DNA of 64,000 nucleotides from NCBI RefSeq assembly GCF_014077505.1, contig NZ_JACGWA010000001.1, positions 186,001-250,000 on the forward strand, written 5' to 3'. The translations under genes and the position numbers were made by a program. Source of the stretch: Colwellia sp. BRX10-3 (lineage in GTDB: Bacteria > Pseudomonadota > Gammaproteobacteria > Enterobacterales > Alteromonadaceae). Positions 1 to 64,000 of the stretch are shown here, in pieces (the stretch's first letter is position 1; every line of letters starts with the position of its first letter). Below the pieces are notes generated by a model that made no database searches, was not told the DNA's origin, and saw only the letters and a list, made by a program, of their open reading frames with translations.

Positions 1-2
1 AT

Positions 3-365
3 GCCGAATTTTCAGTATTAGATGTGCTTTGGCAGCAAAATCCAGCAAGTGCAAATGACATTATTGCCAAGCTAAATGAAACCAAGCCATGGCATGAAAA
101 AACCGTAAAAACCTTGCTCAATCGTTTAGTCAAAAAACAAGCCATTAACTACCAAAAGCAACAACGCAGCTATTTATATTCACCGCTAATTGAGCGTGAA
201 AGCTACCTAGTAAAACAAAGTAAAACCCTGGTTGATAAACTATTTCGGGGTCACCTTTCTCCGCTTGTTACAGGTTTTGCTCAGCAAAGTCGATTAAAAA
301 AAGACGATATCGATGCGCTTAAAAGCATTATTGCCGATTGGGAAAAGGAGAAGAAGGATGATTAA
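3..365 (+). CDS. BlaI/MecI/CopY-family transcriptional repressor, 5' truncated by window edge
   Basis: The reading frame is open from base 3 with no start needed inside the window: codons before the first GTG read Ala-Glu-Phe-Ser-Val-Leu-Asp-Val-Leu-Trp, as in the first helix of BlaI/MecI repressors, so the true start lies upstream. The 120 visible residues hold the winged-helix DNA-binding domain (KTVKTLLNRLVKK as recognition helix and QRSYLYSPL as wing strand) and a C-terminal dimerisation helix. Family members repress a promoter until cleaved or released through the partner M56 peptidase. The stop codon overlaps the start of that partner in an ATGATTAA junction, so the two are translationally coupled. 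The repressor's own target is not visible, and no beta-lactamase gene is adjacent. Confidence 0.85.
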   Translation, partial: AEFSVLDVLWQQNPASANDIIAKLNETKPWHEKTVKTLLNRLVKKQAINYQKQQRSYLYSPLIERESYLVKQSKTLVDKLFRGHLSPLVTGFAQQSRLKKDDIDALKSIIADWEKEKKDD

Positions 366-1638
366 TCTTGTTTTCGAGCTATTGTGGCCATTAACGCTAA
401 TGCTTGTATTGCTATTAATCAGTCATAAGCTGATCTTAAAACATTGCGGTGCTAAGCTAACTTATGCCTTATGGGGCTTAGTTCCCTTAGCTTTAGCTAT
501 TTATATGTTACCGATGCCATGGCACAAAGTCGCGCAGGCTCCAAATTTAGCAATACAACACTATCTAGTTAAGCCTTCAGAACAATTTATTAGTATTCAG
601 CCAGGTTGGCTGTTTATTACATGGTTATCCGGTGCTTTATTAATTATTGGTTACTGGCTTGTAAGCCATATTCGCTTTAGTGCGCAACTGAGTATAACTA
701 AACTAAGCAGCAATGAACTTGCTTTACCTTTACCAAAAAAACTTAAAGCGTATAGAAGTGATATAGCCTACAGCCCTATGCTACTAGGTCTGTTCAAACA
801 AAAACTTATTATTCCAGCAAACTTTTCTAACCGATTTACTCGCTCACAGCAAAAGTTGATTTTGGAACACGAAATTTGTCATTTTGATCGCAATGACATT
901 TATTGGAACACAATGGCGCTATTTTTTGTTGCGCTATTTTGGTTCCACCCTTTGGTCTGGCTAGCTTATTTTAAGTTTCGTCAAGATCAAGAATTGTCCT
1001 GCGACCAAATTGTTCTGGCGCGCAAACAAACTGCAAGCAGGATTGAGTATAGCAAAGCGTTATTGGTGGTAGCAGAATTCGCTCCCAACATTGCCTTTGC
1101 GCATCTTTCATTCAAAAAATATGGAGATAAACACATGATGTTTGAACGTATCAAGCAAATTAAGGCCAACACCCAAGTAAAAAAATTGTCCCTAGCGGTG
1201 ATTGCAGCCGTTTCGGTAGGTTTACTATCAGGCTTTAGTTTTGCAGGTAACCAAGGTCAAGCGACAGATCAACAATATCGTGAAGACCTTTCTGGGAAAG
1301 AACAAATGCGAAGACTGCCACAAAAGTCGGAAAATGCGGTAAAACCTATTTACAGAGTTGAACCAAAATATCCAGCTAAGGCTGCGGCAGAAAGTATTGA
1401 AGGTTCAGTAGTATTAAAGTTCGATATTGATCGTACTGGCATGGTGAAAAACGTTGAAGTAGTTAACGGCTCACCCGCCTACGTGTTCGATAAAGTCGCA
1501 ACAACTGCACTAGAGCAATGGCAATATGAGCCATCAAACTCTTATCACAAAAATAACCTCGTTCAACTAGATTTTGCTATGGGTGAAAATTCAGCTAAGC
1601 GGGCAAGTTTAATTGAACAAGTTAAAGTGACAAAATAG
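358..1638 (+). CDS. BlaR1-type M56 membrane metallopeptidase with C-terminal TonB-like domain
   Basis: Start chosen at ATG 358, behind AAGGAG, overlapping the repressor stop; the frame is open further upstream but lacks a ribosome site there. The 426-residue protein has membrane segments near residues 3-23, 35-52, 85-105, 186-206 and 277-296. The zinc motif HEICH is at residues 171-175 and a further candidate ligand is Glu212 in DQELSCDQ, so the peptidase should be active. In place of the penicillin-sensor domain of BlaR1, the part after the last helix (about residues 328-401) is a TonB C-terminal-like domain (YRVEPKYPAKAAAESIEGS, then two strands and a helix). M56 peptidases of this type signal to the BlaI partner; the stimulus here is unknown. 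Family assignment is sure, the role is inferred. Confidence 0.85.
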   Translation: MINLVFELLWPLTLMLVLLLISHKLILKHCGAKLTYALWGLVPLALAIYMLPMPWHKVAQAPNLAIQHYLVKPSEQFISIQPGWLFITWLSGALLIIGYWLVSHIRFSAQLSITKLSSNELALPLPKKLKAYRSDIAYSPMLLGLFKQKLIIPANFSNRFTRSQQKLILEHEICHFDRNDIYWNTMALFFVALFWFHPLVWLAYFKFRQDQELSCDQIVLARKQTASRIEYSKALLVVAEFAPNIAFAHLSFKKYGDKHMMFERIKQIKANTQVKKLSLAVIAAVSVGLLSGFSFAGNQGQATDQQYREDLSGKEQMRRLPQKSENAVKPIYRVEPKYPAKAAAESIEGSVVLKFDIDRTGMVKNVEVVNGSPAYVFDKVATTALEQWQYEPSNSYHKNNLVQLDFAMGENSAKRASLIEQVKVTK

Positions 1639-1662
1639 TAAAAACGCTGTTAGCTGTCATAC

Positions 1663-1697
1663 AAAAGGCTGATAATATTACTGTTATCGGCTTTTTT
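1663..1697 (+). terminator. Rho-independent terminator after the BlaR1-type gene
   Basis: A 13-base stem (arms start AAAAGGCTGA and end TATCGGCTTTTT, two G-U pairs) with a nine-base loop ends in a run of T, 25 bases past the stop. Confidence 0.85.
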
Positions 1698-1708
1698 CAT
1701 ATTAGATA

Positions 1709-1733
1709 CACTTAAAAATAATAATTTTAAGTG
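1709..1733 (-). terminator. Possible weak terminator for the GGDEF-EAL gene
   Basis: CACTTAAAA and TTTTAAGTG form a 9-base stem around a 7-base AT loop, about 115 bases downstream of the minus-strand stop at 1848. There is no clear T run on that strand, so this may only be an AT-rich inverted repeat. Confidence 0.3.
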
Positions 1734-1847
1734 ACAAACTCTAGGCTTAGTTCATGTTAAGAAAATCGTATATTTACAACTATTACCTGATGGGAGGCTT
1801 TGCGAGTAACTGGGTCTGATTACTTTTTCACAGCAAAGTACTAAACC

Positions 1848-4289
1848 TTAAACAATTTCGCGTTTATTAGTACTATTCAAAAGGAAAGATTTAAAATCAG
1901 CATCAAGTAGCGGTTTAGCAATATAATACCCTTGCCCTAAATCACAGCCTATTTCTTTAAGCTTTTGATATTGTTCTAAGGTTTCAATTCCTTCTGCTGT
2001 TGTCTTTATCTTAAGTGATTTAGCTAAATTAACCACAGCGTCCAATATCAAAACCTTATTACTCACTTCATTTAAGTCATCAACAAAGCTTTTATCTATT
2101 TTCAAATAATCTAAAGAAAATTGGTGTAAATAACTCAAGGATGAAAAGCCCGTACCAAAATCATCCAATGCTACTGGAATATTAAGATTTTTCAAAATAT
2201 CGAGATGTTTTTTCACTGCATCAACGTTTAGAATTAAGCTTTCTTCAGTAATTTCGACACACAAACGAGTAGTGATATCTGAAGATTTCTGATGTTGTTC
2301 TTGCAAATAGTTAATAAAATCTTTTGACGCAAAACCGGATGTAGAAACATTAACACTGAGCTTAAATGTTTTTGGTAGCCAGTCAGCCCAAAGGTTTAGC
2401 TTACTCACTGCGAGCTTTAACATATAAATATCAAGTTGAACTATTTGTCCTGACTTTTCTAAAATGGGGATAAAAAAATCTGGATACAAAAGTCCTAGTT
2501 TAGGATGCTGCCAACGTACTAAAATTTCAGCACCTATAACGTCACCCGTATCAAAATCGATCAAGGGCTGGTAATTGCCGATAAATTCTAGATTTTTTAC
2601 CGCATGATCAAAATCATACTCAACTTTAATATTCGTTGATTTATTTTGTGCTTCAAGCGCTTCAAAAAATACATACTGATTCCGCCCCTTCAACTTAGCT
2701 TGGTACATAGCATGATCGGCATCAATCAATAATTGTTCAGCACTTTCACTGGTTTCGTTATAAGTCGCTATACCGATACTTAAACTGCTAAAAATATTCA
2801 AGCCATCGATATGAAATGCCCCTGCCATAGTCCCGATAATATTTTCGGTTATCCGACGAATGGTCTGATGAACAATTTGACCCTCAAGTAATATAGCGAA
2901 TTCATCGCCCCCTAAACGCGCTAAAGTATCAGTATTTCTTAAAGTTGCCTTTATAGATTTTACAATGGCAATAAGTAGGTTATCGCCAACATGATGACCA
3001 TAAGTATCATTAACTTGTTTAAACCTGTCTACATCAATAAATAGTATCGCTATATTGTCGTGGCGATTATTCTTACAGTGTAAAAATGCATGTTGAATTC
3101 TATCTTTAAAAAGCGATCTATTCGGTAAATCTGTTAAGGGGTCATGTAATGCTAAAAACTGAAGTTTCTGCTTAGCTTCCATTCTTTCAATCGCATTATG
3201 GATATGCTTAGCTACAAAAGATAAGAGTTGTTTGTCTTTGTCTTGGAATAAAAAATCAGTGCTATAACTTTGTACAACTACAATACCTTTATTATCCCCG
3301 GCTCCAAACGGCACACCTAGCCAAGCTTTTGGTATGCTCCCTAGAATATAGAGTTCTTTGCTATCCAGCATTTTTTGAATATCATTTTCATATAATAAAA
3401 AAGGTTTATCTTTTGACAAGGTATAACCTGTAATACTTAAATGTTCTGGATCAATCGCCACTTTATCGAATATTTTTCCTTGATCAAACTCATCGATCAT
3501 ATCTTGGTCAAATTCGTCCACTGCATAAGGAAATTCGATTGTTTTTCCATCATCTTTTAGTAAGGCAACAAAAAAGTTTTTTGCAAAAGTTAGACGCCCA
3601 ATACACTGGTGTAAATGCCGATAAAACTCGCCCATAGTTTTAGTTTTAAAAGTAAGTTCTGCAATCTCGAATAAGGCATCTTGAATTTTATTAGCATATT
3701 CTAAATTTTCAATAATCTCTTCTAAACCATCAACTCTGATGATTTGAGATAGTTTCATTGCAGCAATAGAGGCTAACGCGGTGAGTGTTCTTAGGTGATA
3801 TTCAGTGTAAAAATCAACCTGAGAATGTTCGGTGTCAATAACACCTAATAATTGCTCTTTAAATAAAATAGGTACAGCTAGCTCTGATAATGTAGCTTCG
3901 CCGTCAACAATATAGCTTTCAAATTCTCGAGTATCTTTTACTAATATCGGCTTCTTTGTTGCCGCAACTTTTCCAATAACGCCCTGATTAAAAGGAATAA
4001 CCATTGAGTTAGCAGAGGTATTGCTTAGTTGAGTATTGCTGATTTTATCATTATTAATTGATGTGCTCTGTTTAAAGCCCGACATTCGACTTAATGTCTT
4101 CCCACCTTCATCTAAAGTATAAATAACCGCGTCGTCAAAACCGAGTTTTTCAACAATATTTTGAGCTAAATATTGCCAAACTTCATTTGGGCTATTTAAT
4201 AACAAAATATCAGTAGCAAACTGATTAGTGATGGTTAAGCTTTTTATCGTTTGTGATTTAGATAGTTCTGACAAATTTATTATGCCCAA
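1848..4289 (-). CDS. Cytosolic GAF-GAF-GGDEF-EAL cyclic-di-GMP turnover protein
   Basis: The 813-residue protein has no membrane segment. Two GAF-like sensor domains (about residues 20-170 and 200-365) precede a GGDEF domain (about 378-540; RLGGDEFAI with GGDEF at 459-463) and an EAL domain (about 555-805). The inhibitory site RxxD (RNTD) lies five residues before GGDEF, as in feedback-regulated diguanylate cyclases. In the EAL domain the signature is Glu-Ile-Leu (588-590), but the other catalytic pieces are there: EITEES, DDFGTG, KIDKSF, AEGIET and QGYYIAKP. Both cyclase and phosphodiesterase activity are therefore possible; the net direction cannot be told from sequence. The gene stands alone, with its own upstream region and no obvious partner. 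Confidence 0.9.
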   Translation of the reverse strand: MGIINLSELSKSQTIKSLTITNQFATDILLLNSPNEVWQYLAQNIVEKLGFDDAVIYTLDEGGKTLSRMSGFKQSTSINNDKISNTQLSNTSANSMVIPFNQGVIGKVAATKKPILVKDTREFESYIVDGEATLSELAVPILFKEQLLGVIDTEHSQVDFYTEYHLRTLTALASIAAMKLSQIIRVDGLEEIIENLEYANKIQDALFEIAELTFKTKTMGEFYRHLHQCIGRLTFAKNFFVALLKDDGKTIEFPYAVDEFDQDMIDEFDQGKIFDKVAIDPEHLSITGYTLSKDKPFLLYENDIQKMLDSKELYILGSIPKAWLGVPFGAGDNKGIVVVQSYSTDFLFQDKDKQLLSFVAKHIHNAIERMEAKQKLQFLALHDPLTDLPNRSLFKDRIQHAFLHCKNNRHDNIAILFIDVDRFKQVNDTYGHHVGDNLLIAIVKSIKATLRNTDTLARLGGDEFAILLEGQIVHQTIRRITENIIGTMAGAFHIDGLNIFSSLSIGIATYNETSESAEQLLIDADHAMYQAKLKGRNQYVFFEALEAQNKSTNIKVEYDFDHAVKNLEFIGNYQPLIDFDTGDVIGAEILVRWQHPKLGLLYPDFFIPILEKSGQIVQLDIYMLKLAVSKLNLWADWLPKTFKLSVNVSTSGFASKDFINYLQEQHQKSSDITTRLCVEITEESLILNVDAVKKHLDILKNLNIPVALDDFGTGFSSLSYLHQFSLDYLKIDKSFVDDLNEVSNKVLILDAVVNLAKSLKIKTTAEGIETLEQYQKLKEIGCDLGQGYYIAKPLLDADFKSFLLNSTNKREIV

Positions 4290-4649
4290 AAGTTATTTAA
4301 ATAATACATATCCGCTTTGTTGTATTTGAGAATATCAGCGTGCGAATTTTTAATTTGATTAGAGCAAACTTTTAATCGAGTGTCTATTGACCAATGTAAT
4401 ATAACACCAATAACCATATTGCCATTAAATATAATTTTTTAGCTGCAAGGCTAGCTTTAGTAAGTTGAAATAAATGACGATAACTCGACTTCGCTACGAG
4501 TAATTATAGATAATTGATATCAATTATTGAGTGTTTAGCAACCTAGCTAATTAAAACGTAAATATTTATTGACTGTATGGACAGATTTTATCAGAACGAC
4601 TTTAATCTTTAGTCAATTTTATATTTTTGCCCAAGACAGTTGCACGATC
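4290..4649. other. AT-rich intergenic region upstream of the GGDEF-EAL gene
   Basis: This gap must hold the promoter of the minus-strand GGDEF-EAL gene. It is strongly AT-rich; I see no coding frame with a ribosome site, no clear -35/-10 pair and no RNA gene. Confidence 0.5.
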
Positions 4650-4686
4650 AAAAAAGGGTAATAACATCACTGTTATTACCCTTTTT
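4650..4686 (-). terminator. Terminator of the isc operon
   Basis: A near-perfect 16-base stem (AAAAAGGGTAATAACA, loop TCAC, complementary arm) with terminal A and T runs lies 21 bases past the fdx stop. It would work in both directions. It closes the operon directly after fdx. Confidence 0.9.
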
Positions 4687-4707
4687 AAACATTCAATCAC
4701 TAAAAAA

Positions 4708-5046
4708 CTAGTGGGTTTCAGAAACCATATTAACGGTATATTTAGGAATCTCTACGACTAGATCTTCATCACCAACCAAAGCTTGGCAACCAAGGCGTGA
4801 TTCTGGCTCTAAACCCCAGGCTTTATCAAGCATATCTTCTTCAAGTTCATCACCCTCTTCAATCGAGTCGAAACCTTCACGAATAATCATATGACAAGTG
4901 GTACAGGCGCAAACTTTTTCACACGCGTGCTCAACACCAATATCACTTCTAAGCGCAACATTTAACACGCTTTCACCTTTTTCGGCTTGTACTACTGCGC
5001 CTTCTGGGCAAAGCTCTTCATTGGGTAAAAATATAATCTGTGGCAT
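4708..5046 (-). CDS. fdx: ISC-system [2Fe-2S] ferredoxin
   Basis: An adrenodoxin-type ferredoxin of 112 residues that supplies electrons during iron-sulfur cluster assembly on IscU. The four cluster ligands are Cys42, Cys48, Cys51 (HACEKVCACTTC) and Cys87 (LGCQ), the same positions as in E. coli Fdx. An acidic stretch (EEGDELEEDMLD, residues 63-74) is the usual partner-docking surface. It starts 4 bases after the hscA stop and is the last gene of the isc operon, followed directly by a strong terminator. iscX, which follows fdx in E. coli, is absent here. Confidence 0.97.
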   Translation of the reverse strand: MPQIIFLPNEELCPEGAVVQAEKGESVLNVALRSDIGVEHACEKVCACTTCHMIIREGFDSIEEGDELEEDMLDKAWGLEPESRLGCQALVGDEDLVVEIPKYTVNMVSETH

Positions 5047-5050
5047 TTAA

Positions 5051-6913
5051 CTAAACCTCGTCTACTGAATGGCCAGAAAGTGCTGTTTTGATAGATGAAT
5101 CCATTCTACGTTCAGCAAATGTGGCGGTGCTATTATTTAATTTCTCTATTGCCGCTTCAACTTCATCGGCATTACCTGTTTGGCTTATTTTTTTCAGCGC
5201 AGAAATTGCGTTATTAATTTCGCTAATTTCAGCTTCATTTAATAAAACGCTATCGGCCAAAAGTGCCGATTGAATCGACTCAATCACGCGTAATGATTCA
5301 ACTTGCTTCTCTTTCAACATACGCACTTGCATATCTTCTTCGGCATTTTCCATGGATTCTTTCAGCATATTAGTGATTTCATCTGCTTCTAAACCAAAGC
5401 TTGGTTTTACAGTGATACTCGACTCAACGCCGGTTGATTTTTCCATCGCCGACACTTCTAACAAACCGTCAGCGTCTACTTTAAAGGTGACACGAATATG
5501 TGCAGCACCTGCAGTCATGGCTGGAATACCCCGAAGTTCAAAACGTGCTAACGAACGACAATCGTCAACTAGCTCCCGTTCGCCTTGCAATACATGCACA
5601 GCCATCGCAGTTTGACCGTCTTTAAAGGTGGTAAATTCTTGCGCTTTTGCCACTGGAATAGTGGTATTGCGTGTAATAACCTTCTCAACTAAGCCGCCCA
5701 TGGTTTCTAGGCCTAGTGATAAAGGAATAACATCAAGCAACAGCATGTCGCTGTCTGGCTTATTACCCGCTAAAATATCAGCTTGAATAGCCGCGCCTAA
5801 AGCAACTACTTTATCAGGGTCAATTGAGGTTAATGGTTGTCGCTTGAAAAAGCCTTCAACCTCATTACGCACTAAAGGTACGCGAGTGGAGCCGCCTACC
5901 ATCACAACTTCAATAATATCAGTAATATCTAGCTCTGCGTCTTTTACCGCACGACGACATGCTCTTAGTGTTTTCTTTACTAGTGGCGCGATAAGTTGTT
6001 CAAATTCAGTACGCGTAAAATTGCCGGTCCACGAGTTATTTTCTGCAAGTGATAGCAAAATTTCAACACTTTCACTGTTTGACAATTGTTCTTTAGCCAA
6101 ACATGCTTGCTGGGTTAATTGTCGTTCCATTGAAGTAGACAAAGGGCGCACTAAACCCGCTTTAGCGATTAGATGCTCAACAAGTATGCCATCAAAATCG
6201 TCACCACCTAGGGCAGAATCACCTCCGGTAGCTAACACTTCAAACACACCTTTATTTAGGCGTAATATTGAAATATCAAAAGTGCCGCCGCCTAAATCAT
6301 AAACTGCCACAACACCTTCTTGGCCACTATCTAAACCATAAGCAACCGCAGCCGCTGTTGGTTCGTTAAGTAAACGTAGCACTTTAACACCAGCTAATTT
6401 TGCCGCGTCTTTTGTACTATGGCGTTGGGCATCATCAAAATAAGCTGGCACGGTAATAACCACACCGGTAAGCTCTCCGCCTAACGATGATTCAGCGCGT
6501 TTTACTAAGGTTTTTAGAATTTCTGCCGACACTTGTACAGGGTTAACATCACCGGTACGAGTGGCTATGGATGGATGGTTTTCATCACCACAAAAGGCAT
6601 AAGGAAGCGATGCATATTTGGTTGTAATATCGCTTTTAGAGCGGCCAATTAGCCGCTTTGCCGATACGATAGTATTTTCAGGGTCGCTCACTGCTAACGC
6701 TTTTGCGTCATGACCGACAAGGATCCCATTATTTTGATAACTGACCACTGACGGTAAAATATCAGCACCATTATCATCAAAAATAGTTTCAGCTAGACCA
6801 CTTTTTACGCTAGCAATTAAAGAGTTTGTCGTACCAAGGTCAATACCAGCGGCAAGTCGATGTGCGTGAGGAACTGTACTTTGCCCTGGTTCAGCGATTT
6901 GTAATAATGCCAT
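5051..6913 (-). CDS. hscA: Fe-S assembly Hsp70 chaperone HscA
   Basis: A specialised Hsp70 that binds the LPPVK motif of IscU and drives cluster transfer by ATP hydrolysis, with HscB as J-partner. The 620 residues begin the ATPase domain with [12 protein letters not shown] near residue 23 and carry [12 protein letters not shown] and VGGSTRVP; the substrate-binding domain follows after about residue 390. Length matches E. coli HscA (616). A 103-base gap with an 11-base inverted repeat separates it from hscB, the longest gap inside this operon. Confidence 0.97.
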
Positions 6914-6954
6914 TGTAAAAGCTCGTTAGGTAATAGTTTTGCGAAGTTTTTATC

Positions 6955-6996
6955 AATAACTGCATTGTTTTTGTATAATAAGTACATGCAGTTATT
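6955..6996 (-). repeat. 11-base inverted repeat between hscB and hscA
   Basis: AATAACTGCAT (6955-6965) and ATGCAGTTATT (6986-6996) pair perfectly around a 20-base loop. In the mRNA this would form a hairpin 42 bases before the hscA start codon. No T run follows, so it is not a standard terminator; a processing, stabilising or attenuating element is possible. Confidence 0.5.
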
Positions 6997-7016
6997 AACG
7001 TCTTAATTTTTATAGC

Positions 7017-7544
7017 TTAATCGTCTAGTAATAACTCTTCGAGTTTGTCTAGCTCAACATGAAGCTTTTGATAAAATTTAAGCTTTCTTAAATTGTCACA
7101 AGCTAAGCTATTTGATTCTGCGGTGTTATCCGCCAATTGAGTTTGCAACTGATTAAAAAGCTGCTGAAATTCTGTCTCAAACACTTGAGAAACGTCAAAC
7201 ACGGCTGCATCAACATTATCAGCATGTTTAACTTCATCTAGCATTTCTCGCAATTCCATTTGATGCATTAAAAAACCCACATCACCAAACGATGTCTGCT
7301 CATTAGGCATGTTAACGCCACGCAATTCTAATAGATATTGCGCACGCTTCAGTGGGGTTTTTAGTGTTTGGTATGCATCGTTAATCAGCGTTGATTTTTT
7401 AACGGCCAGCATTTGCTCTTGGCTTGAACCATGAGCAAAGCGATCAGGATGTACTTTTTTTTGTAATGTTTGATAAAGTGTTGAAAGCTTAGCCAAATCA
7501 ATATTAAATTGAATGTCTAAACCAAATAATTGAAAATAATTCAC
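7017..7544 (-). CDS. hscB: J-type co-chaperone HscB
   Basis: Co-chaperone that delivers IscU to HscA and stimulates its ATPase. Start chosen at GTG 7544: it gives MNYFQLFGL, places the HPD motif at residues 32-34 exactly as in E. coli HscB, and has GGAG upstream. A GTG eight codons earlier (7568) lacks a ribosome site. The 175 residues comprise an N-terminal J-domain (about 1-75; KKVHPDRFAHGSS) and a C-terminal three-helix IscU-binding domain. It lies between iscA and hscA, the usual position. Confidence 0.93.
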   Translation of the reverse strand: MNYFQLFGLDIQFNIDLAKLSTLYQTLQKKVHPDRFAHGSSQEQMLAVKKSTLINDAYQTLKTPLKRAQYLLELRGVNMPNEQTSFGDVGFLMHQMELREMLDEVKHADNVDAAVFDVSQVFETEFQQLFNQLQTQLADNTAESNSLACDNLRKLKFYQKLHVELDKLEELLLDD

Positions 7545-7571
7545 AACAACTCCAGTGGAATTAACCACTCA

Positions 7572-7895
7572 CTAAACATTAAAACTTTCACCACAGCCAC
7601 ATTCGCCTTTAGCGTTTGGGTTGGTGAATTTAAAGCCTTCGTTCAAACCTTCTTTAGTAAAATCAAGTTCGATACCGTCAAGATAAACCAAGCTTTTGCC
7701 ATCAATAATAATATTAACATCATTGATCGAAAACAGGGTGTCGTCTTCATTTAGATCATCTACAAATTCAAGTACATAAGCTAAACCAGAACAACCAGTT
7801 GTTTTAATACCTAATCGTAAACCAAGGCCCTTGCCTCGGTTTTCGATAAACGATTTTACCCTGTCAGATGCAGCAGGTGTCATCGTTACACTCAT
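7572..7895 (-). CDS. iscA: A-type iron-sulfur carrier IscA
   Basis: Carrier that receives and delivers Fe-S clusters or iron. The 107 residues contain the three conserved ligands Cys35 (TTGCSGLAY), Cys99 and Cys101 (GECGCGESF), at the positions known from E. coli IscA. It lies 14 bases downstream of iscU in the same operon. Length and motifs are ordinary for the family. Confidence 0.97.
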
Positions 7896-7909
7896 AGTTT
7901 GTCTCCAGC

Positions 7910-8293
7910 TTAACCTTTGTGCTTACTGCGGTAATCTTCGATTGCCGCTTTAATTGCGTCTTCTGCTAAAATCGAACAGTGAATTTTCACTGGCGGTAAT
8001 GCAAGTTCTTCAGCAATCGCGGTGTTTTTTATCTTACCCGCTTCATCGATTGACTTACCTTTAACCCATTCTGTTACTAATGAGCTTGAGGCAATCGCAG
8101 AACCACAACCGTAAGTTTTAAATTTCGCATCTTCGATAATACCGTCAGCTGAAATTTTAAGTTGTAACTTCATCACGTCACCACATGCGGGTGCGCCAAC
8201 CATACCAGTAGCAACTTGTGGGTCGTTTTTATCTAAAGAACCAACGTTGCGTGGATTTTCATAATGATCAATTACTTTTTCGCTATAAGCCAT
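7910..8293 (-). CDS. iscU: Fe-S cluster scaffold IscU
   Basis: Scaffold on which [2Fe-2S] clusters are built from IscS sulfur and iron. The 127 residues have Cys37 (PACGD, with Asp39), Cys63 ([10 protein letters not shown]) and Cys106, and the HscA-binding motif LPPVK at 99-103, all at E. coli positions. A good ribosome site (AGGAG) precedes the ATG, 18 bases after iscS. Nothing is missing or altered. Confidence 0.98.
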
Positions 8294-8311
8294 AATATTT
8301 CTCCTAGTGCT

Positions 8312-9526
8312 CTAGTGAGCAGCCCACTCTATTGAGTCTAAATCGATACCGTCTTTGAACATTTCCCAAAGCGGTGACATGTTGCGTAAATGGCCAATTG
8401 CCTTTTTAATCAGGTCAATGGCGTAATCTATTTCTTCTTCTGTAGTAAAACGACCGAAGCTAAAACGAATGGAGCTGTGCGCCATTTCATCATTTAGCCC
8501 TAACGCTCGAAGTACATACGACGGCTCTAAACTTGCAGAAGTACAGGCAGAACCTGAAGATACTGCTAAATCTTTTAGCGCCATAATTAACGATTCGCCT
8601 TCAACAAAGTTGAAGCTAACATTTAAGTTACCTGGGTAACGTTTGTCAGCGTCGCCATTAATAAAAACTTGTTCCATATCGTTTAAGCCAGCCCATAAAC
8701 GATCACGCATTTTTGTCACGTGTATTTCGTCTTGTACTAGCTCTTCTTTTGCAATTCTAAATGCTTCACCCATACCAACAATTTGGTGGGTTGCTAGTGT
8801 GCCCGAACGCATACCACGCTCATGCCCACCGCCATGCATTTGAGATTCAAGGCGAACTCGAGGCTTACGACTCACATAAAGTGCGCCAATACCTTTTGGA
8901 CCATAAATTTTATGGGCTGAGAACGACATCAAATCGACTTTTAAATGCTGTAAATCGATGTTGATTTTACCGGCACTTTGCGCGGCATCAACATGGAAGA
9001 TAATTTTACGTGCGCGACACATTTCGCCAATTTCAGCGATGTCTTGAATCACACCAATTTCATTATTAATGTGCATAATACTGACAAGTACTGTGTCTTC
9101 ACGCATCGCATCATTTAATTTATTTAAATCAATTAAACCATTACTTTCAGGGTCAAGGTAAGTTACCTCGAAGCCTTGGCGTTCTAGCTCGCGACAAGTA
9201 TCTAGCACAGCTTTATGTTCTGTTTTACAGGTAATAATGTGCTTACCTTTTTTGCTGTAAAACTTGGCTGCACCTTTAATGGCTAGGTTATTCGATTCTG
9301 TAGCACCTGAAGTAATAACAATTTCGCGCGGATCAGCGTTAATCAAATCAGCAATTTGATTACGAGCGATATCAACCGCTTCTTCTGCTTGCCAGCCGAA
9401 TTTGTGTGAACGTGATGCTGGGTTTCCGTAAAAACCGTCAGTAGTCATGTATTGCATCATTTTTTCAGCGACACGCTTATCTACTGGTGTGGTTGCTGAA
9501 TAATCAAAATAAATAGGAAGCTTCAT
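8312..9526 (-). CDS. iscS: Cysteine desulfurase IscS
   Basis: PLP enzyme that takes sulfur from cysteine and passes it as persulfide to IscU, TusA and other acceptors. The 404 residues equal E. coli IscS in length. The PLP lysine is in [12 protein letters not shown] (K206 equivalent) and the persulfide cysteine in [14 protein letters not shown] (C328 equivalent); the C-terminal IscU-binding tail ends SIEWAAH. It follows iscR by only 29 bases, so the longer iscR-iscS spacer that carries a protective stem in E. coli is not present. Confidence 0.98.
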
Positions 9527-9555
9527 TGATTAATAATCTCCAATTGTACTAGCAA

Positions 9556-10065
9556 TTAATGCCAGTCATTCATAATAGTGCGAGTGGTAATTAAGGTCTC
9601 CAACGAGGGTGACTTTCGCGCTTTCGCTGTCGCTTCATCTTGTCGTTGTGACACTATCTTTACATTCCGTTGCTCGACGAGCTCGGCAAGTGAAATGCTT
9701 TTTAAAAAATCTTCAATTCTATCGCTTAAATCAGTCCACAAATAATGCGTTAAGCATTGCTGACCATCTTGACAGTTACCTGTACCGCCACATTTTGTGG
9801 CATTGATACTTTCATCAACAGCGTTGATAACATCAGCAACCGTAATTTGTGCTGAGCATTGGCCTAATCGATAGCCGCCACCTGGTCCACGAACACTTTT
9901 CACAAGTCCGTATTTTCTGAGGCGTGAAAAAAGTTGTTCTAGGTATGATAATGAGATGCCTTGGCGCTCAGAAATATCAGCCAATGGAACAGGACCTGTT
10001 ATGGCATGAATAGCCACATCAAGCATCGCTGTTACTGCATATCGGCCTTTAGACGTCAATTTCAT
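9556..10065 (-). CDS. iscR: Rrf2-family Fe-S regulator IscR
   Basis: Regulator that, with a [2Fe-2S] cluster, represses the isc operon and, as apo-form, controls other genes. The 169 residues have the N-terminal winged helix ([19 protein letters not shown], about residues 28-46) and the wing GPGGGYRL (60-67). The ligands Cys92, Cys98, Cys104 and His107 are conserved at E. coli numbering. The ribosome site AGGGG sits before the ATG. First gene of the isc operon, it lies directly downstream of two IscR-like boxes, which fits autorepression. Confidence 0.98.
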
Positions 10066-10092
10066 TTACTACCCCTATCAATTTGCTGCGCA

Positions 10093-10120
10093 ATTTTACA
10101 TATCCCTATAAAATAGTCAA
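10093..10120 (-). promoter_or_regulatory. Promoter of the isc operon
   Basis: On the minus strand, -35 TTGACT (10115-10120) and -10 TAAAAT (10093-10098) are separated by 16 bases, about 28 bases before the iscR start. This pair fits sigma-70 well and lies inside and beside the IscR-like boxes. Confidence 0.7.
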
Positions 10121-10124
10121 CTAA
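10100..10124 (-). promoter_or_regulatory. Putative IscR type 1 box, proximal
   Basis: Reading the minus strand, this 25-mer begins TTAGTTGACTATTTT and agrees with the known type 1 IscR consensus at about 20 of 25 positions; the left half-site is intact, the right one degenerate. It covers the spacer between -35 and -10, where a bound repressor would block polymerase. Confidence 0.6.
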
Positions 10125-10149
10125 ATACCCGAGTGATTTACTCAAGTAT
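10125..10149 (-). promoter_or_regulatory. Putative IscR type 1 box, distal
   Basis: Reading the minus strand, ATACTTGAGT and ACTCGGGTAT flank the centre AAATC. This 25-mer agrees with the type 1 IscR consensus at 23 of 25 positions; the two differences (GAGT for GACT, ACTC for AGTC) are symmetric and keep the dyad. It abuts the proximal box without a gap. Confidence 0.75.
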
Positions 10150-10306
10150 TTTACTCTGGTTTAATAATTAGTCAATCAAAAGGGGAAAATAAGGGCTTAC
10201 GCAGCACTATTGTTTGATTTTTTTGCAAATAAAAAGTGTTATTAGCAAGGCTAATTGAGCTAACTGTAGCCATAGTAATTACTGTTTAGCTAAAGATATT
10301 TTAAAG

Positions 10307-11116
10307 CTAAATTGTAGGGTCAAAAGATTCTGTTGCACTTTCTCTACGCTTGGCTGCAGCTTTTTCATCTTCGTCAAATTCACCAACCCTTAACTCAGGT
10401 AGCGCTTCTTGACACACCTCACCACCGAGCTGATTAACCTCTCGACATAAATCAGACACTTTATTATCCATTAAATGCATATGGTCAAGTAAACGACCTA
10501 TCGCTTTAGCGACGGGATCTGGATTGTCGGTAGCAACCGCATAAGCATCGAAACCATATTTTTTTGCTACTTTTTCGCGATTTTCAGCATCGCCTTTATC
10601 TTTATTTGTATTAACAATACGCGCTGGAATACCAACCGCTGTAGCATTATCAGGGACATCTTTTACTACAACAGAATTAGAGCCAACTTTACCGTGCTTG
10701 CCAATCGTAATGGGTCCTAAAATTTTAGCACCCGCGCCAATAACCACATTGTCCATTAATGTTGGATGACGTTTACCTTCTTTCCAACTTGTACCACCTA
10801 AAGTAACCCCTTGGTATAAAGTAACATCATCACCTATTTCAGCGGTACCACCGATCACAACGCCCATGCCATGGTCAATAAAAAAACGGCGACCTATAGT
10901 AGCACCCGGATGAATTTCAATACCGGTTAACCAACGAGAAAAAGTTGAGAGTGTGCGTGCTAACCATTTCCAATTATTTTTCCATAAACGGTGACTCAAT
11001 CGATGAATCCAAACCGCATGTAAACCAGGATAATTTGTTAAAATCTCAAATACATTGCGTGCTGCTGGATCTCGGTCAAATACACTATTAATATCTTCTT
11101 TCATGCGGCTAAACAT
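10307..11116 (-). CDS. cysE: Serine O-acetyltransferase (EpsC-like, with C-terminal extension)
   Basis: Makes O-acetylserine from serine and acetyl-CoA, the first committed step of cysteine synthesis. Start taken at ATG 11116, which has AAGGA eight bases upstream; an in-frame ATG seven codons earlier has none. Of 269 residues, an N-terminal helical part ([19 protein letters not shown]) leads to left-handed beta-helix hexapeptide turns ([20 protein letters not shown], then [11 protein letters not shown]). The last 75 or so residues are an extra helical and charged tail. It lies upstream of iscR, linking cysteine supply to cluster assembly. Confidence 0.93.
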
Positions 11117-11245
11117 AAAGCGTTCCTTAGTTCTCATTTTTCTGGTCGCAGTAAGTACGAGTCAGATCAAATAATTGTTCACTTAGTGAGAATAATTTAA
11201 TCTGATTCGGATAACTTAAATAATGTTACTCACCAATGAATATGA

Positions 11246-12007
11246 TTAATCTTTATTTCTTTCCACGTTAGACTTTTTAGCCACGCGCTCAATTGAGGCT
11301 AAAATACCTCTCATCATTTTCAATTCTTTTACATCTGGCCTTGCACGATTAAATAAACGACGTAGCTTAGTCATGACCAAACCAGGATGACTTGGCACAA
11401 TAAAACCTGTGTCTTTAAGTGCGTTTTCAAAATGCTGATAAAAGCGTTCGGTTTCATCATTAAGGGGATATTCTTCGCTATCATTTGACTTGAAAGCTTG
11501 CTCTTGATGAATCAAAAAGCTTGTACGTACTTCATAACTTAACGTTTGTACGGCCATCGCTAAATTTAATGAGCTATATTCTGGGTTCGCTGGAATTTGC
11601 ACATGAAAGTGACACAGTTGCAGCTCTTCATTTGTTAAACCACTACTTTCACGACCAAATACTAACGCGACAGGATATTCTTGCGCTTCTGTGATCAGTT
11701 TTTCACCACAACCGCGAGGCTCTAGCATGGGCCAAGGCAGTGTGCGCGAACGAGCACTTGTGCCAACCACTAAACCACAATCATCAATTGCTTCTTCAAG
11801 GGTCGATACAACTCTGGCATTTTTTAACACATCGGTTGCACCCGCAGCTAATGCTTGTGCCTGACCATTAGGCATTTCAATCGGATCAACTAAAACAAGA
11901 TCTGTTAAGCCCATTGTTTTCATGGCGCGAGCCGCTGAGCCAATATTGCGACAATCTGAGGTATTAACGAGAACTATACGTACTTTATTTAACAAAGAAT
12001 CTGACAT
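11246..12007 (-). CDS. trmJ: tRNA (cytidine/uridine-32-2'-O)-methyltransferase TrmJ
   Basis: SPOUT-class enzyme that methylates the ribose at position 32 of tRNA anticodon loops. The 253 residues show the family motifs [14 protein letters not shown] (motif 1), [13 protein letters not shown] (motif 2) and [14 protein letters not shown] (motif 3), whose knot binds S-adenosylmethionine. It is the usual upstream neighbour of cysE-isc in gammaproteobacteria and is divergent from suhB. About 130 bases separate it from cysE, so cysE may have its own promoter. Confidence 0.95.
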
Positions 12008-12044
12008 TATTTACACTTACTTAATTCGTGGGTAATAATTCGTT

Positions 12045-12122
12045 AACATTATTGCAATTCGATAACATTATTACCTATCTAGACGGCTAAAATTGCCGAT
12101 AATGTTAACACAGAACATTATC
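12045..12122. repeat. Cluster of four AACATTAT/ATAATGTT motifs in the trmJ-suhB gap
   Basis: AACATTATT occurs at 12045-12053 and 12064-12072 as part of a 19-base direct repeat. An inverted pair, GATAATGTT and AACATTATC with a 7-base spacer, occupies 12098-12122. All lie just upstream of the trmJ start in the divergent promoter region. The arrangement suggests a protein-binding region; no regulator is assigned. Confidence 0.4.
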
Positions 12123-12312
12123 CTTGTACTGAGAAAAAATCACGACTTTTGTATTAGTTTTATAGTGCTTATCAATATGGACTAGCTCTTTTACTTATAA
12201 GGTAAAGAAAATACGGTAAGTTTTCTTTCATGCGCTATAACTTTATTTAGCTTAAGTGAACATCAGTTTGTTAATGATAAATAAGAGTGTCGCAAATTGA
12301 TAATTAGTTTGC
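12123..12312. other. Rest of the trmJ-suhB divergent intergenic region
   Basis: AT-rich sequence that should carry promoters for both genes. Apart from the suhB -10 region just downstream, I see no coding frame with a ribosome site and no hairpin terminator. Confidence 0.4.
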
Positions 12313-12318
12313 TATAAT
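12310..12318 (+). promoter_or_regulatory. Extended -10 promoter of suhB
   Basis: TGCTATAAT is a perfect extended -10 (TGnTATAAT) about 105 bases before the suhB ATG; no good -35 is seen, which extended -10 promoters do not need. It implies a leader of about 100 bases. Confidence 0.6.
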
Positions 12319-12423
12319 TCGCGCGCTTAATTTTGGGGGTTCATCACAGTATGACTTTTAAGATTAACCTCGTTCTTTTACATAGCTGTTTATGACATTT
12401 TACAACATATAGGGTAGTCGATA

Positions 12424-13227
12424 ATGCATCCGATGCTAAATATTGCCGTGCGCTCTGCGCGTGCTGCGGGCAAAGTAATTCTGCGCGCTTTTGAACAAGT
12501 AGATAAGATTGAAATTGAATCTAAGGGTACTAACGATATCGTTACTAATGTTGATATAAGTGCTGAACTAGCTATTGTTGAAACAATTCAAAAATCTTAC
12601 CCACACCACACCATTATTGGTGAAGAATGTGGTGTAATTGAAGGTAAAGAAAGCGACTATCAGTGGATTATTGATCCATTAGACGGTACTTCTAACTTCG
12701 TTAAAGGTATTCCACACTTTGCCGTTTCAATCGCTTTAAAAGTTAAAGGAAAATTAGATCAATCAGTGATCTACGATCCTATCCGTGGCGAGCTATTTAC
12801 TGCAAGTCGCGGTAAAGGCGCTCAATTAAACGGCTTCCGTATTCGTGTGAAACAATCTAAAGAACTTAAAGGTTCAATTTTAGCGACAGGCTTCCCGTTT
12901 AAACATAAGCAACACACTAATGCTTATTTAGAAATGTTTAAAACACTTTTCGGTAAAACATCAGACATGCGTCGCGCTGGCTCAGCCGCGTTAGATTTAG
13001 CTTATGTTGCTGCTGGACGCGTTGACGGGTATTTTGAAATTGGTTTGAAGCCATGGGATACCGCAGCTGGTGAACTAATGGTAATTGAAGCAGGTGGTTT
13101 AGTTACTGACTTTGTTGGTGGCCATAATCACAGCAACTCAGGCAACATAGTTGCTAGTAGCCCACGTTTAGCAAAAGAAATCTTAAAAGATATTCGACCT
13201 CATTTAGGTGAAGCGCTAAGCAAGTAA
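12424..13227 (+). CDS. suhB: Inositol-1-monophosphatase / SuhB antitermination-complex factor
   Basis: A metal-dependent phosphatase that in E. coli also joins the rRNA antitermination complex. The 267 residues have the family metal-binding motifs GEECG (near 65), DPLDGTSNF (near 85) and the C-terminal WDTAAG with EAGG. Length equals E. coli SuhB. It is monocistronic, with an extended -10 promoter and a strong terminator, and divergent from trmJ, the usual gammaproteobacterial arrangement. Confidence 0.95.
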   Translation: MHPMLNIAVRSARAAGKVILRAFEQVDKIEIESKGTNDIVTNVDISAELAIVETIQKSYPHHTIIGEECGVIEGKESDYQWIIDPLDGTSNFVKGIPHFAVSIALKVKGKLDQSVIYDPIRGELFTASRGKGAQLNGFRIRVKQSKELKGSILATGFPFKHKQHTNAYLEMFKTLFGKTSDMRRAGSAALDLAYVAAGRVDGYFEIGLKPWDTAAGELMVIEAGGLVTDFVGGHNHSNSGNIVASSPRLAKEILKDIRPHLGEALSK

Positions 13228-13255
13228 TCAATACTTAGCTTAAGCATTCATTTTG

Positions 13256-13280
13256 AAAAGCGCCTTCTGGCGCTTTTTTT
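13256..13280 (+). terminator. Terminator of suhB
   Basis: AAAAGCGCC and GGCGCTTTT form a perfect stem around TTCT, followed by more T, 28 bases past the stop. Confidence 0.9.
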
Positions 13281-13521
13281 ATATCTGTAACAAACTACTT
13301 GCTCATCTCACACTTCATACTCAAGCTAATTTGCATTCCCTCATTATCTAGTACACCTAGGAACTTAACATCGACCTAAACCTCATCACTCTTTCATATC
13401 GACGTTCGGATAGGTTACCTGTGAGGCCTTAGTATCGTCACTCTTTTACAATGAAATGCATGTTCTTGCATTGGAGTAATGCAGGAGCAATTACCGAGAC
13501 GGCTAAGAACGTCCTGAACAT
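13281..13521. other. Intergenic region between convergent suhB and hppD
   Basis: This stretch lies between two terminators. It contains a 28-codon frame from ATG 13451 that lacks a ribosome site and runs into the hppD terminator; I do not call it a gene. Nothing else is seen. Confidence 0.4.
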
Positions 13522-13546
13522 AAAAAAGCCAGCATAAGCTGGCTTT
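13522..13546 (-). terminator. Terminator of hppD
   Basis: AAAGCCAGC and GCTGGCTTT pair around ATAA; on the minus strand the stem is followed by a run of T. It lies 36 bases past the hppD stop. Confidence 0.85.
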
Positions 13547-13581
13547 CAAATCATAAGTCACTCATTCAAACAAACTAGCGT

Positions 13582-14625
13582 TTAAAGCACACCACGTTCT
13601 ATTTGGTTAAGTTCAATTGACTTAAATAAAGCGGTAAAGTTGCCTTCGCCAAAGCCTTGGTCATCAACACGCTGGATCATCTCAATAAAGATAGGTCCAA
13701 AAATATTCTTGGTGAATATCTGTAACAAGTATGAGTTTTCTTTTTGGCTATCTACTAACACTTGATGATCACGGATGCGTTGATGGTCTTCTTTAACCCA
13801 CGGAATACGATCAAAAACGTCATCATAATATTCAGGTACGATATTTAAGGTATCAATGATGTTTTTGTCTAATTGATCTAAAGAGCCTAATAAATCATCT
13901 GAGATAAATGCTAAATGCTGTACACCAGGGCCATTATATTCATCTAGATACTCATCAATTTGGTTATTGCTTGTACCTTTACCTTCATTAATAGGAATAC
14001 AGAAAGTGCCGCAAGGTGATTGTAAAGCGTATGAAACCAAAGCGGATTTTTCACCTTTGATATCAAAGTAGCGTATATCAGTAAAACCAAATATGTTTTT
14101 ATAAAAATTAGCCCAATGCTCCATTGTGCCTTGGTAAACGTTATTAGTTAAATGGTCAACGGCTTTAAAGCCTTTATCTTTCACTAATACCGGTTCAGCA
14201 ATATCTTCACAATCATCTTCATATATTGAGCCTTTAGCGCCAAATTTTTCAATGAAGTAAATTAAGCTATCGCCAATACCAAAAATAGCTGGGTAAGGCA
14301 ATTTGTTATCTACGTCTTGCGCTGATTTTGCACCGCGAACCACAGCTTGCTCAAAGGCAAACTCAGCATCTTCTACACGCCAGCCCATTGAACAAATTGC
14401 TGGACCATGGCTTTTAGCAAATTCTTTAGAAAAACCCGCTTGCTCATGATTTAAAAAGAAATGAATATCGTTTTGATTAAAATAATCGATATCACGGCCT
14501 TTGAATTTTTTTGTTTTTGAAAAGCCGAAACCATAAAAGGCATCTTCCATAAAGTCAGAATCTGGAGACGCATATTCAATAAATTCGATACCACGTAAAT
14601 TCAGTGGGTTTGTTACATCTGTCAT
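13582..14625 (-). CDS. hppD: 4-hydroxyphenylpyruvate dioxygenase
   Basis: Non-haem iron enzyme of tyrosine breakdown that converts 4-hydroxyphenylpyruvate to homogentisate. The 347 residues form two tandem vicinal-oxygen-chelate modules; the iron ligands His158 (VDHLTNN), His237 (VQHLAF) and Glu315 (FIEMIQR) are all present, and the C-terminal active-site helix begins with GFGEGNFTALFKSIE. The gene has its own terminator and no other tyrosine-degradation gene is next to it. Two TyrR-like boxes upstream suggest control by an aromatic-amino-acid regulator. Confidence 0.95.
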   Translation of the reverse strand: MTDVTNPLNLRGIEFIEYASPDSDFMEDAFYGFGFSKTKKFKGRDIDYFNQNDIHFFLNHEQAGFSKEFAKSHGPAICSMGWRVEDAEFAFEQAVVRGAKSAQDVDNKLPYPAIFGIGDSLIYFIEKFGAKGSIYEDDCEDIAEPVLVKDKGFKAVDHLTNNVYQGTMEHWANFYKNIFGFTDIRYFDIKGEKSALVSYALQSPCGTFCIPINEGKGTSNNQIDEYLDEYNGPGVQHLAFISDDLLGSLDQLDKNIIDTLNIVPEYYDDVFDRIPWVKEDHQRIRDHQVLVDSQKENSYLLQIFTKNIFGPIFIEMIQRVDDQGFGEGNFTALFKSIELNQIERGVL

Positions 14626-14713
14626 AGTTGTTTCTCTCGTTGTAGCAATAGTGCGATTATTACCGTGAATTCAACGCAGAGGAAGTGAATGAAAAAACTG
14701 ATGTTTTTTGAGC

Positions 14714-14731
14714 CGTAAATCTATTTTTACG
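14714..14731. promoter_or_regulatory. TyrR-like box 1 upstream of hppD
   Basis: CGTAAA-N6-TTTACG, a perfect dyad, differs from the TyrR consensus TGTAAA-N6-TTTACA only in the two outermost bases and keeps the G-N14-C core. It lies 89 bases before the hppD start. Confidence 0.6.
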
Positions 14732-14791
14732 TAAAAAGCAGATGAATTGTTAACTAAGAGGATCTAAGCTATAGCTAGTAGTGCTCACAGA

Positions 14792-14809
14792 TGTAACAAT
14801 ATATTTACA
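14792..14809. promoter_or_regulatory. TyrR-like box 2 upstream of hppD
   Basis: TGTAAC-N6-TTTACA differs from the TyrR consensus at one of the twelve defined positions. It lies 78 bases from box 1, an arrangement in which a hexameric or looping regulator could bind both. Confidence 0.65.
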
Positions 14810-15054
14810 GTGAATTTAAGCCTATACAAATTGCTCAGATAACCCTCAACTTATGTCTTAAAACAGCTTACTTACACTATTGATAAAATCCAATAAAGAT
14901 AAACTTTCACGTTCAATATCATCTTGAACTCTTGAGTTAACAACCGCATCTATTAACATTTAAGCTGCATTGAACCGCTATTTGATGATCATTTATCCAT
15001 TTTAGGAAATGGTATAAATCATCTTACTAGCATTAGCGTAACATTCTGCAGACG
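14810..15054. other. Intergenic region between deaD and hppD
   Basis: AT-rich, no coding frame with a ribosome site. The hppD promoter should lie between the TyrR-like boxes and the gene or near box 2, but I see no convincing -35/-10 pair. Confidence 0.4.
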
Positions 15055-15092
15055 AAAAAAAACGCTAATTCTTATGAAGAATTGGCGTTTTT
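15055..15092 (-). terminator. Terminator of deaD
   Basis: AAAACGCTAATTCTT and its complement (one G-U pair) enclose ATG, and the minus-strand transcript then runs into eight T. It lies 23 bases past the deaD stop. Confidence 0.9.
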
Positions 15093-15114
15093 AGGGTTCT
15101 AGTCACACAAATTA

Positions 15115-16908
15115 TTAGTTAGTGCGTTGCTCTTTACGTGGGCGAGATGGACGCTCAGCAGCTGGCTGTACATCTGATACCGTAATAGCTAGTGCTTGAC
15201 GACGAACTTGAACACGTTTTAACTGTGTAAAAGACTTTTCAGGCATACCTTTAGGTAACTGCACAAAACTATGCTTATCGTGCAAGTTAATAGCACCGAT
15301 GTAGCTACTGTCTAATGATATTTCATTAGCGATTGCGCCAACGATATCACCAGGACGAGCACCATGCTCTTTACCTACTTCTAGGCGGTAAGTTTGCCAA
15401 TCAACATCTGAACGTGCAACTTTCGCTTTACGAGGAGCTCGCTCTGCACGGTTCTCATTACGACTATCACCACGAGATTCATTACGACCGCCACGACTAT
15501 CGTTACGACCACCACGAGATTCATTGCGACCACTGCTGTCACGGTCATTTCTTTCACGCGCATCACGACGAGGTTTTGGATCTTCTTTCGGTTGTAAAGG
15601 TTGCTTTAACTGTTTTTGATAAAGCAACGCTGCCGCTAAATCTGTCATCGAAAGTTCTGACTCACTCGCCATTGTTTCAATAATTTCGCGCATTGCTGTT
15701 AATTCTTTATCAGCAACAATAGACGCCAACTCATTACAAGTACGCTCAATACGGGCTTTACCAATTTCTTGAATATTTGGTAAGTCGTACATAGCGATCG
15801 TACCAGAGGTTAAACGCTCATAATGACGTAAAGAATACATTTCACGTGGACGAACAAATGAAATTGCCGTACCACTTCGTCCAGCACGGCCTGTACGACC
15901 AATGCGATGAACATAAGCTTCGTTGTCACCCGGTAAATCATAGTTAATAACTAATGAAAGACGTGGAATATCAAGACCACGAGCAACAACATCAGTTGCT
16001 ACAAGAATTGATGACACACCTGATTTAAGTTGGTCGACAGTACGTTCACGCTGTGCTTGGTTCATATCACCATTTAAGGCAACAGAAGCATAGCCTGCAC
16101 GTTCTAATTTTTCAGCAACATCAATAGTATCATTACGAGTACGAACGAAGATTAGCATCGCATCGTATTCAACCGTTTCAGCAATACGTTCTAAAGCCGT
16201 CATTTTATTAATGCCGCTAACCTTCCAAGCATATTGTGTAATGTTGGCTTTTTCTTTTTTCACTGCAGCAATTTTAATATGCTCAGGATTTTTCAAAAAG
16301 CGATTCGCTACTTTGCGAATTTGCGCTGGCATGGTTGCAGAGAACAATGCCATTTGAGTTTCTTTTGGTAAGTGCTCAAGGATCCACTCAATGTCTTCTA
16401 AAAAGCCCATGTTTAACATTTCATCAGCTTCATCAAGCACACAAAATGATAAGCTATCTAATTTAAGGCTTTTACGACGTAAGTGATCCATTAAACGACC
16501 AGGTGTACCAACAACAACTTGTGCTCCACGTTCTAGTTGCTGAAATTGTGGTTGGTAAGATTGACCACCGTATAAGGTAGCAACGCGTAAACCTTTCATG
16601 TCTTTCGCAAAAGTTTCAATTGCTTCAGCAACTTGAATAGCTAACTCACGTGTTGGTGCTAACACCATCAATTGTGGTTTACGTAAAGTTACATCAATTT
16701 TTGCTAGTGCAGGCAAACCAAAGGCAGCAGTTTTACCAGTACCTGTTTGCGCTTCACCAAGTACGTCTTTACCCGCTAATAAAGGGGGAATTGTTTGCGC
16801 TTGAATTGCAGTAGATGATTCAAAACCTAGTGCTTTTACAGCAGATACTAAGTTTTCAGGCAAACCAAGGGCGTCAAAGCCTACAGAGGCATTGTTAAGA
16901 TCAGTCAT
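15115..16908 (-). CDS. deaD: Cold-shock DEAD-box RNA helicase DeaD/CsdA
   Basis: ATP-dependent RNA helicase used in ribosome assembly and mRNA unwinding, important in the cold. Start taken at ATG 16908 (MTDLNNASVG); a TTG eleven codons earlier extends the frame but aligns with nothing. In 597 residues: Walker A AQTGTGKT (53-60), DEAD (159-162), SAT (190-192), then ARGLD and HRIGRTGRAGR. After about residue 440 comes an Arg/Asn/Gly-rich linker with GRNESRG-like 7-residue repeats, and then a DbpA-type RNA-binding domain (VGAIANEISLDSSYIGAI). A leader of about 200 bases precedes it, as is known for csdA-type genes. Confidence 0.95.
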   Translation of the reverse strand: MTDLNNASVGFDALGLPENLVSAVKALGFESSTAIQAQTIPPLLAGKDVLGEAQTGTGKTAAFGLPALAKIDVTLRKPQLMVLAPTRELAIQVAEAIETFAKDMKGLRVATLYGGQSYQPQFQQLERGAQVVVGTPGRLMDHLRRKSLKLDSLSFCVLDEADEMLNMGFLEDIEWILEHLPKETQMALFSATMPAQIRKVANRFLKNPEHIKIAAVKKEKANITQYAWKVSGINKMTALERIAETVEYDAMLIFVRTRNDTIDVAEKLERAGYASVALNGDMNQAQRERTVDQLKSGVSSILVATDVVARGLDIPRLSLVINYDLPGDNEAYVHRIGRTGRAGRSGTAISFVRPREMYSLRHYERLTSGTIAMYDLPNIQEIGKARIERTCNELASIVADKELTAMREIIETMASESELSMTDLAAALLYQKQLKQPLQPKEDPKPRRDARERNDRDSSGRNESRGGRNDSRGGRNESRGDSRNENRAERAPRKAKVARSDVDWQTYRLEVGKEHGARPGDIVGAIANEISLDSSYIGAINLHDKHSFVQLPKGMPEKSFTQLKRVQVRRQALAITVSDVQPAAERPSRPRKEQRTN

Positions 16909-17120
16909 ATAATTTTGTCTTCTCATGGTAGAAACTGGCAATACGCCAAAATTCCTACGTACATATACGAGGAAACCACCAGGAAGACTTAAGGCACATT
17001 CATTACGTTAACGTTGAAAAGTTAACTGGGCAAGTCTATGGGCGGATATACCCCACTCATTTTAAGTTTCTGTAACTATCTAAGTTTCTCTTGGAAACTT
17101 TTTCGATTCACTATTACAGA
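16909..17120 (-). promoter_or_regulatory. Long 5' leader of deaD
   Basis: If transcription starts from the -10 at 17128-17133, the mRNA has about 210 untranslated bases. They include a GTTAAC...GTTAAC inverted repeat (about 16998-17024) and a small CGTATATGTACG palindrome near 16950. Long structured leaders are known for cold-induced helicases and cold-shock proteins. No coding frame with a ribosome site is seen. Confidence 0.45.
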
Positions 17121-17127
17121 GGCGCGC

Positions 17128-17155
17128 ATTATACAGACACGGTTGATTTATACAA
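17128..17155 (-). promoter_or_regulatory. Probable deaD promoter
   Basis: On the minus strand a perfect -10 TATAAT (17128-17133) is preceded, 16 bases upstream, by TTGTAT as a weak -35. Confidence 0.55.
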
Positions 17156-17262
17156 GCTATAATGTATATTTAACGCTATTTAACATTAAAAACAGCTTAA
17201 AACATCTATAATAGACACTTTAAACTGTTCTGTACGAAAATTGATCACTTAAGTTTTCTCAG

Positions 17263-18081
17263 TTAACTATCGATTTCAAAGCCACCTTTTACCTTTTTCA
17301 CACGTAAGCCACCTGAGCCACTTTCAAGTATTTTTAAACCGCCAGCTTGCTCTACATCAATATCGCCGGAGCCATCATCAATAGTTATTACGCCATCTAT
17401 TTTTCTAAGGGTTAAGTCACCTGAGCCATCTTCAAAAACAGCATTACCTGAGACACCTTTTACATAAATGCTACCCGAGCCATCGTCAATATCAAGATTG
17501 CCATCAAGGTCATTAATCTCTATTTCTCCAGAGCCATCAACAATAGTTACATTGCCCATTACCTGACTAATATAAAGGTCACCTGAACCATCGTTAACAT
17601 CAAGATCATTGTGAATGCCTTTTATAGTCAGTTCACCTGAACCGTCCTTCACTGCAACTGCGCCATTAATATTGCTGATGTTTATGGCGCCAGAGCCATC
17701 ATCAACTTTTAACATTAGGTGGCTTGGTATCGTTACTTTAATATCAATATGTGGAGAATCACCCTGCCAAATACCACTCGTGCTAATTTTAGCGACTAAA
17801 GTCGCACTTTTGCCTGACTGAGTTAAGGTTAATTCATAGTCATCTGCATCACGATCTTCTGCATATATATCAGCAACCACGGTAATTTCTGACACATGTT
17901 CAGATCCCGAAATAACCAAAGAGCCTGCACCTGCTTCGACATTTAATGTGGTGAGCATTTGGGCATCAATAATTAGTTCTTGTTGGCTGTGGTAATTAGC
18001 ATGAGAAGGGCTTGCTAGAACAATGCAACCACTTAAAAAGGTTGCACCGGATATAAAAAGTAATATTTGAGCTAATTTCAT
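17263..18081 (-). CDS. DUF4097/adhesin-head-like lipoprotein with exact 18-residue repeats
   Basis: Start taken at ATG 18081 with AAGGA upstream, giving MKLAQILLFISGATFLSGC: a lipoprotein signal with lipobox LSGC; an in-frame ATG 16 codons earlier has no ribosome site. The 272-residue product should be exported and lipid-anchored. After a strand-rich N-terminal part, the last 147 residues are eight units of exactly 18 residues with the core Asp-Gly-Ser-Gly (for example VKDGSGELTIKGIHNDLD). Such repeats fit a parallel beta-helix of the DUF4097/DUF2807 kind. Function unknown; surface or periplasmic binding is a guess. It lies downstream of nuoN but has its own upstream region. Confidence 0.75.
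   Translation of the reverse strand: MKLAQILLFISGATFLSGCIVLASPSHANYHSQQELIIDAQMLTTLNVEAGAGSLVISGSEHVSEITVVADIYAEDRDADDYELTLTQSGKSATLVAKISTSGIWQGDSPHIDIKVTIPSHLMLKVDDGSGAINISNINGAVAVKDGSGELTIKGIHNDLDVNDGSGDLYISQVMGNVTIVDGSGEIEINDLDGNLDIDDGSGSIYVKGVSGNAVFEDGSGDLTLRKIDGVITIDDGSGDIDVEQAGGLKILESGSGGLRVKKVKGGFEIDS
17275..17706 (-). repeat. Eight tandem 54-base units coding 18-residue repeats
   Basis: Units begin with a hydrophobic residue, then x-Asp-Gly-Ser-Gly, then alternating hydrophobics. All eight are 18 codons long with no insertion. The last unit has Ser-Gly-Ser-Gly for Asp-Gly-Ser-Gly. DNA copies have diverged, so selection rather than recent duplication keeps the period. Confidence 0.9.
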
Positions 18082-18234
18082 TGGTCTATTTCCTTGTAAA
18101 CTATCGATTATTTTAATTGTATGCAGCATACAATCAAAAATCGCGCCAAAAAATAAAAGACAATATTATTAGTCACTTAAGAATAAGTATTCACATACAG
18201 ATACTCAGAGTTGATATATTTTGGTTAAAATAAC

Positions 18235-18261
18235 AATTAATTAGCGAATTCGTAATTAATT
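18235..18261. repeat. Near-perfect 27-base palindrome after nuoN
   Basis: AATTAATTA and TAATTAATT flank CGAATTCG with a single unpaired G at 18244. It ends one base before the nuoN stop. It could be a weak transcript end for the nuo operon, although no clear T run follows on the minus strand. Confidence 0.4.
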
Positions 18262-18262
18262 A

Positions 18263-19759
18263 CTAAGAACTGATAAGTTGATTAATCACCTCAGGAAAAA
18301 TGCCAAAGATCAAGCCTAACGTAATGAAGCTATAGACTAATGCCATTTCTATAGCATGATTTCTGACTTCATTAGTTTTGCCGTTATCTGCAGGCGCATC
18401 GGCAAAAATTTTAAAAATCATTGGCAGATAGTAAGCTAAACCAATACCACTACCAATAATAAGCATCGCAATTAACCACCAGGCATGGGCAATGGTTGCT
18501 TGGCTTAAAATATAAAACTTACCAATAAAGCCCATGGTTAGAGGAATACCCGCTAAGCTCAACAAGCCTAGTATCATCAACACCGCATAACTCGGTGCTC
18601 GCCAAAATAAGCCTTGTAAATCGTTCAGTGAAATATCTTCTTGATAAGAAAGACGGGTATTTTGCTGTTGAATTAAGGCCATAACGATAAAAATGGACAG
18701 GTTAGCGACGGTATAAGCCGCTAAATAAAATAAGCTACTTTGCCAAGTAAACGCCAAGCTTTGCTCAGAAGTAACAATGATTACAATCAGTAGATAGCCC
18801 ATATGGGCTATCGATGAATAAGCTAGCAAGCGTTTCAAGTTTTGCTGTTTAAGTGCCATTACATTGCCCAGTAACATTGAAATTACGGCGAATGACATCA
18901 AAAACATTTGAAAATTTTCCAATAATAAATATCGCTGAGCGATAATGCATTTAAGCAAAACCACGAACATAGCGACTTTCGAAATAGTTGCCATCAATAG
19001 CGTAACTGGGGTTGGTGCACCTTGATAAACATCAGGTGTCCAGAAATGAAAAGGCGCTATTGATAATTTAAAGGCAATACCAGAAACAAATAACAAAAGC
19101 CCTAACTGAAAAAACAATCCTAAGCCTTGCTGATGATATATTTCGCTTGGTATCGCGCCATTAAAACTCAAGTTACCGGTAACGCTATAAATAAAGGCGA
19201 TGCCTAACAACATAAAACTCGAGGCGGTGGCACTTAATACTAAATATTTAAAGCCACTCTCCACGCTATACTGACTTTCGCGATGATATCCTACCAATCC
19301 AACTAAACTAATACTTAACAGCTCAAATCCCAAAAATAAGCTAGCAAAATGGTCGCTAGTAACCAAAATCCCCGCCCCTAGTACCATAAGCAATAATAAT
19401 AAATAATACTCGTCGTGCACTTCTATATGGGCTTTTAGGAAACTATGGCTCATGCGCAAAGCCACCATGGCTGAAATAAGTATCAAACTAAAAGCAAAAA
19501 TACTGTAACCGTCAACTTTTAACAGCTGTGTAACTTGGGTTGCTTGGCTTGCTTGAGTTGATAGCAAACTCACATTGGCTATCAATGAAACGAAAAGTAT
19601 AAAAAATGTAAATAGTACAATGGTGCGTTGCGATCTTTTCCAAGCCACCAATAACAAGGCTAATGTTACGCCAAAGGCAATAATGAGTTGCGGTAAAATT
19701 GCACCTGCCATAGCCGTGGTTAGCAATGATTGAGTGTTATTTGCTATAGATATCATCAC
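18263..19759 (-). CDS. nuoN: NADH-quinone oxidoreductase subunit N
   Basis: Antiporter-like membrane subunit of complex I, one of the proton channels. The 498 residues are almost entirely hydrophobic with about 14 helices; the family block FKLSIAPFHFWTPDVYQGAP with its helix-breaking prolines lies mid-protein, followed by AYSSIAHMGYLL. Length is close to E. coli NuoN (485). It is the last gene of the nuo operon, its start overlapping the nuoM stop by one base. Confidence 0.96.
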   Translation of the reverse strand: MMISIANNTQSLLTTAMAGAILPQLIIAFGVTLALLLVAWKRSQRTIVLFTFFILFVSLIANVSLLSTQASQATQVTQLLKVDGYSIFAFSLILISAMVALRMSHSFLKAHIEVHDEYYLLLLLMVLGAGILVTSDHFASLFLGFELLSISLVGLVGYHRESQYSVESGFKYLVLSATASSFMLLGIAFIYSVTGNLSFNGAIPSEIYHQQGLGLFFQLGLLLFVSGIAFKLSIAPFHFWTPDVYQGAPTPVTLLMATISKVAMFVVLLKCIIAQRYLLLENFQMFLMSFAVISMLLGNVMALKQQNLKRLLAYSSIAHMGYLLIVIIVTSEQSLAFTWQSSLFYLAAYTVANLSIFIVMALIQQQNTRLSYQEDISLNDLQGLFWRAPSYAVLMILGLLSLAGIPLTMGFIGKFYILSQATIAHAWWLIAMLIIGSGIGLAYYLPMIFKIFADAPADNGKTNEVRNHAIEMALVYSFITLGLIFGIFPEVINQLISS

Positions 19760-21201
19760 TAGACTCCAAATGAGAATTTAAGCAATAGCGTCGGGTATAA
19801 ACCAATGACTAAAAGCATCAATAATAATGAGCCACAAATAATGAGCTCCCTAGACTGTAGATCAACAATGGCATGCTTTGATGTTCCTTGAAAGCTAGAT
19901 TGAAACAGTACCATGCCATAAATAGCGGAGCCGATAAGACCCAAGGCAGCAACAATGGCAAATTCAGGCAGCACTTGAAATACACCTACTAGACTAAAAA
20001 ACTCGCCAATAAAGTTAGCTAAACCCGGCAAACCAAAAGCAGCACCAGCAAAAGCTAAAGCAAATCCGCCCATACGAGGAGCACTTTGCCAAAAACCGCC
20101 CATATCGGCTAGATTTCTGCTGTGAATCCGTTGATAAATCATGCCCGCCATCGCGAATAAAGCCGCACTGCTTAAGCCATGTGCCACCATAGTCACAATT
20201 GCGCCTTGATAAGCGGTAGCATTAAATGCAAACAATGCCAGCATCACAAAGCCCATATGGCTAATACTGCTGTAGGCGACTAAACGTTTAAAATCTTGTT
20301 GTGCAAAAGCCATTTTCGCACCATAAACAATACTCACCACGGCCAATGTCGCGGCAATCGGAGTAAATTGAACACTGGCTTGTGGGAACAAGAAAATAAC
20401 AAAACGAATTAAGCCGTAAGCGCCAGTTTTTAGCAGGACTCCTGCCAGTAATACACTACCTGCTGTTGGCGCTTGAGTATGCGCATCAGGTAACCAACTG
20501 TGCACGGGCACCGAAGGTAATTTAACCGCGAAGGCAATAAAAAATCCTAACATCAAATATTGACTAATTTCGAGTGGAATATCCAACATCAGCCAGTCTA
20601 AGTAATAGAAGCTTAACTGCCCTGTTTGCAGTAAATGAAAATATCCCGTGGCAATAATAGCCACTAGCATTAATAAACTGCTCACTTGGGTAAAGATGAA
20701 GAATTTAAGCGCGGCAAATTGACGTTTTTCATGTCCCCAAATAGCAATTATAGCGGTCATGGGTAGTAACATAACTTCCCAAAAGAAGAAGAAAAGAAAC
20801 ATATCAACAGCGATAAATACCCCAATAATACCGGCAATCGTTAACAGTAAATTAAAATAATAAAAACCAACATGGGTCTGAATTTCACGCCAAGATACTA
20901 ATACGCATATAATGGCTAACAGCCAAGTGAGTGTTATTAGCACAATGCTTAACTGATCGATCGCGATACTATATTGAATATTAAAAGTTTTAATCCAATC
21001 AACTTGGGTCAGCACCTGTAACTGGGCAAAGTCATTATTTTGATTATTCGCATGGCTAGTAACAAAAACCGCAAAAACAGTCGCTAATAACGCTAAGCTA
21101 ATTAATGCCAACCACTTAGCACTACCTTGCCAATGTTTTTCGGCTCGCCATGCCAAGGCACCAGTTATCAATAATGCCAACATAATAAAGGTCAGTGTCA
21201 T
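19759..21201 (-). CDS. nuoM: NADH-quinone oxidoreductase subunit M
   Basis: Proton-pumping membrane subunit of complex I. Start taken at ATG 21201 (MTLTFIMLALL), inside an ATGA overlap with the nuoL stop and with AGGAG upstream; the frame extends 38 codons further into nuoL but that part is not hydrophobic like family N-termini. The 480 residues carry the channel block KLPSVPVHSWLPDAHTQAPT and LVAYSSISHMGFV. About 14 helices are expected. Confidence 0.96.
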   Translation of the reverse strand: MTLTFIMLALLITGALAWRAEKHWQGSAKWLALISLALLATVFAVFVTSHANNQNNDFAQLQVLTQVDWIKTFNIQYSIAIDQLSIVLITLTWLLAIICVLVSWREIQTHVGFYYFNLLLTIAGIIGVFIAVDMFLFFFFWEVMLLPMTAIIAIWGHEKRQFAALKFFIFTQVSSLLMLVAIIATGYFHLLQTGQLSFYYLDWLMLDIPLEISQYLMLGFFIAFAVKLPSVPVHSWLPDAHTQAPTAGSVLLAGVLLKTGAYGLIRFVIFLFPQASVQFTPIAATLAVVSIVYGAKMAFAQQDFKRLVAYSSISHMGFVMLALFAFNATAYQGAIVTMVAHGLSSAALFAMAGMIYQRIHSRNLADMGGFWQSAPRMGGFALAFAGAAFGLPGLANFIGEFFSLVGVFQVLPEFAIVAALGLIGSAIYGMVLFQSSFQGTSKHAIVDLQSRELIICGSLLLMLLVIGLYPTLLLKFSFGV

Positions 21202-23087
21202 AACAAATTTACTCCTAACAGCAGCATTATGGCTAACCCAAAGGTCGCCAAATACCAACGTAAACTGCCATTTTGAACCAATAATAATGCATCGTGCCAT
21301 AGGCTTACGTACCAAGCATTGAGCATAATGATTTGGTCAAATATATCGTGTTTATTTACCTCAGCGAGCCACTGATAAGGTTTAATGAAAAGCACATTAT
21401 ATAAAACGTCAAAACCTAAACCTTGACGGCAGAACACCACAAACTTGCCTTCACTAGCCTGAATACTATGCTTGCTACCTTTGATAGGAATACTACGATA
21501 GCTTTTAAAATAAAACCAAGAAAACAAAATACCGATAAAGGGCGTAATAATGGCAACCGTATGCAACCAATTAGGTTCATCCAACTGTGCTAACGGCGTT
21601 TGTATAAATGTTGAGAACACTAACGTAAGATCAAGCGGAATAAACCCACCAAATAGCGACAACAGCGCCAAAACGATTAATGCGCTTCGTAACAAGGTGC
21701 TCTTTTCTGTATGTGTATTTTCAGTGAAGCGCGCAGAACCTAGAAAAGCGAGAAAGAATAACCGACAACTATAAATACTGGTTAATAAGGCCCCTAAAAT
21801 CGCACACCACCATAACATCGGCCCTGCGGTATTAGACGACCAAAGCTGAGCAATAATAGCTTCTTTAGAGAAAAAGCCTGAAGTGCCTGGTAACGCCATC
21901 AAGCAAATTAAACCAACAATAAATAAACTACTTTCAAAAGGCAGTTTTTTCAGTAATCCGCCCATTTTAAAAAGATTTTGTTGATGATGTAGTGCATAAA
22001 TAACCGCTCCTGCCGTTAAAAACAGTAGCGCTTTAAAAAAAGCATGTGTCATTAAATGAAATACGCCGGCAGACCATGCACCAGCTCCGAGTGCCAGCAT
22101 CATATAACCGATTTGGCTCATGGTTGAATAGGCTAATACGCGTTTAATATCGCTTTGTGCTAGTGCCGCAACGCCAGCGAGTAATAAAGTAAGTGCCCCT
22201 AGCCAAGCGACATAATTCATCACTTCAGGCGATAATAAAAAGATGCCATGCATACGAGCAATTAAATATACCCCAGCAGTAACCATAGTCGCAGCATGTA
22301 TTAACGCACTGACCGGTGTTGGCCCAGCCATAGCATCAGGCAACCATGTTTGCAGGGGTAATTGTGCTGATTTACCGACCGCCCCCCCGAGCAATAATAA
22401 GGCAATCCAATAAATATCGTTTACGTGTTCTGCGCTAGGCCCGGCAACAATATTATTGGCTTGTTGTGCCAATGTCGTCACCGCTACAATATTAAGCTCA
22501 CCAAAGGTATTAAACAGTAATAGCAAGCCTATCGCCATCGAAGTATCACCGATACGGGTAACAATAAACGCTTTGCGTGCGGCTAACACATTACTTTTTT
22601 CTTGATACCAAAAACCAATCAATAAGAAACTGCATAAACCAACACCTTCCCAACCAAGGTATAACAGCACTAAATTATCGGCTAAAACCAATATCAGCAT
22701 AGCGACGATAAATAAATTCATGTAAGCCATAAAACGCGAGAAATTAGCATCAGTTTTCATATATATGGCAGCAAATAAATGAATTAAAAAGCCCACTCCA
22801 CAGACCACGCTAATCATAACTGCGGACAAACCATCAAGGTAAAAGCGCATATTAACTTCGCTAGTACCGAGTTGATTAGTTAAATCAAACCAATGCCAGA
22901 GGTTAACGCTCAGCACTTGGTTTTGAGAAGACGACAATTCAAACAATAATATCGCGCTAACTAAAACCGTTACTGCCATGCTACTGACACTAATAATGGC
23001 GGCAAGCTGCCATGACAGTTTTTTACCCAAGGCAATTAACAGCAAAAAACTCACTAAAGGATAAAAAGGTAAACTCGCTAATAGCAC
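21198..23087 (-). CDS. nuoL: NADH-quinone oxidoreductase subunit L
   Basis: Largest membrane subunit of complex I, with the lateral helix that couples the antiporter-like units. The 629 residues have WEGVGLCSFLLIGFW, the channel block KSAQLPLQTWLPDAMAGPTP and VLAYSTMSQIGYM; the C-terminal part contains the long amphipathic helix and a final membrane segment. Length is near E. coli NuoL (613). It starts 5 bases after nuoK. Confidence 0.97.
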   Translation of the reverse strand: MLLASLPFYPLVSFLLLIALGKKLSWQLAAIISVSSMAVTVLVSAILLFELSSSQNQVLSVNLWHWFDLTNQLGTSEVNMRFYLDGLSAVMISVVCGVGFLIHLFAAIYMKTDANFSRFMAYMNLFIVAMLILVLADNLVLLYLGWEGVGLCSFLLIGFWYQEKSNVLAARKAFIVTRIGDTSMAIGLLLLFNTFGELNIVAVTTLAQQANNIVAGPSAEHVNDIYWIALLLLGGAVGKSAQLPLQTWLPDAMAGPTPVSALIHAATMVTAGVYLIARMHGIFLLSPEVMNYVAWLGALTLLLAGVAALAQSDIKRVLAYSTMSQIGYMMLALGAGAWSAGVFHLMTHAFFKALLFLTAGAVIYALHHQQNLFKMGGLLKKLPFESSLFIVGLICLMALPGTSGFFSKEAIIAQLWSSNTAGPMLWWCAILGALLTSIYSCRLFFLAFLGSARFTENTHTEKSTLLRSALIVLALLSLFGGFIPLDLTLVFSTFIQTPLAQLDEPNWLHTVAIITPFIGILFSWFYFKSYRSIPIKGSKHSIQASEGKFVVFCRQGLGFDVLYNVLFIKPYQWLAEVNKHDIFDQIIMLNAWYVSLWHDALLLVQNGSLRWYLATFGLAIMLLLGVNLL

Positions 23088-23092
23088 TATCC

Positions 23093-23401
23093 TTACCCCT
23101 TCATCTGGTTTAATAAATCAATATCTAAAGAACGATATTTCTTTTGCATGCGGATTAATAACGCTAACCCTACCGCTGCTTCAACAGCGGCAAGAGTTAA
23201 AATTAAAATAAACATTACTTGGCCATCCGCCTGTTGCCAAACGCTGCCAGCACCAATAAAAGCAACGCCAACGGCATTAAGCATGATTTCCAAACTCATC
23301 AAAATAAATAGCGTATTTTTTCTTGCCACCACGCCAATAAAGCCGATAGCAAATAATAAACTCGATAATATAAGCACATGAAACAAGGGAATAGAGGTCA
23401 T
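23093..23401 (-). CDS. nuoK: NADH-quinone oxidoreductase subunit K
   Basis: Small three-helix membrane subunit of complex I, 102 residues. The conserved membrane glutamates are seen in LMSLEIMLNAVG and LAAVEAAVGLAL, both needed for coupled proton transfer in E. coli NuoK. Start overlaps the nuoJ stop by 4 bases. Confidence 0.97.
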   Translation of the reverse strand: MTSIPLFHVLILSSLLFAIGFIGVVARKNTLFILMSLEIMLNAVGVAFIGAGSVWQQADGQVMFILILTLAAVEAAVGLALLIRMQKKYRSLDIDLLNQMKG

Positions 23402-23928
23402 AGCGGGCCTCCAGTAACATCAGGTTTTGCATAGTGATAACCGGCTAATAAACCGGATAAAAGCAGAAAAGACGCAATTTCAACAGCAAGTAAATAGGGC
23501 CCATACAACATAATACCGACCGCTTTTGAACTGATAACCGTTGCTTGAAGGCTTTGTTGCATATCAGCATCATTAATAATAACGACAATTTCAATCAGCA
23601 ACGCAAATGCCAACAACATCGCCCCCACCATATTGGCTAAACTTTTATTTTTTGGCGCGTTTACGGTTTCATCTTTACCTAAACCAAACATCAGTACGGC
23701 AAAAACAAACAACACCAAAATAGCACCGGCATAAACAATGACCTCTAACCCCGCGGCAAAAGGTGCTCCCATTAAATAGAAACACACTGCAACAGCCAAT
23801 AACGACACCACTAAATATAACAAAGCGTGTATGGTATTGTTGCCTGTTACCACCTTTAAACTAGCAATAACGGCAACCAAACCAGCGAGGTAAAATAGGC
23901 TTTCAATAGCTGCAAGATTAGCGAGCAT
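23398..23928 (-). CDS. nuoJ: NADH-quinone oxidoreductase subunit J
   Basis: Five-helix membrane subunit of complex I, at the junction of the peripheral and membrane arms. Start taken at ATG 23928 (MLANLAAIESLFYLAG), which has AAGGAG seven bases upstream; a start six codons earlier has none. The 176 residues include GAPFAAGLEVIVYAGAILVL, the conserved third helix. E. coli NuoJ has 184 residues. Confidence 0.95.
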   Translation of the reverse strand: MLANLAAIESLFYLAGLVAVIASLKVVTGNNTIHALLYLVVSLLAVAVCFYLMGAPFAAGLEVIVYAGAILVLFVFAVLMFGLGKDETVNAPKNKSLANMVGAMLLAFALLIEIVVIINDADMQQSLQATVISSKAVGIMLYGPYLLAVEIASFLLLSGLLAGYHYAKPDVTGGPL

Positions 23929-23982
23929 GTTGATTCTCCTTAACACTATTTTTCGTATTCTCTAGCAACCTTATGTTACGAC

Positions 23983-24498
23983 TCATGGCATTAATCCTTT
24001 AATATCAATAGGTGGCCTTTCTTGTTCTGCTTGTCCCTTGCCTTTACCTGCAATCGCAATACCTGACTGTTGATAAAAACTATAATCGTGATATTTACCT
24101 GGACCATTAATTAATAAATGCTCTTTTTCATAGACTAAGTTTTGTCTATCGTATTCTGCTAATTCCACATCTGGGGTTAATTGAATGGCATAGGTCGGAC
24201 AAGCTTCTTCACAAAAACCACATAAAATACATCGAGAAAAATTAATACGAAAAAAGTCCGCGCGCTTGCGACCATCATCATCAACCACTTGTTGCAAAGC
24301 GATACAATCTACTGGACAAGCCACCGCACAAAGATTACATGCCACACAACGCTCTTCACCATCAGGGTCTCGAGTCAGGACAATTCGGCCACGATACCTT
24401 GGCGCTAAATAAGGTTTTTCTTCTGGGTACTGCACCGTATCGGCTTTAGTAAAGGTGTGTTTCAGCACTAACCACATGGTTCGAAGTTGACTAAACAT
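23983..24498 (-). CDS. nuoI: NADH-quinone oxidoreductase subunit I, two [4Fe-4S] clusters
   Basis: Iron-sulfur subunit that carries electrons through clusters N6a and N6b towards N2. Start taken at ATG 24498 (MFSQLRTMW) behind a GGGGG ribosome site. The 171 residues have two full ferredoxin motifs, [14 protein letters not shown] and [14 protein letters not shown]. It lies 57 bases after nuoH and 54 before nuoJ. Confidence 0.95.
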
Positions 24499-24555
24499 TA
24501 TCGCCCCCGTTTGCATTGATATTATCAACGTGAATTTGATGGTGTTTATTCATAG

Positions 24556-25530
24556 TTATAGCACTCCCGTTAAGCGCAATACCGCGGTAACTAAAAGGTT
24601 TAATAACGCTAAAGGCAACATCACTACCCAACCAAACTTTAGTAGTTGGTCAAATCTAGGGCGTGGCAGCGATGTTCTTAAAAGAATAAAAAACATCACA
24701 AAAAACATAATTTTAATAATGAACCACAGCAGTGGTGGCAGCCATGACGCAAGCGGCTCTGGCATTAACCAACCGCCAAAGAAAAGCACTACTGACATGG
24801 CTGAAATTAATGTAACGCCTAAATATTCACCGAGAAAAAATAAAGCAAATTTCAGCCCAGAATATTCGGTATGAAAACCAGCGGTTAGCTCAGTTTCAGC
24901 CTCTGGTAAATCAAAAGGCAGTCGATGGCTTTCAGCAATACCCGCGACTAAAAAAATAAAGAAACCAACAAATTGCGATTGAATTAGCCAGCCATCGGCT
25001 TGCGCTAAAACAATTTCACGTAGGTTAAAAGTGCCGGTTAGTAACACCACGCCCATCACCGACAGCCCCATAAACACTTCATAACTGACCGTTTGTGCGG
25101 CCGCTCTCATACCGCCTAACAAGGCATACTTAGAGTTTGATGCCCAACCGGCCAATACCACGCTATAAACAGCGAGCGAGGCCATAGCAAGAAAAAATAA
25201 CAAGCCGATGTTTAAATCAGAAACGCCAATACTAGGAGAAAATGGTACGACCGCAAAACTCATTAATACGCACATAGCACCAATAACCGGCGCTAAAACG
25301 AAGACTAAACGATCACTAAAAGGTGGGATCCAATCTTCTTTACCAAGAATTTTCAGCAAATCAGCCAATGATTGTAAGATTCCAAAGGGACCAACTCGAT
25401 TTGGCCCACAACGGTCTTGCCAAATACCGATCATTCTGCGTTCAACCCAGACCAGCATAGCCGCAATGGGTATAAGTAATGAGATAATGATGGTTATTTC
25501 AAACAGTTTCCATAGCATTTCAACCATCAT
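24556..25530 (-). CDS. nuoH: NADH-quinone oxidoreductase subunit H
   Basis: Membrane subunit that forms the quinone-entry channel with NuoB and NuoD. The 324 residues show MIGIWQDRCGPNRVGPFGI, GLSVMGVVLL and the charged loop RLPFDLPEAETELTAGFHTE, all typical; E. coli NuoH has 325. It has a perfect AGGAGG site inside the end of nuoG and overlaps it by 11 bases. Confidence 0.97.
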   Translation of the reverse strand: MMVEMLWKLFEITIIISLLIPIAAMLVWVERRMIGIWQDRCGPNRVGPFGILQSLADLLKILGKEDWIPPFSDRLVFVLAPVIGAMCVLMSFAVVPFSPSIGVSDLNIGLLFFLAMASLAVYSVVLAGWASNSKYALLGGMRAAAQTVSYEVFMGLSVMGVVLLTGTFNLREIVLAQADGWLIQSQFVGFFIFLVAGIAESHRLPFDLPEAETELTAGFHTEYSGLKFALFFLGEYLGVTLISAMSVVLFFGGWLMPEPLASWLPPLLWFIIKIMFFVMFFILLRTSLPRPRFDQLLKFGWVVMLPLALLNLLVTAVLRLTGVL

Positions 25531-28528
25531 TCAATCCTCCTGAGAACAATCTAATGGGGATAGTTTGATCTATTATTTTTAGCCTCTCGAGAATGTTTTT
25601 TTTGCTTTGTTTCGCGGCGATTAACCCATCATTAAAATGCGCTAAATAATCAGTTACCTCTTGGTCGCACGCTAAGGAAACACTCATTTCAACTAGCTGC
25701 GTCAGAGGCTGACAAAGCGCAAAGTTACCAAAAGCTAACGAAAAAGGTAAATGATTGACGATAAAAACTTGACTGATGACACTTTGGCTCGCCAAGTGCA
25801 TTTTTTCGTTTGTCGCTGAGAAAATAACTTTACACCACTGACCTTTTTTCACCCCTGCTTGCTGAGCTGCCTCAGCATTGATAAAAATTTGATTACTTTG
25901 TCGCTGCATTTGAAATTCAGGGGTTAGCGAGGCTTGCCACTCACTGAAATAAACATGCTTTTGATGCACATAAGTTAAAAGATTAGCCGCTAGGTTATTA
26001 GCAGAACTTTCTTTACTATTTTCGGTGAGTCGCCAACTAAGGTTGTTAGTTATTTTTGTCGATATTGGGATAAACACCGCTTCTTTTTGCTTTAATAGTT
26101 GACCATTAATTTCCGTTTGAAATTGAGCAATAGCTTGATTTGAATTCCACCCCGGCGCCCAAGCAAAAGGCATATCACTACTTTGCCCAGCAGATTTACC
26201 TTCCATTGAAAAAGTAAAGTCATCATCAAGTTTTTGGGTGGTTTTCGCTTCATGTACCGTGATGTTAGCCATTTGGGCTGTGCGTCCACTGGCTCGATGG
26301 CTCATTCTCGCAATGGATTTTTGCTGAGGTTCAATACTCTTTTTTGCTATTAACATAGGCCATTGCGCGTATGTGTCAGTAAAAAATTGATGTAATTGAG
26401 TCAGTGATTCGCAGTCGTTGTTTTTAGCGACAACTTGCACAGATTGACATGGATTAAGCCCACTAGCTTCAGTCGATGTTTTCGGTACTTTTATACCAAC
26501 AATATCGCCAATATTGTCTAACCAACGCCAACTTTCTTGTATCGGAACCACAGGTGCATGTACTTGTACGAATTGCTGTGCTCGGCCTTGGTAATTAACA
26601 TAATGCCCGTCTCCCTCAGTAACCGCCGCAACTGGCAGCACTATATCGGCAATACTTGAAAGTCGATGTGCTGAATGATCTAGCACAATGAGGGTTTTAG
26701 CTGATTTTCTTAACTGCGTAATTTGATTCGCAGAGAGTTTCTCCAGTTCTTGCTCAAGTAAAATAAGCCCTTGATAGCTTTTATCTGGGTCGTTGAGCTG
26801 CATTAAAACTTGTTCTATCGACAGCGAATGCTCATCTAAAATCGATAATAAACCAACACTATTACTGCACGGCGGTACAATAATTAATTCTGGCGCTACT
26901 ATTTCATTTTGCGGTTTAAACGCCGACATTATATTGGCAATATTACTCAAAATTTCGGCACAAACAGAACTGGTACCAGAAATAAATAACGGCTTATTGG
27001 CTTTACGCAAGCCCTTATAAATTGAGGCAATAAAACTTTGTTCCGCGACGCTCAACTGATCTTGCTCAACTAAGTCTGCAATCGCGTCTTCTACTGCTTT
27101 GTCATTGTTAATACTTTGAACGTTACCTAGCCTTAATAAATTTTCAAAAGTGGCTAAACATTTTGTGATTTGCTCTATAGGTAAAAGTAACGCTTTCTCT
27201 GACACATCGTCGAGTTTAGTGGTGGTACTTTGTAGAGAAAATAAAGGTGAGAGTAATTTACCACCAATGGTTCTCACCGCGCTGTCTTGCCATGATGGAA
27301 TACCTATCTTAGCGGCTTTATCATTAGCAGCATTGCGCAGGGCTTGTCGCACAGACAAGGCCATTCTTGGCGCGGTTTGGCTTATATCTTCTGCAATAAC
27401 AAAAATAAAATCACTGTTTTCAATATCCGCTAGACTTGGTGCTTTTATTGATTCCAGTAATTGCGTATGTTGCGCCGCTACTTTCATTTCTTGGTCATTA
27501 TAGCCGGGGCTAAACTGCTCAGCGCCAACCATATTTTTCAAATAAAAATTAGCTTCTAATGAGGCACGAGCAGAGCCAATACCAATAAATTGTTTTTTTC
27601 TAAAGTGTGAAAAAGCTTTCGCAACATCTAATTTAGTTAACGTGACAGGTGATTGCTGTGCAATGCCTTTAGCCTGTCTGATACGCTGTTCGCCATTAAC
27701 AAAACCAATACCAAAACGACCTCGGTCACAGATAAAATAACCATTAATATCGCCATTGTAGCGATTCATTACACGTCGAACAGAACCATAACGTTCGCCA
27801 ATACTTAAGTTGCAGCCGACTGAGCAATGGCTACAAACTGACGGTGCAGACTGTAGGTCCCATTTGCGGGTATAGTGCGATGAAAATATTTTATTAGTAA
27901 AGACACCTGTGGGGCAAACTTCAACTAAATTACCGCTAAATTCACTCTCCAAATCACCCTCAGACTGGCGACCAAAGTAAACTTGGTTTTTTGAACCATA
28001 AACACCAAAGTCTTTTCCGCCCGCATAGTCATTATAAAAACGTGTGCAGCGATAACAGGTAATGCAACGGTTCATTTCGTGGCCGACTAATTCACCTAAA
28101 TATTGATTGTTGAATGTGCGTTTTGTACCTTGATATTCCCGCACGCTATGACCAGTCATTACCGTCATATCTTGTAAATGGCATTCGCCACCCTCAGCAC
28201 ATACGGGACAGTCATGAGGATGATTAGTCATCATTGCCGCGATTACTTGTTCGCGAAACTCGCTCGCTGCTTTATCTTTAATACTAATGCGCATACCGTC
28301 AGTAACTGGGGTAATACACGCCATAACAATACGGCCGCGTTGATCCGCTTCATCTTGAAATTGTGTCACGGCGCACTGGCGACAAGCCCCAACCGAGCCC
28401 ATAGACGGGTGCCAGCAGAAATAAGGCAAGTTTAATTTTTTGGATAGCACTCCTGCCAGCAAATTATCTTCAGTACTGAGCTGATAAGGCACGTCATCAA
28501 TGAAAATTGTTACTTTCTTTTCACTCAT
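25520..28528 (-). CDS. nuoG: NADH-quinone oxidoreductase subunit G
   Basis: Largest peripheral-arm subunit, holding several clusters of complex I. In 1002 residues: an N-terminal 2Fe-2S domain (CWHPSMGSVGACRQC), the ligand sets HPHDCPVCAEGGEC and CITCYRCTRFY, and CSHCSVGC with a later Cys that form the extra cluster N7 known from E. coli. A molybdopterin-oxidoreductase-like fold without cofactor follows. It is longer than E. coli NuoG (908), with the excess in the poorly conserved C-terminal half. It starts one base after nuoF. Confidence 0.96.
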   Translation of the reverse strand: MSEKKVTIFIDDVPYQLSTEDNLLAGVLSKKLNLPYFCWHPSMGSVGACRQCAVTQFQDEADQRGRIVMACITPVTDGMRISIKDKAASEFREQVIAAMMTNHPHDCPVCAEGGECHLQDMTVMTGHSVREYQGTKRTFNNQYLGELVGHEMNRCITCYRCTRFYNDYAGGKDFGVYGSKNQVYFGRQSEGDLESEFSGNLVEVCPTGVFTNKIFSSHYTRKWDLQSAPSVCSHCSVGCNLSIGERYGSVRRVMNRYNGDINGYFICDRGRFGIGFVNGEQRIRQAKGIAQQSPVTLTKLDVAKAFSHFRKKQFIGIGSARASLEANFYLKNMVGAEQFSPGYNDQEMKVAAQHTQLLESIKAPSLADIENSDFIFVIAEDISQTAPRMALSVRQALRNAANDKAAKIGIPSWQDSAVRTIGGKLLSPLFSLQSTTTKLDDVSEKALLLPIEQITKCLATFENLLRLGNVQSINNDKAVEDAIADLVEQDQLSVAEQSFIASIYKGLRKANKPLFISGTSSVCAEILSNIANIMSAFKPQNEIVAPELIIVPPCSNSVGLLSILDEHSLSIEQVLMQLNDPDKSYQGLILLEQELEKLSANQITQLRKSAKTLIVLDHSAHRLSSIADIVLPVAAVTEGDGHYVNYQGRAQQFVQVHAPVVPIQESWRWLDNIGDIVGIKVPKTSTEASGLNPCQSVQVVAKNNDCESLTQLHQFFTDTYAQWPMLIAKKSIEPQQKSIARMSHRASGRTAQMANITVHEAKTTQKLDDDFTFSMEGKSAGQSSDMPFAWAPGWNSNQAIAQFQTEINGQLLKQKEAVFIPISTKITNNLSWRLTENSKESSANNLAANLLTYVHQKHVYFSEWQASLTPEFQMQRQSNQIFINAEAAQQAGVKKGQWCKVIFSATNEKMHLASQSVISQVFIVNHLPFSLAFGNFALCQPLTQLVEMSVSLACDQEVTDYLAHFNDGLIAAKQSKKNILERLKIIDQTIPIRLFSGGLNDG

Positions 28529-28529
28529 G

Positions 28530-29906
28530 TTATTGCCCTGCCTTAACTGATAGAGGTGAAATAGATGCTTGCGATACTTTCATACGTTTAGGCGTCATTG
28601 ACAGATTATAATGGCAACAACCATGCTCGATATGCTGTAAGAAATCGTCATGAAAATATTTTAAAGCGCTTCTTAACGGCTCGACAGCTCCCGGTGCTAA
28701 AGCACAATGGGTTTTTCCTATCCACATAAAGTCACACAGCTTAGCTAATGTGTCTAAATCTTGTATTTTTCCTTGGCCTTGTTCAATACGGTTGAGTACT
28801 TCGACAGCCCAAGGTGTGCCATCTCGACAAGGTGTGCACCAGCCGCAAGACTCTTGAGCAAAGAAGCGCATCAAATTTAACACCATACCAACCGGACAGT
28901 TTTTATCGTCTAATACAATCAAACCACCGGTACCTAAACGACTGCCCACTTTAGCAATAGAGTCGAAATCCATTGGCGTATCTAAATGTTCTTCAACAAG
29001 AAAGTCTGTGGATGCACCGCCTGGCAGTAAACCTCTAAATTGTAGACCCTCTTGCATACCACCTGCATAGTCGTATAGCACCTCTCGCAAAGTCGGCCCC
29101 ATAGGTAACTCCCACAAACCCGGTTTTTTTACTCGTCCACAGGCGCCGTAAATTTTACTTCCCGCGTCACTGTTAGGAGCAATCGCCTGAAACCACTCAA
29201 TACCATTTTTTAATATGTGCGGTAAATTACATAAGGTCTCAACATTGTTCACTATGGTAGGTTTGCCAAATAAACCACTAACCTGTGGAAAAGGTGGCTT
29301 AGCTCGAGGCGTTGCACGTTTACCTTCTAGTGCATTTATCAGCGCAGTTTCTTCACCACAAATATAGCGACCAGCGCTGCAATGGACATATAAATCCATT
29401 GTATATGAGCTACCTTGAATTTTTTCACCTAGCCAATTATTTTGGTACGCTTCATCAATTGCTTGCTGTAAACGCTTTGCGGCTAAATGATATTCACCGC
29501 GCAGAAAAATATAGCCTTTGTTTGCGCCTATGGTGTATGCCGCAATAATCATAGCTTCAACTAATTGATGCGGCGCGCCTTCGAGTAATAATCTGTCTTT
29601 AAATGTGCCCGGTTCCATTTCATCAGCATTGGCGACTAAATATTTATTGTCTGGCGCATTTTCATCGCCGTCCTCAAACATAGGGACAAAACTCCATTTC
29701 ATGCCCGTTGGGAAGCCTGCACCTCCGCGCCCTTTTAAACCTGAGTTTTTGACAATATCTAATACGTCGTTTGGCGAATGTTCTAGCGCTACTTTTGCTC
29801 CTTGATAACCACCCGCTTGGCAATATGCATCAAATGACAACGGCTGCTGTAGATTCACCCATTGGGTTAACGGCTTGATGTTATTGTTAGATATCGACTC
29901 AGCCAT
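28530..29906 (-). CDS. nuoF: NADH-quinone oxidoreductase subunit F (NADH/FMN binding)
   Basis: Electron-entry subunit of complex I that oxidises NADH at FMN and feeds cluster N3. The 458 residues have GRGGAGFPTGMKW for FMN/NADH, CSAGRYICGEETALINALEG, and the 4Fe-4S ligands CGWCTPCRDG and a later Cys in KTHCALAPGA. E. coli NuoF has 445 residues. Start overlaps the nuoE stop by 8 bases. Confidence 0.97.
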   Translation of the reverse strand: MAESISNNNIKPLTQWVNLQQPLSFDAYCQAGGYQGAKVALEHSPNDVLDIVKNSGLKGRGGAGFPTGMKWSFVPMFEDGDENAPDNKYLVANADEMEPGTFKDRLLLEGAPHQLVEAMIIAAYTIGANKGYIFLRGEYHLAAKRLQQAIDEAYQNNWLGEKIQGSSYTMDLYVHCSAGRYICGEETALINALEGKRATPRAKPPFPQVSGLFGKPTIVNNVETLCNLPHILKNGIEWFQAIAPNSDAGSKIYGACGRVKKPGLWELPMGPTLREVLYDYAGGMQEGLQFRGLLPGGASTDFLVEEHLDTPMDFDSIAKVGSRLGTGGLIVLDDKNCPVGMVLNLMRFFAQESCGWCTPCRDGTPWAVEVLNRIEQGQGKIQDLDTLAKLCDFMWIGKTHCALAPGAVEPLRSALKYFHDDFLQHIEHGCCHYNLSMTPKRMKVSQASISPLSVKAGQ

Positions 29907-30423
29907 TTACTTCTCCCTTAACCGCAAGTTTTTGTAGAATATCAACCGCGCTTTCTGGACTTAAATACTGATAATGTTCGGTGCCAATCATCATCGCGGG
30001 AGCTTTATCACAACTGCCTAAACACGCATTAGAAAGTAGCGTGAACTTACCGTCTGCTGTGGTTTGGCCGTATTCGATATTTAAATGTTGCTTAATCGCA
30101 GCAAGTACAGAGTCGAGGCCTGTTAAATGACAAGCAATGCTGTCGCACAAGTGGATAACATGTTCGCCGACAGGTTGTCGGTAAATTAAATTATAGAAAG
30201 TTGCTACGCCCTCTAGTTGGGCAATGGGAATTGCAAGCAGGTCACTAATTGCAAAAAGGCTTTCATCACTGATCCAACCACGATGTTCTTGCACCACTTT
30301 AAGTGCTTCAATACCAGCGGCTTCACGTGTTTCCATGATACTGGCCTCATGCTCAATTGCAGCAATTTCAGTTGCCGATAAATAATGTTGATAATCAATT
30401 GTCGTCGTGTCGATTGTTTCCAT
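29899..30423 (-). CDS. nuoE: NADH-quinone oxidoreductase subunit E, [2Fe-2S]
   Basis: Thioredoxin-like subunit carrying cluster N1a beside NuoF. Start taken at ATG 30423 (METIDTTTID), giving 174 residues against 166 in E. coli; a longer version from ATG 30474 would overlap nuoCD by 14 bases and has no ribosome site. Ligands are the two cysteines of CDSIAC and the two of CLGSC. VATFYNLIYRQPVG is a typical family stretch. Confidence 0.94.
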   Translation of the reverse strand: METIDTTTIDYQHYLSATEIAAIEHEASIMETREAAGIEALKVVQEHRGWISDESLFAISDLLAIPIAQLEGVATFYNLIYRQPVGEHVIHLCDSIACHLTGLDSVLAAIKQHLNIEYGQTTADGKFTLLSNACLGSCDKAPAMMIGTEHYQYLSPESAVDILQKLAVKGEVNG

Positions 30424-30460
30424 CACTATCTCTTTATTTGCTAAACGCGTTGTTAAATTT

Positions 30461-32260
30461 TTATCGATCAACATCTGCCATCACATAGTCAACACTGCCT
30501 AAGGTCGCGATAAGATCCGCAACCATTTGCCCCTTACTAATTAATGGCAACATTTGTAAATGGGGAAAGCTAGGTGTGCGAATGCGGGTGCGGTAACTCA
30601 TGGTGCTGCCGTCACTGATCAGGTGATAAGCCATAATGCCTTTCGTGGCTTCTACACTGATCGACACTTCACCTACAGGGATCACAGGTCCCCATGAAAC
30701 ATTAAGAAAATGTGGTATTAAGGTGTCAATATCACGCATGGTTCGATCTTTTAGTGGTGGCGTGGTTTGTGGATGTTCCGCTTTATAAGGACCTTCAGGC
30801 ATATTGTTCAGGCACTGTTCAATAATACGAATACTCTGCCGCATTTCTTCTATCCGAACCCGGCAACGATCATAACAATCACCGTTCTGGCCCAGTGGAA
30901 CTTCAAAATCAAATTGATCATAACCGCCGTAAGGGCGTTGTTTACGAAGATCCCATGAAAGGCCCGTCGCTCTTAAACCTGGCCCCGTTACGCCCCAGTC
31001 AATAGCTTCTTGCGTAGAGTAGGCGCCAATACCCACGGTGCGTTGTTTTAAAATGGAGTTTTGCATGACCATTTTTTCATATTCATCAAGGCGCTTAGGC
31101 AAGTAATTAACGTATTCACGCACTAAGCCTTCCCAACCTTTAGGTAAGTCTTGTGCAACGCCACCAATTCGGAACCAACTTGGGTGCATGCGAGCGCCAG
31201 TAAAGGCTTCAATAATGCCAAAAAGCTTTTCACGGTCGATAAACATATAAAATATAGGTGAAAGTGCGCCAAGATCTTGCGCGAATGTGCCGTAGAACAA
31301 TAAGTGGCTAAGAATACGGAACATTTCCGCGGTCATAATACGAATAACTTTCGCGCGATCGGGTACGGTAATACCTGCCAGTTTTTCTACCGCCATGACA
31401 TAAGGAAAGTTATTCATTACACCGCCAAGGTAATCAATGCGGTCAGTGTAAGGAATGTAACTATGCCAAGATTGTCGCTCGCCCATTTTTTCTGCGCCGC
31501 GATGGTGATAACCTATATCAGGTACACAATCGACTATTTCTTCACCTTCCATTTGTAAAACAATACGAAAGGCACCATGAACACTTGGGTGATTTGGCCC
31601 AAGGTTTAAGAACATAAAATCGCTGTCTTTGCTTTGCCGCTTCATACCCCAAGCTTCGGGGTTAAATTGTAGTGCAGCTTGTTCTTTATCTTGTTGATAA
31701 GGCGGCAGCGTAAAAGGATCCATTTCTGTCGCACGCGCGGGATGGGTTTTCAGTAACGGATGCCCTTTCCACGTCTCCGGCATTAAAATACGGGTTAAAT
31801 GCGGATGATTTTCAAAGACAATACCAAACATATCCCACACTTCTCGTTCGTACCAATTGGCATTTTGCCATAAACTACAAACACTCTCTAAGCTTTTATC
31901 TGTGGGGTTGAGGGCAACTTTAATACGAATGTCTTGGTTACGTTGATATGAGCGTAAGTGGTAGCTGACCGTAAAAGCTTGAGAAAATAATGATGGGTGT
32001 TCTCGTTCGCTTTCATCGATAGCGGTAATGTCAAAACACATATCAAACGGCTGCGCTAACTCTTGTTTTAATACTTGCATCAGTCTGATTAATTGCTTTT
32101 TTTCTAACCAATAGGAAGGTATATCATCAACAATATTCTCGACGGCGCTGACCGGCTGTAATTTGAGCTTAGGTGAAAGAGCAAGAATTTCATCAAGCAA
32201 AGGAACAGCTTGTAGCATCTGCCAATCATTACTCGCTTTCATATTTACTTGTGTTGCCAT
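30461..32260 (-). CDS. nuoCD: NADH-quinone oxidoreductase fused subunit C/D
   Basis: Fusion of the two subunits that link the peripheral arm to the quinone site. Start taken at ATG 32260 ([10 protein letters not shown]) behind AGGGA; an upstream in-frame start eight codons earlier is unsupported. Of 599 residues, NuoC covers about 1-190 ([14 protein letters not shown]) and NuoD about 205-599 ([28 protein letters not shown], the end [10 protein letters not shown]). The C-D fusion is the E. coli-type arrangement. A 99-base gap separates it from nuoB. Confidence 0.96.
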
Positions 32261-32359
32261 TAACTTCCCTTTCACGCTAACCATTTTTATTATTAGTCTG
32301 ATTTACAACGTTTTCACTTTATTGAAGCTGCACTTATTAAAACCAAGGCAAAAACCCGC

Positions 32360-32998
32360 TTATATATGATCGGGCGAATCTAAATTTGTTACTTGAATGC
32401 GCTCTTCGTGTTTAATATCTCGTAATGACGGTTTACCAATTTCACTCACTTGCTGTTCACCTACCGCCCAACTTAGCGGTCGTGGTTGGTGTTCAATTTT
32501 GGTTTGCAACAGCAATAAAGCTTCCAGTAAAGCTTCTGGACGTGGCGGACAACCCGGTACATAAACATCAACTGGGATAAATTTATCTACTCCTTGAACA
32601 ACGCTATAAATGTCGTACATACCACCAGAGTTAGCACAAGAACCCATGGAGATAATCCAACGAGGTTCTAATAATTGCTCATAAAGGTGTTGTATAACCG
32701 GGGCCATTTTTCGAAAACAAGTACCTGAAATCACCATTAAATCTGCTTGTCTTGGCGTTGCACGTATTACCTCAGCGCCAAAGCGGGCAATGTCATGTCG
32801 GGAAGTAAAGCTCGTTGCCATTTCGACATAACAGCAACTTAAACCAAAATTAAACGGCCATATTGAGTTTTTACGTCCCCAATTCACCATGTCATCAAGC
32901 TTAGCAAAAAGCACACTTCGCTTTAGCTCTGCTTCAGAAATGCCCTTCATTTCACCCATGGCATCATCTAATTTTGCTTTTGTTAGCGACCATTCCAT
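32360..32998 (-). CDS. nuoB: NADH-quinone oxidoreductase subunit B, cluster N2
   Basis: Holds the terminal [4Fe-4S] cluster N2 that reduces quinone. The 212 residues have the four ligands: the paired cysteines of SCCYVEMA, one in GTCFRKMAP and one in [24 protein letters not shown] is also typical. Its ATG shares one base with the nuoA stop. E. coli NuoB has 220 residues. Confidence 0.97.
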
Positions 32999-33486
32999 TA
33001 TTGCTGTCCCTTACTTTTATCAAAAAGAGTTTGTTCAAAAAGACTTTGCTCAATAGGCATATTTTCATTTTGTTGCAAACGCTGCAGTTGCGTTGCTCTA
33101 AAAGGTTGATGGCGTCGTGTTAACTCTAAGGCGCCAATACGAATCAAATAAATTAATGCCGCAAGTAGTACCGTTATAAAAATACTGGCTTCGATAAAAC
33201 CTGGCCAACCAACATCGTCAAAAGCAATAACCCAAGCAAAAAGAAAAATAGTTTCTAAATCAAAAATGACAAAAAAGATGGCGTATAAAAAGAAGTGATT
33301 CGTAAAGCGAGTTTTATTGTCGGAGACGGAGATAATGCCAGATTCATAAGGCGTGTCTTTCGCCCGTTGTTTACCTTTGGGACCCAGGAAGTGTGATAGC
33401 AGCATCATAACAATGAGCATACCAGCCAAGATAATAAAGTAAGCCGCAATTGGCCATACTTGTGTTATTTGATCGGATGTTTCCAC
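32998..33486 (-). CDS. nuoA: NADH-quinone oxidoreductase subunit A
   Basis: Three-helix membrane subunit of complex I and first gene of the nuo operon. GTG start at 33486 with GGGGG nine bases upstream. In 162 residues: a first helix near 12-33, then the quinone-site loop (KDTPYESGI), and [19 protein letters not shown] as second helix with its conserved acidic residues. The C-terminal extension after ELTRRHQ is longer than in E. coli (147 residues in all). A 28-base palindrome lies 26 bases before the start. Confidence 0.95.
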
Positions 33487-33511
33487 AAAGCCCCCACTGA
33501 TAACTTAATGT

Positions 33512-33539
33512 TTGCTTGCCAAACATGTATGGCAAGCAA
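33512..33539 (-). promoter_or_regulatory. 28-base palindrome in the nuoA leader
   Basis: TTGCTTGCCA (33512-33521) and TGGCAAGCAA (33530-33539) pair perfectly; the 8-base centre itself contains ACATGT, so all but one base pair of the 28 is symmetric. It could be a regulator binding site or an mRNA hairpin near the start of the nuo operon. Confidence 0.6.
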
Positions 33540-34032
33540 TTAATTAAACTAAAACCGACAGACAGCAAACTTATCGATACATACTTATCATGCAACACTA
33601 AGATAATAGTTCGAACTTTGGCAATTGCATTAAGTTAATTTAAACTTTAGTTAACTTGGATTTCAGTGTTACTAAAATTCATCGCAAAGTAATCACTAAG
33701 TAGATGGGACAGACAAAAATGTCTGCTAGGTAGGTTAAATTCCTGACCTTATAGGGAGCTCATTATTACCCACGGGGTAGTATTTGCTCACTGCATTTAC
33801 TTATTATTGTTATTTCGCTTTAGCTAACATTCTCTCTTCATAAATCCTACTGAGATAGCACCTATAATTTTATAATTTAAACAATATTTGCAAAATCGAC
33901 TTCTGCGAATTTACTTTGCAAAAGATCACAATGAAAAATACTGTTGATAATTTGAGTATAGAAAAGAATTCAAGTAATGCTTGTTTTTCAAGCGAATATT
34001 GACATTTTAAAATTTAAGAAGTGTTGAAAAGC
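33540..34032. other. Long intergenic region upstream of the nuo operon
   Basis: This is the longest gene-free stretch (with flanks about 610 bases). It must carry the nuo promoter. AT-rich; frames here are short and lack ribosome sites. I could not pick a convincing -35/-10 pair, and no RNA gene or repeat is recognised beyond the palindrome at its right flank and the terminator at its end. Confidence 0.4.
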
Positions 34033-34060
34033 AATAAACACGGCGCTTGCCGTGTTTATT
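34033..34060 (-). terminator. Terminator of the Lon-like protease gene
   Basis: AATAAACACGGC and GCCGTGTTTATT form a perfect 12-base stem around a GCTT loop, 40 bases past the stop, with a modest T-rich tail on the minus strand. Confidence 0.75.
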
Positions 34061-34099
34061 TATAAGGTATTTTTTTTGTAGTTCAGTAATTGTCAGTGA

Positions 34100-36490
34100 T
34101 TATTCTTCAGCGCCATTAAGAAGGTCCGAAAACGCTGACAACTTATCCAATACCATGCCGTGTATTGATTTTCTAGGATAACGACCCGTTCGAGTAATTT
34201 CTCCGGCCGGTTGCGCCATTAAAATTTCTATCGCTTGATCAATGTTTTCCACAGCATAGATCGCAAACTGACCATCGGCAACTGCCTGAATAACTTCAGG
34301 TGCCAACATCAAATTAATGGTATTAGTCTTAGGGATAATGACCCCTTGTTCGCCCGTTAAGCCTTTATCTTTACAGAGGCGATAAAAGCCTTCAATTTTT
34401 TCATTAACGCCACCAATTGATTGCACCTCACCATGTTGATTCATTGACCCCGTTATCGCTAAGCCTTGGTTTATAGGTAAATTAGCAATAGCAGAAATTA
34501 ATGCACAAAGCTCAGCCATAGACGCACTATCCCCATCGATATGACCATAAGACTGTTCAATGGCAATATTGGCAGAAATAGTGACCGGAAATTTTTGACC
34601 ATACTTATGGCCCAAATAACCGGTTAAAATCAACACCCCTTTTGAGTGAATTGATTTTCCTAAATCGACTTCTCGTTCAATATCAGTTACCCCTTGGCTA
34701 CCAGCATATACAGTGGCTGTTATGCGCGCGGGTGTGCCAAAAACGCTATCGCCAATCTCCAATACCGTTAAACCATTAATCTTACCTACTTGCCCGCCTT
34801 CAGTATCAATCAATAACTGACGTTCTTTAATTTCCTCTAACCAGGCTTCACTCATACGGCCAGTTCTACGTTGCTTTGCCGCTAGCGCCATCGTGATATG
34901 TTTACCACACAAGCCATTTTTACCATCAGATAGCTTCCACAAATAGAAAGCTTCGTCTAATAAGTCGTTAACTTGCACGATATTGGCCGATATTTTGTGT
35001 TGATGCTCTGCACGTCTAAGCGCATATTTAACCAGTTCTAATACAGCTTCATCAGTCACTTCAGGATAATTATTACGATGAGCGCGTTGACGGATTAAAT
35101 TCGCGTAGTCATTTAAATTACGCTGGCTTTTCTCAAGATGACGATCAAAGTCCGCCAAAACACGAAATAGCTCGGTAAATTCTTGATCATAATCTTGTAA
35201 GGTGTAATAAATTTCCGGATCGCCCAACAAAATCACTTTAACATTTAACGGAATTTTTTCAGGCTGCAGGCTAAATGCGCCCGGTTGTGCGTATTCTGAA
35301 TGTGGATTTTCGATGGTTATTTGCTGCGACTTGAGCGCCAGCTTTAAACGTGCCCAAACCAAAGGTTGGGTTAGCAGTTTATCCGCTTCAAGTAATATGT
35401 AACCGCCATTCGCTTTGTGCAATGCGCCAGGCCTTATTAAGCGATAACTAGTGTAACTTCCGCCTTGAAAACTACCAAAATCAATATGACCAAATAAGTT
35501 CTGAAAGGTCGGGTTCTGTTCGTATATAACTGGCGCACCTTCATCAGCTTTGCGGGTTACTAATAAGTTGGGTAAAAAGCGTTCAACCATCAATTTACGC
35601 ATATCTTTGTCATTAGGCGCTTCGTTACTTTCATCAACCAATAACTCTAGAACCGCATCAACAACATGAGTTTTAACTTTTGCTAAATACATTAATACAC
35701 CAGTATTACTGGTAAATTCCGTCTCTAACTCTTGTAAAAATGGTTGAATACTTTGTGCCGCGGTTTCATGTTTTAACTTACGTAATTTATCTGAAGAAAT
35801 ACGTTTCCATTGCGGGAGTTCAATTAATTTTTCAGAAAGTAAATCTTCTAACTTGGCCAATAAAATATAAAAATCAGCACGTTTTGGTTCTTTTAATTCA
35901 GCAAACTCTTTATCATTAAGTCGCTTACCTTCAACTAGTGGTGAAAAACCAATTTCGCCATTCTCTTCGAACAATACCACGTCATTTTTTAATGCTGCTT
36001 CTTCAACTTCAGTAATCGCTTGATCATATTTTTTATTAAATTCGCGATCGATAGCTGCTTTGTGTCTTTGATAGCCTGGGTTATCAAAAATTTCTGGAAA
36101 CAAATCCATTAACTCATCAATAAAAGTGTTCATGCGAGTAAGTAACTGCTTACCATCACCTGGACTAACATAGAGATTATGTGGCGAATTTGGGTCATCA
36201 AAATTATTGATATAACACCATTCGTTTGGCGTCGGCTCTTTGCTCGCTGTTGCCGCTAACATTTGTTTGATCAGGGTTTGACGCCCAGTACCAGGCTCGC
36301 CCATGGCGTAAACATTAAATCCTGGTGCATCCATAGACAATCCAAAGGTTAATGCTTCTTTAGCCCTTTCATGACCAATAAATACTTGCTCTATTTCTGC
36401 AGTGGGTGTGGCATTGGCAAATTGTTTAACCGTTAAATCTGCGGTTAACTGGCAAGGTTTAAGGCGTGCATTTGTTGACACATTTGTCAT
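34100..36490 (-). CDS. Lon-like ATP-dependent protease (LonB/YcbZ type)
   Basis: AAA+ serine protease of the Lon family without the Lon N-domain. The C-terminal protease domain carries the Ser655 (DGDSASMAEL) and Lys698 (GGVNEKIEGF) dyad, 43 residues apart as in E. coli Lon (679/722). The N-terminal nucleotide site reads GEPGTGRQT (64-72), with Arg where Walker A has Lys. The middle (about 100-330) is a family-specific insert with coiled-coil character, followed by ILLEADKLLTQPLVWARLK. At 796 residues it resembles long LonB-like proteins rather than the 586-residue YcbZ. Monocistronic, with its own terminator. Confidence 0.88.
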   Translation of the reverse strand: MTNVSTNARLKPCQLTADLTVKQFANATPTAEIEQVFIGHERAKEALTFGLSMDAPGFNVYAMGEPGTGRQTLIKQMLAATASKEPTPNEWCYINNFDDPNSPHNLYVSPGDGKQLLTRMNTFIDELMDLFPEIFDNPGYQRHKAAIDREFNKKYDQAITEVEEAALKNDVVLFEENGEIGFSPLVEGKRLNDKEFAELKEPKRADFYILLAKLEDLLSEKLIELPQWKRISSDKLRKLKHETAAQSIQPFLQELETEFTSNTGVLMYLAKVKTHVVDAVLELLVDESNEAPNDKDMRKLMVERFLPNLLVTRKADEGAPVIYEQNPTFQNLFGHIDFGSFQGGSYTSYRLIRPGALHKANGGYILLEADKLLTQPLVWARLKLALKSQQITIENPHSEYAQPGAFSLQPEKIPLNVKVILLGDPEIYYTLQDYDQEFTELFRVLADFDRHLEKSQRNLNDYANLIRQRAHRNNYPEVTDEAVLELVKYALRRAEHQHKISANIVQVNDLLDEAFYLWKLSDGKNGLCGKHITMALAAKQRRTGRMSEAWLEEIKERQLLIDTEGGQVGKINGLTVLEIGDSVFGTPARITATVYAGSQGVTDIEREVDLGKSIHSKGVLILTGYLGHKYGQKFPVTISANIAIEQSYGHIDGDSASMAELCALISAIANLPINQGLAITGSMNQHGEVQSIGGVNEKIEGFYRLCKDKGLTGEQGVIIPKTNTINLMLAPEVIQAVADGQFAIYAVENIDQAIEILMAQPAGEITRTGRYPRKSIHGMVLDKLSAFSDLLNGAEE

Positions 36491-36652
36491 AGAAAATCTC
36501 TCGGGAATGCGATTTAAATATCAGGTAAAATACTAAACAGGCTAGTTTATTGATCTGTTTAATATAGATACTACTTCATTAAACACAGTGTACAGCGACA
36601 CCCCCATGAACAGCAAAAATAATATTAAAAAACTAGCAAAAAAAGTTAGTTT

Positions 36653-37138
36653 TTACGGCGTTAGACTTAAGCGATTAAAGTCTTTTCCACCACAGGCAAT
36701 ACAATCAGTAACGACATTAGCATGGCTATAAATTACACAATGTTGGCAAGCTTGGCATTGTAACTGGCCAAAACCCACATAATCACCAACATGGTAGCCA
36801 TCTTGATGCTGAAAATCATCCATCAGCTCTGACCATTCAACTTGTGATTTATCGGTAATTTTGGCCAAATTTTCCCAGAGGCTTTCATTGAGTATATCTA
36901 AATAAACTGAATGCTTAATGTCGGCTTGATATTGCTGATAAAAATCACTGAGATCATATTTTAGGTTGGCGATAAATTGTTTAACTTTCTGCTCTGGAAT
37001 TTGCTCTGCCGCAATAACTATTGCTTTAGCTTGTTCCAGTAAACTGGCTATTGAGCGAACTTCGTTGTCTTTAGTATCTTCAAGCCATGCTTGTAACTTT
37101 TGATACACCTCTTTAATAGAAGATTGGTCTTGTTTCAT
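36653..37138 (-). CDS. ybeL: YbeL-type zinc-ribbon protein (DUF1451)
   Basis: Conserved small protein of unknown function; ybeL neighbours leuS in E. coli too. The 161 residues are helical and charged up to about 118, then end in a zinc ribbon with cysteines in CQACQHC and CIACGG. A strong GGAGG site precedes the ATG. It is divergent from leuS. Confidence 0.85.
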   Translation of the reverse strand: MKQDQSSIKEVYQKLQAWLEDTKDNEVRSIASLLEQAKAIVIAAEQIPEQKVKQFIANLKYDLSDFYQQYQADIKHSVYLDILNESLWENLAKITDKSQVEWSELMDDFQHQDGYHVGDYVGFGQLQCQACQHCVIYSHANVVTDCIACGGKDFNRLSLTP

Positions 37139-37442
37139 AACGCCTCCGTAATGTAAATCTTAGCTTTTAGTATAATTATTAAGGCGATAAAAGCCACCAT
37201 TAACCCTTCAAGTATAGGGTATAAAACAATGACTAAAGTGGCTTTTGTCTACTAACTCAACTTTATGTTGAAAAATCTGCAGCATTAACCTGCTTTAACT
37301 TGTCGCAACGCCTAGAGATAAGGTATCCTATCAAGATTATTTTTATCGCTGAAACCTAAGCTTAAAATAACAAATTTTATCATTATAAATTTGTCAAAAA
37401 AGTGGGTTGAAGCTCTTATTAAAGCGTGTTTGAGAAATTTTA
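37139..37442. other. Divergent ybeL-leuS intergenic region
   Basis: It holds the promoters of both genes. AAAAGCCAC (37189-37197) and GTGGCTTTT (37238-37246) form a 9-base inverted repeat with an internal ACCC/GGGT pair. No leader peptide with leucine codons and no T-box-like element is recognised. Confidence 0.45.
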
Positions 37443-40034
37443 ATGGAATCCATCTACAATCCCCAATCAATTGAAGCCGATGTTCAGAAATTTTGGACTG
37501 ATAACGACACCTTCAAAGCAGAAGAGTTACCAGGAAAAGAAAAGTTTTATTGCTTGGCGATGTTTCCATATCCAAGTGGCAGACTCCATATGGGCCACGT
37601 GCGTAACTACAGTTTAGGCGATGTAATTTCTCGTTACCAACGCATGCAAGGCAAAAACGTTATGCAACCTATGGGTTGGGACGCTTTTGGTTTACCGGCT
37701 GAAAACGCCGCGATTAAAAACAATTCTGCGCCGGCTAAATGGACTTATGAAAACATTGACTACATGCGTAACCAATTGAAATCATTAGGCTTTGGCTATG
37801 ACTGGAGTCGTGAATTAGCGACTTGTAAAAAAGATTATTACCGTTGGGAACAATGGTTCTTCACTCAGCTTTATGAAAAAGGTTTAGTGTATAAGAAAAA
37901 TGCCACAGTAAATTGGGATCCTGTTGATCAAACTGTATTAGCTAACGAGCAAGTTATTGATGGCCGTGGTTGGCGCTCGGGCGCGCTAGTTGAGCGCAAA
38001 GAAATCCCACAATGGTTTATTAAAATTACTGATTATGCAGAAGAGTTAATTAACGACTTAGACCAATTAACCGATTGGCCTGAACAAGTTAAAACCATGC
38101 AACGTAATTGGATTGGTCGTTCTGAAGGCGTAGATATGACCTTTCAGGTTGTTGACTCGTCAGAAAGTTTCGACATATACACCACCCGTCCTGACACCTT
38201 AATGGGTGTAACTTATGTTGCATTAGCAGCGCAGCATCCATTGGTGTTAGCTGCCGCTGAAAATAATGTTGAACTCGCCGAATTTATTCTAAGCTGTAAA
38301 ACTAATAAATCTACTGAAGCCGATATGGCAACAATGGAGAAAAAAGGCGTTGATACTGGCTTAAAAGCAATACACCCTATTAGCGGTGAAATTGTACCCG
38401 TTTGGGCTGCAAACTTTGTTTTAATGGATTATGGCTCAGGCGCGGTTATGTCAGTACCGGGTCATGACCAACGTGATTGGGAATTTGCCACTAAGTATGG
38501 TTTAGAAATAAAAAAAGTTATCGCGGGTAATGAAAGCGATGATGTGACAAAAGCGGCGATTACTGAAAAAAATGTTTTAGTCAATTCAGGTGAATTTGAC
38601 GGTTTAAGTTTTGAAGATGGCTTTAAAGCTATTTCAGATAAATTGATCAGCGAAAACAAAGGTAAAGTTACGGTAAATTACCGCTTACGTGACTGGGGTG
38701 TTTCGCGTCAACGTTATTGGGGCACGCCAATCCCCATGATGCATTTAGCCAATGGTGAGTCTGTGCCAGTTCCGGCAGATCAATTACCGGTTGAGCTACC
38801 TGAAGATGTCATCATGAACGGCGTAACTTCACCGATTAAAGATAATCCTGAATGGGCAAAAACCACATTCAATGGCGAAGAAGCATTCCGCGAAACTGAT
38901 ACCTTTGATACCTTTATGGAATCATCATGGTATTACGCGCGTTACTGTTCACCAAACGATGACACACAAATGTTAGATCCAGCCAAAGCCAATTACTGGT
39001 TGCCGGTTGATCAATACATTGGTGGTATTGAGCATGCGATTTTACATTTACTCTATGCACGTTTTTTCCATAAATTATTGCGTGATGCTGGCTTAGTAAC
39101 ATCTGACGAACCATTCAAAAAACTACTGTGCCAAGGCATGGTATTAGCAGACACTTACTATCGTGAAGCAGACAATGGCGGACAAGATTGGATTGCACCA
39201 ACAGATGTTGATGTTGAACGCGATGAAAAGGGCCATGTAATTTCTGCTATTAGTAAATTAGATGGCAAGCCAGTTATTTCGGCTGGCATGAGCAAAATGT
39301 CAAAATCTAAAAACAATGGCATTGATCCACAAGAAGTTATTGAGCTTTATGGCGCCGATACTGTACGACTTTTTATCATGTTTACCTCACCTCCAGAGCA
39401 AACATTAGAATGGTCTGATACCGGTGTAGAAGGTGCACATCGCTTCTTAAAACGTGTTTGGAAACTCACTTATGACTTTACCCAAGCAGCTGATGTGTCA
39501 AAAGCAGCGCCAAGTATTGTCGGATTAACACTGAACTCAGCGCAAAAATCACTTCGCCGCGAATTACATAAAACCATTGCAAAAGTTAGTGACGATATCG
39601 GTCGTCGTAATACCTTTAACACAGCTATTGCAGCGATTATGGAGTTAATGAATCATTTAAGTAAAGCGAGTATTGCCAGCATTGAGGATCGTGTAGTAAT
39701 GCACGAAGCTATTCGCGCTGTAGTATTAATGTTAACCCCTATCGTGCCACATTTAAGTCATCATTTATGGAACATGATTGGTGACGGTAACCCGGTAGAA
39801 AATACTGCGTGGCCATTGGTTGACTCTAGTGCTCTAGTTGAAGATGAGAAGCTTATTATTGTACAAGTTAATGGTAAATTGCGCGCTAAAATTACCGTTT
39901 CAGCCGACGCTAGCAAAGAGGCGGTGGAAGAAATCGGTTTTAACGATGAAAATGTTAGCAAATTTATTGACGGAAAAACCGTACGTAAAGTGATTTATGT
40001 ACCGGGTAAATTGTTAAACATTGTTGCTAATTAA
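37443..40034 (+). CDS. leuS: Leucyl-tRNA synthetase
   Basis: Charges tRNA-Leu. The 863 residues contain the class I signatures HMGH (49-52) and KMSKS (618-622), positions nearly identical to E. coli LeuS, the editing insertion (about 225-415, with [14 protein letters not shown]) and the anticodon-binding and C-terminal domains. Start ATG has only a weak ribosome site but agrees with family N-termini ([11 protein letters not shown]). First gene of the long plus-strand run to lipA; 133 bases to lptE. Confidence 0.98.
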
Positions 40035-40167
40035 TTTGTGCAATTACTTATGCGTTAGTGATGAGTCAACATTTATTAATTAACGGCTGAACAGTAACTT
40101 TACAGTGTATAGCTAAAATGATGAGCTATGCACTGATTAAATTTTATCCATTAAAAGTGAACACTTT

Positions 40168-40674
40168 ATGAAGCAATTGATCATTGGTCGAATAAGTAAA
40201 CTGCTATCATTTAGCCTATTATTAATAATATTAACGGGTTGTGGTTTTCAACTTCGCGGTAACTATTTATTAGCGCCTGAGTTACAAACTATCGCTTTTA
40301 GCTCGGTTGACCAATATGGCGAACTCACACGTTTAGTAAAACAGCATTTAACCATTAATGATGTTAAATTAGTGCAGAAAAGTGATAAAGCTATTCCGCA
40401 AATGAGAATGCTGCAAGACAACTTAGACCGCAGAACGTTGTCTGTTTTTCCGAATGGCCAAGTCGCAGAATATGAGCTTATTTATACCGTTCGCTATCAA
40501 ATTTTAATTCCTGGACAAGATATTAAAGACTTCCGCTTTGAGCTTAATCGTGATTATCAAGATGATCCTGATATTGCGCTAGCAAAAAGTCGTGAATTAT
40601 CGTTAATGTTACGAGAAATGCGTAAAGAAGCCGCCAATAAAATCTTACGTGATATGGCTACTATTCAGCTTTAG
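40168..40674 (+). CDS. lptE: LPS-assembly lipoprotein LptE
   Basis: Outer-membrane lipoprotein that plugs the LptD barrel and helps insert lipopolysaccharide. The 168 residues start with a lipoprotein signal ending LTGC (lipobox), then GFQLRGNY, a typical LptE beginning. It sits between leuS and holA as in most gammaproteobacteria, nine bases before holA. Confidence 0.95.
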   Translation: MKQLIIGRISKLLSFSLLLIILTGCGFQLRGNYLLAPELQTIAFSSVDQYGELTRLVKQHLTINDVKLVQKSDKAIPQMRMLQDNLDRRTLSVFPNGQVAEYELIYTVRYQILIPGQDIKDFRFELNRDYQDDPDIALAKSRELSLMLREMRKEAANKILRDMATIQL

Positions 40675-40683
40675 GTACTTTAC

Positions 40684-41727
40684 ATGCGCATTTATCACAA
40701 TGAACTCGACAAAACTCTAAATAAAGGCTTCAAGCCAATATGGTTGGTGTTCGGCGATGAGTTATGGCAAAAGAATGACGCATTAGAAACCATCAAAAAT
40801 AGCGCAAAAAAACAAGGTTTTGACGAAATAGTTCGCTTTAACATTGATGATAAATTTGATTGGGACGAGCTGTTTCAAGAATATCAGTCAATGAGTTTGT
40901 TTTCGTCATTACGTATCATAGAAATAGAATTTACCACGGGTAAAATTGGTGATAACGGTGCAAAAGGCGTAGCGCAATTACTCACCTTATTACATCAAGA
41001 TATCCAACTCATATTCCATGGCCCTAAACTTGACGCTGCAACGCAAAAGCGTAAGTGGTTTAAATCGTTAGAAGCGGCAGGTTGCTTTGTACCTTTATAC
41101 GATATGGACACTAAGCAATTAAAGCAATGGCTGAACAATCAAGCCCGACAACTTAAATTAACTTTACCTGCTGATGTTATTGATTTAATGGTGGAGTTAT
41201 TTGAAGGCAATTTACCAGCTTTATCCCAAGAATTACAAAAACTTTCCATATTATTTTCACAGCAGCCAGTTAGTGTTGAAGAGGCGGAACAGCTTTTTAT
41301 TAAACAAGCAAAATTCAATTCTTTTCAGCTCATCGATACTTTGTTAATTGGCGATCTAAAAAAGTGCCTAACTATGCTAGACCAAATGCAGCATGACGGT
41401 AGCGCACTCGGCCAATTAGTTTGGGTGGTTCATAAAGAAATTAGCCAGCTTTACACCATGTTGGAACAAATAGCGCAAGGCAGTAATATTAACGATATTT
41501 TTAAGCAATATCGCATCTGGGATAAGAAGAAACCTTTATATCAACATGCCTTAAATAACATTAGTTTGGTCAATGCAGAACAAGCTTTAGCGAGGTTAGC
41601 GCAAGTTGATTTACTCAGTAAAACCAGCAGTGACTTTAACGCTTTTATTTTGCTTAGTGATGTTTTTATCAGTTTATTTCACGATGAAATAAGTCAAAAC
41701 TTCAGTTTGGATTATGAGTACAACTAA
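40684..41727 (+). CDS. holA: DNA polymerase III subunit delta
   Basis: Subunit of the clamp loader that opens the beta clamp. The 347 residues begin MRIYHNELDKTLNKG, reach WLVFGDELWQKNDA of the AAA-like fold, and end in the helical collar domain. Length matches E. coli HolA (343). It follows lptE by nine bases and overlaps nadD by 14. Confidence 0.96.
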   Translation: MRIYHNELDKTLNKGFKPIWLVFGDELWQKNDALETIKNSAKKQGFDEIVRFNIDDKFDWDELFQEYQSMSLFSSLRIIEIEFTTGKIGDNGAKGVAQLLTLLHQDIQLIFHGPKLDAATQKRKWFKSLEAAGCFVPLYDMDTKQLKQWLNNQARQLKLTLPADVIDLMVELFEGNLPALSQELQKLSILFSQQPVSVEEAEQLFIKQAKFNSFQLIDTLLIGDLKKCLTMLDQMQHDGSALGQLVWVVHKEISQLYTMLEQIAQGSNINDIFKQYRIWDKKKPLYQHALNNISLVNAEQALARLAQVDLLSKTSSDFNAFILLSDVFISLFHDEISQNFSLDYEYN

Positions 41728-42373
41728 CCTGAAAATGCCCAAACTTATCGCTTTACTTGGCGGTACCTTTGACCCTATTCATCTTGGTCATATTTTACCA
41801 GCCCAAGAAACCGCACTGTGGTTAGGCGCAGAGCAATTGCATTTAATTCCTGCTCATATTCCACCACATAAAACCGGCACTCATGCCAATGCAAAACAGC
41901 GTGCTAACATGGTGTCGTTAGTCTGTGAAAACAGCGAAATATTTACCCTTGATAATCGCGAAATTAAGCGTAAAAGTCCTTCATATACGATTGATACTTT
42001 GCATGAAATAAAAGCTGAGCATCCTAGTGCAGATTTATATTTTATTATGGGTATGGACTCACTGTTATCATTTACAAAATGGCATTGCTGGCAAGAAATT
42101 CTCACCTTATGTAACTTAGTGGTTAATATTCGCCCAGGCTACCCGCACCAAACGTTGGAAACAGCACTTGTACCTGCACTAAAATCTCGTCTTATTTATA
42201 ACCTTACTCAAATACAACGCCAGCAAGCCGGGCAGATTATCCTCCATGAAAGTACACCCGTGGATATTTCCTCTACACGTATTAGAGAAAAAATTAAAGC
42301 GGGTCTTAGCTACAATCAATACTTACCTAAATCAGTATATGACTATATAGAGCAACATAAGCTCTACCGATAG
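41714..42373 (+). CDS. nadD: Nicotinate-nucleotide adenylyltransferase
   Basis: Joins nicotinate mononucleotide and ATP to make deamido-NAD. The 219 residues have the nucleotidyltransferase signature GGTFDPIHLGH near residue 16 and the end motif ISSTRIREKI. ATG 41714 overlaps holA; a second ATG eight codons on (MPKLIALLGG) aligns better with some family members and could be the true start. Confidence 0.95.
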   Translation: MSTTNLKMPKLIALLGGTFDPIHLGHILPAQETALWLGAEQLHLIPAHIPPHKTGTHANAKQRANMVSLVCENSEIFTLDNREIKRKSPSYTIDTLHEIKAEHPSADLYFIMGMDSLLSFTKWHCWQEILTLCNLVVNIRPGYPHQTLETALVPALKSRLIYNLTQIQRQQAGQIILHESTPVDISSTRIREKIKAGLSYNQYLPKSVYDYIEQHKLYR

Positions 42374-42497
42374 CACCTTTATTTTCTCAATAACCAATAC
42401 TGAAACTACTCATTTTGTCTCTTTTATAGAGAGAGTAAGTAAAATAAATCAATTGTTGTGTAAAAAATACGCTATTGACAACATTAGATGGTTAACT

Positions 42498-42520
42498 GAC
42501 AAACAAAATAATGTTATTAT
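42498..42520 (+). promoter_or_regulatory. Possible rsfS promoter
   Basis: TTAACT and TATTAT (42515-42520) are about 17 bases apart. Transcription from here would start near 42527, downstream of ATG 42511 and upstream of the TTG preferred as the rsfS start. Confidence 0.4.
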
Positions 42521-42552
42521 CGCCGATTATTGTTAATTATAGAGATCCCACT

Positions 42553-42870
42553 TTGCAAAGTTCAGACCTAATTACTTTTGTTACCGAAAAAATCGAAGAT
42601 ATGAAAGGCCGCGATATCGTCATACTAGAGGTATCTAAAAAATCGAGTTTCACTGACTACATGTTAGTTTGCTCTGGTAACTCAAAACGTCACGTTATTT
42701 CAATTGCCCAATCACTTACCATTGAATGCCGCGCTGCTGGTATTGAAGCTTTAGGTGTTGAAGGTAATGATATTGGTGAATGGTCTTTAGTCGACTTAGG
42801 TGATGTTGTTGTGCATGTGATGACTGATGAAACTCGCGATCGTTATCAACTAGAACAACTTTGGGAATAA
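42553..42870 (+). CDS. rsfS: Ribosomal silencing factor RsfS
   Basis: Binds ribosomal protein L14 and blocks subunit joining when nutrients are short. TTG 42553 is preferred as start: it gives 105 residues, exactly the E. coli RsfS length, with the N-terminus aligned (QSSDLITFVTEKIEDMKG). The longer frame from ATG 42511 overlaps a likely -10. SSFTDYMLVCSG and LGDVVVHVMTDETRDRYQLE are typical. rlmH follows 11 bases later, a conserved pair. Confidence 0.93.
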   Translation: MQSSDLITFVTEKIEDMKGRDIVILEVSKKSSFTDYMLVCSGNSKRHVISIAQSLTIECRAAGIEALGVEGNDIGEWSLVDLGDVVVHVMTDETRDRYQLEQLWE

Positions 42871-42881
42871 CCTAAACAGCA

Positions 42882-43352
42882 ATGCGCATTACCTTATATG
42901 CCGTTGGTAATAAAATGCCAGCTTGGGTTAGCCAAGGGTTTAGCGAATATTGCCGTAGATTTCCTCGTGATATGAGTTTTCACTTAGTAGAAATATCACC
43001 TGGTAAGCGCGGAAAAAACGCCGATATTGCTCGCATTCTAGAAAAAGAAGGTGAACAAATGTTAGCGGCTATTCCAAAGGGTAATCGCATTGTAACGTTA
43101 GAAGTAGAAGGCAAGCCTTGGACGACACCTGAACTTGCTAAGCAACTTGACCGTTGGCATGTTGACAGTCGAGATGTTGCCCTGCTTGTTGGTGGACCTG
43201 AAGGTTTAGCGCCCGCTTGTATTGAAACATCTGAACAAAAGTGGTCGTTATCACCACTGACCTTACCTCATCCAATGGTGCGTATTGTCGTTGCTGAAAG
43301 CCTTTATCGTGCTTGGTCTATCAATAATAATCATCCTTATCATCGAGAATAA
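42882..43352 (+). CDS. rlmH: 23S rRNA pseudouridine-1915 N3-methyltransferase
   Basis: SPOUT enzyme that methylates pseudouridine 1915 in helix 69 of 23S rRNA. The 156 residues show the knot motifs [11 protein letters not shown] and [24 protein letters not shown] (read in two parts), and end NNHPYHRE, typical of RlmH. Length equals E. coli (155). It precedes mrdA by three bases. Confidence 0.97.
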
Positions 43353-43355
43353 ATA

Positions 43356-45332
43356 ATGGCACCTAAAAAACGCGTTGCCATTAGAAACCATAGCGCTGAA
43401 GCCAATTTATTTGCACGCCGTACTTTCATCACCTTTATTGCTGTCATCATACTTTCCTTAGTGTTGTTTAGTAATATTTATAATCTTGAAGTTAACTCAT
43501 ATCAAAAATACCAAACACGCTCTAACTCCAACCGTATTAAACTTTTACCTGTCGCGCCCAACAGAGGTTTAATCTACGATAGAAACGGTGTTTTACTGGC
43601 TGACAACACGCCAGTTTACAGTTTAGAAGTGATCCCAGAGCAAGTAACAGATATTAAAAAGCGCTTGTCTGAAGTTAGCCAGCTCTTAGATATTAGCCAA
43701 GAAAAACAAGACAAATTACTTAAAGCGGTAAAAAGTAAACGTCGCTTTAAACCCATTGAGCTTTATTCGCGTTTAAGCGAGCAACAGGTTGCTTTGTTTT
43801 CGGTCAATCAGCATAAATTCCCTGGTTTTTTTATTGATGCACGCTTAAAGCGTTATTATCCTTTTGCTGAATTAACAACCCATTCGCTTGGCTATGTCGC
43901 GCGTATTAATGGTAGGGACTCGCTTGCATTAGACAAGCAAGGCTTAGCAGAAAATTATGCCGCCACGCGTAATATTGGTAAGAGAGGTTTAGAAAGGTAT
44001 TACCAAGATATTTTACACGGCACCATTGGCCACCAAGAAGTTGAAATTAATAACCAGGGTCGAGTCATTCGTACCTTAGATTTTACCCCACCAATTCCAG
44101 GCAAAGATCTGACCTTAACCTTGGATATTGAGCTACAAATGATCGCCAAACGAGCGCTTTCAGGTAAGCGTGGCGCTATTGTCGCTATCGATCCAAGAGA
44201 CGGTGGCGTGCTCGCTATGTATTCAAACCCAAGCTTTGATGGCAATCTGTTTGTTCATGGTATTAGCAGTAAAAAATATAAAAAATTGCTAGCACCAGAA
44301 AGCAATAAACCTTTACTTAATAGAACATTACAAGGTTACCCACCTGCTTCTACAATTAAACCTTTATTGGCACTTACCGGTTTAGACGCTGGCATCATTA
44401 CTCCTGAAACAGAAATATATGATCCTGGATTTTATCAACTTCCCGGTATAGAAACTAAACGACGTGATTGGAAAAAATGGGGCCATGGCAAAGTCGATTT
44501 GAATAAATCGTTAGAGCAATCTTGTAATATTTACTACTACGACTTAGCCTATAAACTTGGTATTACGCGTATTAGTCAAATGATGATGAAATTCGGATTT
44601 GGTGAATACACGGGCATTGATCTACATGAAGAAAGTCGTGCGATTATGCCCAGTATTGAATGGAAAAGAGCCCGTTATAACAAAGGTTGGTATACCGGTG
44701 AAACGCTATCGGTAGGAATAGGTCAAAGTTACTGGTCAGTTACACCACTACAATTATCACAAGCCCTATCCATCTTGGTCAACAAGGGTGAAATTAAAGT
44801 ACCACACTTATTAAAAGCAACCAGTGAAATCGTAGTTAATAATAAAACTAACACACATCAGCCTCTTGTTACTGAATATATTGTTGATGAAAAAGCGCCA
44901 ATTATCTTAAAAAATCAAAAAAGTTGGGATGTAGTTTTAGATGGCTTGCATAATACGGTACAAAAGTTAGGTGCTACCGGTTATAACGCTTTTAAGGGCA
45001 GTAAATATGATGCTGCCGGTAAAACAGGCTCAGCCCAAACCTCTAACATTGCTCAAGATGAGGAATACGACGCTAGTAAAGTTAAAGAAAGCAGACGTGA
45101 TAATGCCATGTTTATTGCTTTTGCTCCGTATGAAAATCCCGAAATAGTGGTTGCTGTTGCCATTGAAAATGTTGCAGAAGGCGGCGGTGGCGCCAACGCT
45201 GGACCCGTTGCACGTCAGATTATGGATCAATATTTTGGTGATCGTGAAATTGTCAGCAAAGACCCACGCAAGCATCCAAATCATGACAATATTTATTATC
45301 AAAACATTAAAAATATAGCAGGTAATCCCTAG
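43356..45332 (+). CDS. mrdA: Penicillin-binding protein 2, peptidoglycan transpeptidase
   Basis: Class B PBP of the rod-shape elongasome that cross-links peptidoglycan with RodA. In 658 residues: a cytoplasmic tail, one membrane helix near 25-45, the dimerisation domain, and the transpeptidase domain with active-site Ser332 (STIK), SCN at 389-391 and KTG at 556-558. Its TAG stop shares one base with the mrdB start. Confidence 0.97.
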   Translation: MAPKKRVAIRNHSAEANLFARRTFITFIAVIILSLVLFSNIYNLEVNSYQKYQTRSNSNRIKLLPVAPNRGLIYDRNGVLLADNTPVYSLEVIPEQVTDIKKRLSEVSQLLDISQEKQDKLLKAVKSKRRFKPIELYSRLSEQQVALFSVNQHKFPGFFIDARLKRYYPFAELTTHSLGYVARINGRDSLALDKQGLAENYAATRNIGKRGLERYYQDILHGTIGHQEVEINNQGRVIRTLDFTPPIPGKDLTLTLDIELQMIAKRALSGKRGAIVAIDPRDGGVLAMYSNPSFDGNLFVHGISSKKYKKLLAPESNKPLLNRTLQGYPPASTIKPLLALTGLDAGIITPETEIYDPGFYQLPGIETKRRDWKKWGHGKVDLNKSLEQSCNIYYYDLAYKLGITRISQMMMKFGFGEYTGIDLHEESRAIMPSIEWKRARYNKGWYTGETLSVGIGQSYWSVTPLQLSQALSILVNKGEIKVPHLLKATSEIVVNNKTNTHQPLVTEYIVDEKAPIILKNQKSWDVVLDGLHNTVQKLGATGYNAFKGSKYDAAGKTGSAQTSNIAQDEEYDASKVKESRRDNAMFIAFAPYENPEIVVAVAIENVAEGGGGANAGPVARQIMDQYFGDREIVSKDPRKHPNHDNIYYQNIKNIAGNP

Positions 45333-46447
45333 TGCGTAGTTCCGGACATGATCAACACAGACAACGTACTTTATGGCAACGGTTACACATTGACTTGCCA
45401 TTACTAAGCGGTATTTTAGCTTTAATGACACTTGGGTTATTTGTTGTTTATAGTGCCGGCGGACAAGAGTCGGCGGTGCTCATACGTCATGCTAAACGCG
45501 TAGGTTTAGCGCTCTTTGTTATGTTTATTGTTGCGCAAGTCCCACCATTGTCATACCGAAAGTGGGCAGTACCTGTATTCATTTTAGGCTTAATGTTATT
45601 AATCGCCGTTTTACTATTTGGTCATGTTGGCAAAGGTGCCCAGCGTTGGTTAGATCTTGGTGTAACTAAATTTCAACCCTCTGAAATTATGAAACTTGTT
45701 GTGCCGATAATGATTGCCTGGTATGTCAGTCAATACGATTTACCGATGAAAATACCTAAAATAATTATCGCTTTTATTTTAGTATTAATGCCGACATTAT
45801 TAATTGCTAAACAACCTGACTTAGGTACCTCATTGCTCATAGCAAGTTCTGGTATTTTTGTTATATTTCTTGCTGGTGCCAGCTGGAAACTCATTGGCAC
45901 CTGTGTAGGCTTAGCATCAGCATTCGCCCCCGTTTTATGGATGTTTTTGATGAAGCCTTATCAAAAACAACGCGTATTAACGTTTTTAAACCCTGAACAA
46001 GATCCGCTGGGTTCGGGCTATCATATTATTCAATCTAAAATTGCTATTGGCTCCGGCGGAATACATGGCAAAGGCTGGTTGCAAGGTACTCAATCACAAC
46101 TAGAATTTTTGCCTGAACGCCATACTGACTTTATTTTCGCGGTATTTAGTGAAGAATTTGGTTTAATTGGTGTCGGCTTATTATTATCGGTATATCTAGC
46201 GATTGTTATGCGCGGCTTATGGATTGCAGTCAATGCTCAGCATGCTTTTACTAAGCTTTTAGCGGGTAGTTTAACCCTGACATTTTTCGTTTATATTTTT
46301 GTCAATATTGGTATGGTTTCGGGTTTATTACCCGTGGTTGGCGTACCCTTACCTTTAGTTAGTTATGGCGGAACGTCGATGGTGACATTAATGGCAGGAT
46401 TTGGCATGCTAATGGCAATAAGTACACATAGAAAATTTAATATCTAG
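45332..46447 (+). CDS. mrdB: Rod-shape SEDS peptidoglycan polymerase RodA
   Basis: SEDS-family glycosyltransferase that polymerises lipid II and works with PBP2. GTG start joined to the mrdA stop in TAGTG. The 371 residues span about ten helices; KQPDLGTSLLI holds the conserved catalytic Asp, and LPERHTDFIFAV and PLPLVSYGGTSM are SEDS signatures. Length equals E. coli RodA (370). Confidence 0.97.
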   Translation: MRSSGHDQHRQRTLWQRLHIDLPLLSGILALMTLGLFVVYSAGGQESAVLIRHAKRVGLALFVMFIVAQVPPLSYRKWAVPVFILGLMLLIAVLLFGHVGKGAQRWLDLGVTKFQPSEIMKLVVPIMIAWYVSQYDLPMKIPKIIIAFILVLMPTLLIAKQPDLGTSLLIASSGIFVIFLAGASWKLIGTCVGLASAFAPVLWMFLMKPYQKQRVLTFLNPEQDPLGSGYHIIQSKIAIGSGGIHGKGWLQGTQSQLEFLPERHTDFIFAVFSEEFGLIGVGLLLSVYLAIVMRGLWIAVNAQHAFTKLLAGSLTLTFFVYIFVNIGMVSGLLPVVGVPLPLVSYGGTSMVTLMAGFGMLMAISTHRKFNI

Positions 46448-46517
46448 CAAATTAATACTCAGGCAATAAACTCACATAATGTAAAACTGGCGTAATAAAA
46501 GAGTCTACTGAAATTTT

Positions 46518-47429
46518 ATGGCGAAACTAAATACACCCTATCATATCTACCTCTGTTTACTCATGATACTGGTCTCAGCTTGCAGTACTACTAATAGTCG
46601 ATACCAACAAAAACATGACAGTACGCCAACGCGTTTACCTAACGCCAGCGAACTGCATGATGCGACGCCTCGTGCTGAAAAGCCTAGCAGAGGCGGCAAT
46701 AAAAACTACCAAGTATTTGGCAAGCATTACCAAGTTTTAAAAAGCGCAGAAAACTTTAGCCAAACCGGTACTGCTTCTTGGTATGGTCGAAAGTTTCATG
46801 GTCACTTAACCTCTAATGGCGAAATTTACGATATGTATGCTATGAGTGCAGCCCATAAGAACTTACCCTTACCTTCTTATTTAAAGGTGGTTAATAATAG
46901 CAACGGCCGATCAGTTATTGTTAGAGTTAATGACCGTGGCCCATTTCATCAAAGCCGGATTATAGATTTGTCTTATAGCGCAGCATATAAACTCGATATG
47001 TTAAAAACAGGTACCGCTAACGTTACTGTTACAGTTATTAGCGACTTTACCGCCAATGGCTTAGCTCAACTTAAAGAAAACCCCCAGGCCTTAGATAATA
47101 GCCCTGCAAAAATTACGCCTTTACCAAAAACTACTACCACTGCCAAAACAATAACAGTAGGTAAAGTTGAGGCTAAAATAGCAACTTCATCGCCGTTAAT
47201 AAACCTTGATAAAGTGCAATATATTCAGGTATTTGCCAGCAGAAGTGATACTCAAGCCACTAAACTTGCCAGAGCATTATCTGAACAATATCAAAGAAAT
47301 ACGCTATTAGAACAAAAAAATGGAATTTTTCGCGTTCTCGTTGGTCCGATAGAAGGTAGTGAGGAATTGACAAAATTATTATTAGCGATTAAAGAAAATG
47401 GTCATCCCAAAGCTTTTATCCGCAAATAA
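46518..47429 (+). CDS. rlpA: RlpA septal-ring/peptidoglycan lipoprotein
   Basis: Outer-membrane lipoprotein that in Pseudomonas is a lytic transglycosylase for denuded glycans. The 303 residues have a lipobox VSAC near residue 22, a double-psi beta-barrel domain (about 85-175; GTASWYGRKFHGHLTSNGE and VRVNDRGPFHQSRIIDLS) and a C-terminal SPOR domain (about 228-303) that binds denuded glycan. It lies between rodA and dacA, the usual place. Confidence 0.95.
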   Translation: MAKLNTPYHIYLCLLMILVSACSTTNSRYQQKHDSTPTRLPNASELHDATPRAEKPSRGGNKNYQVFGKHYQVLKSAENFSQTGTASWYGRKFHGHLTSNGEIYDMYAMSAAHKNLPLPSYLKVVNNSNGRSVIVRVNDRGPFHQSRIIDLSYSAAYKLDMLKTGTANVTVTVISDFTANGLAQLKENPQALDNSPAKITPLPKTTTTAKTITVGKVEAKIATSSPLINLDKVQYIQVFASRSDTQATKLARALSEQYQRNTLLEQKNGIFRVLVGPIEGSEELTKLLLAIKENGHPKAFIRK

Positions 47430-47613
47430 AGTTTTCAGATGTAAACTATCCATATTGCTTTAGCGAATAGTAAATTTACTGCAACTTTATACGTACAAAT
47501 GATCAGAAAAATAATCAAGGGTAACAAATTAGCCCATTAGAATTCAAAATGAATAATGCTATACTGCATAAATATTTATAATTTCCATTAAACAAAAGCG
47601 CTGTAGGACAATT

Positions 47614-48801
47614 ATGCCCCAAATCAAGGTTACTCAAGTACCTAAAAAATCGATAAAATTATTAACTTTTTTAGGCTCTGTATTATTAAGTGTTTGCTCT
47701 CTTTCTCATGCACAAACCATTATCCCGTCAGCCCCAGAAGTAAATGCTAAAGGTCACATTTTAATAGATTACGCCACAGGTAAGGTCATCGCTGAAAGTA
47801 ATGCCGACATCCTACTGGCTCCAGCAAGCTTAACCAAGATGATGACTAGTTACATCATAGGTAAAGAATTGGCTAGTGGTAATATCACCAACGATGACCC
47901 TGTCACAATTAGTGAAAAAGCTTGGGCGAAAAATTTCCCCGAGTCATCTAAAATGTTTATTGAAGTGGGTACAGAAGTATCGGTAGACTTATTAAATCAA
48001 GGAATTATTGTTGCATCAGGAAATGACGCCTGTGTTGCGATGGCTGAGCATATTGCCGGTAGTGAAGGTGCGTTTGCCCAGTTAATGAACGCCCACGCTG
48101 AACAATTAGGTATGTATAGTAGCTTTTTTGAAAATAGCCACGGTTTAGACAGTAAAGAACATAAAACAACAGCCCGTGATATGGCGACATTAGCCATTGC
48201 CCTTATTCGCGATGTGCCAGATGAATATAAACTCTATAGCCAAAAATCTTTTACTTATAACAATATTAAGCAATATAACCGCAATAGCTTATTGTGGGAT
48301 AAAAGTATGAATGTTGACGGTTTGAAAACCGGCCACACATCACAAGCAGGTTATAGTTTGGTAACTTCTGCCACTAAAGGCGATATGCGTCTAGTTAGTG
48401 TTGTTATGGGTACAGACAGCGAACGTGCACGTAAAGTAGAGAGCAAAAAATTACTTAACTACGGTTTCCGTTTTTACGAAACTTACACGCCATATAAAGC
48501 CGGCGAAAAGTTTGTTAGTAACCGTGTTTGGATGGGAGATAGCAAAGAAGTTGATTTAGGTATTATGGTTAACACCCCCATTACTATTCCTCGTGGTCAA
48601 CGAAAAAACTTACAAGCTAATTTTGAGTTAGACAAACAGTTAACAGCACCCCTACAAAAAGGTGAAGTAGTTGGTAAATTATTTTTGCAACTTGACGGTG
48701 AAGATATTGCACAATACCCATTAGTTACATTACAAGAAATTAAAGAAGGCAGCATGTTCAATAAATTAATGGACTATGTCAAACTTCAGTTTGCTAACTA
48801 G
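47614..48801 (+). CDS. dacA: D-alanyl-D-alanine carboxypeptidase (PBP5/6 type)
   Basis: Trims pentapeptides in peptidoglycan. The 395 residues start with a cleavable signal (about 1-33, ending SHA), then the active site Ser72 (SLTK), SGN at 135-137 and KTG at 238-240, followed by the all-beta C-terminal domain and an amphipathic anchoring helix at the end (MFNKLMDYVKLQF). A 184-base gap before it suggests its own promoter, and a strong terminator follows. Confidence 0.97.
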   Translation: MPQIKVTQVPKKSIKLLTFLGSVLLSVCSLSHAQTIIPSAPEVNAKGHILIDYATGKVIAESNADILLAPASLTKMMTSYIIGKELASGNITNDDPVTISEKAWAKNFPESSKMFIEVGTEVSVDLLNQGIIVASGNDACVAMAEHIAGSEGAFAQLMNAHAEQLGMYSSFFENSHGLDSKEHKTTARDMATLAIALIRDVPDEYKLYSQKSFTYNNIKQYNRNSLLWDKSMNVDGLKTGHTSQAGYSLVTSATKGDMRLVSVVMGTDSERARKVESKKLLNYGFRFYETYTPYKAGEKFVSNRVWMGDSKEVDLGIMVNTPITIPRGQRKNLQANFELDKQLTAPLQKGEVVGKLFLQLDGEDIAQYPLVTLQEIKEGSMFNKLMDYVKLQFAN

Positions 48802-48841
48802 CCTTCATTCATAATTTCAAAATTACGCTATTAATCTCTGC

Positions 48842-48870
48842 AAAAACTCAGCCCAGGCTGAGTTTTTTTT
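48842..48870 (+). terminator. Terminator of dacA
   Basis: AAAAACTCAGCC and GGCTGAGTTTTT pair around CA, followed by further T, 41 bases past the stop. Confidence 0.95.
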
Positions 48871-49133
48871 GTATTTTAACTTCAGTGAATTAAAATATAA
48901 TCGAGAACTAACATTGATATTAGATATTATCCCCTCATTTATACTCAATAAAGCCAACCAAATTGGCGTCTACTGGTCACATTCGTATCAAATAGTGTTA
49001 AAATATCGCCAATTTGAAATGTAGACACATTAATTACTACTTTATGGTTTGGTTTATTTAACATTTATCAAGTTACCAGCCATTATTAAAACACCTTTAA
49101 TAAAACGGTGTTTTACAGATTAAGAGAAAAGAA
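48871..49133. other. Intergenic region between dacA and ybeD
   Basis: With its flank this is a 332-base gene-free stretch holding the ybeD-lipB-lipA promoter. It is AT-rich; no clear -35/-10 pair, hairpin or coding frame could be assigned. Confidence 0.4.
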
Positions 49134-49397
49134 ATGAATACTAAGTTTGATGAATTATTAGATTTCCCAACCGTACTTAACTTTAAAGTTATGGGTATAG
49201 CGTGTGACGAATTGTCAGACCTTGTTGTTGGTGAATTACAAAAGCACACGCCTGGTGATTATGCGCCAAAAATCAAAGCTAGCTCGAAGGGTAATTATCA
49301 TTCAATTGCAGTAGCCGTTACCGTAACAAGTAAAGAACATATAGAAACCATATATAAAACTTTAAACGCTATTGAGCAAGTACGTTACGTGCTTTGA
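49134..49397 (+). CDS. ybeD: YbeD-family (DUF493) conserved protein
   Basis: Small conserved protein of unknown role that lies between dacA and lipB in many gammaproteobacteria. The 87 residues ([20 protein letters not shown]) form an ACT-like alpha/beta fold in family members and equal E. coli YbeD in length. A weak AAGAGAAAAG ribosome site precedes the ATG. Confidence 0.92.
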
Positions 49398-49471
49398 CCC
49401 TACTTATTATCCGGTGTATTCCAATAGTTATTTGGATATAATAAGCGCAACACAATCTTTTGAGATGTACC

Positions 49472-50131
49472 TTGAAAAACACTTTGATTATTCGGCAACT
49501 GAATAACCTCGACTACGTCGACGTTTGGCATGCCATGCAAAATTTCACCGATAATCGAGACGATAATACTGTTGACGAACTTTGGCTGGTTGAGCATCCG
49601 CCAGTGTTTACTCAAGGGCAAGCAGGTAAAGATGAACATCTGCTCATGCCTGGCGATATACCAGTAGTAAAAGTCGACCGAGGTGGACAGGTTACTTATC
49701 ACGGCCCTGGACAACAAGTTATTTACTTTATGATCAACCTACGCCGCAGAAAAATGGGTGTTAGGCAGCTAGTTACACTTATTGAAAATGGCATTGTCGC
49801 ATCAATGGCAGACTTTGGTATAAGTGCCAAAGCAAAGCCCGATGCCCCCGGTGTTTATGTTGAAGATAAAAAAATTGCCTCTTTAGGTCTTCGAGTACGT
49901 AAAGGCTGCTCTTTTCATGGTTTAGCAATAAACGTTAATATGGACTTATCACCATTTTTACGCATTAACCCTTGCGGTTATCAAGGCTTAGAAATGATAC
50001 AAACAATCGATTTACAAGGCCCTGCCACAGTAGATCAAGCGGGTGAATCACTGGTTAAACATCTTAGTGAATTATTAGACACCCAGCATTTATCTTATCA
50101 AACAGGATTGGAAATAATACATGACCACTAA
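49472..50131 (+). CDS. lipB: Octanoyltransferase LipB
   Basis: Moves octanoate from acyl carrier protein to lipoyl domains. TTG 49472 is preferred as start ([14 protein letters not shown] aligns with E. coli KILVRQL); a TTG four codons earlier is the alternative. The 219 residues have [18 protein letters not shown], the catalytic Lys in [13 protein letters not shown], and the acyl-carrying Cys in [12 protein letters not shown]. It overlaps lipA by 11 bases. Confidence 0.95.
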
Positions 50132-51089
50132 ATCATCACGCATTATCCCAGGCACAAAACTACGCGATGCCGAAAAAATGGCACATATTCCTATTCAGGT
50201 GGTTACTTCTGAGCGTGAAACCATGCTAAGAAAACCTAATTGGTTACGTATCAAGTTACCAAAAAGTTCAGAGCGTATTGATAGTATAAAAGCGGCACTA
50301 CGCAAGCATAATTTACATTCTGTTTGCGAAGAAGCCTCATGCCCAAATTTATCAGAATGTTTTAACCACGGCACAGCAACCTTTATGATTTTAGGCGACA
50401 TATGTACTCGTCGCTGCCCGTTTTGTGATGTTGGCCATGGTCGCCCTCTTGCCGTAAATAAAGAAGAGCCGCGCAAATTAGCCTTAACACTTAAAGACAT
50501 GAAGTTAAAATACGTGGTGATCACCTCAGTAGATCGTGACGATTTACGTGATGGCGGCGCACAACAATTTGTCGATTGTATTACCGAAATTGCCGAGCAT
50601 TCTCCACATACTAAAGTAGAAATTTTAGTCCCTGATTTTCGTGGTCGTATGGATCGCGCCTTGGAGATTTTAAATACTCACCCTCCAGGTGTCTTCAACC
50701 ATAACCTTGAAACCGCCCCACGTTTATATACCAAAGCTCGCCCTGGCGCTAACTATCAGTGGTCTTTAGATTTGTTGAAAAAATTTGGTGAAGCTAACCC
50801 AAGCGTGCCAACCAAATCTGGCTTAATGGTCGGCTTAGGTGAAACTAACGAAGAAATTTTGCAAGTTATGCGCGATTTAAGAGCTCATGGTGTAACCATG
50901 CTAACTATCGGACAATACTTGCAGCCGAGTAAGCATCACTTACCCGTAGAACGATATGTTCACCCAGACGACTTTGACATGTTCAAACGTGAAGCCGATA
51001 AAATGGGCTTTAATCACGCTGCTTGTGGTCCACTCGTGCGTTCGAGCTACCATGCAGATAAACAAGCCGCTGGTGAAGAAGTTAAATAA
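50121..51089 (+). CDS. lipA: Lipoyl synthase
   Basis: Radical SAM enzyme that inserts two sulfurs into protein-bound octanoate. The 322 residues contain both clusters: the auxiliary one in [12 protein letters not shown] (C-x4-C-x5-C), the radical SAM one in CTRRCPFC, and the C-terminal RSSYHA serine ligand motif. E. coli LipA has 321 residues. It depends on Fe-S supply from systems such as the isc cluster in this window. Confidence 0.98.
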
Positions 51090-51129
51090 TACATTCCGCA
51101 GAGTTAATTTACATTAACGATACAGAATC

Positions 51130-51162
51130 AAAAAAGCTAGAAGGTAAACTTCTAGCTTTTTT
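51130..51162 (+). terminator. Terminator of lipA, between convergent genes
   Basis: AAAAAAGCTAGAAG and CTTCTAGCTTTTTT form a perfect 14-base stem around GTAAA. It also could end the opposing MFS gene. Confidence 0.95.
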
Positions 51163-51193
51163 TGTACTAAGTAATTGGGTCAATAAAACGCAA

Positions 51194-52378
51194 CTAGCTC
51201 ATTGTAACTTCTTGCTTGATCGGTTTATTACGCAAAAATAAAGCAAGAACACCACCAATAAGGGCGGTAATTGCCGCAAAATCAAAAGTTATCCCAGCAC
51301 CAATACCATCTTGCCATAATAATCCTGCCACATAGGCACCAACCGCACCACCTACACCATAAACTCCACCGATATAAATTGCCTGCCCACGACTTTGTTG
51401 GTTAGCGTTAAAATGCTTTTGGATAAAGGCAATACTTGCACTATGGTATAAGCCAAAACTTAAAGCATGGATCAATTGTGAAATAACTAGTGCGACGTTA
51501 CTGTCGGCGTAATGGCCAACGAGAAACCAGCGCAAGGCCGTTAATAATATACTGATACTGATCAAAGTTTTGAGTGAAAAGCTTTTAAAGAAAAGTGCGG
51601 CAAAAACAAAAACACCAATTTCAGCCACCACGCCGATAGCGATAAAAATACCAATTAAAATGCCTGTGTAAGTTAAGTTTTGCAGGTATAAGGCAAAAAA
51701 CACATAATAAGGACCAAAGCTCATTTGCAACATTAAGCCTGCAAAGAAGAATAGTAAAAAGTTACTATTAAAAACTTTAGCTTTGATAGAAACATAATCA
51801 AGTGTGTTTTTTTTTGCTATTCGAGGCTGCTTACTGAGTAGTGTTGAAATAAAAAGCCCTGCTAAAATAACAATGCCAATATAACTAAAAGCTTCTGCAG
51901 AATAACGCTCAATTAATTCGCCGCTGAGCATAGCAACAATAATAAAACCGATACTGCCCCACAAACGAATACGGCCATATATTTTCGCACTTTTGCGAAT
52001 AGAGTTCAGGGTCATTACCTCAAGTTGCGGTAATATTGAGGTCATAAATAAGCTGAACATTGCCAAACTAAACATTAATGGCCAGTAACTATATGTCCAT
52101 ATAATCAAGCTAAAGCAAAGCAGTGTTAGCAGTGCACCTACTCTAACAATAATAAGTTGTTTACCTGACTTGTCAGCAAGCTGCGCCCATAACGAAGGTG
52201 CTACTATTTTTGCTGCGGTGATAACCGCTAATATTTCACCAATTTCGAGTGAGGTAAAACCTCGGGCATCAAGAAATACTGATAAAAAAGGTACGACCAA
52301 ACCTAGAATACCAAAGTACCAGAAATAATTTGTCGATAAACCAACGAATTGCTTTGAAGCCACTACTTTTTTCTGCAA
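51194..52378 (-). CDS. MFS transporter, HcaT/phenylpropionate-permease-like
   Basis: Twelve-helix major facilitator of the MFS_1-like group that includes HcaT and nucleoside permeases. In 394 residues, helix 1 reads YFWYFGILGLVVPFLSVFLD, the loop 2-3 motif is AQLADKSGKQ, and YGRIRLWGSIGFI follows mid-protein. The start is uncertain: TTG 52378 gives the longest frame, GTG 52363 is possible. It follows aroC by about 24 bases and may be its operon partner. Substrate unknown. Confidence 0.8.
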   Translation of the reverse strand: MQKKVVASKQFVGLSTNYFWYFGILGLVVPFLSVFLDARGFTSLEIGEILAVITAAKIVAPSLWAQLADKSGKQLIIVRVGALLTLLCFSLIIWTYSYWPLMFSLAMFSLFMTSILPQLEVMTLNSIRKSAKIYGRIRLWGSIGFIIVAMLSGELIERYSAEAFSYIGIVILAGLFISTLLSKQPRIAKKNTLDYVSIKAKVFNSNFLLFFFAGLMLQMSFGPYYVFFALYLQNLTYTGILIGIFIAIGVVAEIGVFVFAALFFKSFSLKTLISISILLTALRWFLVGHYADSNVALVISQLIHALSFGLYHSASIAFIQKHFNANQQSRGQAIYIGGVYGVGGAVGAYVAGLLWQDGIGAGITFDFAAITALIGGVLALFLRNKPIKQEVTMS

Positions 52379-52402
52379 CCGCTTTGGTATTTTACCAAGA
52401 GT

Positions 52403-53494
52403 TTAACCTTCGATATCAGGCGTTTGACAAACCACATCCATATTCTGTGCACGATGTCTTAAATAATGATCCATTAAGGTTAAGGCTAACATTGCTTCGG
52501 CAATAGGTACGGCACGAATACCCACACAAGGGTCATGTCGACCTTTGGTCACTATATCTGCAGACTTACCGGCAAGATCAACCGTTTTACCACTAACACC
52601 AATACTAGAAGTAGGCTTTAATGCAATGGACGCAACAATGGGTTGGCCTGAAGATATTCCCCCTAAAACACCACCAGCATGATTAGACGCAAAGCCATCT
52701 GGTGTTAACTCGTCTCTGTGCTGTGAGCCTTTTTGGTTAACCACGCCAAAACCATCACCAACTTCTACCGCCTTTACCGCATTAATACCCATTAAGGCAT
52801 GTGCAATATCGGCATCTAAACGGTCAAAAATAGGCTCACCTAAACCAACAGGCACATTGTTCGCTACTACCATCAATTTAGCGCCTATGGAGTCTTTTTC
52901 TCGCATAATGCCACGTAATAACTCGTCTAATTGTTCAAGCTTATTAGCGTCAGGGAAAAAAAATGGGTTTTCTTCAACTATGTTCCAATCTATGTTTTCA
53001 GCACAAACCTCACCGATTTGAGTCACACAAGCTTGAATAGTGATACCAAACTTCTGCTTTAAATATTTTTTTGCCACCGCGCCAGCAGCAACCCGCATCG
53101 CGGTTTCACGAGCTGAAGAACGACCGCCACCACGATAATCACGAATGCCGTATTTTTGCCAGTAAGTATAATCTGCATGACCAGGGCGAAATGTTTTCGC
53201 GATATCACCATAATCTTGCGAGCGTTGGTCAGTGTTTTCAATTAATAAACCAATAGGGGTACCGGTAGTTTTACCTTCAAAAACACCCGACATTATTTTA
53301 ACTTCGTCAGCTTCACGGCGTGCTGTTGTAAATCGAGAGGTGCCAGGTCGACGGCGATCAAGGTCAAGCTGTAGATCAGCCTCACAGAGCTCAAGACCTG
53401 GAGGGCATCCATCAATGATCGCGCCTAAACCTAAACCGTGGCTTTCACCGAATGATGTAACCGTAAATAACTTACCAAAAGTATTACCTGACAT
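52403..53494 (-). CDS. aroC: Chorismate synthase
   Basis: Final shikimate-pathway enzyme; converts EPSP to chorismate with reduced FMN. The 363 residues begin [20 protein letters not shown] and show [27 protein letters not shown] and GGISSGQPI. Length matches E. coli AroC (361). It is downstream of prmB, as in most gammaproteobacteria. Confidence 0.98.
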
Positions 53495-53597
53495 AATGAA
53501 TATTACCCATTAAAAATGATGAGATACCAATTAAATGTTTAATATTAGTATCAGAGTACCCACCTAAAAAGTTTACCTGTCTGGTGGCTATTAATTA

Positions 53598-54545
53598 TTA
53601 TTGCACAAAATCTTGTTGATGATTTTCTAATTGTGCTTTCGTTAAACGAAATACACCATGGCCGCCTCGTTCAAACTCCAACCACTGAAATGGCACGTTG
53701 GGGAAAGCAGCAGTTAAATGGATTTGTGAATTACCCACTTCGCAAATCAATACCCCATTATCGCTAAGATGGCTCGCCGCTTGTGCCAATATTTGTCGTA
53801 CTATATCTAAGCCATCAAAACCGCTACCTAAGCCCATTACTGGCTCATGTAAATACTCTTGCGGTAATGAATCGACATCTTCTTGATCGACATAGGGTGG
53901 ATTTGTCACTATTAAATCATAGCTTTGCCCTACGACCCCAGAAAAAACATCAGATTGAATTGGAATAACTTGTGCTGATAAACCATGACCATCAATATTG
54001 ATTTGTGCAACATTGAGTGCATCTATAGAAAGGTCTATTGCATCAACATCTGCTTCAGGAAAAGCAACAGCGCAAGCAATGGCAATACAACCACTACCTG
54101 TACATAAATCTAAAATTCGGTTTGGCGTTTTATCAATTAAACCTGCAAAACTATGCTCGATTAATTCACCTATTGGCGAGCGTGGTACGAGAACGCGCTC
54201 ATCAACATAAAAGGGTAAACCACAAAACATTGCTTGATTGGTCAAATATGCTGCAGGTAGTCCTTCAACAATTCGGCGCTCAAATAACTGTAAAATTGCA
54301 ACTCGCTCTTGAGGTATTAACCGACATTGCATTAGGTCATTAGCTATTTCTTGAGGTAAAGCAAGTTGATGCATAACTAAAGTAAGCGCTTCATGCCAAG
54401 CGTTATTTGTGCCATGGCCAAAATACAACTCAGCCTGATTAAATTGGCTAGCCCCAAAACGCACATAATCATTTACGGTGTGCAATTGCTCACTTACCTC
54501 TGCAAAATTTATTGTTTCCACACTTTCCTCTGGTTTTATCATCAA
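53598..54545 (-). CDS. prmB: Ribosomal protein L3 glutamine methyltransferase
   Basis: Methylates a glutamine of ribosomal protein L3 near the peptidyl-transferase centre. The 315 residues have an N-terminal helical domain, SAM motif LDLCTGSGCIAIACA and the glutamine-binding NPPY (VTNPPYVDQED). E. coli PrmB has 310. It is divergent from smrB, the standard arrangement. Confidence 0.95.
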   Translation of the reverse strand: MMIKPEESVETINFAEVSEQLHTVNDYVRFGASQFNQAELYFGHGTNNAWHEALTLVMHQLALPQEIANDLMQCRLIPQERVAILQLFERRIVEGLPAAYLTNQAMFCGLPFYVDERVLVPRSPIGELIEHSFAGLIDKTPNRILDLCTGSGCIAIACAVAFPEADVDAIDLSIDALNVAQINIDGHGLSAQVIPIQSDVFSGVVGQSYDLIVTNPPYVDQEDVDSLPQEYLHEPVMGLGSGFDGLDIVRQILAQAASHLSDNGVLICEVGNSQIHLTAAFPNVPFQWLEFERGGHGVFRLTKAQLENHQQDFVQ

Positions 54546-54607
54546 AACTGTTGTTTTTTATTATACTTTCACTTGTTATTGTTCGTCGATGTTTTTAGAC
54601 TTCGCAA

Positions 54608-55150
54608 ATGAAATTTAAAGACGCACTGAATGCGGAAGAAATAAAGTTATTTAAAGATGCTATAGGTAAGGTAAAACCTATTGTGCAGGACAGAATACAC
54701 CCGGTAAAAAGAACCATCAAGCAGAAAACGTTGTTAGCAAAACAAAAAGATAAAAAAGCCTTAGCTGAATTTCACTTCTCGGATGAATTTGAACCTGATT
54801 TAAATAGCAACGGACCAGTAAAATACGTTCGTGATGGTGTTGATAGTTTTGAAGCTAAAAATTTACGGCGAGGCCATTACTCTCCTGATTTGATTTTAGA
54901 TTTACACGGTCTTGATCAACAAGAGTCAAAACGTGAAATTGCCGCTTTACTCGCCGCTTGCGACAAAGAACATGCGCGATGTGTTTGTATAGTTCATGGT
55001 TTAGGCGGCCGTGTTTTGAAAAACAAAGTACCTCATTGGCTAGTACAACACCCCTATGTAATGGCCTTTCATCAAGCACCATTAGAATGGGGTGGTAATG
55101 GCGCGATATTAGTTTTAGTCGAATTAAAAGACAAATTTATTCGTGATTAA
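54608..55150 (+). CDS. smrB: Smr-domain endonuclease SmrB (ribosome rescue)
   Basis: Cleaves mRNA at collided ribosomes to start rescue. The 180 residues have an N-terminal charged helix that in E. coli docks to the ribosome, then a C-terminal Smr domain (about 95-178) with LDLHGLDQQ and the catalytic region IVHGLGGRVLKNKV. E. coli SmrB has 183. The gene is divergent from prmB and converges on sixA. Confidence 0.95.
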   Translation: MKFKDALNAEEIKLFKDAIGKVKPIVQDRIHPVKRTIKQKTLLAKQKDKKALAEFHFSDEFEPDLNSNGPVKYVRDGVDSFEAKNLRRGHYSPDLILDLHGLDQQESKREIAALLAACDKEHARCVCIVHGLGGRVLKNKVPHWLVQHPYVMAFHQAPLEWGGNGAILVLVELKDKFIRD

Positions 55151-55191
55151 TGCGGTATCTATCGCAATTTGAAAAAACAATATGATTGACG

Positions 55192-55671
55192 TTACAATTC
55201 GATATCATTGGGTGATATTAACTTAATAAGCTTGCCATTCATTTTGTCCAGATCATATTCAATTTGCGCTACTGAGGCAGTTTGAAATATTGGCATTGCG
55301 TGATCACTTGTCAGCTCAGCGACTAAATAGCTTACCAGTGGCATATGCGACACTAATAAAATATTTTGATACTGCTCAATGGCACAAACTGCATCTAAGT
55401 AATCATGTGCGTCCTTCGCGTTATCCTCTGGCGTAATAATACTTAAGCTTTGTCTTTTAGCTACACCACCTAGTTGGCTAATTACGGCGTCAGCTGTTTG
55501 TTGCGCGCGTAAATACGGGCTAACAAAAACACAATCAAATCTCAGACTGTTTTCTAATAACCATTGCCCAATAACGTGAGCTTCTTTAACGCCGTTTTCA
55601 GCCAACGGTCTGAGCTCATCGCTAGCAGCAACCATTTCAGCTTGCCCGTGACGCATAACAAAAATTTGCAT
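55192..55671 (-). CDS. sixA: SixA phosphohistidine phosphatase
   Basis: Histidine phosphatase known in E. coli to dephosphorylate phosphotransfer proteins such as NPr/ArcB. Start taken at ATG 55671 (MQIFVMRHGQAEM) with AAGG upstream; a GTG two codons earlier is less likely. The 159 residues have the RHG motif with catalytic His8, and a second conserved His in LLVSHMPLV. Confidence 0.93.
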   Translation of the reverse strand: MQIFVMRHGQAEMVAASDELRPLAENGVKEAHVIGQWLLENSLRFDCVFVSPYLRAQQTADAVISQLGGVAKRQSLSIITPEDNAKDAHDYLDAVCAIEQYQNILLVSHMPLVSYLVAELTSDHAMPIFQTASVAQIEYDLDKMNGKLIKLISPNDIEL

Positions 55672-55913
55672 AAACACCTTAATTTCAACACGTTTTTATT
55701 GTATCACCGCTCGCTAAGAGCATATATTTTCAACGATGAGACTATAAATTTTAAGAATTATCGCTATAGTAAAGGAATTGTTTATCTTTTTATAACATCT
55801 GTTAAGAATAAAATGGACTCACCTTATTCCTTAGGGTAATTTAGAACGATAAAAAATAAAACCAATAAACCATAGCAAGACCCTGCTATAGGTAAAATTG
55901 TGCGGGAGCGACA

Positions 55914-58709
55914 GTGAAACAAAGCCCGAATGACGCTAAAAAATATCAAACAATTACGCTAGGTAATGGCTTAAGAGCTTTATTGGTTCACAATCCAGAA
56001 TCAAATAAATCTGCCGCAGCATTAGCCGTCAACGTTGGTCACTTCGATGATCCGATACATCGACAAGGACTTGCCCACTTTCTCGAGCACATGTTATTTC
56101 TTGGTACAAAAAACTTTCCTGATGGCAGCGAATATCAAAAATTTATTAATGAACATGGTGGCAGTAATAACGCATGGACAGCAACAGAACATACTTGTTT
56201 CTTCTTTGATATAGGTCATCAACACTTCAGTGCAGCAATAGAGCGCTTTGGCGAATTTTTCACCGCGCCATTATTGTCAGAAGAATTTGTTAATAAAGAA
56301 CGTAAAAATATTGATGCCGAATTCAAACTCAAACTTAAAGATGATATTCGACGCCTATACGACGTTCATAAAGAAACAATCAACCAAGCACACCCTTTCG
56401 CTAAGTTTTCCGTAGGTAGTAGTGAAACCTTAGCAGATAAAACTGGTTACAATTTGCGTGATGAATTATGTGACTTTTTTCAAAAAAATTATCAAGCAAA
56501 TTTCATGACCTTGGTGTTAGAGGGCCCACAATCTCTCACTGAATTAGAAAATTTAGCCAATAGCCATTTTTCCAAGGTTAAGTCTAATGGTATTGCTAAG
56601 GCTGAAATTAGCCAACCGCTTTATCTTCCTCAGCATCAAAAAAAATGGATATATGTAAAACCCGTTAAAAATGATCAACAACTGATTATCAGCTTTGCCA
56701 TGCCAAGTATTGACAAATTTTATCGTCAAAAGCCTGAATCTATTCTGGCCTACTTAATTGGTCATGAAGGCCCTGGTAGCATTTTATCATTGTTAAAAAG
56801 TAAACAATGGGCGCTAGCTTTAACAGCAGGTTCAGGTATCAATGGTTCTAATTTTAAAGATTTCAATATTAGCATCTCGCTTTCTGAATTAGGTGCAAAA
56901 AATATAACAGCGATAGTTAGTACCGTGTTTTCATATCTAGATTTACTGAAACAAGCACCGCTTAATGAACAGTATTATCATGAGAAAAAGGCACTGGCAG
57001 AATTATCATTTTCTTACCAAGAAAAGTTATCGCCTCTGGATTCTGTCAGCCAACTTGTTATCAACATGCAACATTATCCAGAGCGTGATTACATTTTTGG
57101 CGATTACGTTATGGATGGGCAAAATACAGCAACACTAAATACCTTGCTTGAGTTTATGGTTGCTTCTAATATGCGTATTATTTCTATCGATAAAAATGGG
57201 CCTGAACAGCCCCATAGTAACACTAGTAAATGGTATCAAGTGCCTTACTCTGTCAACGATATTGAGCAACAGCAAATTGAGCAATGGCAGCAAGCACCTT
57301 CTTTCGCAGCACTCTCTTTACCCAATAAAAATCCTTATATAGTAGCTAGGCCTGAGCTGGTAAAAAGTGAAGATAAAAGTAGTAGCCCGCTAACACCACC
57401 AGAAAATATTTGTCAGCAAAATGGCCTAAATGTTTGGTTTAAACATGACACTAGCTTTAATACACCCAAAGGCTATATCTATCTATCGATAGACTCTCCA
57501 ACAGTTATAGAAAGTGCAAGTACGATAGCAATGACCCGGTTATTTATTGATTTGTATAGCGATGCTGTCATTGAAGAACATTACGACGCCGAGTTAGCGG
57601 GCATTCACTATCACTTGTATTCTCATCAAAGTGGGCTAACACTGCAATTATCAGGCATTAGCACCAAGCAAGAACAACTTTTACCCCTATTGTTAGCCAG
57701 CCTTATGCAAGGAAAATTTTGTCCAAATAAATTCGAATTATTTAAGCAACAACTGCTCAGTCATTGGCATAACGCAGAAAATAGTAAATCAATATCACAA
57801 CTATTTGCTAACCTTAGCGCCACAATGCAACCGAAAAGTCCAAGTAGCCAAACCTTAATTAACGCCCTTGAAAAGGTAGAATTTCAACAGTTTAAAAGTT
57901 TTGTACCTAAAATATTTGAAAACACCTCAGTAGATGCCTTAATTCATGGGAATTGGTCAAAGCAATCTGCTGACAAAATCATTTCAAATATCAAGCAAGT
58001 ATTTACGGGTAAGTTGTCTGACAATAATCAAGTGCAAACTCCTTGTATCGATATTCAAGGGCTTGGAACGTTAACACTCCCAATGCAGTTAACAGAGCAT
58101 GACCACGCGGCAGTACTCTATTATCCCATGCCAGATAAAGACCTACGAACAGTAGCATTAACCATGTTAACCAATCAGTTACTGTCACCAAATTTCTTTC
58201 AAGAAATGCGCACAGAAAAACAATATGGTTATTTAGTTGGTGTCGGCTTTATCCCCATTAATCGCTATCCTGGCATTGCTTTTTATATTCAATCGCCACA
58301 TACCGACTCAGTCACATTAACAGAGGCTATGGACGACTTTATTGCTCGCTCAAATGATTACATCGCGAATTTACCTGCTGAACATTGGCAACATTTACAA
58401 TTTGGTCTTGCTAGTCAATTACAGGAAAAAGACTCAAACTTAAGAATTAAAAGTCAGCGTTATTGGGCGGCTATTTGTAATAAAGAATCATCATTTAGCG
58501 AAAAGCAAAAGTTGATTTCAATTATTGAAAGTTTATCAGTAAACGATTTAGCTGAGTTTATCCAACAATACTTCCATGGCGCTAAGGTAAAAGACCGATT
58601 GTCATTACTAAGTTACGAAAACAACGAGCAGTTAGACAAAATGGCGGACAAAGTGATAATTAATCACAATATCGAATCTTTATTGAAAAAATGTCAAAGA
58701 AAATATTAA
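55914..58709 (+). CDS. M16 insulinase-like zinc peptidase (pitrilysin type)
   Basis: Large zinc peptidase that degrades short peptides inside a closed chamber. GTG start behind GGGAG. In 931 residues, the inverted zinc motif HFLEH is at 55-59 with the third ligand Glu136 (NIDAEFKLK); the C-terminal half holds the inactive M16 domains with QYGYLVGVG. Unlike E. coli pitrilysin, which has a signal peptide, no export signal is seen, so it should be cytosolic. It lies after sixA with about 240 bases upstream. Confidence 0.9.
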   Translation: MKQSPNDAKKYQTITLGNGLRALLVHNPESNKSAAALAVNVGHFDDPIHRQGLAHFLEHMLFLGTKNFPDGSEYQKFINEHGGSNNAWTATEHTCFFFDIGHQHFSAAIERFGEFFTAPLLSEEFVNKERKNIDAEFKLKLKDDIRRLYDVHKETINQAHPFAKFSVGSSETLADKTGYNLRDELCDFFQKNYQANFMTLVLEGPQSLTELENLANSHFSKVKSNGIAKAEISQPLYLPQHQKKWIYVKPVKNDQQLIISFAMPSIDKFYRQKPESILAYLIGHEGPGSILSLLKSKQWALALTAGSGINGSNFKDFNISISLSELGAKNITAIVSTVFSYLDLLKQAPLNEQYYHEKKALAELSFSYQEKLSPLDSVSQLVINMQHYPERDYIFGDYVMDGQNTATLNTLLEFMVASNMRIISIDKNGPEQPHSNTSKWYQVPYSVNDIEQQQIEQWQQAPSFAALSLPNKNPYIVARPELVKSEDKSSSPLTPPENICQQNGLNVWFKHDTSFNTPKGYIYLSIDSPTVIESASTIAMTRLFIDLYSDAVIEEHYDAELAGIHYHLYSHQSGLTLQLSGISTKQEQLLPLLLASLMQGKFCPNKFELFKQQLLSHWHNAENSKSISQLFANLSATMQPKSPSSQTLINALEKVEFQQFKSFVPKIFENTSVDALIHGNWSKQSADKIISNIKQVFTGKLSDNNQVQTPCIDIQGLGTLTLPMQLTEHDHAAVLYYPMPDKDLRTVALTMLTNQLLSPNFFQEMRTEKQYGYLVGVGFIPINRYPGIAFYIQSPHTDSVTLTEAMDDFIARSNDYIANLPAEHWQHLQFGLASQLQEKDSNLRIKSQRYWAAICNKESSFSEKQKLISIIESLSVNDLAEFIQQYFHGAKVKDRLSLLSYENNEQLDKMADKVIINHNIESLLKKCQRKY

Positions 58710-58848
58710 TCTAGCCGATACAGACATATAACTGTGTTTTTAGTGCTCTTTACCCACGTGATTCTGGCACAATAACACCAAATATTGACTTAGTTCCTCA
58801 CATCATTTGTAATAGGGTGTGGCTTCCAAAAAAACAATAAAAATATGG

Positions 58849-58879
58849 CATACCTAATAAGTTAAATCATTAAGGTATG
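58849..58879 (+). repeat. Inverted repeat in the leader of the propeller-sensor gene
   Basis: CATACCT (58849-58855) and AGGTATG (58873-58879) pair around a 17-base AT-rich loop, 25 bases before the start codon at 58905. Too weak for a terminator; operator or leader hairpin possible. Confidence 0.3.
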
Positions 58880-58904
58880 GGTTCACTACCAAAAGGTTGT
58901 ATTA

Positions 58905-61900
58905 GTGCTTTTGCTTTTTTTCAAAAATAAATTAATTCCCCCATTTCATGCAATGCTTGCTGTTTTAGCTATGCTGATTTTGCTATTTCCTTATAGCGAA
59001 GTGCTAGCTTCAGAAAACAACATTAATCAAAATCCATTGAAATTTAAACGTATTTCAATCGCCGAAGGTTTATCACAGAGCTATGTTTACGATATAACTC
59101 AAGATAACAATGGCTTTATATGGATAGCTACACAAGACGGCTTAAATCGTTACGATGGTAAAAACTTTGTTTATTATCGTCACGACAGTACCGATAATAA
59201 ATCAATTGCTAATAACATTATTAGAAAAATTTTTATCGATAGCAAAAATGTACTCTGGGTTGGTACAAATAAAGGGCTAAGCCGATATAACGAATCATTA
59301 GATAACTTTGATAACTTCCTCAATCAAACTAACGACAGTAACTCCCTGAAAGACAATGAAATTTGGGATATCTATCAAGACAAACAAAATGACATTTGGG
59401 TATCAACTAAAGAAGGTCTACATAAATTCGACAGCGAAAATAAGAATTTCTCTAGGATACGAATTCGTGGATTTGATACTGCCTTAAAAGAAATTAAAAC
59501 TATTTTTCAAGATGAAAAAGGTAATTATTGGCTTGGTACTTATGATAAAGGTATATACTTGGCAAACAGTACACTGTCATTTTTAGTACCGCTATCTGGT
59601 GAAAACAAGTGGAATCTATCACTTAACGCTACCAGCCTTTATGACCTAAAGACTATTGATAATCAATATTGGTTAGCTACAGATAATGGCTTGTTTGTTA
59701 TTTCTCAAGATTACAAAATTAAAAAGCATTACTCCTCTGACTCAGAAAATGTAGATGATAAATTATTATCTAATAATGTGAGGTCTATCGCATTATTAGA
59801 TGAATCGATGGTTTGGCTTGGCACGCTAAATGGGCTAAATATTATCAACTTGCTCTCTGGAGATATAGACGCTTATCAAACTGTGCAGCATAAAAGTGCT
59901 ATTTCAAATAACTATATATTAAAATTATTTAAAGACAGTGCGGATAATATTTGGATCGGAACTAACGGCAGTGGCATCAATACCTTTAACAGTTTACAGT
60001 TAAAAATTAGACATGGTTTATTTAGTTATGATGAAATACCTAGTGCCGTATATGCGTTTGCTGAATCTAAAGATGGAAGGATCTGGTTTGCAACAGATAA
60101 TGGAAAACTAAGCTACACAAACTCAGATGAAAAAATAGTTCATCTAAAAATTGGCAACAAGACAGCAATTTCTCACTTAATGATAGACGATCAAGATAAT
60201 TTTTGGTTACAGGCTGAACCGGAAAGTCCTAATAAACCTGGAAGTCTCTATTACTTTGATACTAAGACTTTAACATTAATTGAGAATAAGGCATGGGGAC
60301 TCAACTTATCTCATACCAAATACAGTCAATTGTTTTTGATAGAAAATAAAATTTGGTTTATTGATAACGAAATGCAATTAGCATCTTTTGACATTAAAAC
60401 CAATCAATTTGAAATTTATGAACAAGAGAATGGTAGCCTATTTACTACCTTAAAATACGACAATAACAACACAATATGGCTCTCCACAAGCAGAGGTGAA
60501 ATATTAACCTTTAATGTATCAAAACTTGATTTTTCAAATAATTTATATTTATTATCGAATAGCAACGTATTTGGGGAAATATCTACTATTTCATTGTCCA
60601 ATGAATGGATTTGGTTAGGTTCACAACTCAACGGTTTAGCATTAATAAACAAAAACAATAATACTAATTTGTTGTTCAACGAAAAAAATGGTCTTAGTAA
60701 TAATTTCATTGCGGACATAGTAATTGATTCTACAGGTAAAGGTTGGCTTTCAACGAATATCGGCATTAACTCAGTTGATCCTAAAAATAAAATAGTAAAA
60801 TCTTACAATAAAGATATGCTATTAAGTGACAATGAGTATATTAGCGATAGTTCTATACTAACTTCTGCTGATACAATTTTTTTTGGAGGAATAAATGGTT
60901 TCCATACCTTCATTCCTCAAGAGATTTCTCGCATTGGACAACTGACACCTACTCCCACTATTTCTAATATACTCATAGCGAACAAAGAGGTTCCTGTTGC
61001 GACCACTTTGCACTCTAATATAACCGATAAAGAGTTTTATTTAGACAAATCCCCTAATCATTTAACTACTCTTACGCTGAAGCACACACAGTCCCAATTT
61101 AGCATTGAATTTATTACCCCTAATACAAAGTTACCGAACCAGCTAAACTATCGATACCGTTTAATTGGATTAGAAGATCAATGGATAGATTCTGGTAAAA
61201 ATAATCAAAGAGCAACTTACACTAATTTAAACTCTGGCGATTATACTTTTGAAGTACTGGCCTACGATTTACAAAACAATCAAGAAAGTAAAATAAAATC
61301 GCTCAATATCACCATAATGCCGCCATGGTGGTTATCAACTAGCGCGCTATTAGTTTATAGCCTGATTACACTGTTAATATTTGCCTATATCATGCAACAG
61401 ATGCGTCATAAGCGTTTATATCATTTACAAATAAAGTTAAGTGAAGAACGTCTTAAGTTATCACTTTGGGGTAGCGGTGATGAAATGTGGGATTGGAACA
61501 TTAAAAGTGGAAAAATATTCCGATCAAATATATGGGGAATTTTAGAATTTCCACAAGACGGCAGACGTAATGTTGGCAAAGATGAAACCAACATCCATCA
61601 ACACGATATCCCGCGGGTACGAGAGGCTTTAAACCAACATTTTGACGACAGCAACGAACATTTTGAAGCCACGTATCGTGTTAAAGATAAAGACGAAAAA
61701 TGGATTTGGGTGCTCGATCGCGGTAAAATTGTCGAACGAGATGAAAAAAACAAACCTAGCCGAATGACAGGTACCTTAAAAGATATTAGTCAAATCAAAC
61801 GTGCAGATGAACGTTTAAAGCTTTTTGCTAAATGTATCGAAAACATTTCAGACGCGATTGTTATTTATGACCGTCAATTTACTGTTGTTGATGTTAATAA

Positions 61901-63494
61901 AGCATTTCAAAGCATTACGGGCAGAACTAAGTTACAAATGCGTGGGACTTTGCTTAAATTTGAACAATACCCCGATAGCTTTAACCAAAATGTTAAAAAA
62001 CATTTAATTACCAAAGGTAGTTGGCACGGCGAAATAGAAAATACCCGTGACAATGGCGATATTTATTTAACCGATTTAAATATTGATATCATTCGTGACG
62101 AAAATAACAATATCTCGCACTTTGTAGGCGTTTTCTCTGATATAACTAAGCGGAAACAAACAGAAGCAGAATTAAGAAAGCTCGCTAATACCGATACCTT
62201 AACTGGCTTGCCTAATCGGGCTTATTTTCAAGCTAATCAACAAAAATTAGTTAACAGTAAAATTCCGCATGCTTTGCTGGTGTTTGATTTAGATAACTTT
62301 AAAAAAGTGAATGATTCTTTAGGGCACGAAGTCGGCGATGTATTGCTTTGTAAAGTTGCCGAACGCATTAATAGTTTAGGAAGAAATCAAGATACCGTTT
62401 ATCGTTTAGGCGGTGATGAATTTAGTTTAATTATTGAAAATACCAATGATATTCATACCATCACCACAATTGGCAAACAAGTTTTAAAGTCTATTGCGCT
62501 ACCACTGAGGCTTAAAAGCCAGGAAATTGTGCTTTATAGTAGTATTGGCATCGTACTCTACCCTGAAGATGGTAAAAGCCCACAAGAGCTTCTTAAAAAT
62601 GCCGATACGGCTATGTATCACGCTAAAAACACTGGTGGTAATAAATACCAGTTTTTCAGCGATTCAATGAATAAAACCGCGGTAAAGCGCCTACAAATAG
62701 AAAGCTTAATCAGACACGGTTTAAAAGAAGATTTATTTTCGGTTTTTTATCAGCCAAAAATCGAGATCGCGACAGGAAAAATAGCAGGAATGGAAGCCTT
62801 AGTGCGCTTTGAAACACCCAGAAAAGGCATCATTAGTCCTGTAGTATTTATCCCGGTCTCAGAAGAGACTGGGCAAATTATTGATATTGGTGAAGTCGTT
62901 TTACGCAAGGCCTGTATTGCTACCAAAAAGTGGGTTGATGCTGGACTGTTTGACGGCCGTGTAGCGGTAAACCTTTCTGCAGTTCAGTTCACACAACCTA
63001 ACCTAGTAGCAATGATTGCCGATGCCTTAAAAGAAAGTGCTTTACCGGCAAAATATTTAGAGTTAGAAATAACTGAAGGTACTGTAATGGATTCGCCACA
63101 AAAAGCGATCGATACCATGCTACAAATTCGTGCGATGGGTATCCATTTATCGCTAGATGATTTTGGTACCGGTTATTCATCACTCGCATACTTGAAAAAA
63201 TTCCCGCTAAATACCCTAAAAATAGACAAAGCCTTTGTTGATGATATTGAAACCTCTGAGCAGGGCCGAAACATGGTCGCGACTATAGTCACCATCGCGC
63301 ATAACTTAGGTATGCAAGTAGTCGCAGAGGGTGTTGAAACCAATCAACAACTCAGTTTTCTTTCAGGCTTACGCTGTGAGCAATTACAAGGTTACCTTTA
63401 TAGCAAACCACTACCTGTAGGCGACTTCCAAAAATACTTACTTTCCTTTCAAATCACCAATAAATCGACTTCGTTTGGAAATAATTCAATCTAA
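58905..63494 (+). CDS. Membrane sensor: periplasmic propeller, triple-Tyr domain, PAS-PAS-GGDEF-EAL
   Basis: A 1529-residue one-piece signalling protein. GTG start behind AAAAGG. A signal peptide (to about residue 36, ending VLA) leads to about 13 two-component-regulator-propeller repeats (45-690; for example IWIATQDGLNRYDG), which fold as beta-propellers, then a triple-Tyr domain (about 745-790; LNYRYRLIGLEDQW), one membrane helix (about 807-832), two PAS domains (848-965, 971-1088), GGDEF (motif at 1169-1173, with I-site RNQD five residues before) and EAL (EAL at 1297-1299; ELEITEG, DDFGTG, AEGVET and QGYLYSKP intact). It should sense a periplasmic ligand, perhaps a glycan as in Bacteroidetes sensors, and set cyclic-di-GMP. 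Ligand and net activity are unknown. Confidence 0.92.
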   Translation: MLLLFFKNKLIPPFHAMLAVLAMLILLFPYSEVLASENNINQNPLKFKRISIAEGLSQSYVYDITQDNNGFIWIATQDGLNRYDGKNFVYYRHDSTDNKSIANNIIRKIFIDSKNVLWVGTNKGLSRYNESLDNFDNFLNQTNDSNSLKDNEIWDIYQDKQNDIWVSTKEGLHKFDSENKNFSRIRIRGFDTALKEIKTIFQDEKGNYWLGTYDKGIYLANSTLSFLVPLSGENKWNLSLNATSLYDLKTIDNQYWLATDNGLFVISQDYKIKKHYSSDSENVDDKLLSNNVRSIALLDESMVWLGTLNGLNIINLLSGDIDAYQTVQHKSAISNNYILKLFKDSADNIWIGTNGSGINTFNSLQLKIRHGLFSYDEIPSAVYAFAESKDGRIWFATDNGKLSYTNSDEKIVHLKIGNKTAISHLMIDDQDNFWLQAEPESPNKPGSLYYFDTKTLTLIENKAWGLNLSHTKYSQLFLIENKIWFIDNEMQLASFDIKTNQFEIYEQENGSLFTTLKYDNNNTIWLSTSRGEILTFNVSKLDFSNNLYLLSNSNVFGEISTISLSNEWIWLGSQLNGLALINKNNNTNLLFNEKNGLSNNFIADIVIDSTGKGWLSTNIGINSVDPKNKIVKSYNKDMLLSDNEYISDSSILTSADTIFFGGINGFHTFIPQEISRIGQLTPTPTISNILIANKEVPVATTLHSNITDKEFYLDKSPNHLTTLTLKHTQSQFSIEFITPNTKLPNQLNYRYRLIGLEDQWIDSGKNNQRATYTNLNSGDYTFEVLAYDLQNNQESKIKSLNITIMPPWWLSTSALLVYSLITLLIFAYIMQQMRHKRLYHLQIKLSEERLKLSLWGSGDEMWDWNIKSGKIFRSNIWGILEFPQDGRRNVGKDETNIHQHDIPRVREALNQHFDDSNEHFEATYRVKDKDEKWIWVLDRGKIVERDEKNKPSRMTGTLKDISQIKRADERLKLFAKCIENISDAIVIYDRQFTVVDVNKAFQSITGRTKLQMRGTLLKFEQYPDSFNQNVKKHLITKGSWHGEIENTRDNGDIYLTDLNIDIIRDENNNISHFVGVFSDITKRKQTEAELRKLANTDTLTGLPNRAYFQANQQKLVNSKIPHALLVFDLDNFKKVNDSLGHEVGDVLLCKVAERINSLGRNQDTVYRLGGDEFSLIIENTNDIHTITTIGKQVLKSIALPLRLKSQEIVLYSSIGIVLYPEDGKSPQELLKNADTAMYHAKNTGGNKYQFFSDSMNKTAVKRLQIESLIRHGLKEDLFSVFYQPKIEIATGKIAGMEALVRFETPRKGIISPVVFIPVSEETGQIIDIGEVVLRKACIATKKWVDAGLFDGRVAVNLSAVQFTQPNLVAMIADALKESALPAKYLELEITEGTVMDSPQKAIDTMLQIRAMGIHLSLDDFGTGYSSLAYLKKFPLNTLKIDKAFVDDIETSEQGRNMVATIVTIAHNLGMQVVAEGVETNQQLSFLSGLRCEQLQGYLYSKPLPVGDFQKYLLSFQITNKSTSFGNNSI

Positions 63495-63497
63495 ATA

Positions 63498-63521
63498 AAA
63501 GTGTCGGCTTTCTGACACTGT
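63498..63521 (+). terminator. Weak hairpin after the propeller-sensor gene
   Basis: AGTGTCGG and CTGACACT pair (one G-U) around CTTT a few bases past the stop. The T run is missing, so termination is uncertain. Confidence 0.35.
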
Positions 63522-63574
63522 AACTCCACTGTAAAAAACACGCTAACAGCCTTGTAAATCAAGGACTTTATCAT

Positions 63575-63590
63575 TGGCACGATTCTCGCT
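63575..63590 (+). promoter_or_regulatory. Sigma-54-type promoter
   Basis: TGGCACGATTCTCGCT matches the sigma-54 consensus TGGCACG-N4-TTGCW with one change (TCGC for TTGC). The invariant GG (63576-63577) and GC (63588-63589) are exactly 10 bases apart. Transcription would begin near 63600, about 30 bases before the next ATG. An inverted repeat CCTTG-N5-CAAGG lies upstream at 63550-63564. Confidence 0.75.
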
Positions 63591-63630
63591 TTACCCTTAT
63601 TGAATTTAACTTAATAAAAAAGGGTATACC

Positions 63631-63828
63631 ATGCTTAGTTCTCTAATTCTTTCTTTTGCTATGTCAGCAACTCCAACACCAGTAATTAATAATGAAGCTT
63701 TTATAATCGAAGAAGTCGGAACTCGTCGTAACGACATTCGTATTGGAACTCGTCGTAACGACATTCGTATTGGAACTCGTCGTAACGACATTCGTATCGA
63801 TACTAGTAGTAACGAAATTAGCATCTAG
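63631..63828 (+). CDS. Small protein with four C-terminal 9-residue tandem repeats
   Basis: I do not recognise this family. The 65 residues start behind AAAAAAGGG. Residues 1-12 are mildly hydrophobic without an N-terminal positive charge (MLSSLILSFAMS), 13-29 form a linker ending FIIEEV, and 30-65 are exactly four units: GTRRNDIRI three times, then DTSSNEISI. The protein stops right at the end of the last unit. Positions 2 (Thr), 5 (Asn), 6 (acidic), 7 and 9 (Ile) are kept in all four units, while Arg changes to Ser. A leader-plus-repeated-core layout, as in some ribosomally made modified peptides, or a short beta-rich repeat protein are both possible. A sigma-54-type promoter precedes it. 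Confidence 0.65.
   Translation: MLSSLILSFAMSATPTPVINNEAFIIEEVGTRRNDIRIGTRRNDIRIGTRRNDIRIDTSSNEISI
63718..63825 (+). repeat. Four tandem 27-base coding repeats
   Basis: Units at 63718, 63745, 63772 and 63799. Units 1 and 2 are identical, unit 3 differs in its last base only, and unit 4 is diverged but keeps length and key codons. This points to recent duplication of one unit next to an older one. Confidence 0.97.
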
Positions 63829-63836
63829 GGGGCTTT

Positions 63837-63941
63837 ATGATTAACTTAATTAAAGCATTATTTATTACTGAAAAGACTGAAAACACTATTGCTGCAAGCA
63901 TCGAAATTAAAGAGATGCCAGCAAGCACTTGGTGGAATTAA
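63837..63941 (+). CDS. 34-residue small protein downstream of the repeat protein
   Basis: No family recognised. ATG 63837 has GGGG seven bases upstream and follows the repeat-protein stop by eight bases, so the two are likely co-transcribed. The peptide starts MINLIKALFITEK, has an acidic-polar middle (TENTIAASIEIKE) and ends MPASTWWN. The strong ribosome site and tight spacing support translation; the short length limits certainty. Confidence 0.5.
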   Translation: MINLIKALFITEKTENTIAASIEIKEMPASTWWN

Positions 63942-64000
63942 GCTCTAATAACCTCAGCAGTGGGTTAAAAAAGAGTATTGGACACTTCGCTACAAGGAAG
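63942..64000 (+). other. Window end with a ribosome-binding-like sequence
   Basis: No coding frame is seen. The last seven bases, AAGGAAG, look like a ribosome site, so another gene of the same operon may start just past the window. Confidence 0.3.

Follow-up and report, generated by a model that had tools for sequence, protein, structure and literature searches.

A 64,000-nt stretch of the 3.87-Mb genome of Colwellia sp. BRX10-3 (genome G000), referred to here as the window, carries near its end a 65-residue ORF composed of a leader and four nine-residue units. This locus raises the question of what such a repeated protein does and which partner it acts with.

The repeated gene and its promoter

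The ORF (positions 63631 to 63828, forward strand) encodes a putative peptide precursor. Its first 29 residues (63631 to 63717, forward strand) form a leader with a hydrophobic start, MLSSLILSFAMSATP, and an acidic end, IIEEV. The leader is followed on the same strand by three core units, GTRRNDIRI, of 27 nt each (63718 to 63798) and by a diverged C-terminal unit, DTSSNEISI (63799 to 63825), with similar terminal units present in genomes G007 and G012. The preliminary description was right that the ORF consists of a leader and four units and stops exactly at the last one. It counted two Arg replaced by Ser in that last unit, where there are in fact three (unit positions 3, 4, and 8), and it took unit positions 5 (Asn) and 6 (acidic) to be kept, which they are not in relatives. 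Precursor homologues are present in all 16 other Colwellia genomes, and the window ORF is therefore not a chance one; the same comparison between species bears out that it is a real gene whose frame is kept while the repeat number varies. Only one match to the precursor was found within its own genome, and neither the precursor nor P34, the second small protein of the operon, reaches the cut-off of any Pfam or NCBIfam family. In other families, signal-peptide-like leaders, judged by eye and by hydrophobicity, take the leader's place, and the precursor is probably exported via its hydrophobic leader.

In the 17 Colwellia genomes, the cores follow the pattern GT[RK][RKP]xx[VI]RI and occur in 1 to 8 full copies. 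Other genera of the same family have different repeated cores (ATRRGMIRI, GRKGIRI, AKGRGVKV, SQKRRESRI, GTTKVRI, ANNRIRI, and others), and some relatives carry a single C-terminal core (TGRRSVRI or WKPRSVRI). Elsewhere in the order, family f16 has cores such as WRKIDI together with classical-looking signal peptides, family f20 has RIPVRF, RVIIRY, and others, and family f6 has TAGIPAVKVL in ten copies. Core diversity thus spans GTRRNDIRI to ALKPGGGIGF and TAGIPAVKVL, with 67 distinct cores among 74 genomes (one hand-read core per genome), and the copy number per precursor ranges from 1 to at least 10. The last core residue is I, V, L, F, or M in 71 of the 74, with R or K just before it in 68, and the precursor ends exactly with a core in 61 of 66 cases, a count that leaves out five broken or masked arrays and others unmatched by the script. 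Among the copies within 42 arrays, codon variants comprise 266 synonymous versus 2 nonsynonymous changes, counted in copies with up to two mismatches and without the window's last unit and other decayed copies; random single-base changes in the copies would be 73% nonsynonymous. The spacers in 27 arrays, in which cores were located by exact match, show 57 synonymous versus 72 nonsynonymous variants. Judged from these codons, the sameness of the cores within a gene is a product of strong selection. In draft genomes, repeat arrays (L100, L115, L117, L118, and L130) appear as contig ends or runs of N, and such precursors are therefore easily lost in assembly and annotation.

The sigma-54 consensus is GG-N10-GC at -24/-12. 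A promoter of this type, TTGGCACGATTCTCGCT (63574 to 63590, forward strand), has its GG at 63576-63577 and its GC at 63588-63589, and the precursor ATG (63631) lies 55 nt past the GG. The near-consensus site reported in the preliminary description about 55 bases before the ATG is therefore confirmed, and it recurs upstream of the precursors of relatives. A GG-N10-GC element is present within 160 nt upstream in 73 of 74 scored precursors, and 69 of the 73 score at least 10 out of 13 against the consensus. The remaining precursor, that of G109, has a site scoring 11 upstream of its correct start codon, which makes 74 of 74, and all 13 precursors beyond this set also have a sigma-54-type site (87/87 in total). 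In mononucleotide shuffles, any GG-N10-GC occurred in 6%, and a score of at least 10 occurred in 0 of 1,480. On this conservation, the promoter call for the precursor is strongly supported, and dependence on RpoN is predicted. Just 5' of the -24 element lies an inverted repeat, CCTTGTAAATCAAGG (63550 to 63564, strand not assigned), which is weak in the window (arm of 5 nt; shuffles gave a mean of 4.4 and a maximum of 7). In an arm comparison across 27 loci, eight have arms of 9 to 16 nt that end 0 to 12 nt before the -24 element, and the arm sequences vary between species. The inverted repeat may serve to terminate the receptor mRNA or act as an operator.

The neighboring receptor and the conservation of the pair

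Directly ahead of the precursor, on the same strand, lies the gene of a candidate receptor of 1,529 residues (58905 to 63494), a Reg_prop/Y_Y_Y/PAS/GGDEF/EAL protein according to Pfam, AlphaFold2, and Foldseek. It comprises, in order, an N-terminal hydrophobic segment, two Reg_prop propellers, a Y_Y_Y domain, a transmembrane (TM) helix at about residues 812 to 838, two PAS domains, a GGDEF domain (1094 to 1247), and an EAL domain (1269 to 1502), and the propellers and the Y_Y_Y domain are taken as periplasmic. The AlphaFold2 model contains the double propeller, the Y_Y_Y domain, and the TM helix (mean pLDDT, 86.6; pTM, 0.81). The closest solved structure found by Foldseek is BT4663 (PDB 4a2l; E value, 5e-54), a Bacteroides hybrid two-component sensor with a homologous periplasmic domain of two seven-bladed propellers and Y_Y_Y; the TM helix is present in the window receptor as well. 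The GGDEF and EAL motifs of the window receptor are intact, and in 95 aligned receptors GGDEF is present in 87 and E-A-L in 92, with four f20 receptors that have precursors carrying GGDEY. According to excerpts of the published structural work, the ligands of BT4663 are disaccharides, bound at the entry sides of its propellers, and its output is of the kinase/regulator type, whereas the window receptor has a GGDEF-EAL output and a suspected peptide ligand (PMC5121618). Xanthomonas GdpX2 and GdpX3 also have Reg_prop/Y_Y_Y sensor domains joined to c-di-GMP enzymes; excerpts of the report on them give the sensor function as unknown and mention no peptide gene (PMC6637768).

The receptor and the precursor are both present in all 17 Colwellia genomes, and 69 of the 147 genomes of the same family have a receptor orthologue. 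Of these, 66 loci were read together with 11 more Colwellia loci, and a precursor was seen in 75 of the 77; in G114 and G156, counted as misses, the contig ends before a precursor could be seen. Among four more distant orthologues of the family, three (g48) carry leader and promoter ahead of a tail that has diverged, and G018 (L258) has no precursor. A precursor therefore lies directly behind the receptor in 78 of 81 loci of the family, two of the misses being at contig ends and one being real; G087, G118, and G144, in which contigs end, were left out of the locus counts. In three other families of the order, the precursor is present in 10 of 11 loci (f16, 5/5; f20, 4/5, the miss being G054; f6, 1/1). 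It is absent behind the receptor orthologues of three further families (0/7), namely, f7 (0/5, L269 to L273), where a transketolase gene lies directly behind the receptor, f4 (0/1, G038), and f13 (0/1, G193, a doubtful orthologue whose protein lacks the EAL motif). The receptors of f7 and G018 either have lost the precursor or have a different ligand. Of the 36 genomes with matches in the wider search, G192, G211, G230, and G312 were left out, and the matches in G046 and G319 and the second match in G187 are not GGDEF-EAL proteins and were not counted. Among 274 genomes searched for the receptor in other orders of the class, only G000 and G017, both of its own family, match at 1e-110, and a one-pattern contig scan gave, among the matches listed, mostly sensors of other phyla. 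Five paralogous Reg_prop GGDEF-EAL genes have no precursor behind them. In f16, the gene behind the pair is anmK and not fadJ (4/4 scanned; the fifth contig ends). A mere frozen gene order was considered as an explanation for the adjacency and is weakened by this changed flank, next to which the pair stays, and by the five paralogues.

The second small protein of the operon, P34 (34 residues; MINLIKALFITEKTENTIAASIEIKEMPASTWWN; 63837 to 63941, forward strand), is conserved in relatives and was absent from the preliminary description. It starts eight bases past the precursor stop codon, has an amphipathic-looking start and a conserved ...IEIKEMPASTWWN end, and keeps the same residue at 14 of its 34 positions throughout the 15 sequences compared. 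P34 was found in 45 of the 147 genomes of the family (E values up to 1.1e-5), all 45 of them receptor positive and belonging to Colwellia-like genera; in a search of 295 genomes of the order, it was found in this family only (7 genomes; E values up to 0.001). A WW-ending relative was recognized by eye in f20 and f6, none was seen in MLKAYA-type genera or in f16, and none of 209 matches to the P34 pattern in viral contigs is a relative. Of the four g76 genomes read, three carry two tandem copies. Differences between the peptide classes are not mirrored in P34. In G038 (L274), a 59-residue ORF behind the receptor relative, at a locus without a repeat precursor, ends in ...LNTLEAHNAEEWFV and is faintly P34-like.

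Upstream of the receptor lies an M16 peptidase gene. Downstream come a small membrane protein gene on the opposite strand and then fadJ- and fadI-type genes, and the 16 other Colwellia genomes all share this gene order as far as their contigs reach. The small membrane protein between P34 and fadJ, a conserved protein of 67 residues without a Pfam family, is encoded at positions 6080 to 6283 of L002, beyond the window. By Pfam, the ten larger genes in the 14 kb downstream comprise those for fatty acid oxidation (fadJ and fadI types), MoxR/DUF58/VWA/BatD genes, a sigma-70-type factor, and DUF3379. No ATP-grasp, radical SAM, YcaO, peptidase, or exporter gene is among these ten, and no ATP-grasp ligase is found in the two upstream genes either. 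The preliminary description had named ordinary housekeeping genes downstream as a finding that would tell against its reading; such genes are indeed what follows, and they refute only the version that involves a modifying enzyme.

Joint variation of core and sensor

In Colwellia, the receptor is hypervariable at residues of about 280 to 760, where two allele classes can be told apart; the allelic sensor part as a whole, the class of which matches the peptide core, covers residues of about 270 to 770 (59712 to 61214, forward strand). Among the long stretches, residues 401 to 560 in the second propeller vary the most, and six receptor positions (318, 380, 409, 613, 645, and 763) split the classes almost strictly. 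The class I genomes (G000, G001, G005, G008, G012, and G014) have no Gln at core position 6, and the 11 class II genomes always have Gln there. This Q/non-Q split, which was spotted in the same data and then tested, agrees with the sensor allele class in 17 of 17 Colwellia genomes. Mean identities within class I, within class II, and between classes are 0.776, 0.632, and 0.595 for the whole sensor, 0.925, 0.919, and 0.916 for the cytoplasmic half, and 0.832, 0.776, and 0.793 for the M16 peptidase.

On a tree of the variable sensor, class changes once and forms one clade with full support. On a tree of M16 plus the cytoplasmic half, it changes four times (105 to 118 of 500 shuffles were as low), and a single clade is rejected (AU test; p, 1.8e-58). 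Core positions 3 to 7 together require 22 parsimony changes on the variable-sensor tree, a count as low as this being reached in 0 of 500 shuffles. The corresponding counts are 25 for a tree of first-propeller residues 41 to 260 (45/500), 27 for the cytoplasmic tree (267/500), 28 for the M16 tree (388/500), and 27 for the tree of M16 plus the cytoplasmic half (257/500). In Colwellia, the core tracks the hypervariable periplasmic segment of the receptor, and the cytoplasmic half and the flanking gene are at chance level. The independent class switches in Colwellia number only four, all four concordant (sign test; p, 0.125). A partial Mantel test of core against sensor in Colwellia gave r of 0.227 (p, 0.010) with M16 as the control and r of 0.106 (p, 0.147; not significant) with the cytoplasmic half as the control. 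In 55 non-Colwellia genomes, a partial Mantel test with the cytoplasmic half as the control shows the core to be correlated with the variable sensor (r, 0.251; p, 0.0005), and the reverse test gave 0.058 (p, 0.19). Outside Colwellia, the first propeller (residues 41 to 260) contributes about equally (core against first propeller given the variable segment: r, 0.143; p, 0.039; core against the variable segment given the first propeller: r, 0.144; p, 0.030).

Two loci are mosaic. G012 is 92 to 98% identical to its sister G011 over M16 and 90 to 97% identical over the cytoplasmic half of the receptor, whereas a sensor stretch of about 2.4 kb is 91 to 97% identical to G000 and down to 56% identical to G011. 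Its core has Asn at position 5 and an acidic residue at position 6 in common with the G000 core. Its terminal unit is G000-like, which is not diagnostic because class II G007 has a similar one. The precursor DNA of G012 has identities of 0.82 to G011 and 0.83 to G000, and mutation instead of exchange may account for the change in its peptide. In G014, the sensor has an identity of up to 0.89 to G008 versus down to 0.54 to its sister G009, and the precursor stretch has 0.87 to G008 versus 0.79 to G009, with most flanking stretches nearer to G009. In both pairs of sister species, the sensor segment and the peptide type differ, and the conserved receptor half between them did not move.

Candidate ligand, alternatives, and related systems

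At this locus, a precursor that is probably exported carries cores that are identical within one gene, differ from species to species, and vary in a matched way with the outer part of a single receptor; the simplest account of this combination is a ligand and its receptor. The topology, with signal-peptide-like leaders and a sensor domain before the TM helix, fits the same reading. We consider it likely that the neighboring GGDEF-EAL receptor has the exported multi-copy peptide as its cognate ligand, the two forming pherotype-like matched pairs. The ORF would encode several copies of a short signal peptide (GTRRNDIRI in the window) within one precursor, whose synthesis RpoN would control from a separate promoter known by its sequence conservation; the hydrophobic leader would export the precursor, and proteases would free the cores. 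As suggested by the co-variation, the mature peptide may bind the hypervariable part of the periplasmic double propeller, and the bound peptide would set the c-di-GMP-making or -degrading output predicted from the intact motifs. Peptide and receptor alleles would change jointly, with species, even sister species, carrying different matched pairs, and the peptide would either leave the cell as a pheromone or act in the producer's own periplasm. A more far-reaching proposal, to which we give slightly less than even weight, is a peptide pheromone of Gram-negative bacteria: RpoN-driven precursors would free identical, lineage-specific peptides, the double-propeller GGDEF-EAL receptor would bind them, and cells of the same type would jointly adjust c-di-GMP and their surface or biofilm lifestyle, with alleles exchanged between species as a matched set despite the 2 kb of conserved receptor sequence in between. 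Points against a ligand are the disaccharides bound by BT4663, the orthologues without a precursor in f7, G018, G038, and G193, and the possibility of a folded beta-repeat.

The same adjacency and co-variation would be expected if the exported repeat protein, cleaved or not, were a built-in, constitutive subunit of the receptor, for example, one that adds beta strands to the propellers, and carried no information from cell to cell; the two would then co-evolve as the parts of any tight complex do. The V-R-I ends of the cores look strand forming, and sensing could stay within the periplasm. However, the separate sigma-54-type promoter, the copy number of 1 to at least 10, and the almost complete identity of the copies point to a unit that is dosed and released and not to a fixed subunit, and sister species with different types fit signaling better; we therefore regard such a subunit as unlikely. 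It is quite improbable that a structural or protective repeat protein (amyloid, beta-repeat, ice-binding, or antimicrobial) stands beside a stable receptor gene by chance. The repeats, the cold marine genus, and the mostly basic cores would suit such a protein, and the Pfam cut-off was reached by two of nine precursors scanned: the long array of G001 matches the beta-rich DUF4097 'toastrack' (37.4 bits versus 22.9) and the G166 precursor matches DUF6470 (30.2 versus 28.9). The NCBIfam cut-off was reached by one of four (G157, POMP_repeat; 17.4 versus 15). Since each of these three arrays, all from one precursor family, matches a different model, the matches look repeat driven, and they leave room for a folded beta-repeat protein. 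However, four further arrays give no DUF4097 match, some cores, such as GGGIGF, have no charge runs, the core sequence tracks the sensor allele and not the species, the adjacency outlasts a change of the gene behind, and relatives with a single core (...TGRRSVRI*, ...WKPRSVRI*) exclude a repeat-dependent fold. Amyloid or ice-binding repeats were dropped as candidates on account of these single-core relatives. A c-di-GMP-binding RxxxR motif in the cores was also considered and dropped, since several cores lack it (GGGIGF, TAGIPAVKVL) and the leaders look exported.

Graspetides have in every core an acidic side chain and Ser/Thr/Lys as ring partners, with an ATP-grasp ligase encoded nearby. Of the preliminary proposal of a multi-core modified peptide, the leader with repeated cores stands, and the omega-ester reading is contradicted by core composition and neighborhood: the graspetide idea fails because 60 of the 74 cores (including 11 of 17 in Colwellia) lack Asp/Glu. 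A ribosomally synthesized and modified peptide of this or a similar type, with its enzyme encoded elsewhere, would suit the leader, the repeated cores, and P34 as a second small peptide in the operon, but it is very improbable given those cores, the 16 of 74 without Ser/Thr, the great variety of cores (GTRRNDIRI, ALKPGGGIGF, TAGIPAVKVL), and the ten larger genes of the downstream 14 kb, among which no such enzyme is found.

In the pherotype systems of Gram-positive bacteria, such as streptococcal ComC/ComD and staphylococcal Agr, a leader-bearing precursor is encoded beside the receptor gene, and matched classes of peptide and outer-receptor alleles move between lineages. The pair described here resembles them in the short peptide from a leader-bearing precursor adjoining a receptor gene and in the matched allele classes of peptide and outer receptor, and here, too, peptide and sensor vary jointly apart from the genome background. 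It differs in its Gram-negative host, in the several identical copies per precursor, in the sigma-54-type promoter, and in the receptor, which is a double-propeller GGDEF-EAL protein here and a histidine kinase with a polytopic sensor there. No homologues of the Com/Agr precursors or receptor kinases were seen in domain, Pfam, and NCBIfam scans of the window proteins. Yeast pheromone precursors (alpha-factor and P-factor) contain tandem identical units and spacers, from which proteases release a peptide with a specific receptor. The tandem identical units split by spacers are shared with the bacterial precursors; the yeast precursors use a eukaryotic secretory pathway, and the likeness is one of analogy and not of homology. 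Excerpts of the pertinent literature cover the Gram-positive pherotypes (PMC2751782, PMC4072589) and the yeast mating-pheromone precursors (PMC6342294). No description of this peptide-receptor pair was found in the literature searched, outside which lay most subscription papers and all preprints, and the pair suggests an undescribed peptide-receptor signaling system in marine bacteria.

To our knowledge, ligands are known for only a minority of c-di-GMP enzymes. Small molecules are regarded as the main signals of Gram-negative bacteria, as stated in an excerpt of one publication (PMC5388746). The receptors described here are a c-di-GMP receptor group, found in several families of one order, in which each has a candidate ligand encoded alongside, with dozens of natural combinations. 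Synthetic peptides of about 6 to 10 residues allow the ligand question to be tested directly, and the combinations offer a ready-made natural series in which to follow the evolution and exchange of receptor specificity.
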